From Fidelibacterota bacterium (GTDB taxonomy: Bacteria; Fidelibacterota; Fidelibacteria; Fidelibacterales; Fidelibacteraceae): a DNA stretch of 64,000 bases. Within the stretch, counting starts at the first letter, position 1; every line of letters starts with the position of its first letter. Where the stretch lies: assembly GCA_028716785.1 (NCBI GenBank), contig JAQUPD010000005.1:1-64000 (forward strand), written 5' to 3'. Shown here piece after piece: positions 1 through 64,000 of the stretch. Made by a program: the position numbers and the translations under genes. The notes under the pieces were generated by a model. That model was not told the DNA's origin, did not search any database, and saw only the letters and a program-made list of their open reading frames with translations.

Positions 1-48
1 TACAGAATTGTTTATAAAAATTTTTAGGGTGTCCCATTGCGGAAAACA

Positions 49-382
49 GGTGTACAGCATTGCAGATTTTTCATAGTTTTATTGATAAACCATCTGCATC
101 TGTTTCACTCGACTCTTTTAATTCTTTGGCACTCTATCATTGAGTTCTGAGTTCAGCCCATGATCCTCTCGCGATGGATAAGATCTGATATATTCTTTAT
201 GACGTCTTCTGTCATATCCTTTGGCAATATTTGGGGAATAGACATAGCTGAACGGTGAATTTGGTCACGAAATCCAAAATCTCTACACTCTGAGGTCTCT
301 ATACACCGTGGCAAGCCTCTGTTTTCCCTCCTCCTCCGTCTCCCGACTTTATGAGGTGTCACGTGTTGCACGTAATCGTTGA
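49..382 (-). pseudogene. Decayed four-helix-bundle protein (23S rRNA intervening-sequence / S23-type family), repeat copy 1
   Basis: Minus-strand readings across frames give DFGFRDQIHRSAMSIP / NIAKGYDRRRHKEYIR / LSIARGSWAELRTQ, the family signature (FGLRDQIRRAAVSIPSNIAEGxERxSxKEYIRFLxIARGSxAELRTQ), broken by frameshifts and a stop. Nearly identical to 28058-28436 on the opposite strand. Confidence 0.75.
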
Positions 383-391
383 ATTCAGGAT

Positions 392-1549
392 TTATAATTT
401 AAGTTGAATTTTACACCGTGTTAAGAGATGGGTTACCCAAAGGATAAAGCCACTAAAAAGGAGAGAACGAAGAATTCCATATCCACCGCCTGCTTGTCCC
501 CAGACAAAATAAGGAATGGAGAAAAGATCAAACAGAATATAAAAAATGGCGGGTAATAAATAAGCTGTTAGAGGATTTTGTGCAGTTGGTTGAAAGATTT
601 TCCCACATTTTTTTATCTTTTTTACATCGGTTATATAAAAGATAAGGGCAAACGCTAAGGAGCACAGCGCAGCACTCCATAATCCCCATACGGGGGTTGC
701 CTGGATTTTAGAAACGATGTATTCTTTATGCAAAAGCCATCCTGCGCATCCCAAAAAGAAAGCCTCCTGGATCAAGGCTTTTATACATTGTTTTGGCTCC
801 AGGTGAATCTGTAAGCCGGCAAAAACACCTGTCAGCACAAGGAGTGTATGGGTTCCAATAAATTTTCCAGGATGGAGGATATCCACAAAAGGTTGGATAG
901 CTGAAAACCGACCACTTTCTTCGGCAATATACAGAAGGATACAAAATCCCATGCTTAAGATAAGGATATCTTTTCGTTTTTTTGAAACGAGATAAATAAG
1001 AGATGCAATGCCATAAGCCCATCCAATAAGTCCTAAAATGCCCCACCAGCCCGTTTGGATCCATCCACTATTTTCAGCACTTCCTTGCCGGTAGGTTGCC
1101 ACAAGAAAAAGGAGAAGGATCCACCCGATTTTTGGTATGACTCTGTTTCGTTTTAAAGAAGGATCCCACACATTCCAAATTAAAAAAAAGGATAAATACA
1201 TAAGAAGTTGCCATACTGTTTTTGGGAGGAGGGATAGTTCTGGATTGTAGGCACCAGCGTTTAACATCATAACGCCCATAATAATCAATGCTAAACTTCG
1301 TTCGCCAATGTGTTTCAGTGAGGGTTTGAGTCCTTGTTTCAAACGCTTATCCAACGCAAGGGGGATAACCATACCGACAATAAAAAGAAAAGCGGGAAAA
1401 ACCAGATCGGGGAGTGTCATGCCATCGGTTGAAGCATCAACGTGATGCAGCCAAGAAGGAGCAGCGGGGACAGAGGCTACATCATTCACAAAGATCATCA
1501 ACGCAATGGTTATTCCCCGAAAGAGATCAATACTTTCTACCCGTTTCAT
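392..1549 (-). CDS. NagX-like multi-pass membrane protein (DUF5009 / heparan-alpha-glucosaminide N-acetyltransferase-like)
   Basis: N-terminal MKRVESIDLFRGITIALMIFVN and repeated hydrophobic segments; sits in an amino-sugar gene neighbourhood. Confidence 0.8.
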   Translation of the reverse strand: MKRVESIDLFRGITIALMIFVNDVASVPAAPSWLHHVDASTDGMTLPDLVFPAFLFIVGMVIPLALDKRLKQGLKPSLKHIGERSLALIIMGVMMLNAGAYNPELSLLPKTVWQLLMYLSFFLIWNVWDPSLKRNRVIPKIGWILLLFLVATYRQGSAENSGWIQTGWWGILGLIGWAYGIASLIYLVSKKRKDILILSMGFCILLYIAEESGRFSAIQPFVDILHPGKFIGTHTLLVLTGVFAGLQIHLEPKQCIKALIQEAFFLGCAGWLLHKEYIVSKIQATPVWGLWSAALCSLAFALIFYITDVKKIKKCGKIFQPTAQNPLTAYLLPAIFYILFDLFSIPYFVWGQAGGGYGILRSLLFSGFILWVTHLLTRCKIQLKL

Positions 1550-1570
1550 AATGAAAGTCCTTTAAAAGGG

Positions 1571-1615
1571 TTAAGACTGTCTTTCATGAGTGGTATAAAA
1601 GGAAGACAGTCTTAA
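1571..1615. repeat. Perfect 13-bp inverted repeat TTAAGACTGTCTT ... AAGACAGTCTTAA with 19-nt loop
   Basis: Read directly in the gap between two co-directional minus-strand genes. Confidence 0.85.
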
Positions 1616-1629
1616 CAACATAAACATAT

Positions 1630-2388
1630 TTATACGCCGATAATTCTTTTTTTGTACTCTTTTAGGGCTTTATTAAGGCGTTCAGGCGCTTCAGGATCCC
1701 CAACATTGTGAGAAGGATGGATATATAATGTTACGCCTCGATTTACAAGAATTTCCGCTACAGTTGTAAGTGTCATCCATACAGCTGTTACAAAGGCAAT
1801 AGTTGATACGGGGCCAATTTTATCGGGATGATTTTTTAAAGGAACTGTGGCATCTTCAGCTGGTGCACAGGTATCCACAACAATATCTGCAAGTTCAAAA
1901 AGGGTTTTCCCGCAAGAATGCTTTGTTGTACGTCCACGGGCAGATTTTTCTGCACCATAAACAATAAGTTTCATCCCTTTTTCTTTAGCCCGTAAAGCTA
2001 TATCAATATTTACGGCATTAACGCCTGAGTGAGAAAAAATCCACATACAATCACGGGGATCAAAAGTATATCCTTTCATAATTTGATCGCCATATCCTTC
2101 AATCCGTTCAAGAAAGACAAATTGATGGACTCCCATATCGCCAACGATATGTGTAAAATAGGAAAGGGGGAGTTCAATGATAGGGTGAAATCCCACAAAG
2201 CCGCCAATACGAGGATACATTTCCTCAATGGGGAGTGTTGCGTGTCCACATCCAAAGGTATGAACCCACCGTTTGGCTTCAAGAGTATTCGCCATTGCTT
2301 CTGCTGCTTTTTGAATGGATTCCATTTGGGTGTTTTCGATTGCATTCATCACTTCGTATGCTTTTTCAAGCCATTTTTTTGCTAACAT
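1630..2388 (-). CDS. SIS-domain sugar-phosphate isomerase-type protein
   Basis: VHTFGCGHATLPIEEM...WIFSHSGVNAVNIDIALRAKEKGMKLI, SIS-type phosphosugar binding pattern. Confidence 0.75.
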   Translation of the reverse strand: MLAKKWLEKAYEVMNAIENTQMESIQKAAEAMANTLEAKRWVHTFGCGHATLPIEEMYPRIGGFVGFHPIIELPLSYFTHIVGDMGVHQFVFLERIEGYGDQIMKGYTFDPRDCMWIFSHSGVNAVNIDIALRAKEKGMKLIVYGAEKSARGRTTKHSCGKTLFELADIVVDTCAPAEDATVPLKNHPDKIGPVSTIAFVTAVWMTLTTVAEILVNRGVTLYIHPSHNVGDPEAPERLNKALKEYKKRIIGV

Positions 2389-2392
2389 GGTT

Positions 2393-3571
2393 CTATTCCT
2401 TTGTTGTTTGAGATTTAAAAATTTTATAGGCGAGTATCATCATAATCAGGGTACTTATAATAAGCAGAAGAGGATAAAATTGTATACCAAAAGAACTTGT
2501 CATGATGCCTGTGAGATAATTTAGTAAGGTATTTCCAATAAGGGCAATTACAAGGACAAAGCTAAAAGCTGAGCCACTTAAATCGGGGTATCGCTCACCA
2601 ACGTGTGCCAATACCACAGGAAATCCAGCAGAAAAACCCAATCCTAAAAGAATAAGTGAAAGAGCTGCTGTTACAGAAGGAGCAGAATACAAAATACGGG
2701 ACCCAGTAAAATAGAGTCCAATAGCCCCAAATAGGATAAGTGAAAAACAGATATAAAGCACTTTAACAGAGGAGAGTTTTCGTAATGCCCAGCCGAGAAT
2801 TAGTCGTCCAACCGTTATGGCTGCCACAAGAAATGTGAGAAACATGACTGCTTTTGTATTTGGCAGACCGATGCTTTCATGGGTAAGATACGTTGCAGAC
2901 CAATTATTGGCCATGCCTTCCAAGGCGCTTTCAAAAAAGAGAATAAAGCCAAAACCTATAAGAATGCTATCTTTAAAAAAGGCTTTTATTTGAGACATTG
3001 GGAGTTTATCGCTATGTTTTGGGGGAGGGAAAGCAATAAGGGAAAAATATACAACAGGAATCAGCAGAATAAGGGCAATAAACCGAATAATCTGTTTTAA
3101 AGTCCAAATTTTTACTAAGAGGCCTGTTAATAATGGCATTCCCAAAGCGCCGATGCCATAAAATACGCCAAGCAGACTTAAGGCAGCGCTTTTGTTTTCA
3201 GTGTTGATATCTGAAACCATGGCATTGGTTCCACCATTTATGGCTCCACCTCCTAATCCAATAAGAAGAAAAGCAAGTTGAATGGTTAAAAGCGTCCCCG
3301 TGGAAACCATCATCCAGAGTCCAGCCGAAACCAGAAGGGTGCAAATAGTAAGTAGGTATTTATAACCGAAACGGTCTGCAAAGGGGCCAAAAAGAAGGCT
3401 TCCTATTAAAATACCAAAGGGCAGTAAGGCAGCAAGACTCCCAAGTTGTGTGTTTGTAAGGGCAAATTGTTCTTTTAAAAACGTATTGACCGTTCCAAGG
3501 GATATCATCACAATACCAAAAAGAAGCATACCTGCATAGGCAGCAAGAATTTGCAAAGTAGTTTTTTTCAT
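2393..3571 (-). CDS. MFS transporter (probable sugar/amino-sugar permease)
   Basis: 12-TM-like 392-aa hydrophobic protein with LFGPFADRFGYKYLL motif. Confidence 0.85.
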   Translation of the reverse strand: MKKTTLQILAAYAGMLLFGIVMISLGTVNTFLKEQFALTNTQLGSLAALLPFGILIGSLLFGPFADRFGYKYLLTICTLLVSAGLWMMVSTGTLLTIQLAFLLIGLGGGAINGGTNAMVSDINTENKSAALSLLGVFYGIGALGMPLLTGLLVKIWTLKQIIRFIALILLIPVVYFSLIAFPPPKHSDKLPMSQIKAFFKDSILIGFGFILFFESALEGMANNWSATYLTHESIGLPNTKAVMFLTFLVAAITVGRLILGWALRKLSSVKVLYICFSLILFGAIGLYFTGSRILYSAPSVTAALSLILLGLGFSAGFPVVLAHVGERYPDLSGSAFSFVLVIALIGNTLLNYLTGIMTSSFGIQFYPLLLIISTLIMMILAYKIFKSQTTKE

Positions 3572-4536
3572 GATTTATTCTCCTTAATATGTTTATCCAA
3601 TGGCAAAGCTGCTGCACCGTATAGTGCAGCATTCCCTTTGAGTGCTGATTCTTTTAGTGTTATTTGATTGATGGCGATGGGTTGAGCCCATTTTTTTGCT
3701 TCCTGAAAAATGTCAGACAAAAAACGCACGGCTGGACCAAAAACACCACCACCAAAAACAATTATCTCAGGATTAAAAAGGCTTACGTAATTGGCAACAG
3801 CCATGCCCCAAAGCTCAATAGCCTGATGTAAAACAAAGCGACTTAAAGAATCACCCTCATCGTAATGATCGAAAATTTCTTCTGATTTTATAGGAAGCGA
3901 TTGATTTCTAAAACATCCTTGATAAGAAGGATTTTCTTCTAAATATTCTTCAGCACTTCGGGATAAACCATTTCCAGACGCATAGTATTCAAAACATCCT
4001 ACAGACTTAAATTTTTCTTTATAGGGGCGTTCAAGAGCCATCCATCCTGTGGCACCAGCAATAGATCCAACGCCATTTAAAACATGTTCATCCACCATAA
4101 TCCCTGCACCTATACCTGTCCCTACGGTTATAAATACGGCATTTCCCGTCCCCGCGGCATTGCCATACATTACCTCGCCTCTCAGACAACACGCTCTATC
4201 GCTATCGGCATAAATAGAAATTTTTTTCAGAGATGGAATGTTTTTTAAGTGTTCAACAAGAGGAAGATCATCCCAACCAGGGATATTTGGTGCCCACACA
4301 GTTTTTCGATATGGACTTGCGATTCCTGGAACACAAATACCAATACCTTTAAAGGATGTATCATCTTTTGGAAGATGACTCATAAGTCGTTCAATCGTAT
4401 GTGTTATCAATGCGATGACGTCTTTCCCTGAACGATTTCCAAGCAATTCATAGTGCTCGGATAAAATGCTTCCATCCTCGTTGATTAAAGCTCCCTTAAC
4501 CTTTGTTCCTCCAAGATCAATACCAATTGTTTTCAT
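3568..4536 (-). CDS. ROK family sugar kinase (GlcNAc/glucokinase-like)
   Basis: IGIDLGGTKVKGALI N-terminus, GTGIGAGIMVDEHVLNG, GCFEYYASGNGL. Confidence 0.88.
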   Translation of the reverse strand: MKTIGIDLGGTKVKGALINEDGSILSEHYELLGNRSGKDVIALITHTIERLMSHLPKDDTSFKGIGICVPGIASPYRKTVWAPNIPGWDDLPLVEHLKNIPSLKKISIYADSDRACCLRGEVMYGNAAGTGNAVFITVGTGIGAGIMVDEHVLNGVGSIAGATGWMALERPYKEKFKSVGCFEYYASGNGLSRSAEEYLEENPSYQGCFRNQSLPIKSEEIFDHYDEGDSLSRFVLHQAIELWGMAVANYVSLFNPEIIVFGGGVFGPAVRFLSDIFQEAKKWAQPIAINQITLKESALKGNAALYGAAALPLDKHIKENKS

Positions 4537-4909
4537 CGTTAATGAATCCTTTCATAATCCTTTGGATTAATGATAAAAATTTCCGCATTCCTCCGGAAAT
4601 CGCAACTTTTTTAAACCGGAATGAATAATGGCGTGTTCTCAGGCGGTTGGAATTAACAAAAGTCTGAAAATTCCCCCTTTCTTAAACTTATTTACATTGT
4701 AACAAGCTGTCAAGCAAAATGTTCTATGAACCATTACCCTGTTTTGTCATCATGTGATGCTTTCGTGAAAACAAGGATCAGAAAATGTTGTAGTTAGAAA
4801 GGTGAGATGGCTTTATATTTACAAGTAATCTTCAGTAATGTTTTTTTATACTCGTGATAACGTTGTTTCTTATCCATATTTTCAAATTATAAAAAAGAAA
4901 GGGATTCTT

Positions 4910-6706
4910 ATGAAACAGGTAAAAAAAATTCTTATAGGATTTACGCTCCTGATTATGTCTTTGCAGGGAGAATCCTCCCAGTCAATCTATATTCGTATCA
5001 ATCAACTGGGGTATTATCCTGACGATGTAAAAAGTGCTGTTATCATATCAAAACACGATTTATCGGGGAAAATGGTTGAGGTTAAAACCAAAAGGATTTT
5101 TAATAAAACAGTCGAAAAAATCCTGCTTACAACTCATGAAAAGGGATTAGGAAATTTTCCCTTTCATTACAGAGTTGATTTTTCAAATGTTCAGGAACCT
5201 GGAGAATATTGGATAGAACTTTCTGGGACGGATATTCAGTCTTATGTGTTTCCAATTCAGGAATCGGGAATTTATGAAGATGCCCAGAAAAAAATGCTTG
5301 GATATATCCAACAACAGCGATGTGGTTATAATCCCTTTTTGGATGAAGCATGTCATACAAAAGATGGCCGGTCAGCCTATGGTCCTATGCCTGAAGGGAC
5401 ATTTGTGTCTGGCTTTGGTGGTTGGCACGATGCTGCCGATTTGTTGCAATACATGATGACAAGCAGCAATACAATTGGTAGACTCTTATTGGCATATAGT
5501 GAAACATCCCTGGAGTTTGATGATGTTGTTAATGCGTTGGGGCAACCTTATCCCAATGGTATTCCTGATATTTTAGATGAAGCAAAATGGGGATTGGATT
5601 GGATGCTACGATTGCATCCTGAACCCGACCAATTGTATCATCAGGTTGGTGATGACAGGGATCATATTGGCTTTAAATATCCCTATCAAGATTCTTCAGA
5701 TTATGGCTGGGGAGCTGGGAGTTATCGGGTGATTTACTATGCTACTGGTGAGCCGCAGGGACTAGGGAATTTTACCAACACATCCACGGGAATTGCCAAT
5801 TTAGCTGGGCGATATGCTGCAGTGATGGCAAGAGGAGCAAGAATTTGGGAAAACGATCTTCAGCAACCTGGATGGGGAGAAATTTTTCTCCAAGCAGGAA
5901 AAGAAGTCTATGAAATGGGGAAAAAACAACCAGGAAGTCAAGAAGGTGTTCCTCATAAAGCCAGTTACCGATATCATGAAAAAACCTGGGCTGATGACAT
6001 GGAATGGGGAGCCGCCGAACTCTTTCTTACAACTGGTGATTCCATGTATCTTGAGGATGCGAAAGCATTTGCCTTGAAAGCTGGAACTGATTCTTGGTTT
6101 GGTAGAGATACGGTGAAACATTATGAATATTACCCTTTTATGAATGTTGGGCACTATGTATTACATGGGTGTGTAGAGGATGATTTTAAGCCACTTCTGG
6201 AGGATTTTTATCGCCAAGAACTGGAATCGGTAGAAAAACGGGCTGAAAATTTTCCTTGGAAAGTGGGGCACCCGTTTGTCTGGTGTTCTAATAACCTGGC
6301 ATCAGCCTTAGTGGTGCAATCCTTTTTGTATGAACGGATGACAGGAGATACACAGTTTCGCCGATTAGCCTGTGATACGCGCGATTGGATTTTTGGAAAA
6401 AATCCTTGGGGAATGAGTCAGGTAATTGAAGTTGGGATTGTTACCCCGCAACATGCCCATGGTTCACTTCTTAGCCTGGAAGGAATAAAAACGCCGGGTG
6501 GACTTTTAGATGGCCCTTTATATACGTCAACGCACGCTATGCATCATCAATATATTCAAATTCCACCTTATGAACCTTTTAAAGACTTTCAGTCTGATTT
6601 TGTTGTTTACCACGATCTTATTGAGGATTACGCAACCAATGAACCGACATTAGATGGTACAGCAGAAGCTTTGTTTATGATTGCTTTATCTCGGGATAGA
6701 AAGTAA
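4910..6706 (+). CDS. Glycoside hydrolase family 9 protein with N-terminal Ig-like domain, secreted
   Basis: Signal peptide (MKQVKKILIGFTLLIMSLQG), IRINQLGYYPDDVKSAVI (GH9 Ig-like), GGWHDAADL, and FGKNPWGMSQV near the C-terminus. Start moved from 4838 to the better-supported ATG. Confidence 0.85.
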   Translation: MKQVKKILIGFTLLIMSLQGESSQSIYIRINQLGYYPDDVKSAVIISKHDLSGKMVEVKTKRIFNKTVEKILLTTHEKGLGNFPFHYRVDFSNVQEPGEYWIELSGTDIQSYVFPIQESGIYEDAQKKMLGYIQQQRCGYNPFLDEACHTKDGRSAYGPMPEGTFVSGFGGWHDAADLLQYMMTSSNTIGRLLLAYSETSLEFDDVVNALGQPYPNGIPDILDEAKWGLDWMLRLHPEPDQLYHQVGDDRDHIGFKYPYQDSSDYGWGAGSYRVIYYATGEPQGLGNFTNTSTGIANLAGRYAAVMARGARIWENDLQQPGWGEIFLQAGKEVYEMGKKQPGSQEGVPHKASYRYHEKTWADDMEWGAAELFLTTGDSMYLEDAKAFALKAGTDSWFGRDTVKHYEYYPFMNVGHYVLHGCVEDDFKPLLEDFYRQELESVEKRAENFPWKVGHPFVWCSNNLASALVVQSFLYERMTGDTQFRRLACDTRDWIFGKNPWGMSQVIEVGIVTPQHAHGSLLSLEGIKTPGGLLDGPLYTSTHAMHHQYIQIPPYEPFKDFQSDFVVYHDLIEDYATNEPTLDGTAEALFMIALSRDRK

Positions 6707-6730
6707 AAAGAACGATTTAGGAATCGTTCT
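6705..6730 (-). terminator. Rho-independent terminator for the ROK gene (minus)
   Basis: AGAACGATT-ccta-AATCGTTCT followed by TTTTT when read on the minus strand. Confidence 0.7.
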
Positions 6731-6758
6731 AACACTGAAGGCATGCAAAGCTTTACCG

Positions 6759-7724
6759 TTATGAATCCTCTGAACTTTTTATAAAGGCAAGTCTTGCTGC
6801 ACCAATAAGGCTTCCAGATCCGCCAAGATTTGTAGGTTCCAGACTTACGCTTTTCAAACAATAGGGTTGGGTCCACTTTGACATTTCTTCGCGAATACGG
6901 CCAATAAATTGGACGGCTGGACCAAAGAGGCTTCCACCTAAAATAACTTTTTGGGGATTTAGAAGACTCACAATATTGGCAATGCCCATTCCCCAAAACT
7001 GTATCGCTTGATTAAGAATACTAATAGCGATGGTATCCTGTTCTTTATAGGCATTAAAAATATCCTGCATATTGAGATTTTCGCCCTTTTTTAAGAGAAC
7101 TCCATCATAGCCAGGTGCATTGTAAACCAGATCTCGAGCAATTTTTACCAAGCCATTTCCAGATGCATAGTATTCAAAAAAACCACTTGTCCGATATTCA
7201 GGATAAAACGATGGGGAAAGAGCTGTCCACCCTGCAGCCCCTGCAATGTGATCATTTCCCAGAAGAATATGACCATCTACTAACAACCCAGCATAAATAC
7301 CAGCTCCTATGTGGAGGTAAACCAGATTTTTTATTCCTTTTGCATTCCCCTGCCAGGTTTCTCCTAAAATACAGCAACAACGATCTGCCATAATATGAAT
7401 GGAAGTTTTTTGTGGGAAAAACGTGATAAACTTTTCACGAATTGGAAATTTTCGCCATCCGGGAATATTGGGTGCCCAAATTTCACCCGTGGTATCGTTA
7501 TAGATTCCCGGGACAGAAACACCGGCATAATGAATGGACATCCCTGCATCACCTGCCTGTTCATACACGATGGCAATTTGTTCTCGTATGCACGATAAAA
7601 CCTGAAGACCTGTTCGTTCTGAATACTGTTTTTTCCGTCTAAAAAACCACTCACCTTTATCATTGACAACCGATACTGAAACGGCATCAGAACGGATATC
7701 GACTGCCAAAACGTAATCAATCAT
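6759..7724 (-). CDS. ROK family protein paralogue with degenerate nucleotide-binding motifs
   Basis: Shares WAPNIPGW, FEYYASGNGL and LFGPAVQF with the 3568-4536 protein but has DIRSDAV in place of DLGGTKV. Confidence 0.8.
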   Translation of the reverse strand: MIDYVLAVDIRSDAVSVSVVNDKGEWFFRRKKQYSERTGLQVLSCIREQIAIVYEQAGDAGMSIHYAGVSVPGIYNDTTGEIWAPNIPGWRKFPIREKFITFFPQKTSIHIMADRCCCILGETWQGNAKGIKNLVYLHIGAGIYAGLLVDGHILLGNDHIAGAAGWTALSPSFYPEYRTSGFFEYYASGNGLVKIARDLVYNAPGYDGVLLKKGENLNMQDIFNAYKEQDTIAISILNQAIQFWGMGIANIVSLLNPQKVILGGSLFGPAVQFIGRIREEMSKWTQPYCLKSVSLEPTNLGGSGSLIGAARLAFIKSSEDS

Positions 7725-7847
7725 CGTTTCCCTTAAAATAAAATTGTATTTTAAAGTAGACGTTCACAGACAATTAATCAATTGAAATTTTGTGATAAAT
7801 TTTATCTAACCCTTTAAAAATTCAACAAATTTCTCATAAAAATCCTA

Positions 7848-7876
7848 TTGACACCAGGAAAAAATTCTAGTATGTT
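7848..7876 (+). promoter_or_regulatory. Sigma70-like promoter upstream of the TonB receptor gene
   Basis: TTGACA (7848-7853), 17-nt spacer, TATGTT (7871-7876). Confidence 0.6.
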
Positions 7877-8030
7877 AGTTTTAGGTCTACTTCAAATCAG
7901 GGTTGTGGATCTCACGTCTAAAAATTGATTCCTAACTAGCACACAAAGAGTACCGGCAAGCGCAACTTTGCTGTTTGTAGATTTTTCAGGGTGAAAAACA
8001 TGGAACTGAAGATTGCAGAATACATAAGAG

Positions 8031-8073
8031 TTGATCATTGACAATAAATTGACAATAAATTATCAATAATCAA
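8031..8073 (+). repeat. Nested repeat in the 5' leader: TTGACAATAAA tandem repeat inside an 11-bp imperfect inverted repeat
   Basis: TTGATCATTGA (8031-8041) / TCAATAATCAA (8063-8073), 10/11 complementary; TTGACAATAAA at 8038-8048 and 8049-8059. Confidence 0.8.
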
Positions 8074-8090
8074 TGAGAATGGGAGTAAGT

Positions 8091-11000
8091 ATGAAATGTA
8101 AAAGTTGGAGATTTGCGTGCTTGCTTTTGTTTGGGATATTTCTTGTAGGAGAGCTTCACGCTGCATCAGGTAAGCTTTCGGGCAGGGTTTATGACAAGCA
8201 AACAGGTGAGCCATTACCGGGTGCCAATGTGATGATTACCCATCTTGAAATAAACGAGAAAATGGTTCCATTAGATGATATTATGGGAGCGGCATGCGGA
8301 GAAGATGGTTATTATTTTATTTTAAATATTCCTCCGGGAACGTACACCGTTTCAGCAAGTATGGTAGGCTATGCCGAGCTGAAAAAAGAAGGTGTTCGGG
8401 TCAATATTGACAGGACGATTACGGTGGATTTTCCCCTGGAACAAACCGTGCTGGAAATGCAATCTGTGACAGTGATGGCAGAGCGGGAAGTTATTCGTCA
8501 TGATGTTGCTTCCAGCCAGGAAATTATTAGTGCCGATCGTATTGATGCTGTGCCTGTCATGCGGATGGATGAATTTATTGGTACCATGAAAGGGATCGAA
8601 TTAGTAGCAAGTGATGAAGGAACAGGACTCAGTATTCGTGGCGGTGAGATTCGGGAGACAGATGTTCAAATTGATGGGATCAGTTCAAGAGATCCCCGGT
8701 CAGGGAATGCCTATCTTTCTATTAATGCCTCATCCGTGGAAGAAATGCAGGTGTTAACAGGTGGTTTTGAGGCAAAATATGGTGGTTTTCGAAGCGGACT
8801 TGTAAATATTGTTACAAAGGAAGGTTCCCGAGACCGCTATTCTTTTGCAGGAAATTTCAACCTTACACCCGCTGGACAAAAACGGTATTTCGGTCAAAAT
8901 CCCTGGGATGAGGATTTTATTATTTATCGGATTTTTGCCGATACAACAGAAAATGGGTGGGCTTATATAGGTACCAGAGGTGATACAACAGGTTTGGTTC
9001 CTCCTGAATTCCAAACATTTAGAGGATGGAATAATTCACGCGAAGGAAATGCAAACTATGAAATTATTGGCTTAAATAAAAAAAAGTTAACTCCAGAACA
9101 AAAACAGCGCTTGTGGCTTATTCAACATCCCACAAACGAACTATTCAATGAGCCTGATTTTTACTTGGAAGGGACACTGACTGGCCCTGTCCCCGGTGCT
9201 TGGATTCCTATCCTTGGCGATGTTTTAGAGCGTTCAACCTTTATGCTAGCAGGAAAATATGAGCAATCACAGTTTGCATACCCTATTGGTCCTCGCGATA
9301 CGTATGTCGATTGGAATACGCATTTAAAAATTACAACACGTTTAACCCAGAAGACAAAAGTCTCTGTAAATGCCATGTATGCCCGTGTAGAAACAAATAG
9401 TAGTAACAGGCCTTCTACTGCTGGCGGCGTGCTTCAAGATAATACTCTCCGCTATGGCTACCTGAATAACAATAATGAGTCCACAAACCAACAAGCTCGT
9501 ATTTTGGGAAGCAATTTGGAAAATATGTTTAACCGCAGTCGGTTGATGTATTTAGACCAAAATTGGTTTTTAGGGGGTGTAAAAATAAATCATACCCTTT
9601 CACCCCGTTCCTTTTTTACCCTTGAAGCACAAGTAACTTACCAAGATCATGATGTTTACAGTATGAGTGCAGATACAACAGATTCAGGTTCTTGGGTTGA
9701 ACTTGATTCGGGTTTGTATGTTTTAAATTTTCCCTCCATTGGGACACCCAATGCTTCAACAAATTGGGGTAAAGATATTACGGATTATTTTTGGATTTTT
9801 GGTGGATTGCAAAATGTGGATTCCTCCTATTCAATTAACACTTCTATAAAGGGAGACTATAAGGCTCAACTTGGCAGAAATCATGAGCTGGAAACAGGAT
9901 TTCTTTTCAACTATACGTATTCAAAAGTCTATGCAGGCACTTGGCTTCAATCCAAAAAGATGTACACGCCGGATACCTGGCAGTATTATACGATTACTCC
10001 CATCGAAGCGGCTGTATATATTCAGGATAAAATGGAATTTGAGGGATTGATTGCCATGTTTGGCCTTCGGGGAGATTATTTTAACCCTATGCGAAAATCT
10101 TATCAATTATCTCATCCTTTTGATCTCGATTATCCCGCATTTTATAATGTTGTGTATGAAAGTATCCCCGGCGAATGGGGCTCTTATGAACGGTGGAAGG
10201 TCTTTCGGGATATGTTGAAAGAGCCGCCAGGATGGCCAACAACAGATGTGAAATCTCAGTTTAAAGTATCGCCCCGTTTAGGTGTTTCTTATCCGATAGC
10301 TGTTGGCAGCAAGATGTATTTTAATTATGGACATTTTTATCAACGGCCTGCCTATTCGTTTCTCTATAATCAATCTATTGCTGTTGATTATGCTAATATT
10401 CCTTCGCCTGAATTAACTCTCGGAAAAACAGTTTCCTATGAGTTTGGCTATGAACAACAAATGTTCCGTCAATTCCTTTTCAATATTGTTCTTTATTATA
10501 AAGACGTGAAAAATGACCCCCTGCCACGAACGTATGTTAATTACTGGGAAGATTTTGTTATTACTAAATATTACCCTGATGCTTTTTCTGATGCGCGAGG
10601 AATTGAACTCCGTTTTGAAAAGAATTATGGAAAGTGGTTTACCTTTTGGGCAAATTTTGATTACATGCTCAAAAGTTGGGGACAAAGTGGCATGAGGTAT
10701 GTCTATGAAAATCAAGTCACTGCTCGTGAAGCAAGCCGATCAGCAAACATTTCTACCGTGGAATCATATCCTAAATCAGATATCAGCATGACCTTCCATT
10801 CACCTCAAACATTTGGTGTTCCCATGGCAGGTGTTTATCCCTTTGGTGGATGGCATTTGAATTTTCGGTGGAAATGGAGCGATGCTGGAGACGTTGTGAT
10901 TAAACAAGATATGGTAACGGGCGAACAGTTTAAAGCAGACGCTGTTGATTATACTAATCTGGATGCAAAAATTACAAAAGATATTTCTATCGGTGGTGTA

Positions 11001-11246
11001 ACTTGTAATTTTGGTGTGACAGTGTTTAATGTGTTGAATCAGAAACGTCTTTATATTAGTGGCATGAATAGTGCTCAATATTCCCGGTATCTTGAGTCAC
11101 TAAAATTCTCCTTTGAAGAAGGTGACGAACACGGGAATGATAAATGGGGAGAATGGAATAAAGAACATATTGACACGGGATGGTTTGAAGCTCCCATTTT
11201 CCTGAATCCTCGTAGGATTGTTGCATCATTATCATTCAGTTTTTAA
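8091..11246 (+). CDS. TonB-dependent receptor with N-terminal carboxypeptidase-regulatory-like domain
   Basis: GKLSGRVYDKQTGEPLPGANVMI, plug-domain-like IRGGEIRETDVQIDGI, C-terminal beta-strand ending VASLSFSF; ggag SD before ATG 8091. Confidence 0.9.
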   Translation: MKCKSWRFACLLLFGIFLVGELHAASGKLSGRVYDKQTGEPLPGANVMITHLEINEKMVPLDDIMGAACGEDGYYFILNIPPGTYTVSASMVGYAELKKEGVRVNIDRTITVDFPLEQTVLEMQSVTVMAEREVIRHDVASSQEIISADRIDAVPVMRMDEFIGTMKGIELVASDEGTGLSIRGGEIRETDVQIDGISSRDPRSGNAYLSINASSVEEMQVLTGGFEAKYGGFRSGLVNIVTKEGSRDRYSFAGNFNLTPAGQKRYFGQNPWDEDFIIYRIFADTTENGWAYIGTRGDTTGLVPPEFQTFRGWNNSREGNANYEIIGLNKKKLTPEQKQRLWLIQHPTNELFNEPDFYLEGTLTGPVPGAWIPILGDVLERSTFMLAGKYEQSQFAYPIGPRDTYVDWNTHLKITTRLTQKTKVSVNAMYARVETNSSNRPSTAGGVLQDNTLRYGYLNNNNESTNQQARILGSNLENMFNRSRLMYLDQNWFLGGVKINHTLSPRSFFTLEAQVTYQDHDVYSMSADTTDSGSWVELDSGLYVLNFPSIGTPNASTNWGKDITDYFWIFGGLQNVDSSYSINTSIKGDYKAQLGRNHELETGFLFNYTYSKVYAGTWLQSKKMYTPDTWQYYTITPIEAAVYIQDKMEFEGLIAMFGLRGDYFNPMRKSYQLSHPFDLDYPAFYNVVYESIPGEWGSYERWKVFRDMLKEPPGWPTTDVKSQFKVSPRLGVSYPIAVGSKMYFNYGHFYQRPAYSFLYNQSIAVDYANIPSPELTLGKTVSYEFGYEQQMFRQFLFNIVLYYKDVKNDPLPRTYVNYWEDFVITKYYPDAFSDARGIELRFEKNYGKWFTFWANFDYMLKSWGQSGMRYVYENQVTAREASRSANISTVESYPKSDISMTFHSPQTFGVPMAGVYPFGGWHLNFRWKWSDAGDVVIKQDMVTGEQFKADAVDYTNLDAKITKDISIGGVTCNFGVTVFNVLNQKRLYISGMNSAQYSRYLESLKFSFEEGDEHGNDKWGEWNKEHIDTGWFEAPIFLNPRRIVASLSFSF

Positions 11247-11261
11247 ACGATTGAGGGTACT

Positions 11262-13385
11262 ATGAAATACGTATTTAAAAAACATTATTATTGCCTGTTT
11301 GTGTTACTTCTCGTATTGCTTTTTGCAGTGCCTGATTTAAATGCACAAAAAAATTATACAGGTCCGCCCATGTTTATTAATGTGAATGCCATTAATCTTA
11401 CCATGAAAAAAGTTAATGGTGAAGGACAATTTACTAATCAATACAGTTGGATGTTAACAGGTGATGCTCGCGAGCAAACGGAGGAGTGGTATTATCCTGC
11501 TGATAGATGGCATTCTCAAATGCTATATCAGATTTTTAATCCTGCTTGCCCTGATGATAATGGATTTATTGATCAGGAAAAAAAGCGCAAAATTATCCCG
11601 GATAAGTGTGTCAATCAGGGTAAAAACGATTATTCATGGGAACGGAGACGGTATCGAACGCCTTATATTACGGTTGATGGTGTTCGCCAAAACCAGGATT
11701 ATACCGGGGAGGTAGATCCCACATTGAAAGCAGATATTGTGGCAGAATGGGAAGATGTTCTAAGAGCGTATGGGATTCGAAGCAAGGTACAAATATATGC
11801 CTTCAGTAATCAAAATCATCAAGATTATATTATTTACAAGGCAACCTATAAATTTACCGGTGAAACTATGCGGCCTCTTGAAAATCCTGATACCTCAGAC
11901 TTTTTCCCTTCTCAAACCATGCGCCTGTGGTGGCCTATTTCTTTTAGCTTTGGACCAACGAAAGCAGGTGAATATATGGCACATTCCTATTTTGCCTATG
12001 AAGGGGAGGATGACCTGGATAGCTGGTTTGCAACACCTGTTACGCTTGCCTCGAATGCACCTCGGGATAGTCTAAAAATTGCCTACTATTGGGATTATAA
12101 GACACCCGGAGGCCGAGTCTATCCCAATGGAAGTAGTGATGATACCGGGGATCCCGATCGCCAGACGGGACATCTTCATTCACCTCAAATTCCCGGCTAT
12201 GCCCTGTTATATTCTTCAAAAAATACCTTTAACCTTACTAGTGATGATATTTCACAACCCTATGCCATTCCACATGCCGATATTGTAAATGATTTGTGGT
12301 CAAGAGCAGATGTGGGTGTAAGAGATACCTATATTGGTAACGATAATCGGGGAAGATTTCCACTGGATCCTATTACAGAAGGATTTATTACCGCCTCTGG
12401 AAAACAAAAGGGACCTATGCGCTTTATAACAATTGGTCCTTATGAATTAACGTTGGATCATGAACAGGGAATTCATGACTCAATTTGTGCTGTGTATGCA
12501 ATTGGTGTAGGATCAATTTCCTGGGATGTTGCCGATAGCATTGGTATGGCTTGGTTTGAAGGAAAAATAACCGATGCTGAAAAAGAAGCTGCAATCCTTA
12601 CCGGCAAAGATTCTCTCGCGAAAGTGATGGATAGGGCTTATTGGGCATATACGAATGGACTCAATGTCCCAGATCCGCCGCCTCCTCCTGACATTGAAGT
12701 TACTAGTGATGCTGATAGGATTATTGTTGAATGGTCTTATCCCGATGAGAGCTACTTCAAAGATCCCGATACAGGAGTTGATGACTGGTATGCCTGGCGT
12801 GTGTACCGAAAACGTGGAGAAGCAACTGTTGGTGCCCCCACTGAATTGATTTCCAAAGATCAGTGGGAACTAATACATGAAACAACAAATAGATATGAAA
12901 CACAATACATAGATAACGAGGTTATTCGGGGGGTCTCTTATTTTTATGCAGTAACAGCAATAGATGACGGCAGTCAGAATACTTTTGGACTTTATCCGGG
13001 TCAAAAGCTTGAAAGTCCTTACTTTGCAAATCGGTCCCAGATTCCTGCCAGACCCTTTCAAGCAGGTCTTGCAACTACAAAAGAAGTCCGCGTTGTTCCT
13101 AATCCCTATTCTATAAATGCTGGAATTTTGAATTTTCCTGGTGGTTCCAACCAACTTATGTTTGCCAGACTTCCTTATAAATGTACCTTAACGGTTTATA
13201 CAGAAAATGGCGATGAAGTAACGCGTTTTGATCATGTGGGAACCGATCAGGTTATTTGGGATCAAAGGACAAATACAAATCAGTATATTAGCACGGGTAT
13301 TTATATTCTTGCTGTCTGTGATGCTGAAGATGTCGAGGGAAATAAACTGGATAACCAGTATGTTAAATTTGTGGTTATCCGATAA
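11262..13385 (+). CDS. Secreted/surface 707-aa protein with FnIII-like segment and FlgD-like C-terminal domain
   Basis: Signal peptide; IIVEWSYPDESYF...VSYFYAVTAIDDG (FnIII-like); VRVVPNPYS...LTVYTENGDEV...TGIYILAVCD (C-terminal domain). Confidence 0.7.
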   Translation: MKYVFKKHYYCLFVLLLVLLFAVPDLNAQKNYTGPPMFINVNAINLTMKKVNGEGQFTNQYSWMLTGDAREQTEEWYYPADRWHSQMLYQIFNPACPDDNGFIDQEKKRKIIPDKCVNQGKNDYSWERRRYRTPYITVDGVRQNQDYTGEVDPTLKADIVAEWEDVLRAYGIRSKVQIYAFSNQNHQDYIIYKATYKFTGETMRPLENPDTSDFFPSQTMRLWWPISFSFGPTKAGEYMAHSYFAYEGEDDLDSWFATPVTLASNAPRDSLKIAYYWDYKTPGGRVYPNGSSDDTGDPDRQTGHLHSPQIPGYALLYSSKNTFNLTSDDISQPYAIPHADIVNDLWSRADVGVRDTYIGNDNRGRFPLDPITEGFITASGKQKGPMRFITIGPYELTLDHEQGIHDSICAVYAIGVGSISWDVADSIGMAWFEGKITDAEKEAAILTGKDSLAKVMDRAYWAYTNGLNVPDPPPPPDIEVTSDADRIIVEWSYPDESYFKDPDTGVDDWYAWRVYRKRGEATVGAPTELISKDQWELIHETTNRYETQYIDNEVIRGVSYFYAVTAIDDGSQNTFGLYPGQKLESPYFANRSQIPARPFQAGLATTKEVRVVPNPYSINAGILNFPGGSNQLMFARLPYKCTLTVYTENGDEVTRFDHVGTDQVIWDQRTNTNQYISTGIYILAVCDAEDVEGNKLDNQYVKFVVIR

Positions 13386-13400
13386 AGGACAGGTGAAACA

Positions 13401-14435
13401 ATGAAAAAAAGAAATGCAATATATCTGTGGTTCGTTAGCATCCTATTTTTCGGCGTTATAACTCCGTTAAGTGTAAAGGCTGTTGAGAAAAAAGCACAAG
13501 TTGGATTTCGTTTCCTTGAAAATCCTGTTTCTGCCGCTGCCCTTGGGCGTGGTGATATGGGTATTTTAGGACTTTCAAGCGCAGAAGGTGTCTATTCGAA
13601 TCCCTCTTCCATTGCCTGGATGTCTGGCCGTGCAGATGTTACCCTCTCTCAAACCCTGTGGATTGCAGATATAAAATACAATGCAATAAGTGGCGCCCTG
13701 AAGGCTCCCTATAATTTTATGTTTGGAGTGGATTATATGGCCATGAATTATGGGGATTTTTACGGGACACGCCGAGCCGATAATGACCAGGGATTTATTG
13801 AAACAGATATTTTTTCTCCTTCAGCTTGGGTTGCTGGAATAACAGTGTCGCAACGGGTGAGTGATCGCTTTTCGTATGGGGTACGCATTAAATATGCCTA
13901 CCATGATTATGGTGCTGCTCATATTGCAACAGAAGGATCAACATTAACCGATTCTTCTCTTGTTATTGTTGAAAAAAAATATACCCTCGGGGCTCCTGCT
14001 ATCGATATTGGAACAACCTATGCCTTTGGTTTTTATGGCATTCGTTTTGGCGCTGTTATCCAAAATTTTTCACAGGAACTTCAAATTGAACGAGAAAAAT
14101 TCCCCATGCCATACCGCGTTGGGTTTAGTGCAGATATGGATTTAATGACACTCATCGCACATGAAAAAGTAGATATGCATACATTGCGTTTGGGGATTGA
14201 AACTATTTATCCTCGCGATTTTCGAGAACGACTGAAAGTTGGTATGGAATATGCGCTGCAAGATATCTTTTTTGTTCGTACGGGCTATCTGATAAATTAC
14301 GACGAGCGCGGTTTTACTGCTGGGATTGGAATTCATACATCCTTAGGGAAAACCCGCTTTATCTTTGATTATGGCTTTCAGGAATTTGGAAATTTTGAAG
14401 GCGTTCATGTTTTTAGTGCTGGTTTTGGTTTTTAA
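13401..14435 (+). CDS. PorV/PorQ-family outer-membrane beta-barrel protein
   Basis: FLENPVSAAALGRGDMGILGLSSAEGVYSNPSSIAWM and beta-barrel-like repeats with terminal aromatic residue. Confidence 0.78.
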   Translation: MKKRNAIYLWFVSILFFGVITPLSVKAVEKKAQVGFRFLENPVSAAALGRGDMGILGLSSAEGVYSNPSSIAWMSGRADVTLSQTLWIADIKYNAISGALKAPYNFMFGVDYMAMNYGDFYGTRRADNDQGFIETDIFSPSAWVAGITVSQRVSDRFSYGVRIKYAYHDYGAAHIATEGSTLTDSSLVIVEKKYTLGAPAIDIGTTYAFGFYGIRFGAVIQNFSQELQIEREKFPMPYRVGFSADMDLMTLIAHEKVDMHTLRLGIETIYPRDFRERLKVGMEYALQDIFFVRTGYLINYDERGFTAGIGIHTSLGKTRFIFDYGFQEFGNFEGVHVFSAGFGF

Positions 14436-14465
14436 CTATAATTCTCCGCTCAAAAAGGGGTGAAA

Positions 14466-15593
14466 ATGCTCATCCGCAATGTTCATCTGTTATCGAACAA
14501 AGACCTTGTTGATGTTTTTGTAGATTCAGGAAAGATTCTTCGCATTGAACAAGCGGACCCCTTCAAAAAAGGAGGGGTAGACGGAAAGGGACTTTTTCTG
14601 GTTTCAGGGTTTACAGATCTTCATGTCCATGGAGCAGGCGGGACAGATTTTAGCTGTGGCGATTCAGAAAAGATTATTCAAGCAGATCGTATGTTGACAC
14701 GCTTGGGGACAACGTCGTATCTTGCCACAACCTTTTATCTGCCCCATCAACCTAATACCCACCTTGAGGTCCTTCGGCAACTTTATGCATCTGGCCAATG
14801 TCTCGGCATGAAAGGCATTCACCTAGAAGGTCCCTTTATTTCACCCCAAAAAAGAGGTGGCATTTTACCAGATCGAATTTCTCCTTACAAAAAGGAAATT
14901 CTCGAGGATATCTTTCATGTGTGTGGTAATGCATTAAGAATGATGACACTTGCTCCTGAACAAGAACCAACGGGAGTATTAATCAACGCTTTAAAAACGA
15001 GAAATGTCATTCCATCTTTTGGACATAGTGATGCCACCGATAAGCAAACCCGTCAATCTCTTGACCAGGGGATAGAGCATGTAACACACCTTTGTAATGC
15101 TATGCGACCAATTCATCACCGAGATCCTGGACCAATCCCTGAAATTGTTGAATCCAATGTAATAGCACAAATAATTGCCGATGGTGCCCATTTAGTACCT
15201 CGTATGGTAAAGTTTTTGGCTTCTATTATGGGCGTTGATCGGTGTGTTTGTATTACCGATGGCATGCTGAGTACCGGGTTGCCAGATGGTGACTATCTCT
15301 ATCAAGGGAAGCCTTTCAAAGCAAAAAATGGAGAAGCCCGATATCTTCACAATAATGAACTCATAGGGACCTCATTAAGTGTACAACAAATTGCACAACG
15401 TTTTATGAACTTTACGACATGTTCCTTGGAAAAAGCTGTTAAAACAGTGACCGAAAATCCTTGCCGTGTTCTTGGAACACAGCCCTTGTATTCTACTATT
15501 CAGGAAGGAGCTATCGCCGATCTCTTGCTTATCGATAAGGCACTGAATCTTCATCGTGTATGGAAAAACGGCGAAGATATTTCGTCAGACTAA
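14466..15593 (+). CDS. nagA: N-acetylglucosamine-6-phosphate deacetylase
   Basis: GFTDLHVHGAGGTDF, GIHLEGPFISPQKRGG, FGHSDAT, HLCNAMRPIHHRDPG, ITDGM. Confidence 0.95.
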   Translation: MLIRNVHLLSNKDLVDVFVDSGKILRIEQADPFKKGGVDGKGLFLVSGFTDLHVHGAGGTDFSCGDSEKIIQADRMLTRLGTTSYLATTFYLPHQPNTHLEVLRQLYASGQCLGMKGIHLEGPFISPQKRGGILPDRISPYKKEILEDIFHVCGNALRMMTLAPEQEPTGVLINALKTRNVIPSFGHSDATDKQTRQSLDQGIEHVTHLCNAMRPIHHRDPGPIPEIVESNVIAQIIADGAHLVPRMVKFLASIMGVDRCVCITDGMLSTGLPDGDYLYQGKPFKAKNGEARYLHNNELIGTSLSVQQIAQRFMNFTTCSLEKAVKTVTENPCRVLGTQPLYSTIQEGAIADLLLIDKALNLHRVWKNGEDISSD

Positions 15594-15654
15594 AATCATT
15601 ATACATATATTTTAAAAATAAGTTATTTTAGAAAATTTAATTTTGTTTAATTGT

Positions 15655-16518
15655 TCATCCTGACATAGAAAGATTTGAGTGATGGTGTTCATTTTTTAAA
15701 AAACACGCATAACCACCTACATGGTAGATTATAGCATTATTGTTCTTTTGTTTCATTGTTACAAAAATTTCAGAGGGGCGATTTAATGCATCCCCTTGAC
15801 GGAAAAGAAATGAAGAAGGGCAGTCAGAGCAATGGGCATACAAATAGGCACTTAAAGCACAGCTTGCCGTTCCCGTTGCAGCTTCTTCTGGGATTCTTAC
15901 TGCTGGGGAAAAATTCCGACAAAAGGCGGTATATACAGAATCTCCTGGCGCAAAAACATGATATCCCGTTGCTTTATGGAGCGTGCTGATTTTTTGTATG
16001 TGATCCATTTTTGGCGTGAGGGTCATCAATACATGACGACTTTTTACAGGGATAATGATATCCCATAAACCACAGCAGACGCGTTGAATTGGCAAATCTG
16101 ACATGAGGTTATCAGAGGTAATTCCCAAAGAATCAATAATTTCTTCAGAGTCAAGGAATGACCCTAAGATGGGAGAAGGCATCTGAAAAAAAATTGATCC
16201 GATATCCGTATTAACCGTATAGGGAAACTTTCCGCCAGCTGTCTCAAAGATCCCTGTGGGAATTGCTAATTGTCCAGAATCTTTAAGGTAGGTCAACCCT
16301 GCAAGCGTTGCATGACCACAAGGCTCAACTTCAACACGGGGTGTAAAATAGCGAAAAGAAAAAGACTTCTTGTCAAAAGGTTGAATAAACACCGTTTCAG
16401 AGTAGTTTGCAAGGGAAGCAATTTTTTGCATTTCTTGAGGATTTAGGGGGCTAGGAGGAACGACAATACCTGCTAGATTCCCTCCTTGGGGCGTTTTGGA
16501 AAAGGCTGTATTAAACAT
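15655..16518 (-). CDS. PhzF family isomerase-like protein
   Basis: GGNLAGIVV, SETVFIQP, FSFRYFTPRVEVEPCGHATLAG. Confidence 0.88.
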   Translation of the reverse strand: MFNTAFSKTPQGGNLAGIVVPPSPLNPQEMQKIASLANYSETVFIQPFDKKSFSFRYFTPRVEVEPCGHATLAGLTYLKDSGQLAIPTGIFETAGGKFPYTVNTDIGSIFFQMPSPILGSFLDSEEIIDSLGITSDNLMSDLPIQRVCCGLWDIIIPVKSRHVLMTLTPKMDHIQKISTLHKATGYHVFAPGDSVYTAFCRNFSPAVRIPEEAATGTASCALSAYLYAHCSDCPSSFLFRQGDALNRPSEIFVTMKQKNNNAIIYHVGGYACFLKNEHHHSNLSMSG

Positions 16519-16530
16519 GAAGCGAAAGAA

Positions 16531-17130
16531 TCATTTTCGTTTCAGACTGGTATTCATAAGGCGACTAAAAGGTGTTTTTTCGGGGGCAGCTTTAGGGAAA
16601 TATCCTTCTTTTACCGTTCGCACATCACTAATTGAAACAAACGCTCCTGGATTATATTTTCGGACAAGATCCAAAATAAGTTCCTGATCTTTTCGTTTGA
16701 TAATAGAAAAAATTAAGCGGACATCCCCTTTCATGCCCCTTGCGGCTAAGCTGGTTGTACCAATGTGGTTTTTTTGAATCGCTTCTATAAGCTTATCGGC
16801 ATCATTTTGGGTGATAATTCGAATGACAACCATTCCCATAGCTAATCGTTCTTCCACCATCATCCCAAAATAATTTCCTAAGGCAAACCCTGTTGCATAG
16901 GCAAGGTAATTGACCCAGTTTGATAAATTTTGCATAATTTGACTGATGGCTACAAGCCAAATGAGCACTTCAAAAAAACCTAAAATGGGTGCAAATAGTT
17001 TCATTCCTCTCGAGACAAGAATAATTCGAACTGTACCAATAGAAACATCACAAATTCTTGCAATAACAATAGCAAGGGGCATTAAAACATACATTGTAAG
17101 AAATTGATTGTTTGATAAGAATTCCGTCAT
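16531..17130 (-). CDS. UPF0316 / DUF2179-type membrane protein
   Basis: ICDVSIGTVRIILVSRGMKLFAPILGFFEVLIWLVAISQIMQNL and C-terminal DUF2179-like part. Confidence 0.85.
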   Translation of the reverse strand: MTEFLSNNQFLTMYVLMPLAIVIARICDVSIGTVRIILVSRGMKLFAPILGFFEVLIWLVAISQIMQNLSNWVNYLAYATGFALGNYFGMMVEERLAMGMVVIRIITQNDADKLIEAIQKNHIGTTSLAARGMKGDVRLIFSIIKRKDQELILDLVRKYNPGAFVSISDVRTVKEGYFPKAAPEKTPFSRLMNTSLKRK

Positions 17131-17272
17131 TTTACTACCTCCCCCTAAAATTAGTAATCTTTATGATAAGGGAAAATAGACATTTATGTAATTTAACATG
17201 TTTATAGACGTTATTTATTTTGAATTCAGCGTGTGGACATGTTAGATTTCCTTTGTAACATGGGGAGACACA

Positions 17273-17533
17273 ATGAAGAATAATGATTCAGAAAATGATA
17301 TAATGATTCCCGTTTACCGGTTTACCAATGAAATTGAAGCCCAGGTTTTAAGCCAGGTCCTAGATGAAGAAGGCATACCCTATCGTGTTCGTTCTTTTCG
17401 AGATTCTGCCTACAACGGTATTTATCAAATGCAAAAGGGATGGGGACAATTGGAATCACACGAAAAATTCCGAAAGAAAATTGAGAACCTGGCAAAAATT
17501 GTCCTGACGAACAACAATATTAATGAACCTTAA
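17273..17533 (+). CDS. Small DUF2007-like protein
   Basis: MIPVYRFTNEIEAQVLSQVLDEEGIPYRV pattern. Confidence 0.5.
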   Translation: MKNNDSENDIMIPVYRFTNEIEAQVLSQVLDEEGIPYRVRSFRDSAYNGIYQMQKGWGQLESHEKFRKKIENLAKIVLTNNNINEP

Positions 17534-17828
17534 ATTTGATTATTTATTCTATTGATTATGAGGTACTTATATATCTTGTGAATAAAGTATTCTATAACTC
17601 TAAAATTTTAATATAAACGTATTTTATCGTTAAAATAAAGAGATATAGAATGTTTAAACATATCGACGCATTTTAGAGGTTAAAAGGGGAAATTGATTAT
17701 ATTCTTTTGAAGATGGATGTTGATTTTGTTTGTGGAGATATAAAATTTGGTTTCTGTTTTTAAAAAGGGGTATTTTCTTAAAGAATGGGTATAATTATCT
17801 TTTTAAGGGGAGGTAATGGATTGAAAAG

Positions 17829-18350
17829 ATGATAGATCAGGTAACGATAGAAATTATTCAGGGGGATATTGCCAATCAGAAGGATATAGATGCTGTTGTA
17901 AATGCTGCGAATGCGTCTCTTATGCCAGGTGGCGGGGTTGCAGGTGCTATTCATCGTGTAGCAGGTCCCCAGCTTGCTGAGGCGTGTAAACCGTTAGCAC
18001 CAATAAAACCAGGTGAAGCTATCATTACACCCGCGTTTCATTTACCTAACAAATATGTCATTCATTGTTTAGGTCCTGTTTACGGGGTGGATAAACCAGA
18101 AAGAACGTTGTTGGCACAATGCTATAAAAATGCGCTGAATCTCGCAGAAAAATATGCTATTTCCTCCATCGCCTTTCCAGCCATATCTACCGGTTACTTT
18201 GGTTATCCCTTCCAAGAGGCTGCCAAAATCACGTTTGAAACAATTTCTCACGCTGTTAAGGAATTGAAACACGTAAAAAAAATTCGATTCGTCCTTTATA
18301 GCAAAAAAGATTTAGAAGTCTACAAAAAAATAAGTAAGAGTTATTTATGA
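17829..18350 (+). CDS. Macrodomain protein (O-acetyl-ADP-ribose deacetylase type)
   Basis: EIIQGDIANQKDIDAVVNAANASLMPGGGVAGAIHRVAG; AFPAISTGYFGYP. Confidence 0.95.
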   Translation: MIDQVTIEIIQGDIANQKDIDAVVNAANASLMPGGGVAGAIHRVAGPQLAEACKPLAPIKPGEAIITPAFHLPNKYVIHCLGPVYGVDKPERTLLAQCYKNALNLAEKYAISSIAFPAISTGYFGYPFQEAAKITFETISHAVKELKHVKKIRFVLYSKKDLEVYKKISKSYL

Positions 18351-19768
18351 ATTACTACACGGGGTCATTTACTGATTTTTATGAATTGACAATGGCACAA
18401 ATCTATTTTTTAGAGGGATTGGATAAGAAAAAGGCTGTATTTGATTATTTTTTTCGAACGCTTCCCTTTAAGGGGGGATATGCTATTTATGCAGGCCTTG
18501 AAACGTTGCTGGATACGCTGGAATCCTTGAAATTTCAGCCAGAAGATTGTGATTATTTACTCCATCAAGGGTTTGATCCTCGTTTTGTAAGTTATTTGCA
18601 AGATTTTCACTTTCAAGGAAATATATACAGTCAGCCAGAAGGTGACCTTGTTTTTCCTCACAGACCTGTTTTACAGGTGGAAGGGAATTTGGTAGAGACT
18701 CAGTTAATAGAGACATTGTTACTAAACATCTTGAATTTTCAAACGCTAGTAGCAACCAAAGCCCGGCGAATTTGGAGTGTGTCGGAAGGGAAAAGGCTAG
18801 TTGATTTTGGCTTACGGCGTGCTCAAGGTCCCGGTGGCTATTATGCTTCCCGCGCTGCATTTATTGGGGGTGTTGATGCAACCAGCAATGTAAAAGCAGG
18901 AATGGATTTTAAGATCCCTGTTTCAGGAACTATGGCACACTCGTTTATCCAGAGTTTTGATGACGAACTAACCGCCTTTCGACTTTATGCTCACTATTAT
19001 CCAGATAATTGTGTTCTTTTGCTGGATACTTATAACACCTTAAAAAGTGGCTTACCTAATGCAATTCGTGTGGCACAGGAAATGGAAAAAAGAGGGCATC
19101 ACCTGAAAGGAATTCGACTGGATAGCGGTGATTTGGCATGGCTTTCTAAACAATGTCGCAAATACTTGGATGCTGCAGGATTTAAAGATGTTCAAATTGC
19201 AGTATCCAATCAACTTGATGAAATTATCATTAAAAGCCTTCTTGAGCAAAAGGCACCTATCGATTTGTTTGGTGTGGGCACACGTCTTGTCACTGGTGAA
19301 CCTGATGCAGCTCTTGATGGCGTATATAAACTTTCAGAATATGAGAATCAGCCTCGAATAAAATTTTCTGAATCACTTGGCAAAACAACCCTTCCTCATA
19401 AAAAGCAAGTATATCGCATTCGTAATCATAGAAATTCTTTTCTGGGCGCTGAAGTGATAACCCTACGGGATGAAAATCCCGAAAAAGTTTGTCAGATGTA
19501 TCATCTCTTTGAACCCAATACCCATATGTCATTTGCATTGTGCAAAAAAGAACCTCTTCTTCATCCCGTGATGGAAAGAGGGAAACGCTTAATGCCCTCA
19601 AAAACTGTTCAGGAGATTCGCAAATACAGTTTGACCTTGTTTCAAGACCTTCCGGAAGAATATAAACGATTTGTCAATCCTCATATTTACAAAATTGGAA
19701 TGAGCGATTCTTTAAAAGAAATACGTGATCGCTTGTTTCGCATCGAAATGCAGGAGAATAAGAAATGA
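18347..19768 (+). CDS. pncB: Nicotinate phosphoribosyltransferase
   Basis: YTGSFTDFYELTMAQIYF, DFGLRRAQGPGGYYASRAAFIGG, GTMAHSF, IRLDSGDLAWL, FGVGTRLVT. Confidence 0.95.
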   Translation: MNYYTGSFTDFYELTMAQIYFLEGLDKKKAVFDYFFRTLPFKGGYAIYAGLETLLDTLESLKFQPEDCDYLLHQGFDPRFVSYLQDFHFQGNIYSQPEGDLVFPHRPVLQVEGNLVETQLIETLLLNILNFQTLVATKARRIWSVSEGKRLVDFGLRRAQGPGGYYASRAAFIGGVDATSNVKAGMDFKIPVSGTMAHSFIQSFDDELTAFRLYAHYYPDNCVLLLDTYNTLKSGLPNAIRVAQEMEKRGHHLKGIRLDSGDLAWLSKQCRKYLDAAGFKDVQIAVSNQLDEIIIKSLLEQKAPIDLFGVGTRLVTGEPDAALDGVYKLSEYENQPRIKFSESLGKTTLPHKKQVYRIRNHRNSFLGAEVITLRDENPEKVCQMYHLFEPNTHMSFALCKKEPLLHPVMERGKRLMPSKTVQEIRKYSLTLFQDLPEEYKRFVNPHIYKIGMSDSLKEIRDRLFRIEMQENKK

Positions 19769-20355
19769 AAACACTCTTAATTGTCGATCCCCAACAAGAT
19801 TTTATGCCCGGTGGCTCTTTGGAAGTTCCTAAGGGTGATGAAATTATTCCAATCATTCATCGAATTATGAAAAAGTATGATACGTGTGTCGTGACACAAG
19901 ATTGGCATCCCAAAAATCATGTAAGTTTTGCATCAAATCATGCTCAAAAAAAGCCATTTGATATCATTGATCTCAAGGGTTTGCAACAAATATTATGGCC
20001 AGACCACTGTGTGCAAGGAACAAAAGGAGCTGATTTTCATCCTGCTCTAAATATGAAGCCCATTTCTGCAATAATTCGTAAAGGCACAGATCCCCATATT
20101 GATAGTTACAGTGGGTTTTATGATAATGGTCATTTAAAAAAGACAGGCCTTGCAGGATATCTTCGGGATATTTCTTGCAAAGAAGTGCATATTTGTGGAT
20201 TGGCTGCTGACGTATGCGTCTATTACACCATTTTAGATGCTTTAAAAGAAGGATTTTCTGTTTCACTTCTTCAAGATGCTGTAAGAGCGTTAGATTCTGA
20301 TACTTTTGAGAAGATGAAAAAAGATTTAATAGAAATGGGTGTAAAAATAATTTAA
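19765..20355 (+). CDS. pncA: Nicotinamidase
   Basis: LLIVDPQQDFMPGGSLEVP, TQDWHPKNHVSFA, WPDHCVQGT, CGLAADVCVYYT. Confidence 0.95.
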   Translation: MKTLLIVDPQQDFMPGGSLEVPKGDEIIPIIHRIMKKYDTCVVTQDWHPKNHVSFASNHAQKKPFDIIDLKGLQQILWPDHCVQGTKGADFHPALNMKPISAIIRKGTDPHIDSYSGFYDNGHLKKTGLAGYLRDISCKEVHICGLAADVCVYYTILDALKEGFSVSLLQDAVRALDSDTFEKMKKDLIEMGVKII

Positions 20356-20382
20356 CGTAATAAAACGTCTTAGGGATTCATG

Positions 20383-20898
20383 ATGGAAAGAATTACATGT
20401 GAAGAAGCTTATAACCGGTTTAAACCTGAACCGTGTGTGTTGGTTCTATCGGTTGACAAAAATGGAAAGCCAAGTGGCATGACCGCTGGATGGGTCATGA
20501 AAACCTCTATTGATCCTCCATTATTAGCGGTTTCCTTGCAGAAAAAAGGATATACCCACCACCTTATCAGAGAAAGTAAAGCCTTTGTAATTGCTGTGCC
20601 CAATAAAGCCTTAGAAGATGTCGTTCTCTTTTTTGGAACAACCCATGGTAACGAGATAGATAAATTTTCCTATCCGGGATTGGAAACTGTTCCTGGTTCG
20701 GTTGTACCCATCCCCCTTATAAAAAATGCCACCCTCAATTTTGAATGTACCCTTTTAAAAGAAATTGAAGCAGGAGATCACTTTTTATATCTTGGAGAAA
20801 TTTGTGCTGTTCATGCTAATCGCGATAAAAAGGTGCTGATGAATATGGGAAAAAGAAACGGGAAGCGAATCTTTAAGGAATTCGAACCGTTGTTTTAA
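20383..20898 (+). CDS. Flavin reductase-like domain protein
   Basis: LVLSVDKNGKPSGMTAGWVMKTSIDPPLLAVSLQKKGYTHHLI. Confidence 0.85.
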   Translation: MERITCEEAYNRFKPEPCVLVLSVDKNGKPSGMTAGWVMKTSIDPPLLAVSLQKKGYTHHLIRESKAFVIAVPNKALEDVVLFFGTTHGNEIDKFSYPGLETVPGSVVPIPLIKNATLNFECTLLKEIEAGDHFLYLGEICAVHANRDKKVLMNMGKRNGKRIFKEFEPLF

Positions 20899-21842
20899 GC
20901 AGCAAGGATTTTTAATATTTCTGTTGTTAATGGCTCTGGGATGGTGAGTTCCATGTGAACAACAGAAATGCGATGGGATTTAAGGAAGGCAGGGGGAAGT
21001 TTAACATAATCTTTGTGGGTAGTCACATAGTGGGTGGATTTTTGTTTTTCAAGGAAATGCATTTTTCGTGGTGTATAAGTCACATGATCTCGAAAGGCAA
21101 CTTTTTTTTGAGGAGTTATCCCCATTGTTACAAGTGTTTCAAAAAATCGGTGAGGATTGGCAATACCACAAAACGCACATACGGATTTATGGTTCTCTAA
21201 AGGGGGAGAGAGAGTAAAGGTTAGATGATAGGGAATAACTGGTGCAAATCCCTGAAGATAAGCGTACACTTTAGGGGCTGCACTTTCTTCTAAAAAAATA
21301 AGTGAGGCATCCTTCAATCTGCTTAAAGAATCCCTTAAATCGCCAAAAGGAAAATATTTTGCGTTGGGACCTTTAAACTCTTTTTTAAAAATTACAATAT
21401 TTTTATCAGAAACAAGATTTCGATGTTGAAAGCCATCATCCAAAATAATCATGGTAGGCTGGTGATATTTTTCAAGGTAGCAAGCGCCTTGATACCGATT
21501 TTCACTGACAACAAGAGGGATATCTGGCAAAAGAGATTTAAGCATTACAGGTTCATCACCATAGTGAAGGGAACTTTTTGAAAGATCTTCTGAAAGGATA
21601 ACCTCCTGAATTCCTTTGGATTTTCTGCCATAACCCCTGCTAAGAATCGCGGGTTTATATCCCTCGTTGTAAAATAAGCGCGTCATAAAGTGGGTAAGAG
21701 GAGTTTTTCCAGCACCACCGATGGTTAAACTTCCTGTGGAAAAAATGGGTGTGCTCACCTGGAAAGAGGCCTTTTTTCCCGAATCGTATGCAGAATGACG
21801 TTTTTTGACTAACACATCCACAAGGCGAGAATAAAGATTCAT
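20895..21842 (-). CDS. lpxK: Tetraacyldisaccharide 4'-kinase
   Basis: STGSLTIGGAGKTPLTHFM; AILSRGYGRKSKG; ILDDGFQHRNL. Confidence 0.93.
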   Translation of the reverse strand: MNLYSRLVDVLVKKRHSAYDSGKKASFQVSTPIFSTGSLTIGGAGKTPLTHFMTRLFYNEGYKPAILSRGYGRKSKGIQEVILSEDLSKSSLHYGDEPVMLKSLLPDIPLVVSENRYQGACYLEKYHQPTMIILDDGFQHRNLVSDKNIVIFKKEFKGPNAKYFPFGDLRDSLSRLKDASLIFLEESAAPKVYAYLQGFAPVIPYHLTFTLSPPLENHKSVCAFCGIANPHRFFETLVTMGITPQKKVAFRDHVTYTPRKMHFLEKQKSTHYVTTHKDYVKLPPAFLKSHRISVVHMELTIPEPLTTEILKILAA

Positions 21843-21844
21843 CT

Positions 21845-22996
21845 CTAAATATCCTGAAGCATAAGGTCAATAATTTTTTCGCTTCCATGATCAACGTTAA
21901 GATGTTGAATATGGCGCTCAATTTGTGTCCGTTTGATGGTATGATGTGAAAAAGTAAGCATTTGAGTTTGAATTTCGCGGGCAAGGCGTTCTGGCGTGAA
22001 ATCCTGCTGAAGCAATTCAGGGACTAAGGGTTGTCCAGCTAAAATATTAATCATACCAATAAAACGCATCTTTGTTAGTTTACGTCCCAGATAGTAGGTG
22101 AGTCCTGCCGTTTTATAAAAAATAACCATAGGCTTATTATGAAGAGCTGCCTGTAAGCTTGCAGTGCCAGAACACACGGCAATTACTGTGGAATTTGCCA
22201 TCAGATTATTGACATCGCCTGTATAAACTGGAATACTAAAATCCCTATAAACCGTATCCCATAATGTATCATCAATCGATGGAGCTTTAGAAATAACATA
22301 TTGCCATGTTGGAAATTTGTCATGTAAAATTTTCACCGTTTCTTTTAAAATTGGAATGTGTCGCTGAAGCTCTTGTTTTCTGCTACCTGGAAAAAAACTC
22401 ACAACGGGAAGCGTTGAATCAAGAGGCAGATTTAACGCCTCAAGAGGTGGATAGGTTGTTGATAAAATTTTATTCGCCAGAGGATGTCCTACAAAGGTTG
22501 TTTTTATCCCAAACTGTTTAAAATAGCGTTCTTCAAAGGGGAAAATAGTAAAAAGATGGGTGACATATTTTTTTATTTTTTTGTTACGTTTTGCTTTCCA
22601 AGCCCATGTTTGAGGTGCAATGTAGTAGAAAACAGGAATTTTCCGGTGATAGGCCCATTTTGCAATTTTTAAATTAAATCCTGGATAATCAATGAGAAGA
22701 ATACAATCAGGCTTTCGGGTCCGAATTGCCTTTTTCACAGTTTTAAACATTTTTCGCACAAAGGGTAAATTGATGAGTATTTCATAAAATCCCATAAAGC
22801 CAGTATCACGAGAGTGAAAAAGGAGTTCAGTTCCTGCTGCTGCTATGTTATCTCCGCCAATCCCAAAAACATCACATGCTGGAAAAATCTTTTTTAAGGA
22901 TTGAATAATACGTGCCCCAGGTTCATCAGCAGAATGATCACCTGCAAGAATACATAAGGACTGGATCTTTTTAGAGGATATATCTTTCTTCGCCAT
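21845..22996 (-). CDS. lpxB: Lipid-A-disaccharide synthase
   Basis: LCILAGDHSADEPGARII; FFPGSRKQELQRHIPI; VCSGTASLQAAL. Confidence 0.93.
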   Translation of the reverse strand: MAKKDISSKKIQSLCILAGDHSADEPGARIIQSLKKIFPACDVFGIGGDNIAAAGTELLFHSRDTGFMGFYEILINLPFVRKMFKTVKKAIRTRKPDCILLIDYPGFNLKIAKWAYHRKIPVFYYIAPQTWAWKAKRNKKIKKYVTHLFTIFPFEERYFKQFGIKTTFVGHPLANKILSTTYPPLEALNLPLDSTLPVVSFFPGSRKQELQRHIPILKETVKILHDKFPTWQYVISKAPSIDDTLWDTVYRDFSIPVYTGDVNNLMANSTVIAVCSGTASLQAALHNKPMVIFYKTAGLTYYLGRKLTKMRFIGMINILAGQPLVPELLQQDFTPERLAREIQTQMLTFSHHTIKRTQIERHIQHLNVDHGSEKIIDLMLQDI

Positions 22997-22998
22997 TT

Positions 22999-24018
22999 TT
23001 ATGGAGTAGACGTAAACTTATTGTGATGAATCATGACGGCATTTTGAATATCAATGGCCAATTGTAGCGCTTTATAGCCATCTAAACCACTTACAACGGG
23101 CGGTATTTCTTTTAAACATGAACAGGCAAATTCTCGAAGCTCTGCTTGTAAGGCATTTTCTTTTTTTGTTGATAGGTTTTGATAGCGAAATCCCTTTTCA
23201 AAATCTTCGGGAATTGTTACCATGATGCGTTCACTATCTTTTGAAAGATCACCCTCGTTTTTTTGAAGCTGGTATAAATCAGCCGTTTGATTTAAAAAAT
23301 CGACAGAAGCATAGCCATTTGGCTGGAAAAAACGCATCTTTCGCATCTTTTTAGGGGATATTCGACTCGAGGTAAGATTGGCAACAGTCCCATTTTTAAA
23401 TTCAATGCGAGCATTGACTATATCGGTCTGCGAGGAAAGAACGGGTGAACCTGACGCATGAATAGCTTCAATAGGACTCTGAACGATGTGAAGTAAAATA
23501 TCGATATCATGAATCAGAAGTTCCATAACCACTGGGACATCTGTTCCGCGATAAGGATTAAATTGTCCCAAGCGATGAGATTCAATAAAAACAGGATTTA
23601 ACGGAAAGACTTCCAAAACCTTTTTAAAGATGGGATTAAAGCGTTCGATAAATCCTACTGTTAAAAAAGGACCTTTTTGATTGTTAGCCAAAGAAAGCAG
23701 TTCTTTTGCCTGTTCCACCGTTTCTGTAAAGGGCTTTTCGACAAAAGTGTGTTTACCAGCTTGTAATGCTTTTTTAGCAATTTCATAGTGAGAAATAGTA
23801 GGGACAACAATATCAGCGATGTCACACCGTTCAATCAAAGCATCATGGAAAAAGTGGGGAATGCCATATTTTTCAGGAATTATTTTTTGTTTTTCAGGAT
23901 CAATATCACAAAATCCTACGACTGATACTTCAGGAATAGCAAGCCAGTTCTCAAGATGACGTGTACCAAATTTTCCAACACCAAAAATACCAACCTGTAT
24001 TTTTTCTTTTCTGTTCAC
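22999..24018 (-). CDS. Gfo/Idh/MocA family oxidoreductase
   Basis: VGIFGVGKFGTRHLENW; HTFVEKPFTETVEQAKEL; VVMELLIHDIDILLHI. Confidence 0.92.
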   Translation of the reverse strand: MNRKEKIQVGIFGVGKFGTRHLENWLAIPEVSVVGFCDIDPEKQKIIPEKYGIPHFFHDALIERCDIADIVVPTISHYEIAKKALQAGKHTFVEKPFTETVEQAKELLSLANNQKGPFLTVGFIERFNPIFKKVLEVFPLNPVFIESHRLGQFNPYRGTDVPVVMELLIHDIDILLHIVQSPIEAIHASGSPVLSSQTDIVNARIEFKNGTVANLTSSRISPKKMRKMRFFQPNGYASVDFLNQTADLYQLQKNEGDLSKDSERIMVTIPEDFEKGFRYQNLSTKKENALQAELREFACSCLKEIPPVVSGLDGYKALQLAIDIQNAVMIHHNKFTSTP

Positions 24019-24069
24019 GAGGGGAATTTATAATAAAGGGGGAATAAAACAAATTTGAAAAGGGCTCAA

Positions 24070-24582
24070 TTACGGGAGCTTCGAAAGATCAGATTTTAAA
24101 TGATCCATCATTGATAATTGAAAGGGAACATATTTTTGAAGCAGCGTGCCACTCGGTTCGTAAATGACAATTCCGGGTCCAAATCTCAGGTCATCCGATG
24201 ACACATCTAAAAGATTTGCACACACATTAAACACATCCATATAAAGAGGGGCAGAAAGATTACACGTATTTTGAAAAGTATTTAAGCGTTCTACATCCTG
24301 ACTGGTTGCAATAAAGAAAAACTTGCGGTTTGAGGATTTGAAGTCTTTAATCAGCGCATTCAGAGGAGGTAACCAAGATTCCAATGAAACATCCTCAAGA
24401 TGGAAAAAAATGAGAATTACGCCACAACGGGGGGCATCGGGACGAAGAAGGCGGGGTTCACCCACATAATCGTGGAGATAAATATTTTTATTATTCAACG
24501 TTTTAAAGACAACATCTGGTACTTCCGCAAAAGCGAAGGTAGAGACAACAAGCAGAAAGATAAGAATACGTTTTTTTTGCAT
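24070..24582 (-). CDS. Exported redoxin-like protein lacking a CxxC motif
   Basis: Signal peptide; thioredoxin-fold-like layout GVILIFFHLEDVSLESWLPPLNALIKDF, no CxxC. Confidence 0.45.
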   Translation of the reverse strand: MQKKRILIFLLVVSTFAFAEVPDVVFKTLNNKNIYLHDYVGEPRLLRPDAPRCGVILIFFHLEDVSLESWLPPLNALIKDFKSSNRKFFFIATSQDVERLNTFQNTCNLSAPLYMDVFNVCANLLDVSSDDLRFGPGIVIYEPSGTLLQKYVPFQLSMMDHLKSDLSKLP

Positions 24583-24616
24583 CGTTATAGGTTACTTTTT
24601 TGAATTTACAACAGGT

Positions 24617-25975
24617 TTAAAGAGAGGTCAAATGATTTTGGCCACGGGATTTTTGTTGGTAATGGAAATAAAGAAAAACAGGTACCCCTGTTACAATTAA
24701 CACCAATGCTGCCAAAATACCACTCACTGGATATGCTTTGAATGTCCCATACACCAAAAGTATTTGGAAAAGAATAGATAAACTTGCCATCAGTTTCCAG
24801 GAAGGGGCATGATAAGAAGGGTTGTAATCGTCTCTCTTTTTTAGCCAAAAAATAGAGGCATAGACCAGCAAATTCTGTAGAACATACGAGAGAGTAAAAT
24901 ATCCCAAAAGATTTCCTATACCTCCTGGCATAAAAATTAAAAGAATTGCGATAGCCGATTGAAGGATAATAGACATATAAGGAGTTCCAAATGTTGGATG
25001 GAGTTTCCCAAAAACACGAAAAAAGAGTCCATCGCGTGCCATGGCATATTGAATTCGCGGTTGAACCATAATGCAGGCATTGGTTGCGCCAACCATTGAA
25101 ATAAATGCAGCAATGGCCAAAAATCCTCCTGCAAACGAAGCAAAAAGAGGCAAGTAGCAAAAAGGATTTGCAAATCCCCCGGAAATAGAAATCAACGTTT
25201 CGTGGGGAATAATGGCGCCTGTGGCAAAAGCAACAGCAGTATAGGTAAGGGTAACAAAAATTGTACTTCCTAAAAGGGCACGAGGAAGCGTTTTTTGAGG
25301 ATTTTTAACTTCCCCTGCCATGTATAGGATATTGGGAAATCCTGCATAACTCCAAATAGTGCCCGATATTCCGGCCATCAGACAAGCAAACCAGGCCATG
25401 GGTGTGTTTGTAGACATGTTTTTTGGGACAAAAAAGAGATTATCAGATGTCAAAAATCCTAGGCCAATAAAGGCAAGGAGAATAAGTGGGGAGATTTTCA
25501 GAATAGTTAAAACAAATTGAAGTCGGCCTCCCTGGCGGACACTTTTTATATGAACTGACGTGAGGATAAGAATAATAAGCGTTGCTAAAATTTTTTGCCA
25601 GTATGACTCTGTTAAAATCGGGAAAAAAATATCAAGAGCGGCTACAGCAGAAAGTGCTAAAATTGTTATGGAGGGTGTATCACTGGTCCAAAAAACAGTC
25701 CAGACATACAAAAAAGCCAAAAAAGGACTTCCAGCTTTTTGTAAATATAAATACCCGAAGCCTTGTTCTGGATAAGCCGTTCCCATTTCACTCAAGATAA
25801 ATATCTGAGGGAGCCAAATAAGTCCACCAATAAACCAGGCTAATACAGCCAAAAGAGGGGCGCCTGTTGCTTGCTGAACAATGGGCAAATTAATAAACAC
25901 TCCTGATCCAATCACAGTACCAATAATGATTGCCAATACATGGCTCATGCTTAGTTCACGTCGGATTTCACTCAT
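24617..25975 (-). CDS. APC-family amino acid permease
   Basis: IGTVIGSGVFINLP; SYAGFPNILYMAGEVKNPQKTLPRALLGS. Confidence 0.92.
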   Translation of the reverse strand: MSEIRRELSMSHVLAIIIGTVIGSGVFINLPIVQQATGAPLLAVLAWFIGGLIWLPQIFILSEMGTAYPEQGFGYLYLQKAGSPFLAFLYVWTVFWTSDTPSITILALSAVAALDIFFPILTESYWQKILATLIILILTSVHIKSVRQGGRLQFVLTILKISPLILLAFIGLGFLTSDNLFFVPKNMSTNTPMAWFACLMAGISGTIWSYAGFPNILYMAGEVKNPQKTLPRALLGSTIFVTLTYTAVAFATGAIIPHETLISISGGFANPFCYLPLFASFAGGFLAIAAFISMVGATNACIMVQPRIQYAMARDGLFFRVFGKLHPTFGTPYMSIILQSAIAILLIFMPGGIGNLLGYFTLSYVLQNLLVYASIFWLKKRDDYNPSYHAPSWKLMASLSILFQILLVYGTFKAYPVSGILAALVLIVTGVPVFLYFHYQQKSRGQNHLTSL

Positions 25976-26135
25976 GTTTCCCCTTTGCTAGGAAAACGTT
26001 TCTCTTTAAGGATTTATGATTGTAATAAAGTGATTAAAAGGTATAAATAAAATAAAAGGAATAAAAGATGAAACAATGGGAAGATTCTATTAAATCCTTT
26101 TATGAAAGGAGAAGGGAGATGTGTAAATTTAATGC

Positions 26136-28034
26136 ATGCATGCCTTGGAGAGTGAACGTAACTGGATTGAAATTTCGTTAGATCATTTTATTGAAAATCT
26201 TCGCGAACTTCGCCGCTTCATGCCAAAAGAGGCTTCTTTTATGCAAATTGTAAAAGCCGATGCGTATGGACATGGGGCTGTAGAAATTGCCCAGGTAGCT
26301 ATCCAAGAGGGAGCAAGCATGGTGGGCGTTGCAAATGCTGAAGAGGGGAAATTGCTACGTCTTCATGGAATTGATGTCCCTATTTTAATTCTTTCGCCTT
26401 CCCTTCTCGAAGAAATTCCAAGCCTTTTGAAATATGATTTAATGCCAACGGTAACAGAACGACGTTTTGGAAAAATTTTAGGAGATGTGGCAAAAGAAAA
26501 AGGAAAATGTGTCCCCATACACGTAAATATTGATACCGGCATGGGTCGCAGTGGCGTGAATTATGAAGATTCTGAATCGTTTATTGCCGATATTCAAAAA
26601 ATTGAGGGCATTTATTTAGATGGAATTTTTACTCACTATGCAGCGAGTGAAAATGATCCAGCCTATTCAAGCGTACAATTAACAAGATTTAAGGAATTTT
26701 TATCGCGTCTTTCAGAACTTCCCAGGTGGATACATATTGCCAATAGCTCAGGATTGCTAAATTGTCCTGATGATGTAAGTAATTTATTTCGGATAGGACT
26801 TCTTTCGTATGGTGTTTATACCGATGTATCCCTAAGTGAAAAAGTTCATGTAAAACCTGTTATGACGTTCAAAAGTAGAGTCTCTTATGTAAATCTGGTC
26901 CGAAAAGGTGAATCAGTGGGATACAATCGGACATATATAGCTCCAAAAGAGACACGTTATGCAATTGTTCCTGTGGGATATGCGGATGGCTATGATTATT
27001 TACTATCCAACAAAGGAACCATGCTTGTTCACAATATTTTGTGTCCTGTTATTGGAAAAGTAAGTATGGATATGACGGCCATTGATGTTTCATCGGTGAC
27101 GGGGATCCAGCCTGGGGATGAGGTGATTGTTTTTGGGAATGACCATCGAGAAATTCGAGTAGATACACTATGTCAGACTTATGGGGGATCGCCCTATGAA
27201 TTGTTATGTCAAACAGGGCGTAGAGCCCGTCGGTTTTATTTTCAAAAAGAGAGAATTATAAAAGCACGTCCCCTTGCCAGACGGGAATTTGTCTCAAGTG
27301 ATTATGATTCTGGGGAGTTATCTAAGGTTATTGAAGGGGCTATCGGAGAAAAAATAGGGAATCGTGAAATTGCCAGGCTGATTTTCAGTACCGTTTTACA
27401 GCGCCTTTTTCAAGAAGAATCACGCCCGCTTTTTCACAGACATGAATTTTATCACCGTCTTTCCTTTTCTCAACCAAAAGACGAGAAACTTGCAGAGGAA
27501 TATTTTCAGATTGATACCGAGCTCTCTTTTAAAAAACACCTTCAAAATGATTATTTTATCATTGCATGTGCGAGTAATGAAAAGGAGCTTGAAGCATATT
27601 TTCGCAGAGAGGATGTGGAATATCGATGGCTATTGGATGGCTCTCTTCATCTTAATGATCAGACCTTTGCTATTCGATCTGTTCGGGTGGATGATTTGGA
27701 TTTGAACTACGAAAGCAGAGTATCAGAAACGTGTTTAGAACTGACGTGTACTCATGAAAAATTGCATCAGTTAGTAGGAAAACACGTCAGTTTTACCATT
27801 AACACCCGGACCTATTATCCCAAAGCGTCGCATCAACTGACGGTTTATATTACAGGACTTACACAAGGAGCAGAAATATCTGTTGATTATCATCAGGTAG
27901 TTCCTTCTATGGATGTAATTCCCTTTTTTCTGAGTGGGCAGCCCAACATTTACCGTGAAGAAGGTGCCATTCATTTGATTACACCAGCAAATGAATGGCT
28001 TTTGCCAGGAAGTGGTGTTGTCTTTGTCTTTTAA
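26136..28034 (+). CDS. alr: Alanine racemase with ~255-aa C-terminal extension
   Basis: MQIVKADAYGHGAVEIA (PLP Lys), NIDTGMGRSGV, GYADGYDYLLSNKG, GKVSMDMTAIDV; extension from about aa 375. Confidence 0.9.
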   Translation: MHALESERNWIEISLDHFIENLRELRRFMPKEASFMQIVKADAYGHGAVEIAQVAIQEGASMVGVANAEEGKLLRLHGIDVPILILSPSLLEEIPSLLKYDLMPTVTERRFGKILGDVAKEKGKCVPIHVNIDTGMGRSGVNYEDSESFIADIQKIEGIYLDGIFTHYAASENDPAYSSVQLTRFKEFLSRLSELPRWIHIANSSGLLNCPDDVSNLFRIGLLSYGVYTDVSLSEKVHVKPVMTFKSRVSYVNLVRKGESVGYNRTYIAPKETRYAIVPVGYADGYDYLLSNKGTMLVHNILCPVIGKVSMDMTAIDVSSVTGIQPGDEVIVFGNDHREIRVDTLCQTYGGSPYELLCQTGRRARRFYFQKERIIKARPLARREFVSSDYDSGELSKVIEGAIGEKIGNREIARLIFSTVLQRLFQEESRPLFHRHEFYHRLSFSQPKDEKLAEEYFQIDTELSFKKHLQNDYFIIACASNEKELEAYFRREDVEYRWLLDGSLHLNDQTFAIRSVRVDDLDLNYESRVSETCLELTCTHEKLHQLVGKHVSFTINTRTYYPKASHQLTVYITGLTQGAEISVDYHQVVPSMDVIPFFLSGQPNIYREEGAIHLITPANEWLLPGSGVVFVF

Positions 28035-28057
28035 AGCACTATCTTTATTACCCGGTT

Positions 28058-28436
28058 TCAACGATTACGTGCACCACGTGACACCTCATAAAGTCGGGAG
28101 ATGGAGGAGGGAAGATAGGATGATTAATAGGTTTGAAGACATTGATGCTTGGAAAGGGAGATGATGCTTGCCACGGATGTGTTTAGAGACCTCAGAGTGT
28201 GGAGATTTTGGATTTCGTGACCAAATTTATCGTTCAGCTGTGTCTATCCCCCAAAGATTGCCGAAAAATATGACAGAGGACGTCATAAAGGCTATATCAG
28301 ATCTTATCCATGGCGAGAGGATCATGTGCTGAACTCAGAACTCAATGATATCTTGCCAAAGAATTAAAAGAGTTGAGTGAAACAGATGCAGATGGTTTAT
28401 CGATAAAACTAGGAGATATCTGCAATGCTGTACACT
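28058..28436 (+). repeat. Dispersed repeat copy 2, inverted relative to 49-382
   Basis: Long shared stretches including TTTTGGATTTCGTGACCAAATT and the upstream GTGACACCTCATAAAGTCGGGAGA. Confidence 0.92.
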
Positions 28437-28456
28437 CTGATTCAAACCAGAATTAG
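28120..28456 (+). pseudogene. Decayed four-helix-bundle (23S IVS-type) protein gene
   Basis: MINRFEDIDAWKG... / GDFGFRDQIYRSAVSIP / IAEKYDRGRHKGYIR / MARGSCAELRTQ*YLAKELKELSETDADGLSIKLGDICNAVH across three frames. Confidence 0.85.
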
Positions 28457-28536
28457 GAACGTTGATAAATGATTTTCCGTCCTCCGTTCCCCGTCTTTGT
28501 TTGAGGTACACTTATGACGTGAATTCACGTTATCAA

Positions 28537-29100
28537 TTAATGTATTATAAGATGATCAAGGAGGATGTGGATTCCAATGCTCATGAGAATCACTCCGCCA
28601 ATCACATCTGCCCACTGACTGAAATGATATCCCAGTCGGAAACCGACAAGTACACCCGAAAAAGAGATCAAAAAAGTAGTTATGCCAATCATCAAAACAG
28701 CTGTAAAGAGTTGAATATCCAACAGAGCAAAGCTAATTCCCACAGCCAGTGCATCAATACTTGTTGCGATGGCTAACAAAAGAAGTGTTCGCGTCTCAAA
28801 ATAATCAATTTTTTTACATTGGAAGGAAGAATGAAAAGCTTCCCAGATCATTTTCAAGCCAATTCCAAGTAGAAGGCCAAAAGCAATCCAATGATCAACG
28901 TTTTTAATATAGGTTCTAAAGGCTGTTGTAGCATGATAGCCAATAATTGGCATGCCTGCTTGAAAAATCCCAAAAACAGTCGCCATCTTTAAGGCCTTTG
29001 AAAAATTTCGTTTTACTAGTCGTAATCCTGCTGAAACCGAGACAGCGAGAGCATCCATGGCTAATCCTACAGCAATAGCAAAAAGAGTAAATAATGACAT
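28537..29100 (-). CDS. mntP: MntP-family manganese efflux pump
   Basis: AVGLAMDALAVSVSAGL; ATSIDALAVGISFALL; GIGLKMIWEA. Confidence 0.93.
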   Translation of the reverse strand: MSLFTLFAIAVGLAMDALAVSVSAGLRLVKRNFSKALKMATVFGIFQAGMPIIGYHATTAFRTYIKNVDHWIAFGLLLGIGLKMIWEAFHSSFQCKKIDYFETRTLLLLAIATSIDALAVGISFALLDIQLFTAVLMIGITTFLISFSGVLVGFRLGYHFSQWADVIGGVILMSIGIHILLDHLIIH

Positions 29101-29256
29101 TCAGGCTCCAAATTTATCGAAAATGTAAAAGAAAAAAGAGAAAACTCAAAGGTTCCTTCAAGATTTAACGATCTTTTAGATACGAACTCTTTTGACGTTT
29201 ATGGTGGAAGGATGTAAACTATGCAGGAGGGACACTTTATTTAGAAAGGGAAGGAT

Positions 29257-29916
29257 ATGTGTGGACGTTTTGCTTTAGCATTTACCCGAGAAGTAATAGA
29301 TGAAGAATTGAATGGAGCCGATTGGTTTGATTATCGATATCCATTACCACTTCCGCGCTACAACATAGCACCTCTGCAATTTGCACCGTTCATGTGGAAA
29401 GAAGAAAAGCGGATAATCGTTGATGCTTTTCGTTGGGGACTTGTGCCAAGGTGGGCAAAAGATGAAGGTTTTGCTTCAAAAATGATTAATGCCAGAGTAG
29501 AGACGCTTCATGAAAAACCGGCATACAAAAATCTTTTAGCCCATCATCGTGGCGTAGTATTAACCAGTGGCTATTTTGAGTGGCAAAAAACATCTACCAT
29601 AAAACAGCCTTGGTACATTACCTCTGCGAAAGGTCGTCTTTTACCCCTGGCTGGCTTATGGGATGTTTGGAACACGCCGGAGAATTCTCCCCTTTTTACG
29701 TTTACCATCATAACAACTCCTGCATCTAAAGACCTTTCTTTACTCCATAACAGAATGCCTGCCTGTTTATCTTATGATCAGCTTAAATTGTGGATTGAAG
29801 GACACTTATCGCCAGAAGAGCTAAAAAATTCCACTTTACCCACACGTTGTTACAAAGTATCAACTTTTGTGAATAATGTAAAAAATGACTCCCCGCAATG
29901 CATTCAAGAAATTTGA
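29257..29916 (+). CDS. SRAP (YedK/HMCES-type) DNA-protein crosslink protein
   Basis: MCGRFAL with Cys2; PRYNIAPLQ; RWGLVPRWAKD; NARVETLHEKPAYKN; GYFEWQ. Confidence 0.95.
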   Translation: MCGRFALAFTREVIDEELNGADWFDYRYPLPLPRYNIAPLQFAPFMWKEEKRIIVDAFRWGLVPRWAKDEGFASKMINARVETLHEKPAYKNLLAHHRGVVLTSGYFEWQKTSTIKQPWYITSAKGRLLPLAGLWDVWNTPENSPLFTFTIITTPASKDLSLLHNRMPACLSYDQLKLWIEGHLSPEELKNSTLPTRCYKVSTFVNNVKNDSPQCIQEI

Positions 29917-30139
29917 GAGATAGATAAAGGTTGCTCCGTGATGAATAATTTTATTTATAAACATGGAAGAAAATCTTTTGAGATAATGAGGGATTGAAAG
30001 GAAGGTATTTAGCGGAATGAAAAGAAATGGGGATGAAAATGGGGAGGGGAAGGAGAGAAAGATAATAGCCACATAACTAGAAAGTATGGTGAAAGAGTTC
30101 AAAAGTATCCTTTAGATTTTCAAGAGGTTTCTGTGATAG

Positions 30140-30960
30140 ACTTGAAAGAGAATGAATTGGAACGTACCATGGAAGTGATAAAGAAAAGATTTTATTTTAC
30201 GGTGTTTATCCACGATGTGGTGAGATTATTTAAGATCACCAATATTAGTAAGGTCAATTGCTGATGTATCCATAAAAAGCAAAAGATGAAAGGTAAACCA
30301 TACAACTCTATGGATATTATGATTTCTGTATGTTAAATAGGTAGAGGATAATCGGTCTTTTCAATATACGAGAAAGATTTGTCAGTTGACGAATTGATGC
30401 GTTTAGTTTGCCAAGTGTCATACGTATTGAACGGTGCTAACTGATGATTTAGAAAATCACGGTGTTGTAACAATCTAAAATACCAGGATAGTGCTGATTA
30501 AAGGGATTATTTACAGATCCTTGATGAAAAAGGTGTCCTGAACTTTTTGGTGTTGACATCAGGGAAGAATACATAAGTACGATTTGTGAGGTTTTTGCTG
30601 AGTCGGTAATTGTTGCGAAAAAATTGAAGGTAAATTTTGCCTGGATTTCACGCATTTGGCTATTCTGTAACAAACAAAGAGGGTGAGAAGAAGATTAGTT
30701 ATTGAGAGAAGCATCTGCTTTTAAATGTGCATGAGTGGCTGTCTCTGAAAGAGCACGATCGGCTTTTGGCTTTATTTAAGGGTTCTCCGATATTGGGTGA
30801 TGCTTATGGGTTAAAGGAGTTATTGAGGTAGATTTATGGACTAAAGGATTATGATTCCGTTTGTGGTTTATTACGATGTAGGTGTCGTATGGCTTATGGC
30901 TATGGGAACTTTTCAACCAGTATTTTCAGATATTAGCAACATCTCTTTGAATTTATTTTA
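30140..30960 (+). pseudogene. Decayed ISL3-like transposase
   Basis: Fragments in several frames: GVYPRCGEI; VDIREEYISTICEVFAESVIVAKKLKV; NVHEWLSLKEHDRLLALFKGSPILGDAYGLKELLR*IY; RMAYGYGNF. They occur in the order expected for ISL3-type transposases (zinc finger, VDMWxPYxxxVxEVFPNAxIVADKFHV, LLKN.E.L, AYGYRNF). Confidence 0.72.
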
Positions 30961-31283
30961 GGGCCAAACAGCCTGAGAAAATTTTGCAAAAATGTTCTTG
31001 ACTTTTTAATTTTACTTATAATAATATGATATAGCTATTTTAAAAATTCTTATTCTCCAATTTGTTAGGAGGTTATGAGTTTAAAATTGATTTGAGAACC
31101 TGAAGAAAAAAAGAAATTGGAGCTTATCATATTAAGGGCGCTATGGAATTAAAAAATGTGAAAGATGAGATCTATGGTATTGATTATCTTTCCTGTCTAC
31201 CTTATGCACAAGAAGGCAAGAATAATGACAAAGAGCCAAAATAATGCCGATAAGCACAACTGTATATATAAATTATTATTAGA

Positions 31284-31316
31284 ATGGGATTTTTCCATTT
31301 TTTGGTACAATCCCAT
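31284..31316 (+). repeat. 8-bp inverted repeat ATGGGATT ... AATCCCAT immediately upstream of the G10 tract
   Basis: 31284-31291 and 31309-31316. Confidence 0.7.
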
Positions 31317-31319
31317 GAA

Positions 31320-31329
31320 GGGGGGGGGG
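31320..31329 (+). promoter_or_regulatory. Poly(G)10 tract 5 nt upstream of the start codon, probable Shine-Dalgarno and possible phase-variation tract
   Basis: aagGGGGGGGGGtaattATG read directly. Confidence 0.65.
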
Positions 31330-31334
31330 TAATT

Positions 31335-32822
31335 ATGAAACTAAAAAGCTCATCGATATTTCTTTCTTTTATCATTTTACTTTTTTCAACAACTAATACA
31401 CTTGCTCAAGTAGGGAATGAATTCCCAATTGAAATTAGTGATGAACAAACTTTTACAACGAGCTTTGCTGAGGATGCAGATAAATACTTAATTGTGATGC
31501 GAAGAGAAAGCGAAACATCAGGCGCCGATATCGTCGCTCAATTTCATTCTAAAACGGATCACTCGTTGATTGGCAATCCAATTGTTCTTGGTTCAACTGT
31601 CATTTCACCTGAAGATTTTGATCTCGGACTTATTCAAGCTGCTTTTGATGGAGAAAGATTTTTAGTTGTTTGGACTCATGGTGAAAATGGTGGAATTCAA
31701 TATAGGTTTATTCATGCTCAAACATATGAACTAAGTAATACTTTTTCTGATGCGACTTTACCTGCTTGTTTAAGTATCAATGCTTTGCATTTTAATCCCT
31801 CAGTAAATAAGTATTTACTTATTTCTTCAATTAGACAACCCTCGGGGCATTACATAATAAAAAATTTCATTCATAGTGATGGATTTTTAGAATCCAGTTC
31901 CCCAATCTTTTCATTTTCAACAAGAAAAGAGAATTGTACAGCATTTGGTGATTCGAAGTATTTGATTGTTTCAATTAAAGAAGCTGAAGATTATGATTAT
32001 GAAGTGTGGGGAAGATTTATTCATCAAGATGGTTCTAACATAGGTTCAGAATTTTTAATTGATGGTAGTGATTACCCGAGCGACAATCCAATTTTTGTTA
32101 TGTATGTTGATGGTAAATTCATTTGTATTTTTCCTGAGCAAGAATCAACAGGATGGAAATTATATGCAAGAATAGTAAACACTGACGGAACAGTTCAACC
32201 GGAACGATATGTGATTTCTAATTCTGGTTGGCTTTCACCTTTTATGATTTTAGGTGATAATTCAATGCTGGTTACAAGCACATCAGTAAATCCAAATCCT
32301 GATTCTTGTTTTGTTTTAGGAAAATTTTTCGATTTTAGTCTAAATCCTATAGGTGATGAGTTTATAATTTATGATCAATTAAATGGTAAGGTTCCTGTTA
32401 GTGGAGTTGGTTCTTATGGAAATAATAAATTCTATGTATATACTAATAGAGTGGATATTGCGTTTACACCGGATTCAAGTATATATTTTTCAAATGGGGA
32501 TGTGTATGGTGTCTCAGTTGATGCCCTAACTGGAGTTGATGATTATGTGATTATTCCTGAGAAAATTGAATTATATCAAAATTTCCCTAATCCATTTAAT
32601 CCAAGCACAAAAATAAGTTGGCAGTCGTCAGTAAACAGTCATCAAACTTTAAAGGTTTATGATGTACTTGGAAATGAAGTAGCTACATTAGTTGATGAAT
32701 ATCGTTTAGCTGGAAACTATGAAATTGATTTTGATGCTTCAAACCTTTCCTCCGGTATTTATTTCTATTGTTTGAAGACAGGAAATCTTATCGAAGCGAG
32801 AAAGATGATTTTATTTAAGTAG
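31335..32822 (+). CDS. Secreted protein with T9SS type A C-terminal sorting domain
   Basis: Signal peptide MKLKSSSIFLSFIILLFSTTNTLAQ; C-terminal YQNFPNPFNPSTKISW...LKVYDVLGNEVATLVDEYRLAGNYEIDFDASNLSSGIYFYCLKTGNLIEARKMILFK. Confidence 0.92.
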   Translation: MKLKSSSIFLSFIILLFSTTNTLAQVGNEFPIEISDEQTFTTSFAEDADKYLIVMRRESETSGADIVAQFHSKTDHSLIGNPIVLGSTVISPEDFDLGLIQAAFDGERFLVVWTHGENGGIQYRFIHAQTYELSNTFSDATLPACLSINALHFNPSVNKYLLISSIRQPSGHYIIKNFIHSDGFLESSSPIFSFSTRKENCTAFGDSKYLIVSIKEAEDYDYEVWGRFIHQDGSNIGSEFLIDGSDYPSDNPIFVMYVDGKFICIFPEQESTGWKLYARIVNTDGTVQPERYVISNSGWLSPFMILGDNSMLVTSTSVNPNPDSCFVLGKFFDFSLNPIGDEFIIYDQLNGKVPVSGVGSYGNNKFYVYTNRVDIAFTPDSSIYFSNGDVYGVSVDALTGVDDYVIIPEKIELYQNFPNPFNPSTKISWQSSVNSHQTLKVYDVLGNEVATLVDEYRLAGNYEIDFDASNLSSGIYFYCLKTGNLIEARKMILFK

Positions 32823-32847
32823 TAATATCAAAATATCCAAAATCTTA

Positions 32848-32871
32848 AGCGGGTTCTAGCTTGCTTTTTTT
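32848..32871 (+). terminator. Putative rho-independent terminator after the T9SS-type gene
   Basis: AGCGGG-ttctag-CTTGCT (with GU pairs) followed by T6. Confidence 0.5.
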
Positions 32872-33639
32872 CAGTCTTATAACAACATGAATTATTTCAT
32901 AATTTTCTTAACAGTACCACTTATTTTATAAACATGACAATAACACTTATTTTAGTTAGCAATACAAATACTTGTGCATTTCTATCTAAGATTAATCAAC
33001 AATTTTTCTGTAGAAGGCATAGACTTGTTTTTTGCCTCACATTCATTAATATTAATGTTTTAGTCTATTCGTCCTGAGATCCATGTTTCATGCTGTTCCA
33101 TAAGGATACTGGGAATGTATTTCTAAAGTAACTATGGAGTACGCTGGTCCCGCAGCGAAGCGTGGCGGGATAACTGCACTTCAAAATATCCCCGGAAGGC
33201 TTTTCCTCTTTGCTGTCTGTATTAAAATAGCTCTACTGCCTATTTGCGCTTATAAAGGTGAGCATGGAGAACTTCACGTCCTCTCTCTGCATCACCTGAT
33301 TATAAATAAGCTCCAGACTGTCATAAACCTTCCTACCCGTATTCAATTGAGCGTTTTACAGAAAGAAAATGACACGACACTAAGAACCTATTTTTTATGA
33401 TAAGAAGAAAATGGGAATTCCCAAAAGAATTATATAATATAAGCAAAAAATATATACTTACATATAATCTTAAATGATGATATTCTTCACAGTGAGTGAG
33501 TAAAAATATTATTACATAACTAACAGAATATTTCCCATAATTTTTATGTGAAAATCTTAGAATGAATTTATTTTATTCCAAAAATCCGGTTATAGCGATA
33601 TTGCAATGGGATAAAAAATTTCCCTGGATTCTTTAAGAT

Positions 33640-34677
33640 TTATTTCTCCCATGGTAACAATTCGGGTTCGAGGGGGCGGAGAAATTTTAATCCATAAAAA
33701 TAGGGAAGGGGAATTAGATAAGATTTTGGTTTGCAAAAAAACTTGAATTTTTTTTCGTCCAATGAAACATTGTAAGCATGTATTTTAGGATTTTCAATTT
33801 TTGCCAACTCGTTGTGTTTTCTGTTTTTTTCATTGGTTACTAATGATTGGTTTACATATTCCATTAGCGGTTGTTTAATAACTTTAGGGGGCGTAGAATG
33901 AAGAATATTTACGAGTCCATCATCATCGACGATAATCAGACCATAATGACCAATCCAACGGTTTTTCTCATCGCCTCGGACTACATAAACCAAATCACCT
34001 GTCTGCAAAAAATTTGATGCTTGCTCAATATTTTCAGCGGGTATATAACTGAATAAAAGGGAATCTTTTGGGAAATCTGTTTCTAAAAAGTATCGTTCAG
34101 CAAAAAATTTCTGCTTATCATATCGGATCGTATCCAGATTTGTCGGAACATCTAAACTATCTGTAATGTCATAGACAAGCCAATCGTTATTGGTTTTCCA
34201 GTCATAAAGAGCGTAATGATTCCGGGTTAAAACACTAATTTCCCCATTCTTATATCGTAAATGCATTAAAGTCTTCATAAAGGAGGTCCAATCATAAGAA
34301 AGAGCCATAGCATACATGTGTTCGACAAAAACTACACAATCACTTTTATTTAGGACATAGAGGGGTTGAGAATCATATAATTCAAATGGGAATTCCCCTA
34401 AGAGATAAAGTTCATAAGGCTGATTGATATTTTTTTCTGCCAGATGACGTAAACGATCATAAAAATTTTCTTCTGTCTGAGACAGCCATTTGAGATAAAT
34501 ATCTATTTCATATTCATTAAAAGAATAAAGAGGGCGTGATTTCAAATCCTCAAGAACGATATTTTGCAGGGAGTCAGGCGTCAAATTTCCCCGCCATGTT
34601 TCACGATTTAAGGATACCTTTGTACTGCAAGACATTAGAAAAATTAAAGAGATTATAAATATTAGGGTTTTTTGCAT
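33640..34677 (-). CDS. DUF1460-type lipoprotein (N-acetylmuramoyl-L-alanine amidase-like fold)
   Basis: Lipobox LIFLMSC; LNKSDCVVFVEHMYAMAL; LRYKNGEISVLTRNHY; TGDLVYVVRGDEKNRWIGHYGLI. Confidence 0.82.
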   Translation of the reverse strand: MQKTLIFIISLIFLMSCSTKVSLNRETWRGNLTPDSLQNIVLEDLKSRPLYSFNEYEIDIYLKWLSQTEENFYDRLRHLAEKNINQPYELYLLGEFPFELYDSQPLYVLNKSDCVVFVEHMYAMALSYDWTSFMKTLMHLRYKNGEISVLTRNHYALYDWKTNNDWLVYDITDSLDVPTNLDTIRYDKQKFFAERYFLETDFPKDSLLFSYIPAENIEQASNFLQTGDLVYVVRGDEKNRWIGHYGLIIVDDDGLVNILHSTPPKVIKQPLMEYVNQSLVTNEKNRKHNELAKIENPKIHAYNVSLDEKKFKFFCKPKSYLIPLPYFYGLKFLRPLEPELLPWEK

Positions 34678-34747
34678 TATTATCTCCTTTTTCGTAAAAT
34701 ATCATTTAATTTTACGTAAAATTATCAATGGTGGAAATGAAATTACT

Positions 34748-35644
34748 ATGATAGCATCTCGTAAATCTCTTATTAATCAATCTGCTTATGTTTCTATCAT
34801 AGGGAATATTTTTCTTTTTGTCATTAAATATTGGGGAGGAATAGTTAGTGGTTCTATTGCGATCCTTGCAGATGCATGGCATACATTATCGGATACTCTT
34901 AGCTCAGTGGTTGTTTTAATTGGATCAAAAATTTCTGTCCGCCCAGCCGATAAAGAACATCCTTTTGGTCACGGTCGGGCTGAGCTTATTGCTGCTATTC
35001 TCATTGGGATGATGTTAGTGGGAGTTTCTGTGGAATTTTTCACGAAAGCATATAATAATTTCATAAATCATCAATCGGTTATCTATACTTGGCAAGCAAT
35101 TTTTGTTGTTTCTTTATCAATTATCTCAAAAGAACTCATGGCACAATATGCCTTTCGCATTTCTCACAAGACAGATTCTAAGTCGGTTCGCGCTGATGCA
35201 TGGCACCATCGGAGTGATGCTCTTTCCTCTGTTATTATTCTCGCTGGTATTTTTATTGGAAAATATTTTTGGTGGATTGATAGTCTACTTACCGTGCTTG
35301 TTGCCCTTTTGATTCTTTATTCCGCTTATGATATTATTCGAGATGCGTCTTCTCGACTTATGGGTAATCCACCTTCACAAAAAGTTATTGATCAAGTTAT
35401 GGAAATTGGCAAAACAGTGTCTAATAAAGAATTAAACATTCATCATGTTCACATGCATGAATATGGAACACATCGAGAGATGACCCTTCATATCAATCTC
35501 CCGAATAATTGGACCCTTGAGCGAGGTCACGATATTGCCAATGAATTAGAAAATCGTATTCGGGAAGAAATGGATATTGAAACAACTGTCCATATAGAAC
35601 CCCTTAATAAAAATAAAGATACCCAAAAGAAAACGCCATCGTAA
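34748..35644 (+). CDS. Cation diffusion facilitator family transporter
   Basis: SIAILADAWHTLSDTLSS; HPFGHGRAELIAA; DAWHHRSDALSS. Confidence 0.95.
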   Translation: MIASRKSLINQSAYVSIIGNIFLFVIKYWGGIVSGSIAILADAWHTLSDTLSSVVVLIGSKISVRPADKEHPFGHGRAELIAAILIGMMLVGVSVEFFTKAYNNFINHQSVIYTWQAIFVVSLSIISKELMAQYAFRISHKTDSKSVRADAWHHRSDALSSVIILAGIFIGKYFWWIDSLLTVLVALLILYSAYDIIRDASSRLMGNPPSQKVIDQVMEIGKTVSNKELNIHHVHMHEYGTHREMTLHINLPNNWTLERGHDIANELENRIREEMDIETTVHIEPLNKNKDTQKKTPS

Positions 35645-35746
35645 TTCATGACACGTTAAGGTAATCCGTAATACTATATCTTTTTATGAGTATCCCTTGT
35701 TTGCAATAGCTATATTGTGTGATGTTTAACCAAAAAGATAACGATG

Positions 35747-35770
35747 ATAAGTGTGCTAATTCGCACTTAT
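35747..35770 (+). promoter_or_regulatory. 9-bp hairpin upstream of DAHP synthase gene
   Basis: ATAAGTGTG-ctaatt-CGCACTTAT (one GU pair). Confidence 0.45.
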
Positions 35771-35831
35771 TGTTAAATAGTCGGAAAATTTCTGTTTTTT
35801 TTGTTAAATTTAAAAAAATAGAGAGGATTTA

Positions 35832-36869
35832 ATGGCGTTTCATATTATTCGCGAGCTTCCAAGCTCCGATGAAATTCTTGAAGAACTCCCTCTTCCCGAG
35901 GAGCTGAAAGCTGTCAAAAAAGAGAGAGATAAAACTATTTCTGCAGTTATTCGGGGGGAATCATCGATTTTTTTAGTCATTGTTGGTCCTTGCTCTGCCC
36001 ATGATGTCGATGCTGTGTGTGAGTATGTTTCACGTCTTTCTCGTGTTCAGGAAAAAGTAAAAGATACTTTGTTGCTTATTCCTCGTATTTATACCAATAA
36101 ACCACGGACTCTAGGTACAGGCTATAAGGGAATGTTGCATCAACCAAATCCTATGGAAAAACCAAATATTGTGGAGGGAATTAAATCCCTCCGAAAAATG
36201 CATATTCGTGCGCTGAAAGAATCACACCTCTCTGCTGCTGATGAAATGCTCTATCCCAATAATTATCCCTATGTAGAAGATTTGCTTTCTTACGTTGCTA
36301 TTGGAGCACGATCTGTTGCCAATCAACAACACCGTCTTACGGTGAGCGGACTGGATATTCCTGTGGGTATGAAAAATCCAACCTCTGGAGAAATCTTTGT
36401 GATGTTGGAATCAATTTATGCGGCTCAACATCCTCATGTGTTTATCTATAATAATTATGAAGTAAAAACCGATGGGAATCCCCTTGCCCATGGTACTCTT
36501 CGTGGTGCTGTTAATCATTCTGGCATGCGCGTCCCCAATTATCACTATGAAGATTTACTTCGAATAAGTTCCCTCTATCTTAAAAAAGAACTTAAAAATC
36601 CCTCTCTCATTGTAGATGTAAACCACGATAATTCAAATAAACACTATGAAGAACAACCCCGAATTGCTATGGAAATAATGAAAAGTCGAGCACATAATGA
36701 GATGCTGAAAAAAGTAATTAAAGGACTCATGATTGAAAGTTACCTAGTGGCAGGGCGACAAGAACCCGATGGGACTGTTTTTGGACAGTCTATAACCGAT
36801 CCTTGTTTAGGATGGGATGATACAGAACACCTTCTTTTTAGGATTGCGGAAGAAGTGGCTCGATCTTGA
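35832..36869 (+). CDS. 3-deoxy-7-phosphoheptulonate synthase, class I (AroF/G/H type)
   Basis: LVIVGPCSAHDVDAV; RIYTNKPRTLGTGYKGMLHQP; VDVNHDNSNK; MIESYLVAGRQ. Confidence 0.93.
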   Translation: MAFHIIRELPSSDEILEELPLPEELKAVKKERDKTISAVIRGESSIFLVIVGPCSAHDVDAVCEYVSRLSRVQEKVKDTLLLIPRIYTNKPRTLGTGYKGMLHQPNPMEKPNIVEGIKSLRKMHIRALKESHLSAADEMLYPNNYPYVEDLLSYVAIGARSVANQQHRLTVSGLDIPVGMKNPTSGEIFVMLESIYAAQHPHVFIYNNYEVKTDGNPLAHGTLRGAVNHSGMRVPNYHYEDLLRISSLYLKKELKNPSLIVDVNHDNSNKHYEEQPRIAMEIMKSRAHNEMLKKVIKGLMIESYLVAGRQEPDGTVFGQSITDPCLGWDDTEHLLFRIAEEVARS

Positions 36870-36904
36870 TCGATTCTTTCAATGTGTTTGTAAAAATAAT
36901 TTCA

Positions 36905-37400
36905 TGAAATGCTTTTTACGGTTTTTCCAGTTCAGAAGTACTCCCTTCGCCTTTTTCTCAATAAAAATGAATGTGATGACATCATAACTATCAGGAATAT
37001 TTAATAAATTTTGGGTCTTTTTAGGACTGAATCCCGCAATGGGATGTGCAACTCATCTTAATTCAGTAGCTTGCAAAAGGAGCTGACTAACCGATATCCT
37101 CGTATCAAAGTGATAGTAAAAACGGGATCCAATTACACAATCATCTTCTTGTTTAGCGATAATTGCAATAACCATGGATACCTGCTGAGCCCATTCATTG
37201 CCCTTGGAATATACAGGATAAAGATTTTCTAACTGCTCTTCGTCGGTAACAAAAATGTAATGCCACGGCTTATTGTTAGGCAAGACGGTGCTAAGTGAAC
37301 CGCTCAGCTCAGCTTTTCCTGCACTCCTGGGTGAGTGTGATTTTTTCTAAATGCCGATAGAATCGTCGCTTTTTATAGCTTCTTCAATGGTCACATCTGC
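36905..37400 (-). pseudogene. Decayed nitroreductase-family gene
   Basis: Minus-strand fragments in sequence: EEAIKSDDSIGI*; LPNNKPWHYIFVTDEEQLENLY...GNEWAQQVSMVIAI...YYHFDTRISVSQLLLQATEL; VAHPIAGFSPKKTQNLLNIPDSYDVITFIFI, separated by frameshift/stop. Confidence 0.78.
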
Positions 37401-37588
37401 TCCTTTACACAATGAGGCCTATCTTTTATCCAGATTCTTTATAGAATTTTTACCCTTCTATGAAGAGAAGTAGATACACGATATGGGAATAAAACTCATT
37501 GCTTTTTAAGAAAAAAAAAGAGAATTTCCTGCCGTGAAGTCAAAGAGATGCACAACAAAAAAATTTCCCAATTAACATAAAGGTTTGT

Positions 37589-38677
37589 ATGGATAAATCC
37601 AGAAAAAGTGGCATTGATATCGATCTTGGTAATCAATGCTCCCGCACCGCTTATTGTTGGGCAAAAAAGACCTTTTCGCATCGACCAGAAGGATCAGGGA
37701 ATCCTTTAATGACAGTTGATGGTGCGTTTTCCAATGTGATGAATTACCATGGCGTTAAAATTGGCATCACCTCTGATGGCATTGGGACGAAAATAGAGAT
37801 TGCCGAACGAACGGGCATTTATGATACGTTGGGGTTTGATTTAGTTGCTATGACGGCAGATGACCTCGTTGCAAATGGTATTGAGCCAGTGAATCTCTCC
37901 AATATTTTGGATGTAGATTATTTGGATCATGAGATTGTGGATGCGCTTATGCGAGGCCTTTATCGTGCTGCAAAAGAAGCACGTATTACTGTAACTGGTG
38001 GAGAAATTGCAGAATTGGGCAATCGAATCCAAGGCTATGGCGATCGTATGCACTTTAACTGGTGCTCTACTGCCGTGGGACTTATTCCTGAAAATGCTGA
38101 TCTCATCGAAGGGACAACAATTCAACCAGGAAATATTGTCATTGCCTTAGCATCGCGAGGCTTTCGAAGCAATGGATTTTCTCTTATCCGCCAGGTGATG
38201 GAAAAGGCTTTTGGAAACGAGTGGCACACCGCAACCTATTCCCACGAACAAACATGGGGAGAGATTCTCCTTACTCCTTCTCGTATTTATACGCCCCTCA
38301 TTGTGGATATCCTTCATGCCAATATCCCTCTTTATGGTCTTGCACATATTACTGGTGGGGGTATTGGCGATAATTTTGCCCGTGTGTTAAAAAGCTCAGG
38401 ATATGGTGCTAATTTAAATACTCTGTTTAAATCCCATCCTGTTATGCTTACCCTTCAACAAATGGGGGATATTCCCGAACAAACAGCCTATCGCCTCTGG
38501 AATATGGGAAATGGTATGCTGCTTGTTACAGAAAAAGAAGCTTTAAAATCTATTCTTGATCTGGCAAATACATATCACTATCCCGCCCAACTCGCTGGCG
38601 TGATTACCCCCGAACCCTATATCCTCTTGTCTACGTCAGGATGTTTCCCACAAAGACTCGAATTTCCTTTAGAATAA
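37589..38677 (+). CDS. purM: Phosphoribosylformylglycinamidine cyclo-ligase (AIR synthase)
   Basis: SDGIGTKIEIAERTGIYDTLGFDLVAMTADDLVANGIEP; HITGGGIGDNFARVL. Confidence 0.9.
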   Translation: MDKSRKSGIDIDLGNQCSRTAYCWAKKTFSHRPEGSGNPLMTVDGAFSNVMNYHGVKIGITSDGIGTKIEIAERTGIYDTLGFDLVAMTADDLVANGIEPVNLSNILDVDYLDHEIVDALMRGLYRAAKEARITVTGGEIAELGNRIQGYGDRMHFNWCSTAVGLIPENADLIEGTTIQPGNIVIALASRGFRSNGFSLIRQVMEKAFGNEWHTATYSHEQTWGEILLTPSRIYTPLIVDILHANIPLYGLAHITGGGIGDNFARVLKSSGYGANLNTLFKSHPVMLTLQQMGDIPEQTAYRLWNMGNGMLLVTEKEALKSILDLANTYHYPAQLAGVITPEPYILLSTSGCFPQRLEFPLE

Positions 38678-38690
38678 GGGAGACACACCT

Positions 38691-41684
38691 GTGTCACAGA
38701 ATTTTTTTATACAACTCGTGCTGAAAAATCATCTCCGAGATGTTGCGGGAGAACAAGTAAAACAATCGGCAGCGCGATATCTTAACCTCGAGACAGGGAA
38801 GGTGAAATCATCAAAAGTTTTTACCCTAACCCTCGATATTTCTCTAGATGAAGTTCGTTTTTTTGCTGAAAATGTTCTCCGAGATCCCATTATACAGGAT
38901 GTTTATATTCAGTCCTTTTATCCCGCTAAAGAGTTTGCTCGAAAACTTTTTATCTCTAAGTTGCCCGGGGTGACAGATGATGAGGGAATCTCTGCTCAAA
39001 AAGCATTGGCCGATACCATGCATCGAGAATTTCCAACCCATATTCAGCAGATTTATACAGCAGATCTTTTTTATTTTGAAAATCCCCTGAAATCTCAGGA
39101 TTTAATCCGATTGGGAAAGGATCTTTTAGGAAATCCTTTGATTCACCACGTGGAAGCTGGCCCAACGAATGAACCCGTTACCTATATTCCTCGTGTGAAT
39201 CTTGAGACAAAGATAGCGATAAAAACTATTCCCCTTCAGTGTGATGATGAATCCCTTCTTAAATTGTCTGAGGATATGTTGCTCTCCTTAAACAAGGAAG
39301 AGATGAAGGCTATTCAGGCATATTATTTTCGGGAGGATGTTCAGGCTGCCAGAAAAAAAGCAGGTCTTGACATCAATCCTACGGATTGTGAATTGGAAAT
39401 TTTTGGTCAAACATGGTCTGAACACTGTAAGCATAAAGAATTCAATGCTGTTATTCATTATCATGATGAGGAAACGGGAAACGATGAAATGATCGACTCG
39501 CTTTTTAAAACATACATCTACAAATCGACAGATATTATCCAAAAGCGTTTTGAAAGAAAGGGGAACCCCTGGCTTTTAAAAGTTTTTTCTGATAACGCTG
39601 GTGTGGTGCGTATTAACGATGATCTTTGCTTTATTTGGAAAGTTGAAACCCACAATTCTCCCTCTGCTTTGGATCCCTATGGGGGCGCCCTTACCGGAAT
39701 TGTCGGTGTTAATCGGGATCTCCTTGGGACTGGCATTGGAGGGGCAAAACTCCTTTTTAATACGGATGTGCTCTGTTTTGGGAATCCTTATTTTACCGGC
39801 GAACTCTTGCCTGGTCAGCTTCATCCCCGACGGATTATGACAGGTGTTGTTGATGGAATTAAGGATGGTGGCAATAAGTCTGGCATTCCTACTCTTAATG
39901 GAGCCGTAATTTTTGACGATCGGTTTCAGGGTAAACCCCTTGTCTTTTGTGGCACCGGTGCCCTTATGCCCTTAAAATATGGCGATCGCCTTACTTGGAT
40001 TAAATCCATTGACCCGGGGGACAGAATTTTTATGGCTGGTGGACGTGTTGGGAAGGATGGAATCCATGGGGCAACCTTCTCTTCCCAAGAAATTGATGAA
40101 TCCTCTCCTCGATCGGCTGTCCAAATTGGATCTCCCATTACCCAAAAAAATTTAGCCGATTTTATGGTGGATGCCGCCCAAAAAGGACTTATAAAATGCT
40201 CAACGGATAATGGTGCAGGTGGACTCTCATCGTCTATTGGTGAACTTGCTCAACTCTCCGGAGGCGCAGAGGTCTACCTCCATAAAGTTCCTCTGAAATA
40301 TTCAGGCCTTCAACCCTGGGAAATTTTTCTCTCTGAATCCCAAGAACGAATGACACTGGTCATTGAACCCGATAAAACAGAAAAAGTATATGACCTTGCT
40401 AAATTGTATGAAGTAGAAGTGACCGATATTGGAGTCTTTACCGATTCTGGCATGTTAAAAGTTTTTTATGAAGAACACCTCGCAGCCCTTTTGAATTTGA
40501 ATTTTCTTCATAAGGGTGTGCCTCGAAAACATCTTGAAGCCGTATGGAAAAAATCTCCGGTTAGCGAACCCACCTTAAAAGAAAGTCCCGATCTCAAAAA
40601 AACGATTCTTTCTCTTTTAGGAAGCTTGAATATCTGTTCACGAGAAAGTATCATTCGTCGCTATGATCATGAAGTGAAGGGACGCACTGTGATAAAGCCC
40701 TTGATGGGAGAATTGGGCAACGGTCCACAAGATGCTGGCGTGATACGCCTTTCTTTTAATTCGTGGGAAGGGATTGCCGTATCCAATGGTATTATGCCGA
40801 AATTTGGAGATATCGATCCCTATGAAGCGTCGGCAGGAGCCTTTGATGAAGCGGTCCGCCAGATTATTTCTGTTGGTGGTCGCCTGCCAGACCCCGATGA
40901 TAATACCAGTCCTTTTTGGTCTGTCAATGATAATTTTTGCGTTCCCGATTCTGTCTATGATCCTCAAACGAATCCCGATGGAAAATTTAAATTGGCTCAA
41001 CTCGTCCGAATGAATCAAGCCCTCTATGATATGGCTCTTACCTTTAATATCCCCATGACATCGGGAAAAGACAGCATGAAAAATGATTTTCGCAAAGGAG
41101 ATATAAAAATTTCTGTGCCCCCCACTGTTTTATATTCCGTAACTGCTAAAATTGATGATATTCGAACTCTTACTACCAGCGATTTTAAAAATCCAGGAGA
41201 TGCCATCTATTTGGTTGGAGAAACAAAAGATGAATTGGGCGGCTCTGAATTCTATCGCCTGTTGGGATTTTTAGGCGCAAATGTTCCAAGGGTACGAAAA
41301 AAACATGCCCTGAATCTTTACCGAAAAATAGCATGTGCTCACCGAGAAGGATTCCTTGCATCTTCCCATGATCTCTCCGATGGAGGATTCGCCATTGCTC
41401 TGGCAGAATGCATTATGGGAGGGCATTTTGGGGGAATGGTCGATCTGGGATATGGTAATTTACCAATTTATGGTGAACTTTTTTCAGAGTCTCATTCACG
41501 CTTTGTTGTGACAGTTCCTAAAAAATTTCAGACAGCCTTTGAAAATCTTATGGGTCCAGATGCTCGGTTTTTAGGGAATGTCCTGGATGAACCCTCTTTA
41601 ATACTTGTCTATAAAGGCGAGAAACTGATAGAACTTTCTAAAAAAGAAATGCTTGAAACGTGGAGAAATGGCCTTGTTTTCTAA
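38691..41684 (+). CDS. purL: Phosphoribosylformylglycinamidine synthase with fused N-terminal PurS-like region
   Basis: ELEIFGQTWSEHCKHKEF; VETHNSPSALDPYGGALTGIVGVNRD; MTSGKDSMKND; SHDLSDGGFAIALAE. Confidence 0.93.
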   Translation: MSQNFFIQLVLKNHLRDVAGEQVKQSAARYLNLETGKVKSSKVFTLTLDISLDEVRFFAENVLRDPIIQDVYIQSFYPAKEFARKLFISKLPGVTDDEGISAQKALADTMHREFPTHIQQIYTADLFYFENPLKSQDLIRLGKDLLGNPLIHHVEAGPTNEPVTYIPRVNLETKIAIKTIPLQCDDESLLKLSEDMLLSLNKEEMKAIQAYYFREDVQAARKKAGLDINPTDCELEIFGQTWSEHCKHKEFNAVIHYHDEETGNDEMIDSLFKTYIYKSTDIIQKRFERKGNPWLLKVFSDNAGVVRINDDLCFIWKVETHNSPSALDPYGGALTGIVGVNRDLLGTGIGGAKLLFNTDVLCFGNPYFTGELLPGQLHPRRIMTGVVDGIKDGGNKSGIPTLNGAVIFDDRFQGKPLVFCGTGALMPLKYGDRLTWIKSIDPGDRIFMAGGRVGKDGIHGATFSSQEIDESSPRSAVQIGSPITQKNLADFMVDAAQKGLIKCSTDNGAGGLSSSIGELAQLSGGAEVYLHKVPLKYSGLQPWEIFLSESQERMTLVIEPDKTEKVYDLAKLYEVEVTDIGVFTDSGMLKVFYEEHLAALLNLNFLHKGVPRKHLEAVWKKSPVSEPTLKESPDLKKTILSLLGSLNICSRESIIRRYDHEVKGRTVIKPLMGELGNGPQDAGVIRLSFNSWEGIAVSNGIMPKFGDIDPYEASAGAFDEAVRQIISVGGRLPDPDDNTSPFWSVNDNFCVPDSVYDPQTNPDGKFKLAQLVRMNQALYDMALTFNIPMTSGKDSMKNDFRKGDIKISVPPTVLYSVTAKIDDIRTLTTSDFKNPGDAIYLVGETKDELGGSEFYRLLGFLGANVPRVRKKHALNLYRKIACAHREGFLASSHDLSDGGFAIALAECIMGGHFGGMVDLGYGNLPIYGELFSESHSRFVVTVPKKFQTAFENLMGPDARFLGNVLDEPSLILVYKGEKLIELSKKEMLETWRNGLVF

Positions 41685-42534
41685 AACGGTAATCCACGAG
41701 AAAAAACCAAAGGCATTGGTTCTTACGGGTTTTGGAATTAATTGTGAGGAGGAAATGGCAGCTGCCTGTCGCTACGCTGGTGCCGATGCCCATATTGTTC
41801 ATCTGAATCATGTGTTTCAAGGCCATGTCTCTATTCATAACTACGATGTGTTAAATCTTCCAGGAGGATTTTCCTTTGGTGATGATTTGGGATCAGCAAA
41901 GGTGTTAGCTAACCAACTGAAAGTTCGCCACCTTGCCTCCGGTAAACCCTTTATGGAAGAAATTCTTCAATTCTTACATGAGGGAAAATATATCCTTGGC
42001 GTGTGTAATGGCTTCCAAACACTGGTTAAAATGGGACTTCTTCCCAATACGGGGGGAAATTATGAACAAGAAGCAACTCTTACCTTTAACGATTCCGGAA
42101 AATTTGAAGACCGATGGGTCACATGTGCCATTTTACCCAGTAATCCAACGCCTTTTTTAAATAAAATGGATCAAATTGACTTGCCTGTTCGTCACGGTGA
42201 AGGGAAACTTATTTTTAAAGATGACTCTATCCGAAAAGAAGTTATTCGACAAAAATTAAATGTCCTTACATATATTGATCGAGATGGACATCCTACCGAT
42301 CGTTATCCTTGGAATCCTAATGGCTCAGAATTGAATTGTGCCGGCCTTTGTGATCCCACAGGACATGTTTTTGGACTTATGCCCCATCCTGAAGCCTATT
42401 CGATGCTCTATAACCATCCTGATTGGAATTGGATGAGAAAAAGAGGAATGATTTATCATGACAACGGAGAAGGACTAAAAATATTCAGGAATATTGTTGA
42501 AACTGTGATGGTAAGGAACTACAAAATTTCATAA
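41668..42534 (+). CDS. purQ: Phosphoribosylformylglycinamidine synthase, glutaminase subunit
   Basis: LVLTGFGINCEEEMAAACRYAGADAHIVHLNHV; LPGGFSFGDDLGSAKVLANQ; ILGVCNGFQTLVKMGLLP; GLMPHPE. Overlaps purL by 17 nt. Confidence 0.93.
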   Translation: MALFSKTVIHEKKPKALVLTGFGINCEEEMAAACRYAGADAHIVHLNHVFQGHVSIHNYDVLNLPGGFSFGDDLGSAKVLANQLKVRHLASGKPFMEEILQFLHEGKYILGVCNGFQTLVKMGLLPNTGGNYEQEATLTFNDSGKFEDRWVTCAILPSNPTPFLNKMDQIDLPVRHGEGKLIFKDDSIRKEVIRQKLNVLTYIDRDGHPTDRYPWNPNGSELNCAGLCDPTGHVFGLMPHPEAYSMLYNHPDWNWMRKRGMIYHDNGEGLKIFRNIVETVMVRNYKIS

Positions 42535-42595
42535 TGCCTGATATAGAAGAGATTTTGTAATTTTTTGATAGAGGAGGGATAGGTAAAGGAGTAAT

Positions 42596-44212
42596 ATGAA
42601 AGGCCAAAAGAAAATTGAACGTGTTTTAATGAGTGTCACTGACAAGCGGGGGCTTCCGGAATTTGGGAAATTTCTCCACGATGCAGGATGTGAAATTATT
42701 TCAACAGGGGGAACTCGTCACGTTTTAATGGATGCTGGAATTCCCGTGACAGAGATTCAGACGGTGACCGGCAATCCCGAAGCTTTTGGTGGACGGATGA
42801 AAACGATTTCTTTTGCAATTGAATCAGCTCTTCTTTTTGATCGGGAAAAGGATAAAGTAGAAGCAGAAGCATTAGGGATTCAACCCATTGATTTAGTTGT
42901 CTGCAATCTTTATCCCTTTGAAATGGTTAAAAAAAGGGGGGCAGACATACAAGAATTGATTGAAAATATTGATATTGGCGGCCCCACCATGATCCGCGCA
43001 GCAGCGAAAAATTATCAATGGGTTACAACGGTTGTAGATCCTGATGATTATCCTATGGTTATGGAAAATATTTCAAAAAGGGGTGGAAATACGGATATAG
43101 AAACTCGCTTTAAACTCATGCGAAAAGCTTTTAATTATACAGCCGATTATGACAGCTTGATTGCCGTTACCATGGATGAACGTGCTGGCGAACCCACTCT
43201 CCGCTTTGCCTATGAGAAGCCCGAAGTTTTACGTTATGGAGAAAACAGTCACCAAAAAGGCATGATTTACCGCCTTCGTAACGCACCTGATTCACTCTAC
43301 GATATGGAAATCCTCCATGGGAAAAAGATTTCTTACAACAATATGGTAGACCTTTATGGTGCGTTAGAAACAGTTCGGGATTTAAAAAGAACGGGATGCG
43401 CCATTATCAAACATGCTAATCCTTGTGGACTCTGTGATGGTAGCGATCAGCGGGAGGTATTTGAAAAGGCATGGGCAGGTGACCCGGTTTCAGCCTTTGG
43501 CTCTGTGATTGCTTTTAATAAGCCTGTGACACTGGAAACAACCAAATTTTTACATCTCGATGCAAAAGATAAAAGTCAACGCAAATTTGTTGAAATTCTT
43601 GCTGCTCCCGCTTTTGATGAACCGGCTCTGGATTATTTAAAACAGCATAAAAATCTGCGCATTGTTCTCTTTGATCCGGCACGAATACAACCTACCTATG
43701 ATATGAAATTTATTTACAATACGCTTCTTTATCAGGATACTGACCGACAATTGCTGGAAAAAGTAGAGTATGTAAGTCAGAAAAAAGCACCGGTGGATGA
43801 AGGCCTGATGCAGTTTGGACTCATAGCTGTTCGACAGCTGAAATCAAATGCGATATGTATCGCCCGTAGGTGTGAAAATGGCGATTATCAGTTATTGGGA
43901 ATGGGATGTGGTCAGCCTAATCGGGTGAATTCAACTCAATTAAGCATTGCCCGTTGCCGTGAAAATCTAAAAGCGGAATATCAGGGGAATCCCCAATATC
44001 TTGAGGCTTATATCCAACAAAAGATGGGTGAAGCTGTTCTTTTTTCTGATGCTTTTTTCCCATTTCCAGATAATGTAGAAATTAGCTACGAAGCTGGCAT
44101 CCGAATGATTGTCCAACCTGGCGGATCAATTCGCGATATGGATGTAATTAAAAAAGTAGATGAATTGGAGATGACGCTAATTTTTACAGGATTGCGCCAT
44201 TTTAAACATTAA
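42596..44212 (+). CDS. purH: AICAR formyltransferase / IMP cyclohydrolase
   Basis: LMSVTDKRGLPEFGKFLHDAGCEIISTGGT; RYGENSHQKG; IIKHANPCGLCDG. Confidence 0.94.
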   Translation: MKGQKKIERVLMSVTDKRGLPEFGKFLHDAGCEIISTGGTRHVLMDAGIPVTEIQTVTGNPEAFGGRMKTISFAIESALLFDREKDKVEAEALGIQPIDLVVCNLYPFEMVKKRGADIQELIENIDIGGPTMIRAAAKNYQWVTTVVDPDDYPMVMENISKRGGNTDIETRFKLMRKAFNYTADYDSLIAVTMDERAGEPTLRFAYEKPEVLRYGENSHQKGMIYRLRNAPDSLYDMEILHGKKISYNNMVDLYGALETVRDLKRTGCAIIKHANPCGLCDGSDQREVFEKAWAGDPVSAFGSVIAFNKPVTLETTKFLHLDAKDKSQRKFVEILAAPAFDEPALDYLKQHKNLRIVLFDPARIQPTYDMKFIYNTLLYQDTDRQLLEKVEYVSQKKAPVDEGLMQFGLIAVRQLKSNAICIARRCENGDYQLLGMGCGQPNRVNSTQLSIARCRENLKAEYQGNPQYLEAYIQQKMGEAVLFSDAFFPFPDNVEISYEAGIRMIVQPGGSIRDMDVIKKVDELEMTLIFTGLRHFKH

Positions 44213-44227
44213 GTTTGGAGAAAAGTG

Positions 44228-45622
44228 ATGGAGTGTCTCACGCGATTTGATTCGCCACAATTAAAAAAATGTCACAGTGGGAAAGTGCGAGAAAGTTTTA
44301 AGGCCGATGAACAGCATCGATTGTTTCTTGCAACTGATCGCATTTCTTGTTTTGATAAGGTCCTGAAAACGCCTATTCCGTCAAAAGGTGCGGTCCTTAA
44401 TTTGTTGTCCGCATGGTGGTTTGAAAAAACACGCGATATCTGTCCCAACCATTTTGTAAAAATTATCGATCCATCCATTAGCTTAGTCCGCGAAGCAAAA
44501 CCTATCCATCTTGAAATGGTTGTCCGTGCCTATCTTACAGGCTCTGCTTGGCGAAATTATCAAAAAGGTGAGCGACAAATTTCGGGTGTATCAATCCCCA
44601 ATGGACTTACAAAAAATGCTCCTTTTCCAGAGCCGATTGTAACGCCCACGACAAAAGAAACTTCGGATCGGTCTATTACAGCAAAAGAAATTATTCAAGA
44701 AGGATGGGCAACAGAAACACAGTATCAACAAATACACGATATTGCACTCAACCTTTTTAAAAAAGGAAGTGCCATTCTCGAAGAACGAGGAATTATTCTC
44801 GTAGATACAAAATATGAATTTGGAATGATTAACGATGAATTGGTTCTTATCGATGAAATTCATACACCAGATTCATCCCGATTTTGGCTGAAAGAAGATT
44901 ATCGAAACAATCCAGAAACTGTTGAACAATTGGATAAAGAATTTGTGCGGGCTTATTTGATGGAGCATAAAAAGGGGGGAGTATATCCAGAAATCCTTCC
45001 TGATGAGATAGTTCAAGAAACCAGTCGGCGCTATCTTGAATTGTATGAACGAATTACAGGCACTTCCCTTAAATTACCAGAGATATCTCCCGGGGAACGC
45101 ATTGTTAAAAATCTTGTTCGTGAAGGATTTATGAAAGAGGGGTGCGTCATTCTTGTGATGGGTTCTCCATCCGATAAGGGACATGCTGAAAAAATTGCTG
45201 AACGCATTAAAAAGTATGATATTGCTGTAACATTACGAATTGTGTCTGCTCATAAAAATGGTGAAAAAATTCCAACCATCATGGAAGATGTTATATGGTG
45301 TTATGAACCCGCGGCTATTATTGCCATAGCGGGGCGTTCCAATGGACTCGGTGGCGCCTTGTCGGCAAATGTGCCCGTTCCTGTGATTAATTGTCCACCC
45401 TTTCAAGATAAACTCGATTTTCTTGTCAATATCAATTCTTCCTTGTTAATGCCCTCAGAGACCCCCGCTATGACGGTTGTGGATCCCAAAAATGCTGCCG
45501 ATGCAGCGATGCTTTGTTTGAATCTCCCCACAATAAAAGAAAAATTTCGAGAAAAAATTGGTTCAGTAAAAAAAACATTGGATCAAGCCAATGCTCAATT
45601 ACAGGAGCAGCAGGATGTTTAA
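44228..45622 (+). CDS. PurC-PurE fusion: SAICAR synthase plus predicted class II AIR carboxylase
   Basis: SGKVRESF...LATDRISCFDKVL...DTKYEFG (PurC); VILVMGSPSDKGHAEKIAERI...SAHKNGEKIP...IAIAGRSNGLGGALSANVPVPVINCPP (PurE). Confidence 0.92.
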   Translation: MECLTRFDSPQLKKCHSGKVRESFKADEQHRLFLATDRISCFDKVLKTPIPSKGAVLNLLSAWWFEKTRDICPNHFVKIIDPSISLVREAKPIHLEMVVRAYLTGSAWRNYQKGERQISGVSIPNGLTKNAPFPEPIVTPTTKETSDRSITAKEIIQEGWATETQYQQIHDIALNLFKKGSAILEERGIILVDTKYEFGMINDELVLIDEIHTPDSSRFWLKEDYRNNPETVEQLDKEFVRAYLMEHKKGGVYPEILPDEIVQETSRRYLELYERITGTSLKLPEISPGERIVKNLVREGFMKEGCVILVMGSPSDKGHAEKIAERIKKYDIAVTLRIVSAHKNGEKIPTIMEDVIWCYEPAAIIAIAGRSNGLGGALSANVPVPVINCPPFQDKLDFLVNINSSLLMPSETPAMTVVDPKNAADAAMLCLNLPTIKEKFREKIGSVKKTLDQANAQLQEQQDV

Positions 45623-46982
45623 TGCCCTTTCTCCACTCGATGGACGATATGCCGATCGCGTGGATGTGTTGAGGAATTATTTTTCGGAATTTGCACTGAT
45701 GCGGATGCGCATTATAACAGAAATTCGCTACGTTAAAGCCCTTGATCACTGTTCTTGCTTTTCCCCCCTTACTCACGAGGAAGTAAAACAATTGGATAAT
45801 GTGATGGCATCCTTTAGTGAAATAGACTATGAAACGATAAAATCAATCGAAAAAGAGATTAATCACGATGTAAAAGCTTGTGAGATTTTTTTAAGAAAAA
45901 AAGTAAGGCTCAGGGAACCTAATCGCATTCATTTTGGACTCACTTCGGAAGATGTAAATAATCTTGCTTGGACCTTTCTTTTAAAGGAATTTCGCGAGAC
46001 AGTTCAGCTGCCGCAAGTAAAGACATTCTTGTTAATATTGTGTGAGATGGCTGAAAAGTGGGCAGAGACCATTTTTCCTGCTAGAACTCATGGCCAAATA
46101 GCTTCTCCAACAACTTATGGGAAAGAACTTGCCGTCGTGATAAATCGACTTTTTACCCAATATAAAAAGGTAAAAGATCTACCCTTTAAAGCAAAGCTTA
46201 ATGGTGCAACAGGGAATTATTCTGCCCTTGTCGTCGCTTGTCCCTCCGTTGATTGGCCTTCCTTTGCAAAAAAATTTGTGGAAAAATATGGCGTGACATT
46301 CAATCCTGTCACAACACAAATTGAAGACCATGATTCCTGGGCTGAATATTTTGATGCATCCCGACGGATTAATCAAATTATTCGTGATTTTGATCAAGAT
46401 ACCTGGATCTATCTGATGCAAGGGGAATTATTATTGTCTTCGGAGAAACAGGAAGTGGGGTCTTCAACCATGCCCCACAAGGTGAATCCCATTAACTTTG
46501 AAAATAGCGAAGGAAATTTGAAAATCTCTAACGCATTATTTACTGCTTTATCAGAAAGTCTTACAACATCCCGACTCCAACGGGATTTATCCGATAGTAC
46601 TGTTTCACGAAATATTGGTACAGCCTTCGGTTATGCCTATCTGGCAATATCGGAAACCTTGAAAGGACTATCCAAAATTCAGGTGAATGAACCCTATTGT
46701 CGGAAAGTGGTTTCCTCACATCCTGAGCTTTTAGCTGAACCCATTCAAACAGTTTTAAGAAAATATGGCATGTCTGATCCTTATGAGAAAATGAAAGCAC
46801 TTACTCGTGGTCGACACATTACCTTGGATGAGCTTCACACTTTTTTGGATTCTCTGGACCTTGATTCCCAAGTAATTCAATTCTTGAAATCTCTCCGGCC
46901 AGAATCTTATCTTGGTTTGGCACCGCAAATAACCCATGCCATGATATTGGAAGTCCAAGATTATTTTAAGGAAGAATCATGA
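45615..46982 (+). CDS. purB: Adenylosuccinate lyase
   Basis: ALSPLDGRYADRVDVLRNYFSEFALM; GEVGSSTMPHKVNPINFENSEGN signature (KQEVGSSTMPHKVNPINFENSEGN). Confidence 0.95.
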   Translation: MFNALSPLDGRYADRVDVLRNYFSEFALMRMRIITEIRYVKALDHCSCFSPLTHEEVKQLDNVMASFSEIDYETIKSIEKEINHDVKACEIFLRKKVRLREPNRIHFGLTSEDVNNLAWTFLLKEFRETVQLPQVKTFLLILCEMAEKWAETIFPARTHGQIASPTTYGKELAVVINRLFTQYKKVKDLPFKAKLNGATGNYSALVVACPSVDWPSFAKKFVEKYGVTFNPVTTQIEDHDSWAEYFDASRRINQIIRDFDQDTWIYLMQGELLLSSEKQEVGSSTMPHKVNPINFENSEGNLKISNALFTALSESLTTSRLQRDLSDSTVSRNIGTAFGYAYLAISETLKGLSKIQVNEPYCRKVVSSHPELLAEPIQTVLRKYGMSDPYEKMKALTRGRHITLDELHTFLDSLDLDSQVIQFLKSLRPESYLGLAPQITHAMILEVQDYFKEES

Positions 46983-48229
46983 CAAAAATTGTGATTCTTG
47001 GCTCGGGAGGACGTGAACACGCATTAGCCTGGAAACTTGGTAAAGAAGTGGGGGAAGAAAATATTTATATGCTTCCCGGAAATGGTGGAACGTGGAACAA
47101 TTATCCCATCAATCCCCTAAATTTTAAGGCTGTAAAATCCTTTTGTGAAGACAAAAATATTCAATGGTTGATTGTTGGCCCTGAAGATCCTCTTGCTCAG
47201 GGAATTTATGATTATTTTTATGATTCATCTACTCAAGTGTTAGGGCCTTCGAAACAAGCAGCTCGCCTTGAAGCTTCAAAAATTTGGTCTAAACACTTTA
47301 TGATAACGTATGGTGTAGCAACTGGTAGAGCCGTTTTTTCAACCGATGGAAACTCTTTGGATGCCTTTATTCATGAGTTGGATGGAAAAGTTGTTGTAAA
47401 ATATGACGGACTTGCCGCTGGAAAAGGAGTAAAAGTCTGCGAATCGTCCCTAGAAGCCTGGGAAGCAATAACTGACATTCGAAAAAAATATGGAAACAAT
47501 GCACTCTTTTTGGTCGAAGAACGTCTGGTTGGACGAGAAATGTCTGTGATAGGCTTGACAGATGGGAAATCCATTCGACTGTTTTTACCTTCACAAGATC
47601 ACAAGCAAGCCTATGAAGGTGATAAAGGTCCCAATACCGGTGGTATGGGTGCCTATTGTCCCGTTCCCTGGTATACACCAACACATGCAAAAGCTATCCA
47701 AAAAAAGATTATTGAACCTACCTTGCAAGGTATTTGTGATGAACATTTAGACTACAAGGGTATTCTTTATTTTGGTTTGATGATTACAACAGAAGGGCCT
47801 CGTGTTTTGGAGTATAATGTGCGTTTTGGAGACCCTGAAACTGAAGTGATTCTGCCTGCTTTGAAATCATCTTTGACAGGTTTGATTGAAAATACCTTGA
47901 ATGGAAGCCTTGAAAAAACTTCACCCGAATTTTATCCTGAGACTTTTATTGATGTTGTTTTAGCATCAGGAGGATATCCAGGCGCTTATGAAAAAGGTTA
48001 TGAAATTACAGGACTTGAAAAGATTTCACCGGACACGCTTCTCTTTCATGCAGGAACAAAACGGGAGGGAGAAAAACTCGTCACCAATGGAGGACGGGTA
48101 CTCAATGTTGTTGCTCGAGGTCGTAATTTGCAAGAGGCAATAGAAAAAGTTTATCCAGAAGTTGAAAAAATTCATTTTAAAAATAAAACTTTCCGTCGGG
48201 ATATTGGTCGGCGAGAGGGAATTGTATGA
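46979..48229 (+). CDS. purD: Phosphoribosylamine-glycine ligase
   Basis: ILGSGGREHALAWKL; VVKYDGLAAGKGVKVC; RFGDPETEVILPAL. Confidence 0.95.
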   Translation: MTKIVILGSGGREHALAWKLGKEVGEENIYMLPGNGGTWNNYPINPLNFKAVKSFCEDKNIQWLIVGPEDPLAQGIYDYFYDSSTQVLGPSKQAARLEASKIWSKHFMITYGVATGRAVFSTDGNSLDAFIHELDGKVVVKYDGLAAGKGVKVCESSLEAWEAITDIRKKYGNNALFLVEERLVGREMSVIGLTDGKSIRLFLPSQDHKQAYEGDKGPNTGGMGAYCPVPWYTPTHAKAIQKKIIEPTLQGICDEHLDYKGILYFGLMITTEGPRVLEYNVRFGDPETEVILPALKSSLTGLIENTLNGSLEKTSPEFYPETFIDVVLASGGYPGAYEKGYEITGLEKISPDTLLFHAGTKREGEKLVTNGGRVLNVVARGRNLQEAIEKVYPEVEKIHFKNKTFRRDIGRREGIV

Positions 48230-48825
48230 CAGCTCGCTTAGCCATTCTCATTAGCGGGAGAGGCTCTAATATGTCGGCAATCCTCCATGAAACACAAGAA
48301 GGAATATTGAAAAACCTTGCTGAAATCGTTGTGGTTGTATCAAATGTCTGTTCTGCCCCTGGATTGGATATTGCCAGGGCTGCTGGAATTCCTGCGCTTT
48401 GCGTTCCCTCAGAAGGGAAAAAACGCCAGGAATTTGAAAAAGAACTCCTGAATGCCTTAGCTTCTTACCATCCTGATTATATTATTTTGGCTGGTTTTAT
48501 GAGAATTCTTACACCTTATGTTGTCCACCATTATCCTAATCGAATAGTAAATATTCATCCTGCTGATACTTCCCAGTTTAAAGGGATAGGAGCTTATAAA
48601 TGGGCTTTTGAGGAGGGGCTTGAAGAGACAAAAATTACAGTTCATCTGATTGATGAGGGTGTGGATACAGGGCCGGTGCTCGCTCAAAAGACGGTAGACC
48701 TTCGAGGAGCCACGACTCTGGAGGATGTTGAAGAACGAGGACTCGCAGTGGAGCATACGTTTTATAGTGAAGTGATTCGCGATATGCTGACGGGTAAAAT
48801 AAATATACAGGAGATAAAATCATAA
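48226..48825 (+). CDS. purN: Phosphoribosylglycinamide formyltransferase
   Basis: RLAILISGRGSNMSAIL; IILAGFMRILTPYVV; NIHPAD; DEGVDTGPVLAQ. Confidence 0.93.
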   Translation: MTARLAILISGRGSNMSAILHETQEGILKNLAEIVVVVSNVCSAPGLDIARAAGIPALCVPSEGKKRQEFEKELLNALASYHPDYIILAGFMRILTPYVVHHYPNRIVNIHPADTSQFKGIGAYKWAFEEGLEETKITVHLIDEGVDTGPVLAQKTVDLRGATTLEDVEERGLAVEHTFYSEVIRDMLTGKINIQEIKS

Positions 48826-50262
48826 ATGTGTGGTATCATTGGTATTATAGGCCGTGAGGATATTTCTGAGGAACTTATCAATGGCTTAACGGTGATTCAA
48901 CATCGGGGACAGGATGCTGCAGGCATTGTCACCTTGAATAGCCGTTTTAGAATGAAAAAAGGACAAGGACACGTTGATAAAGTTTTTCAGAATTTTGATA
49001 TTGAACAGTTTAGAGGGAAATGTGGACTTGGACATGTCCGCTATGCCACAATGGGATCAACCTTAGAAGTTGATGCCCAACCAATTGCAGTAAATTATCC
49101 CTATGGATTGGCAATGGTTCATAATGGAAATGTGATAAATTTTAAGGAAGTACGACAAAGGCTTTATGATGAAAATATGCGCCTTTTGGATACATCTAAT
49201 GATGTGGCGCTCATTCTCTATACCTTTGCAGCTCAACTGGAAAAGAAAGATCTGAAACATTTACACGTTGACGATATCTTTGATGTAGTTTTAGATGTCC
49301 AAAATTTGATTAAAGGGGCTTATTCTGCCTTAACCATTATTGCCAATAAAGGATTTTTAGCCTTTACCGATCCCTATGGTATTCGTCCTCTGGTGATGGG
49401 ACGCAAACTTACAGATCAAGGCGTTGTATATGCCTTTGCGTCAGAAACGGTTGTTTTTGATTATTTGGGATATGAAATGGTTCGAGACTTGCAAGCTGGT
49501 GAAGCAATTTTTATTGATAATGAGATGAATGTCCACTCGAAAATTTTAAAACAGGAAAAACAAGCATTTTGCGTATTTGAATATATTTATTTTGCTCGAG
49601 AAGATTCGGTCTTCCATCATCGTTTGGTGGCAAGTGAACGGGTTAAAATGGGGAAAAAATTAGCAAAATCTTTCAAAGAAGCTCATATTGATCCCGATAT
49701 TATCATTGATGTACCAAGTTCAGCCTATTTTTTTGCTTCCGGCTTAGCAGAAGAAGTCAAAATTCCTTATCGAAGGGGACTTGCAAAAAATCAGTTTGTT
49801 GGTCGTAGTTTTATCACTCCAACTCAAAAAGAACGTGAAAATGTGGTTAAACAAAAACTAAATCCCATTAAAGATATTATTAAAGGGCGGAAAGTTGCTG
49901 TTGTGGATGATTCTATTGTTCGTGGCACAACATCCAGACACATTATTCATCTTTTACAGGAATATGGTGCAGATAAAGTCTATTTTATTTCTGCGTCACC
50001 TCCCATAAAATTTCCTTGTATTTATGGCATTGATATGTCCGTTCGAAAAGAAATGGTTGCATCTCATTATGATGATCCTCAAGAAATTGCCCGTGTTATT
50101 GGAGCGGATGCTGTGGTTTATCAAAAATTAGAGGATCTCCAAGAACTTTATCATGATTTACCCATTTGTGATGCCTGTTTTTCAGGGAATTATCCCACAG
50201 GCATTACTCCCGATATTCTCAAACACATTGAACTAGAAAAGATAAATTCGGACCGAAATTAA
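48826..50262 (+). CDS. purF: Amidophosphoribosyltransferase
   Basis: MCGIIGIIGRED with Cys2 nucleophile; IQHRGQDAAGIVT; VAVVDDSIVRGTTS. Confidence 0.95.
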   Translation: MCGIIGIIGREDISEELINGLTVIQHRGQDAAGIVTLNSRFRMKKGQGHVDKVFQNFDIEQFRGKCGLGHVRYATMGSTLEVDAQPIAVNYPYGLAMVHNGNVINFKEVRQRLYDENMRLLDTSNDVALILYTFAAQLEKKDLKHLHVDDIFDVVLDVQNLIKGAYSALTIIANKGFLAFTDPYGIRPLVMGRKLTDQGVVYAFASETVVFDYLGYEMVRDLQAGEAIFIDNEMNVHSKILKQEKQAFCVFEYIYFAREDSVFHHRLVASERVKMGKKLAKSFKEAHIDPDIIIDVPSSAYFFASGLAEEVKIPYRRGLAKNQFVGRSFITPTQKERENVVKQKLNPIKDIIKGRKVAVVDDSIVRGTTSRHIIHLLQEYGADKVYFISASPPIKFPCIYGIDMSVRKEMVASHYDDPQEIARVIGADAVVYQKLEDLQELYHDLPICDACFSGNYPTGITPDILKHIELEKINSDRN

Positions 50263-50266
50263 GGCG

Positions 50267-51550
50267 ATGCATCAGAAAATTCTCTTGAAAAATGGAACAC
50301 TTCTTTATCCTCATGGCGCCATGAAGAAAGAGGATTTGATGATTGAAAATGGGAAAATTAGAGAAATAGATAACTCCCTTTCTGTTTATTCAGGTATTCA
50401 TGAGATTGATGTTACAGGTGGATTGCTTTTACCGGGAATGATAGACCCCCATGTCCATTTTCGGGAACCGGGTTTTCTTGAAAAAGAAGGGATTGACAAT
50501 GGTTCTAAAGCAGCTATAAAGGGGGGTGTAACAACAGTTTTTGATATGCCAAATACGAATCCTCCTTGCGATAATTTACAAGCGTTTGAGGAAAAACGGA
50601 GCCTTTTTCAGGAAAAGTCATTTGTAAATTGGGGACTCCATTATATGGCGTCACCCACGATGGGAATGCTTCCAGAAAAAGCACTTTCTGCAAAAATATA
50701 TATGGCTCGTTCATCATCACAATCTGCCTGGAATGATTTCAATTCCTTAAAAACTATTTTTCAAAAATCTCCGTGTGTCACCATTCATGGGGAAGATGAA
50801 AAATATTTTATCCATAATCCCTGTCATTCTCATCGGCGTCCCCGAAAAGCAATTCAAGAAGCACTAAAAACTATCAAAGATGTCTTAATAAATCTTTCAG
50901 AGGATGAACGTCCCCGTGTGATTTTATGTCATGCTTCAACAGTGGATGATGTTTCTTGGCTAAAGGAGATGAAAGCAAAGGGATTTGATGTGTGGGGAGA
51001 AACAGCTCCCCATTATCTGTGGTTTACAGCCGACGATGAAGAAAAATATGGGGCGAAGTATCAGGTGAATCCCCCTTTAAGAAATTCTCAAGATCGAGAA
51101 GCTCTTCGTCAGGCAGTTAAAGAGGGGATTCTTGATTTTATTGGGACGGATCATGCCCCCCATACACCAGCTGAAAAAGCAAGTTCAAATCCTCCTTCTG
51201 GAATCCCTGGTATCGAATGGGCTATGCCCGCCATTTTGGAACTGGCAGAACAGCAAATAATACCCTGGTCTCGCATTATTCCCTTGATTTATTCAAAAAG
51301 TTGCCAATGCTATAAGTTGTCAGGTTATTCTGGCCTTAATTCAGGTGGATGGGCAAACGTGGTGGTTTTGAAAAAAACCAAAAAATTTTCAGATACACTT
51401 GTTACGAAAGCAGGGTATAATCCGTATGAACATCTCAGGTTAACGTATTCTGTTGATAAAGTTTTTGTAAATGGTAATCTTGTGTATGATGAAGGGCAGT
51501 TTAAAAATCTTGAGAAAGGGAAGGAGATTGTGCGTGCTTTCAGCGACTAA
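50267..51550 (+). CDS. pyrC: Dihydroorotase
   Basis: GMIDPHVHFREPGFLEKEGIDNGSKAAIKGGVTTVFDMPNTNPP; GTDHAPHTPAEKA. Confidence 0.92.
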   Translation: MHQKILLKNGTLLYPHGAMKKEDLMIENGKIREIDNSLSVYSGIHEIDVTGGLLLPGMIDPHVHFREPGFLEKEGIDNGSKAAIKGGVTTVFDMPNTNPPCDNLQAFEEKRSLFQEKSFVNWGLHYMASPTMGMLPEKALSAKIYMARSSSQSAWNDFNSLKTIFQKSPCVTIHGEDEKYFIHNPCHSHRRPRKAIQEALKTIKDVLINLSEDERPRVILCHASTVDDVSWLKEMKAKGFDVWGETAPHYLWFTADDEEKYGAKYQVNPPLRNSQDREALRQAVKEGILDFIGTDHAPHTPAEKASSNPPSGIPGIEWAMPAILELAEQQIIPWSRIIPLIYSKSCQCYKLSGYSGLNSGGWANVVVLKKTKKFSDTLVTKAGYNPYEHLRLTYSVDKVFVNGNLVYDEGQFKNLEKGKEIVRAFSD

Positions 51551-52148
51551 AAGTCAATTTATCGATTGTTTGATACAAGAAAAAGTTCTGAAATTTGGAG
51601 ATTATATTTTGAAATCGGGGATGAGATCCCCCTTTTTTTTAAACTTTGGTAATATTGCTTCGTCGGAAGCACTCAAAAGAACAGGGAAACTTTTTGCAAC
51701 CACCCTTTCTGATTTTTTTCCCAAGGCAACCCATGTGTATGGGCCACCCTATAAAGGAATTTCTTTAGCAACCGCCACAGTGATAATGCATCAAAATCCC
51801 AATCTCGCCATGTTTTATAGTCGTAAAGAGGAAAAAGGTCATGGCGAAAAGGGAATTTTTATTGGAAACACACCCGATGTAAACAGTACTGTTGTTATGA
51901 TTGATGATGTTATGACCACGGGAGAAACAAAACTTCAAGCCATAACACTTCTTGAAGAAACATTTCCAATAAAGGTAGCAGGGATTATCGTCGCGGTAGA
52001 CCGACGTCGTGAACAAGAGAGGGAAGAATTCTCCATTCCCCTTAAAGCAATTCTTGATCTTGTTGATTTCATAGACTATTTAAAAATAAAAGACCCAGCA
52101 CAGGCAGACATACTCAATGCGTTTTATAAGGGGGTAAATCATGGATAA
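51534..52148 (+). CDS. pyrE: Orotate phosphoribosyltransferase
   Basis: KFGDYILKSGMRSPFFLNFG; YGPPYKGISLATATV; VVMIDDVMTTGETK; GTG start. Confidence 0.92.
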   Translation: MLSATKSQFIDCLIQEKVLKFGDYILKSGMRSPFFLNFGNIASSEALKRTGKLFATTLSDFFPKATHVYGPPYKGISLATATVIMHQNPNLAMFYSRKEEKGHGEKGIFIGNTPDVNSTVVMIDDVMTTGETKLQAITLLEETFPIKVAGIIVAVDRRREQEREEFSIPLKAILDLVDFIDYLKIKDPAQADILNAFYKGVNHG

Positions 52149-52866
52149 AACTTTTAAAGTTATTCCTGCTTTAGATTTAATTGACCTTGATAAACTTGAG
52201 TCTCTTATCCAGGCGATTGATGATCATCCACTGATATATGGTTATAAGATTGGTTTTTCCCTTGGACTTACGTATGGTTTAATTCGCGTGTGTAAATTAC
52301 TCCAAAAACATACGGCAAAGCCCCTTATCTATGACCATCAAAAAGCGGCGACAGATATTCCTGAAACAGGCGAGCTTTTTGCAGATGTCATGAAATTTTC
52401 GGGGATTACCGAAGTGATTATTTTCCCTTTGGCTGGCCCTGAAACTTTAAAGGCATGGATTGATGCCTTGCAGGATAAAGCCTTGAAAGTAATTGTCGGC
52501 GGCATTATGACTCATCCGGGATTTTTGGAATCAGAAGGGGGATTTATTCGAGATTTAGCGGCAATCAAAATCTATCAACAAGCTTTTGATAAAAATGTCC
52601 GTGATTTTGTAGTTCCCCTCACAAAACCTGAGATAACCAAAAAGATATATTCTGAGGTAGGATTGGATGATACTTGTACCTTTTATTCTCCAGGATATGG
52701 TAAACAGGGTGGTAACCTGGCAAATTTTAGCTATATCAAAAGCCATTATTTAATAATTGGACGCTCCTTGTTAAATGTAGAAGATCCTGCGTTATATTTG
52801 GATGAGGTATCGAAGCAAATAAATTTGTTAAATAAATTCAACAGGGGTAAAAATGAAAAAGCATGA
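52141..52866 (+). CDS. pyrF: Orotidine-5'-phosphate decarboxylase-like protein with non-canonical active-site spacing
   Basis: VIPALDLIDLDKLE; LIYDHQKAATDIPETGELFADVM; VVGGIMTHPGFLE; IIGRSLLNVEDP; located between pyrE and pyrB. Confidence 0.82.
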   Translation: MDKTFKVIPALDLIDLDKLESLIQAIDDHPLIYGYKIGFSLGLTYGLIRVCKLLQKHTAKPLIYDHQKAATDIPETGELFADVMKFSGITEVIIFPLAGPETLKAWIDALQDKALKVIVGGIMTHPGFLESEGGFIRDLAAIKIYQQAFDKNVRDFVVPLTKPEITKKIYSEVGLDDTCTFYSPGYGKQGGNLANFSYIKSHYLIIGRSLLNVEDPALYLDEVSKQINLLNKFNRGKNEKA

Positions 52867-53776
52867 CCTAATTTCAATGCATGATTTAACGGTAGATGAT
52901 ATTCAAATCTATTTGAATACTGCTGCCCGTGTGGAAGAAATTCCCCTAAAAGATCGGTTCACCTTGTTGCAAGGAAAAATTATGGCCTCGCTTTTTTTTG
53001 AAGCAAGCACACGAACTCGGTTGAGCTTTGAAGCAGCAATGTATCGTTTAGGAGGAAATGTCATTGGCTTTGCGGAACAAGCAGCAACTTCTATCTCAAA
53101 AGGTGAATCGTTTTCAGATACAATCCATACGGTTGAAAATTATGCCGATGTCATTGTAATTCGTCACCCCAAAGAGGGAACATCCCGTCATGCCGCTCAA
53201 ATCAGTTATTTGCCTGTCATTAATGCTGGCGATGGGACCAATCAACATCCTACACAAACACTTCTTGATCTTTATACGATTGTTAAAAGTTTTAAAAAAA
53301 TTGAAGGATTAAGAATTGCTTTTGTAGGGGATTTAAAATACTCACGGACAGTTCATTCACTGCTTCAAGCATTGATAAAATTCCGTGTGAATGAATTTAT
53401 GTTGGTATCTCCTGATTCTTTATGTCTTCCGGAATATTTAAAGCGTATTGAGACGGATTTTCCTGTGACATTTGTTGAAACCCGGCATCTTGAAGATGCA
53501 ATTCCCTATGCAGATATTATTTATATGACGCGCATTCAACGGGAACGCTTTCCCGATCAAATCGAATATGAAAAGGTTAAAGATTCTTATTGCTTAAATG
53601 CCAAAATGCTAAAGGTTGCCCAGAATACGTTAAAAATCCTCCATCCCTTACCACGCGTGAATGAAATTGCTCCAGATGTAGATGAAACGCCCCATGCGGA
53701 ATATTTTCAGCAGGTCAAAAATGGACTTATTATGCGGCAAGCAATTTTATTATATGTTTTTGAGGTACAACTATGA
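52853..53776 (+). CDS. pyrB: Aspartate carbamoyltransferase catalytic subunit
   Basis: FFEASTRTRLSFEAAMYRLGG; GDGTNQHPTQTLLDLYTI; HPLPRVNEI. Confidence 0.95.
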   Translation: MKKHDLISMHDLTVDDIQIYLNTAARVEEIPLKDRFTLLQGKIMASLFFEASTRTRLSFEAAMYRLGGNVIGFAEQAATSISKGESFSDTIHTVENYADVIVIRHPKEGTSRHAAQISYLPVINAGDGTNQHPTQTLLDLYTIVKSFKKIEGLRIAFVGDLKYSRTVHSLLQALIKFRVNEFMLVSPDSLCLPEYLKRIETDFPVTFVETRHLEDAIPYADIIYMTRIQRERFPDQIEYEKVKDSYCLNAKMLKVAQNTLKILHPLPRVNEIAPDVDETPHAEYFQQVKNGLIMRQAILLYVFEVQL

Positions 53777-54243
53777 GCAATAAAAAAATTCAAATGATTC
53801 CGAAAATTGAATGTGGAATCGTAATAGATCATATTCCTGCAGGGGATGGGATACGTATTTTGGAAATTCTTCAACGCGATCCGGGACTAAAAAATGTCCC
53901 CATTACCTTTGGAATGAACTATCAGAGCAATAAACTGGGTACAAAGGATATGCTCAAGATTCAAAAAGAGGATTTATGTGAACGAACAATCCAACACATT
54001 TCCTTAGTCTCGCCAGGTGTTACTATCAAAAGAATCCGAAATTTTGAAGTAGTGGAAAAAGTGTCTATTCAACCGCCAATAGACTTAATCAATCTTCTTA
54101 AATGTTTAAATCCTGGATGTATTTCCCAAAATGAACCAGGATTAAAGACTCATTTTGTCTTGAGTGATCCTGAAAACAAGCGCGTAACCTGTGTATATTG
54201 TGAACGAGAATTTTTTATTAACGAATTATCCCCTATTATATGA
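53773..54243 (+). CDS. pyrI: Aspartate carbamoyltransferase regulatory subunit
   Basis: GIVIDHIPAGDGIRILEIL; CLNPGCI...VTCVYCE zinc site. Confidence 0.94.
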   Translation: MSNKKIQMIPKIECGIVIDHIPAGDGIRILEILQRDPGLKNVPITFGMNYQSNKLGTKDMLKIQKEDLCERTIQHISLVSPGVTIKRIRNFEVVEKVSIQPPIDLINLLKCLNPGCISQNEPGLKTHFVLSDPENKRVTCVYCEREFFINELSPII

Positions 54244-54250
54244 GAGCACA

Positions 54251-55174
54251 ATGTCAGATCTTCTTGAAACTCTTTTCCTTTCCAAGATATATCAATCACC
54301 GCTTGTTTTAGCATCGGGAGTTTTAGGACTGACGGCAGATTCTATGAGGCGAGTGTTAGAAGCGGGTGCAGGTGCCGTTACAACAAAATCTTTTGGACTT
54401 GAACCCCGAAAGGGGCATGCGTGTCCTGTTATTTTGCCCTACCATAGCGGTTTGCTGAATGCAGTGGGTCTTTCCAATCCTGGTGTAGATGAGATGGTAA
54501 AAGAGATAAAAAAACTTCATCAAGAAAGCAAAGGTGGAATTTTTGCATCTGTTTTTGGCAAAACCCCTGAAGATTTTGGAGAGGTCACGAAAAAAGCATG
54601 TGAAGCCACTCCGGATTTGATTGAAGTCAATGTGTCATGCCCAAATGTTGCCTCTGAATTTGGTGCTCCTTTTGGTGCTGATGAGTTTAGTGTGGCTAAC
54701 ATTACACGTATCGTAAAAAAGGCTGCGGGGGATGTTCCCATAAGTATAAAATTGACCATTCATTGTCCTTCAATAGAAAAAATGGCACGCGTATGTGAAG
54801 AAAATGGTGCCGATGCCCTTACTGCTATTAATACAGTTGGTCCGGGGATGTTGATTGATACAGGGGTGATGAAACCGATTTTAGCCAATAAAGTGGGCGG
54901 TGTATCAGGCCCAGCTATTTTCCCTTTGGCGTTAAAAGCGGTTTGGGAAATTTGTGCAAATTCTTCTTTACCTATCATTGCTACAGGAGGTGTAAGAACC
55001 GCTGATGAAGCACTTCAAATGATCATGGCAGGAGCAACAATGGTGAGTATAGGTTCTGGCATTTATTACAAGGATATTGAAATCTTCACTCATATCAATC
55101 AAGACCTCACAGCGTGGATGGAAGCCAGACATATTCACTCACTTGAAACCATCCGAGGTGCAGCTCTTGAGTGA
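54251..55174 (+). CDS. pyrD: Dihydroorotate dehydrogenase
   Basis: LASGVLGLTADSMRRVLEAGAGAVTTKSFG; EVNVSCPNVASEFG; IATGGVRTADEALQMIMAGATMV. Confidence 0.93.
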   Translation: MSDLLETLFLSKIYQSPLVLASGVLGLTADSMRRVLEAGAGAVTTKSFGLEPRKGHACPVILPYHSGLLNAVGLSNPGVDEMVKEIKKLHQESKGGIFASVFGKTPEDFGEVTKKACEATPDLIEVNVSCPNVASEFGAPFGADEFSVANITRIVKKAAGDVPISIKLTIHCPSIEKMARVCEENGADALTAINTVGPGMLIDTGVMKPILANKVGGVSGPAIFPLALKAVWEICANSSLPIIATGGVRTADEALQMIMAGATMVSIGSGIYYKDIEIFTHINQDLTAWMEARHIHSLETIRGAALE

Positions 55175-55178
55175 TTTT

Positions 55179-55952
55179 ATGAAAACATTTCCTGTGATTG
55201 ATATAAAACATCACTCAGCTGAGATAAAAAGTATCTATTTTAAACAGATTGAACCGGATATTTATCCAGGACAATTTTTTAATGTGTGGCTTCCTGGTGT
55301 TGATGAAAAGCCTTTTTCTATTTCTGATGTCTTTCAGGGGATTATGGAAATTACGGTAAAAGCTGTTGGACCTTTTACTCGGGCTTTAGTCGCTGTTGAG
55401 CGAGGTGATTTTATTGGTCTGCGAGGACCCTTTGGAACACACTTTACCTTTCATCATCATGCGTTACTTGTCGGCGGAGGTATGGGAATCGTTCCCCTTC
55501 GGTATTTGGCAAGGATGCTTCGTCAACAAGGATTTCATTTTGAAATTTTATTAGGGGCTCGTTGCGAAAAGGAAATTCCCTTTCAAAATGATTTTTCTGA
55601 ATGGGCTCCCACCACCTTTGTTACAGAAGATGGATCGCTTGGTTATCAAGGACAGGTAACCGAGTATATACACGAGAAAATTCGGGAAAGTAAGTTGTCT
55701 TTTATTTATTCAGCTGGGCCAGAAGCAATGCTAATTCGTGTGATGGAAGAAGCAAAAAAAGCTGGGTTGAATTATGAAATTAGTTTCGAGCGCTATATGA
55801 AGTGTGGTATTGGTATTTGTGGCCAATGTGTTGTGAATGGGTCAGGAATCCGCCTTTGTAAAGAAGGCCCTGTTTTATCACGGAATATGGCAGAAACGGT
55901 GACGGAATGGGGCATACCACATAGGGATGCTACAGGTAAACGAAAGGTTTGA
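55179..55952 (+). CDS. pyrK: Dihydroorotate dehydrogenase electron-transfer subunit (FAD/[2Fe-2S])
   Basis: GDFIGLRGPFGTHF; LLVGGGMGIVPLRYLA; KCGIGICGQCVVNGSGIRLCKEGPVL cysteine motif. Confidence 0.88.
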   Translation: MKTFPVIDIKHHSAEIKSIYFKQIEPDIYPGQFFNVWLPGVDEKPFSISDVFQGIMEITVKAVGPFTRALVAVERGDFIGLRGPFGTHFTFHHHALLVGGGMGIVPLRYLARMLRQQGFHFEILLGARCEKEIPFQNDFSEWAPTTFVTEDGSLGYQGQVTEYIHEKIRESKLSFIYSAGPEAMLIRVMEEAKKAGLNYEISFERYMKCGIGICGQCVVNGSGIRLCKEGPVLSRNMAETVTEWGIPHRDATGKRKV

Positions 55953-56081
55953 CTAAGTGGTGCACATGAGAGAACGTTCTCCTTTTATAAGATCGATGTT
56001 TAAATTTAAAAAAATTGACCCTTAGCTTTCAAAATCTTCTTTTCATAGCTAATTGTTCAACTTTTATCAGTATAAAAAGGC

Positions 56082-56102
56082 ATCCCTCTGTGTAAGAGGG
56101 AT
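56082..56102 (-). terminator. Rho-independent terminator for the spm pair (minus)
   Basis: ATCCCTCT-loop-AGAGGGAT; minus-strand T-run follows. Confidence 0.6.
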
Positions 56103-56164
56103 ACCCGATGATACAAAAGTTTATTTTACCACTTAAGGGTTTAACAAAAGTTTATATCTGGCTA

Positions 56165-56701
56165 TTAACCAAAAATAATGTTTGTTATAATAACAGAAGA
56201 GATAATACCAGCCAAATCTGCTGTTAGGCCAGCAGGTACGGCATGGCGGGAATTTGTGACAGAAACTGAGCCAAAATAAACAGCAAGGATGTAGAAGGTT
56301 GTTTCTGTAGATCCCATCATAATTGATGCCATCCTACCAATGGTAGAATCGGGTCCATGGGTTGTCACTAGTTCAGTAAGGATTCCTAATGCCCCACTTC
56401 CAGAAAGGGGACGCATAAATGCCAAGGGGAGAACTTCGGCGGGCATGCCAATAAGATTGGTAAGAGGACTTACAATCCATGATAAAACTTGCATAGCACC
56501 AGAGGTACGGAAAATACTAATAGCTGCAAAAATAGCGACGAGAAAGGGAATAATATGAATTGCAACATCAAATCCTTCTTTTGCTCCTACGGTAAAGACT
56601 TCATAGACTTTAACACCTTTGCGATAACCATAAAGGGGAATTAAGACAATAATGACTGGAATAGCAAGGGTTGAAATAACATTTAATATGGTTTCAAACA
56701 T
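56165..56701 (-). CDS. spmB: SpmB-like nucleoside-recognition (Gate) domain protein
   Basis: IPVIIVLIPLYGYRKGVKVYEVFTVGAKEGF; MMGSTETTFYILAVYFG. Confidence 0.9.
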   Translation of the reverse strand: MFETILNVISTLAIPVIIVLIPLYGYRKGVKVYEVFTVGAKEGFDVAIHIIPFLVAIFAAISIFRTSGAMQVLSWIVSPLTNLIGMPAEVLPLAFMRPLSGSGALGILTELVTTHGPDSTIGRMASIMMGSTETTFYILAVYFGSVSVTNSRHAVPAGLTADLAGIISSVIITNIIFG

Positions 56702-57419
56702 GGGTTATCTCCTTATCATTTTCTGAGTTTTTAGCATCCATTTTTTCGTCTATTTCTCGTTTATCATTTTCTTCGGGGCTTTCCGGATACCGATAGCGTG
56801 GGAGTTTTTCAAGAATCTTTGTCATGATAATAGCAACAGTTGTGGAAATACCCGTTGCTAAAATAACTGGTGCAATAATTTCGGCAGGATTTTTTGAATT
56901 TGCAGCAGCACGAATTCCAATGATTGTGGCAGGAATAATGGTAACACTGGATGTACTTATGGCCATTAACATACACATTGCGTTAGATGCCGTATTTTTA
57001 ATTTTATTTAATGTCTGCAACTCACGCATTGCTTTAAGCCCCAAAGGTGTTGCAGAATTTCCAAGCCCCAACATGCTTGCAGCAATCGCCATGATAATTG
57101 CTCCCATCGCTGGATGATCGGGAGGAACCTCCGGAAAAAGACGAATCGTAATGGGTTTTACAGCCCGCGCAATAATTTTTATAAGTCCGGATTCTTCGGC
57201 AATTTTCATAATTCCAAGCCATAAAGTCATAATCCCAATGAGTCCAAAGGCCATGGTTACAGCAAATTTCACCGAATCGAAAACACCAGATGTTAAAACA
57301 TTAAGGGGTTCTAATGTGGGGTTCCAAAGAATTGATCCATCAACAAAATCGACAAGACAATCAACCGATGCAATAACGATGCCGATGATTATCATGGCAA
57401 GCCAAATGACATTAATCAA
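56694..57419 (-). CDS. spmA: SpmA-like nucleoside-recognition (Gate) domain protein
   Basis: GNSATPLGLKAMRELQTLN; MCMLMAISTSSVTIIPATIIGIR. Confidence 0.9.
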   Translation of the reverse strand: MINVIWLAMIIIGIVIASVDCLVDFVDGSILWNPTLEPLNVLTSGVFDSVKFAVTMAFGLIGIMTLWLGIMKIAEESGLIKIIARAVKPITIRLFPEVPPDHPAMGAIIMAIAASMLGLGNSATPLGLKAMRELQTLNKIKNTASNAMCMLMAISTSSVTIIPATIIGIRAAANSKNPAEIIAPVILATGISTTVAIIMTKILEKLPRYRYPESPEENDKREIDEKMDAKNSENDKEITHV

Positions 57420-57741
57420 GAGTAGTCTCCTTTAGTTATGATTGGTTAATTTTATTTCAATTCTAACTAATTTAAAAATAAATCATCCGATTATCTTCCA
57501 TTTATTCTGTTCCTGGCCTAAACTGTTATTTAATATTTTTGCAAAAATGTAGTAATTTTGTAGTAAAGAATTTGAAAAATATTTTTTTAAATTCTTTAGA
57601 TAAAATTAGCGCTTTCATGAACCACTATACAGAAAATAACACATCTCAATTCAAACGTTTAACGAAACTGTTACGATATCTTTTTATTTTAGTTGAACAA
57701 CGACAAAACATTTTTTAGTCAAAGTACGTTTTCCTTTCCAG

Positions 57742-57769
57742 AAAAGAGCCCCTGTACAGGGGCTCTTTT
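57742..57769. terminator. Palindromic terminator downstream of uvrA
   Basis: AAAAGAGCCCCTGTACAGGGGCTCTTTT, perfect palindrome with T/A flanks. Confidence 0.8.
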
Positions 57770-57858
57770 TGGTATGTCGAAAATTTTTTAATATAACACA
57801 GTACACTCACCCTTTTTCTTATTCTTTATGGATTAAAAATTTTATTCCAAAAATGATT

Positions 57859-60684
57859 CTATTGGATTAAAATTTTTCTTAAATACTCTGCTGTGTAGGA
57901 AATAGGATGTTTGATGATTTCTTCTGGCTCTCCAGCTACCACAACTTGCCCCCCGTCGTCTCCCCCGTCAAGACCGAGATCAATAATATAATCAGCCGTT
58001 TTAATTACATCTAAATTGTGTTCAATAACAAGAACTGTGTTTCCCTTTTTTACTAATTTATGAAGAACGTTTAAAAGCATTTCCACATCAGCAAAATGGA
58101 GGCCTGTTGTGGGTTCGTCCAAAATGTAGATTGTTCGCCCTGTTCCAATACGGCTCAATTCAGTGGCAAGTTTAATTCTCTGAGCTTCACCTCCTGAAAG
58201 CGTTGTTGCTTGCTGACCCAGATGAATATATCCCAATCCAACCTCGTAAAGTGTTTTAAGTTTTCGTTTTATAGAGGGATGGTTTTTAAAAAATTCAAGG
58301 GCTTCTACTACCGTCATATCTAAAATGTCAGCAATAGTTTTTCCCCGATATTTAATTTGTAATGTTTCGCGATTATACCGTTTCCCCTTGCATTCTTCAC
58401 ATCGGACATAAACATCTGGCAAAAAATGCATTTCAATTTTTTTAATTCCATCGCCATTGCATGATTCACATCGGCCACCTTTAACATTAAAACTAAATCG
58501 TCCCGGAGAATATCCTCGTAGTTTAGAATCAGGAAGTGATGCAAAAAGTTGCCGAATATGGGTGAAAACTCCCGTATAGGTTGCTGGATTTGAACGAGGT
58601 GTGCGTCCAATTGGTGCCTGAGTAATATTGATGATTTTATCAAGATACTCAATCCCTGAAATAGAATCGTAAGGAAGTCCTGCTGTGTTCGAATGCATGA
58701 GATGCCGGTTTAAAATTGGGACAAGTGTTTCATTGATCAAGGTACTTTTTCCTGAGCCACTGACTCCAGTGACGCAAATCATTCTTCCTAAAGGAAAAGA
58801 AACTGTGATAGATTTAAGGTTGTTACCCCGTGCACCATACAATGTGAGATGTTTCCCATTTCCTTTGTTTCGTTTTTCAGGGACTGGTATTTTTCGTTTG
58901 CCACATAAGTATAGACCGGTAAGACTTTCAGGACAGTGAATGATGTCATCAAGAACCCCATTGGCAACAATTTCTCCCCCCTTTATTCCTGCACCTGGCC
59001 CCATATCTACAATCCAATCTGCAGCTTCCATGGTTTCTTGATCATGCTCAATCACAATAATTGAATTTCCTAAATCCCGAAGTTTCTTTAACGTGTCTAA
59101 AAGCTTCCCATTGTCTTTTTGATGCAAGCCAATGCTGGGTTCATCCAGAATGTATAAAACGCCTGTAAGTTGAGACCCAATTTGTGTTGCAAGTCGAATG
59201 CGCTGTGCTTCACCCCCTGAAAGAGTCCCTGCACTCCGATTTAAGGTCAAATATCCCAACCCTACATTTACTAAAAATCCATACCGTTGATAAATTTCAT
59301 TCAGAATTTGTCCTGCTATCTGTTTATCTATTGTGTCCAAAGGAAGCGTTTTAAAAAATTCAAGGCCTGACTGGATAGACATTTTAGAAATATCATCAAT
59401 ATTTTTATCATGAATATAAACACTCAAGCTGGAATGTTTGAGGCGACTTCCCTGACAAACATGACACAGTTCTACACGCATAAATTTTTCTATCCATGCA
59501 CGAATTCCAGGACTCTGAGTCTGACGGTATCGCCGCTTAAGATTATTCACAACACCTTCCCAAGCACCTTTATACTGCCCAGACCACCGATCACTTTCAT
59601 ACGAAATGGTTATTTCTTCATTTCCTGTTCCATATAAAAGAACTTTCTGGACTTCTGGCGGTAATTTGTTCCAAGGTGTTGTAAACTTAAAATGATATTC
59701 TTCAGCTAATCCTTTTAAAATACTCGAATAGTAGTTTCCCCGGGGTTGCTCCCCTAAGGGAACAATTGCGCCTCCCAGTAAACTGAGTTTTTTATTGGGA
59801 ACCAAAAGATCAGGAGAAATTTCCATCATAGTTCCTAAGCCAGAACATGCTGGACAGGCACCTAAAGGATTATTAAAGGAAAACATCCGTGGCGAGAGCT
59901 CTTCATAATTTACTTCTGGATGATTAGGACAGGCAAAGTGCTCACTATAACGATATTCCTTTCCTTCACTGTCTTCGATGAGGACATTCCCATTCCCCAT
60001 TTTTAAAGCAAGCTCAATGCTGTCTGTTAATCGGGAAACAATATCTTTTTGAATAACCAGCCGATCAATAACAAGCTCTATAGTGTGCTTTTGGTTTTTC
60101 GATAAAGATAAATCCTGAGAAAGGGGAATAATTTTGCCATCTATCCGGGCTCTGACAAATCCTTCATGACGCATTTCCCGAAAAAGTTCCCGAAACTCTC
60201 CCTTTCGCTCCCGCATAAGAGGCGCTAAAATTTGAATCTTTGTCCCCTCCGGAAAAGCTAAAATCGAATCTACAATCTGTTGAACCGTCATTTTTGTTAC
60301 AGGAGTTCCACAAATGTAACAGCGCGGTTTGCCTATCCGTGCAAAAAGAAGACGCAAGTAATCATAAATTTCTGTTACCGTTCCCACAGTAGAACGAGGA
60401 TTTCTGTGCGTTGTCTTTTGCTCAATAGAAATGGCTGGCGATAACCCTTCTATGTAATCAACATCGGGTTTTTCCATGAGACCTAAAAACTGACGAGCAT
60501 AAGAGGATAACGATTCTACATATCGTCGCTGACCTTCAGCATATAAGGTATCAAAAGCTAAAGAAGATTTTCCACTGCCCGATAAACCAGTAATTACAAC
60601 AAGCTGATTCCGGGGAATGCTTACGGTGATGTTCTTTAAATTGTGCTCACGCGCTCCCCCAATTCGAATGATGTCATTACTCAT
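57859..60684 (-). CDS. uvrA: Excinuclease ABC subunit A
   Basis: [73 protein letters not shown]; start corrected to the ATG with taggag SD. Confidence 0.97.
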
Positions 60685-60849
60685 GAAGCTCCTAATTTTA
60701 ATCAACTAAAAATTTACAAAATCTTTTTTTGAGTATGTCGAATCTTTCTATCTTTTTTATAAGGATTTAAGATGCCACCCACTAAAGCATCCTTGCTTTA
60801 TCCTTTTCTAAGAGTTTGGTATATTTTCAGAAATTTGGAAAGGAGTGCT

Positions 60850-62001
60850 GTGGACCTTTTGACATTAATGAAAAAAAAGGGAATGATTCGAACGGCAGGA
60901 CTCATGACCGGGACATCTATGGACGGATTGGATATTTGTGTCGCAGATGTGGATCTTACTCCAAAAGGATTAAACTACTCAGTTCTTTATTCCGAATCTG
61001 TCCCCTTTCCCCATGAGTTAAAAAACCGTATTCAACAAAATTTAACAGGATCTGTCCCCCAAATGTGTGCCCTGAATTATGATTTGGGACGTTTTTATGC
61101 TGAGGAAGTAGATAAAAGTTTGAAAAAGCATCATGTTTTGTCTCTTGATTTAATAGGAACCCATGGACAGACATTACACCATATCAGTGGTCATTCAACC
61201 TTACAAATTGGTGAACCCGCTTTTTTGGCTGAACGACTGCGTGTTCCTGTTGTTTCTGATTTTCGAGCAGCAGATATTGCTGCAGGAGGAACCGGTGCAC
61301 CCTTGATTCCCGCTGTGGATATGTGGCTTTTTCAGCAGGAGAAGAGGGGGAGAGTGCTCCTCAATATTGGAGGCGTTGCAAATATTACTCTTCTTCCGCC
61401 AGCTTCTTCTCATCTCCCTGTTTTAGGATTTGATACCGGCCCTGGCATGGGACTCCTGGATGAACGATTTCAACAACTTTTTGATGGCTCTTATGATAAA
61501 GATGGTAACATTGCTTCTCAAGGAACAATTAATACAGAGGTCTTAAATCAATGGGAAAAGCATCCCTTCATCCAGAAGAATCCTCCAAAATCTACCGGTC
61601 GAGATGAATTTGGGTTACAATGGCTGGCGGAACATAAAAACGATTTGGAAAAAATGGATCCGCCGTCGCAACTAGCTACCCTGGCGGCGTTTACTGCAGA
61701 TACCATTGCTAACTCGATTCTTAATCATAAAAATGTTTATGAAATTTCCGAACTTTTAGCAAGTGGCGGCGGCAGTAAACATCCCCTTGTTATGAAAATT
61801 TTAGTCGAAAAATTGCAAAGCATTCACATTCGTTCAGTAAAAGAGATGGGTGTGGATCCCGATTCTAAAGAGGCTTTGGGCTTTGCTATCCTTGCTGTTG
61901 CATGTATTCGGAACATCCCTGGAAATATTCCCTCCGTTACAGGGGCAAAAAGAAGAGTCGTGCTGGGGAAAATTACACCCGTATCACATGAAGATAAATA
62001 G
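60850..62001 (+). CDS. anmK: Anhydro-N-acetylmuramic acid kinase
   Basis: TAGLMTGTSMDGLDICV; GTHGQTLHH; VLLNIGGVANITLLP; FDTGPGMGLLD. Start uncertain (GTG 60850 or ATG 60868). Confidence 0.92.
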   Translation: MDLLTLMKKKGMIRTAGLMTGTSMDGLDICVADVDLTPKGLNYSVLYSESVPFPHELKNRIQQNLTGSVPQMCALNYDLGRFYAEEVDKSLKKHHVLSLDLIGTHGQTLHHISGHSTLQIGEPAFLAERLRVPVVSDFRAADIAAGGTGAPLIPAVDMWLFQQEKRGRVLLNIGGVANITLLPPASSHLPVLGFDTGPGMGLLDERFQQLFDGSYDKDGNIASQGTINTEVLNQWEKHPFIQKNPPKSTGRDEFGLQWLAEHKNDLEKMDPPSQLATLAAFTADTIANSILNHKNVYEISELLASGGGSKHPLVMKILVEKLQSIHIRSVKEMGVDPDSKEALGFAILAVACIRNIPGNIPSVTGAKRRVVLGKITPVSHEDK

Positions 62002-62117
62002 CGAAAATTCTATCCAGAACAACGTTTAAATATCTAAGAAACAAGAGATTTGAGGGAATTAATTCTTAAAACAAGTGCTGTCTTTTTCATAAATTTATAC
62101 CATAAGAGGGAAAGTGG

Positions 62118-63053
62118 ATGAAAATCAGTGGTTTTTCTTTCGTAAGAAATGGAATCAGTTTGTATTACCCTGTTGTAGAGTCGATTCAGTCTATACTGCC
62201 CATCGTGGATGAATTTGTAGTGGTTGTTGGACAATCTGATGACAACACACGAGAAGCCATTGAAGAAATTGGGGATCCAAAAATTCGGATTATTGATACG
62301 GTGTGGGATGAAAAATATTTTAAGAAAGGTATCATTAATGCTCTTCAGACGGACATAGCTAAAGAGCACTGCACGGGGGACTGGCTTTTTTACCTTCAGG
62401 CGGATGAAGTGGTACATGAAAAGTATTTGCCTGTTGTAAAAGCGCGGTGTGAAGCTTTGCTTTCCAATCCTGACGTTGAAGGTCTACTCTTTAAATATCG
62501 CCATTTTTGGGGGGATTACGATCATTATCATATCAGTCATGGCTGGTATCCTTATGAAATTCGTATTATTCGAAATCGGCCAGATATTCATTCTTATGAA
62601 AGCGCCCAGTCCTTTCGGTCTTTTGAGTATTATGATAATCCCCGTCAACCCGGAGGAACCCGAAAATTAAAAGTAGCCCTGGTTGATGCTTGGATTTATC
62701 ACTATGGCTGGGTCCGCCCTCCCCATTTAATGCAGTCCAAAAGCAAAGCATTGTCTTCTCTCCACTGGGGATTACGGCGAGCAAATGATTATTATGAAAA
62801 AGCCCCCAAAGAGTTTGACTATGGTCCCCTTCAAAAACTTGGTCGTTTTAAAGAGACGCATCCAAAGGTTATGGAGGCAAGGATTAAAAGTATAGATTGG
62901 CAAAAATCCCTTCAATATTCTGGGAAACCCAATCCATCCCGAAAAAAACATAAACATGAAACAGTTAAATATCGGTTTGTTACATTTATAGAACGACTCT
63001 TTCGGCATCCGATTGGCGAATTTAAAAATTATATTCTGTTGCGTGATGTCTGA
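62118..63053 (+). CDS. Family 2-like glycosyltransferase
   Basis: MKISGFSFVRNGISLYYPVVESIQSILPIVDEFVVVVGQSDDNTRE; FYLQADEV. Confidence 0.82.
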   Translation: MKISGFSFVRNGISLYYPVVESIQSILPIVDEFVVVVGQSDDNTREAIEEIGDPKIRIIDTVWDEKYFKKGIINALQTDIAKEHCTGDWLFYLQADEVVHEKYLPVVKARCEALLSNPDVEGLLFKYRHFWGDYDHYHISHGWYPYEIRIIRNRPDIHSYESAQSFRSFEYYDNPRQPGGTRKLKVALVDAWIYHYGWVRPPHLMQSKSKALSSLHWGLRRANDYYEKAPKEFDYGPLQKLGRFKETHPKVMEARIKSIDWQKSLQYSGKPNPSRKKHKHETVKYRFVTFIERLFRHPIGEFKNYILLRDV

Positions 63054-63816
63054 GATTTCAACATATCCTTTATCGGCTGCTATCATTGTGAAAAATGAGG
63101 CACATAATATTCAACGATGCCTCGAATCGATTCGTTGGATTGAAGATATTGTTGTGTTTGATACAGGCAGTACCGATGAGACGGTTGATCTGTGTCAGAA
63201 ATTTGGATGCCGGGTTTTTGAGGGAGAATGGAAAGGCTTTGGACCCGCTAAACAATTTGCTGTTTCACAAACAAAATATGACTGGGTTTTTGTGATTGAT
63301 GCCGATGAAGTGGCATCCCCTGAGCTTTCTGAAACCATTCGTACCGTTATCATGTCTCCTCAGGCTCATGGTTACCGAATTCGACGATTATCCTATTATT
63401 TAGGAAAACAGATACGTCATAGTGGATGGAATCGAGATTATACCCTGCGACTTTTTCACAAAGCGCATGGGTTTTTTAACGATAAATTGGTCCATGAATT
63501 CGTTCAAATTCCTTCTGGGAAAATTGAAAAAATTGAGTCACCTCTTTATCATTTTACCTATCCTGATGTGAATACTCACATTCGTAAAATCATGCGTTAT
63601 ACTGATCTCGCTGCCGAATCAGCGATCCAACAAGGTTCACGAGCTACTTTAGCCGGTGCATTTTTTAGGGGAATTTTTAAATTTTTAAAAATGTATTTAT
63701 TTCAAGCTGGTTTTTTGGATGGGGAGGAGGGGTTTATCTTGAGTTCTGTCTCTTCTTTTGGCGTTTTCATGAAATATGTAAAAATTGCGCGAAGAAGCCA
63801 GCAGAAAACGATATAA
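63046..63816 (+). CDS. Family 2 glycosyltransferase (WaaE/LPS-core type)
   Basis: LSAAIIVKNEAHNIQRCLESIRWIEDIVVFDTGSTDETVDLCQKFG; FVIDADEVASPEL. Confidence 0.88.
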   Translation: MSEISTYPLSAAIIVKNEAHNIQRCLESIRWIEDIVVFDTGSTDETVDLCQKFGCRVFEGEWKGFGPAKQFAVSQTKYDWVFVIDADEVASPELSETIRTVIMSPQAHGYRIRRLSYYLGKQIRHSGWNRDYTLRLFHKAHGFFNDKLVHEFVQIPSGKIEKIESPLYHFTYPDVNTHIRKIMRYTDLAAESAIQQGSRATLAGAFFRGIFKFLKMYLFQAGFLDGEEGFILSSVSSFGVFMKYVKIARRSQQKTI

Positions 63817-64000
63817 TGTATTACATCATTCATATTGATACAGCGAAAACATGGCGAGGTGGCCAGCAGCAAGTGGCCTATTTACATGAAGGACTTATTG
63901 ACAAGGGGATCAAATCTCTTGTGGTTTGTCCGCCTGAATCACGTTTAAAAAAATGGTGTGTTGATCATCAACTACCTTATACATCTCTTCCTCTTAAAGG
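63816..64000 (+). CDS. N-terminus of a probable family 4/1 glycosyltransferase, truncated by window end
   Basis: MYYIIHIDTAKTWRGGQQQVAYLHEGLIDKGIKSLVVCPPESRL, coupled to the preceding gene by a TAATG overlap. Confidence 0.65.
   Translation, partial: MYYIIHIDTAKTWRGGQQQVAYLHEGLIDKGIKSLVVCPPESRLKKWCVDHQLPYTSLPLK

Follow-up and report, generated by a model that had tools for sequence, protein, structure and literature searches.

A ten-G tract as the probable, unusually long Shine-Dalgarno sequence of a T9SS-secreted protein gene in a Fidelibacterota genome

Within the window, by which we mean the whole 64,000-nt stretch of DNA analysed, a run of ten G (G10) lies directly before the gene for a secreted protein of 495 aa. 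An earlier note, made from the sequence alone, placed this run at 31320-31329, 5 nt before the start codon ATG 31335; on re-reading these positions are exact, and the spacer reads TAATT. The tract is the sole Shine-Dalgarno (SD)-like stretch within 20 nt upstream of that ATG, again as claimed. Also correct are the arms of an inverted repeat further upstream and the observation that the frame of a second ATG, at 31284, continues through the tract into that of the gene, resulting in an open frame of 512 aa. The locus reads as follows.

30998..31027, plus strand: best sigma-70-like match upstream (TTGACT, 16-18 nt, AATAAT or TAATAT), about 300 nt 5' of the G10 tract; the count of such matches is not above regional chance expectation
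31284..31316, plus strand: inverted repeat ATGGGATT (31284-31291) / AATCCCAT (31309-31316), exact 8-bp arms, 17-nt loop; chance level
31284..31334, plus strand: MGFFHFLVQSHEGGGVI, an N-terminal extension that would be read in frame from ATG 31284; it lacks an SD and is unlikely to be used
31320..31329, plus strand: G10 tract, probable SD, read from the sequence; pairs with CACCTCCTTTCT, the tail of the 16S in this genome
31330..31334, plus strand: spacer TAATT from tract to start codon, read from the sequence; the same at any tract length
31335..32822, plus strand: gene of the 495-aa orphan secreted protein, starting at ATG 31335, with a Sec signal peptide and, at the C-terminus, a T9SS sorting domain of type A (residues 417-492)
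32847..32876, plus strand: terminator-like stem-loop and T run, 3' of the gene; the number of such elements is not above chance

The signal peptide at the N-terminus was recognised on inspection and also picked out by a crude rule, and the sorting domain is matched by PF18962 (43.7 bits, 3.3e-11) and TIGR04183 (38.3 bits), both over the curated cut-offs. The genome encodes SprA (TIGR04189; G000:C4:1570-7356, 735 bits joined) and contains a related sorting domain at about 49 places. With a Sec signal peptide, a type A sorting domain and a translocon represented by SprA, the protein has the hallmarks of type A T9SS cargo, and the assignment in the earlier note holds. Residues 1-400 have no relative in the 18 other genomes of the family. 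Peptide-pattern scans of contigs, whose reach is limited to close relatives, found no relative of the protein, and a sequence search of the PDB returned no significant match. The AlphaFold single-sequence model is unusable (pLDDT 37.9). A search of the genome for a second copy of the locus matched nothing but the interspersed repeat downstream. Apparently, the gene is monocistronic and its protein a lineage-specific orphan.

The surroundings of the gene show two further features. An interspersed intergenic repeat of up to ~370 bp occupies window positions 32990-33358 and has seven or eight more matches in the genome, at 71-88% identity. Comparison of 29917-35644 with four related genomes reveals that an amidase-like gene (33640-34677) and a cation-efflux gene (34748-35644) are inverted as a pair relative to the upstream YedK gene, and the orphan gene sits at the junction of this inversion.

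What is the role of a G10 tract in this position? The genome's own 16S 3' tail, GGATCACCTCCTTTCT, is a canonical anti-SD, and pairing of G10 with this tail is predicted at -15.3 kcal/mol with a 5-nt spacer, so that the tract combines complementarity with the usual spacing of an SD. Genes in the window carry SDs of the GGAG, AGGAG or GGGG type upstream, in a survey where SD strength helped to decide which gene starts were picked. In the window, GGGGG precedes an ATG by 4-8 nt in 11 cases, of which the G10 tract supplies 4, compared to one case for the reversed pattern. Such use of SDs is unlike that in Flavobacterium, whose genes lack them (PMC6847099). The G10 tract is thus very probably the SD of the 495-aa gene, as the earlier note had read it.

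How unusual is a tract of this length? By shuffling, G10 is expected 0.08 times per window. For the 2.19-Mb genome as a whole, a first-order model predicts ~3.1 runs of 10 or more G and exactly one is present, which makes the tract length unsurprising genome-wide. G/C runs of at least 7 are in fact depleted (40 against ~186 expected): 31 have length 7, 8 have length 8, and the remaining one is the G10 tract, no other G/C run in the genome reaching 9. The over-representation of long tracts that would mark a homopolymer contingency locus is therefore absent from this genome, where long runs are rarer than chance. Of 21 runs of length 7 or more that we examined, 19 fall inside long open frames, and G10 alone occupies an SD slot; such slots cover ~0.3% of random same-strand positions, assuming ~2,000 genes. 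It is placement, not length, that stands out genome-wide.

The earlier note went further and proposed that the tract is a candidate phase-variable switch: slippage would alter the strength or spacing of the SD, or the reading frame in which ATG 31284 would extend the protein, and so tune a surface protein. Several observations speak for such a switch. In bacteria known for slippage, tracts as long as G10 can slip, the usage in C. jejuni phase variation counting tracts of 7 or more (PMC4965091); the gene behind the tract encodes a secreted protein, and the genome's sole run of 9 or more sits at a control site. The tract may be hypermutable. But would a change in length matter for initiation?

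We computed anti-SD pairing for tracts of 2 to 14 G, using energy models that do not include ribosome kinetics. The predicted pairing energy drops from -4.2 (G2) to -12.9 (G5) and -15.8 (G6), and then stays between -14.9 and -15.9 up to G14. The best spacing-limited site has -9.8 and is unchanged from G5 on, because gain or loss of a G shifts only the 5' side of the tract, while the distance from its 3' edge to the ATG remains 5 nt. In these models, lengths 6 to 14 are predicted to give nearly equal SD strength and spacing, and we infer little effect of length. The claim that length changes would alter either property thus finds no support in the calculation. Cofold energy, on the other hand, still falls with length, from -25.6 at G6 to -33.6 at G14, which leaves room for a modest quantitative effect; a small influence of tract length on initiation is possible on this basis.

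About five of the tract's G's, whichever these are, could pair with CCUCC in the 16S tail. With the 3' edge held 5 nt from the ATG, initiation should be strong, and similarly so for each length above 5. Slippage would be expected on general grounds, yet would be near neutral for initiation. We consider it likely that the tract is an unusually long SD of the T9SS-secreted protein gene, at which initiation proceeds about equally at all tract lengths above 5.

Could the elements upstream of the tract restore a switch? Perfect 8-bp inverted repeats with loops of 3-20 occur 40 times in the window, compared to 35.1+/-9.5 in Markov sequences, and the region of the hairpin folds with a z of 0.38. As a regulator the hairpin was rejected on these two values. 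The centroid fold moreover leaves the G10 tract unpaired, and the adjacent hairpin is not supported as a part of the proposed switch. ATG 31284 lacks an SD (predicted anti-SD pairing +0.2 kcal/mol), and a fusion from this start would place 17 residues ahead of a good signal peptide. The proposed frame switch of the extension is correct as to the frame, which is open through the tract, but its start is unlikely to be used. If ATG 31284 were used, G9 or G12 would end the upstream ORF 2 nt before the gene's ATG, G10 or G13 would fuse the N-terminal extension to the gene, and G8, G11 or G14 would make the upstream frame overlap the gene out of frame by 62 nt. A three-state translational switch can be drawn from this arithmetic, in which tract length modulo 3 would choose between translational coupling (G9/12), N-terminal fusion ahead of the signal peptide (G10/13) and out-of-frame overlap (G8/11/14), with the hairpin gating ATG 31284 and a phase-varying T9SS surface protein as the outcome; we judge it very improbable. 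If the tract is a plain, long SD, the upstream hairpin and the in-frame ATG 31284 would be incidental.

We also looked beyond this gene. The 39 other sorting-domain genes of the genome have at most G3 before the chosen start; a G-rich SD shared by T9SS genes was rejected accordingly (0/39 exceed G3), and the lack of such a tract at any of them counts against the switch. The family set comprises 19 genomes, the present one included, and relies on crude gene calls and a crude signal-peptide rule. These genomes hold 58 G/C runs of 9 or more; 57 distinct tracts were read, and the crude gene call places 38 of them between genes. Among genes within 250 nt downstream of the tracts, 5/26 have a signal peptide by the crude rule (6 if the gene at L231, whose start is misplaced, is counted), compared to background rates of 8/50 and 28/137. 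A lineage rule that long G/C tracts lie beside secreted genes was rejected on these figures. By this rule the tracts show no concentration at signal-peptide genes across the 19 genomes, a further point against the switch.

In the family genomes, tracts of at least 9 G lie 0-5 nt before a start five times in the G orientation, while the C orientation yields none within 11 nt (two-sided sign test 0.0625, from a small sample). The genes behind these five G tracts are unlike one another: a T9SS protein, a lipoprotein, a transporter, a transposase and a kinase. G-oriented tracts before unlike genes are what plain SD use would be expected to produce, and this is most simply read as some of the family's long G runs serving as SDs.

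Is the length of the tract real? Homopolymer counts are error-prone, the genome is a 71-contig draft, and an untranslated tract offers no reading frame as a check, so that G10 might be a product of sequencing or assembly, the true length being different or shorter. However, the tract is located mid-contig, on a contig of 81 kb, tracts of 9-14 are also found in relatives, and two related genomes share an identical C10 tract. We therefore give an artefact only a small chance.

That C10 tract merits description in its own right. Read on the gene's strand, it lies between TTGACA and TATATA in two relatives, at L172:1502-1511 (G001:C1:2036071-2036080) and at L163 (G005:C10), about 42 nt before a secreted-protein gene resembling an FG-GAP repeat protein. 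Its sequence is identical in both, and the present genome has a partial 89% match that lacks the tract region. By its sequence, this is a classical promoter-spacer layout like that of Neisseria porA/opc, and it would be a stronger candidate for phase variation than the G10 tract. Nearby, L172:1613-1700 holds a short repeat of the ATTCTTCATTCATC type, scattered through genomes of the genus and matched dozens of times in G001 and G005. In another relative, a T10-G9 run at L231 (G008:C116:5881-5889) stands directly before TATAAT, a promoter placement, and the protein encoded downstream has an N-terminus resembling a signal peptide. Finally, at L080/L233 (G010:C85) a G9 run coincides with a change of frame in an IS-type transposase gene, which is either genuine or due to a homopolymer error.

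With predicted pairing and spacing flat from G6 to G14, an upstream ATG that lacks an SD, a hairpin at chance level and long G runs scarce in the genome, a phase-variable switch at the G10 tract is weakly supported, and we regard it as unlikely. The part of the earlier proposal that stands is the tract as the very probable SD of a T9SS cargo gene; an effect of length is not supported by prediction, and the hairpin is at chance level.

How does this SD compare with known poly-G systems? In T. pallidum, where 17 poly-G tracts were studied, tracts of similar length lie just upstream of genes, many of them for surface proteins (the outer-membrane protein genes tprE/G/J/L and tp0126; also tp0381 and tp0986), and two are recorded at -7, near the SD slot: that of tp0381 is highly variable and that of tp0986 hardly so (PMC7864442). 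The -7 tracts, the tp0381 tract being so variable, are a precedent in favour of a switch. In that species, however, variation in length has been measured, the tract is part of the promoter and the effects tested concern transcription, whereas the present tract lies in the SD slot. Neisseria porA/opc (as summarised in PMC7864442) likewise have a homopolymer in the control region of surface-protein genes, but it acts on promoter spacing, not on ribosome binding as here.

Two leader systems show graded effects of length, and these we count against the length-neutral SD reading (PMC8295292, PMC11898584). In H. pylori, the 5' leader of tlpB has a homopolymeric G run that is read by the small RNA RepG, with an outcome set by the length of the repeat between 6 and 16 G (PMC8295292). 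Could the G10 tract also act through an RNA partner, its length tuning the binding of a C/U-rich small RNA? It shares with the Helicobacter repeat its class of position in the 5' leader and a similar length, but Rfam has no match to known RNA elements in the region and no small RNA is known here; we find this very improbable. The M. tuberculosis espR leader also contains a G homopolymer in its 5' untranslated region, whose length is predicted to affect access to the ribosome-binding site (PMC11898584). The espR tract is 144 bp upstream of the gene, distant from the SD, and acts via RNA folding, whereas the present tract is very probably the SD itself.

If the tract truly switched its gene, this would be homopolymer phase variation at the ribosome-binding site of a T9SS cargo, in an uncharacterised lineage. 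A poly-G tract flush with a fixed spacer should, however, tolerate changes in length, and a G-run in the SD slot is thus not by itself proof of a switch. For C. jejuni, tracts in an SD context have been set apart as expected to have quantitative, not on/off, effects (PMC13317227).
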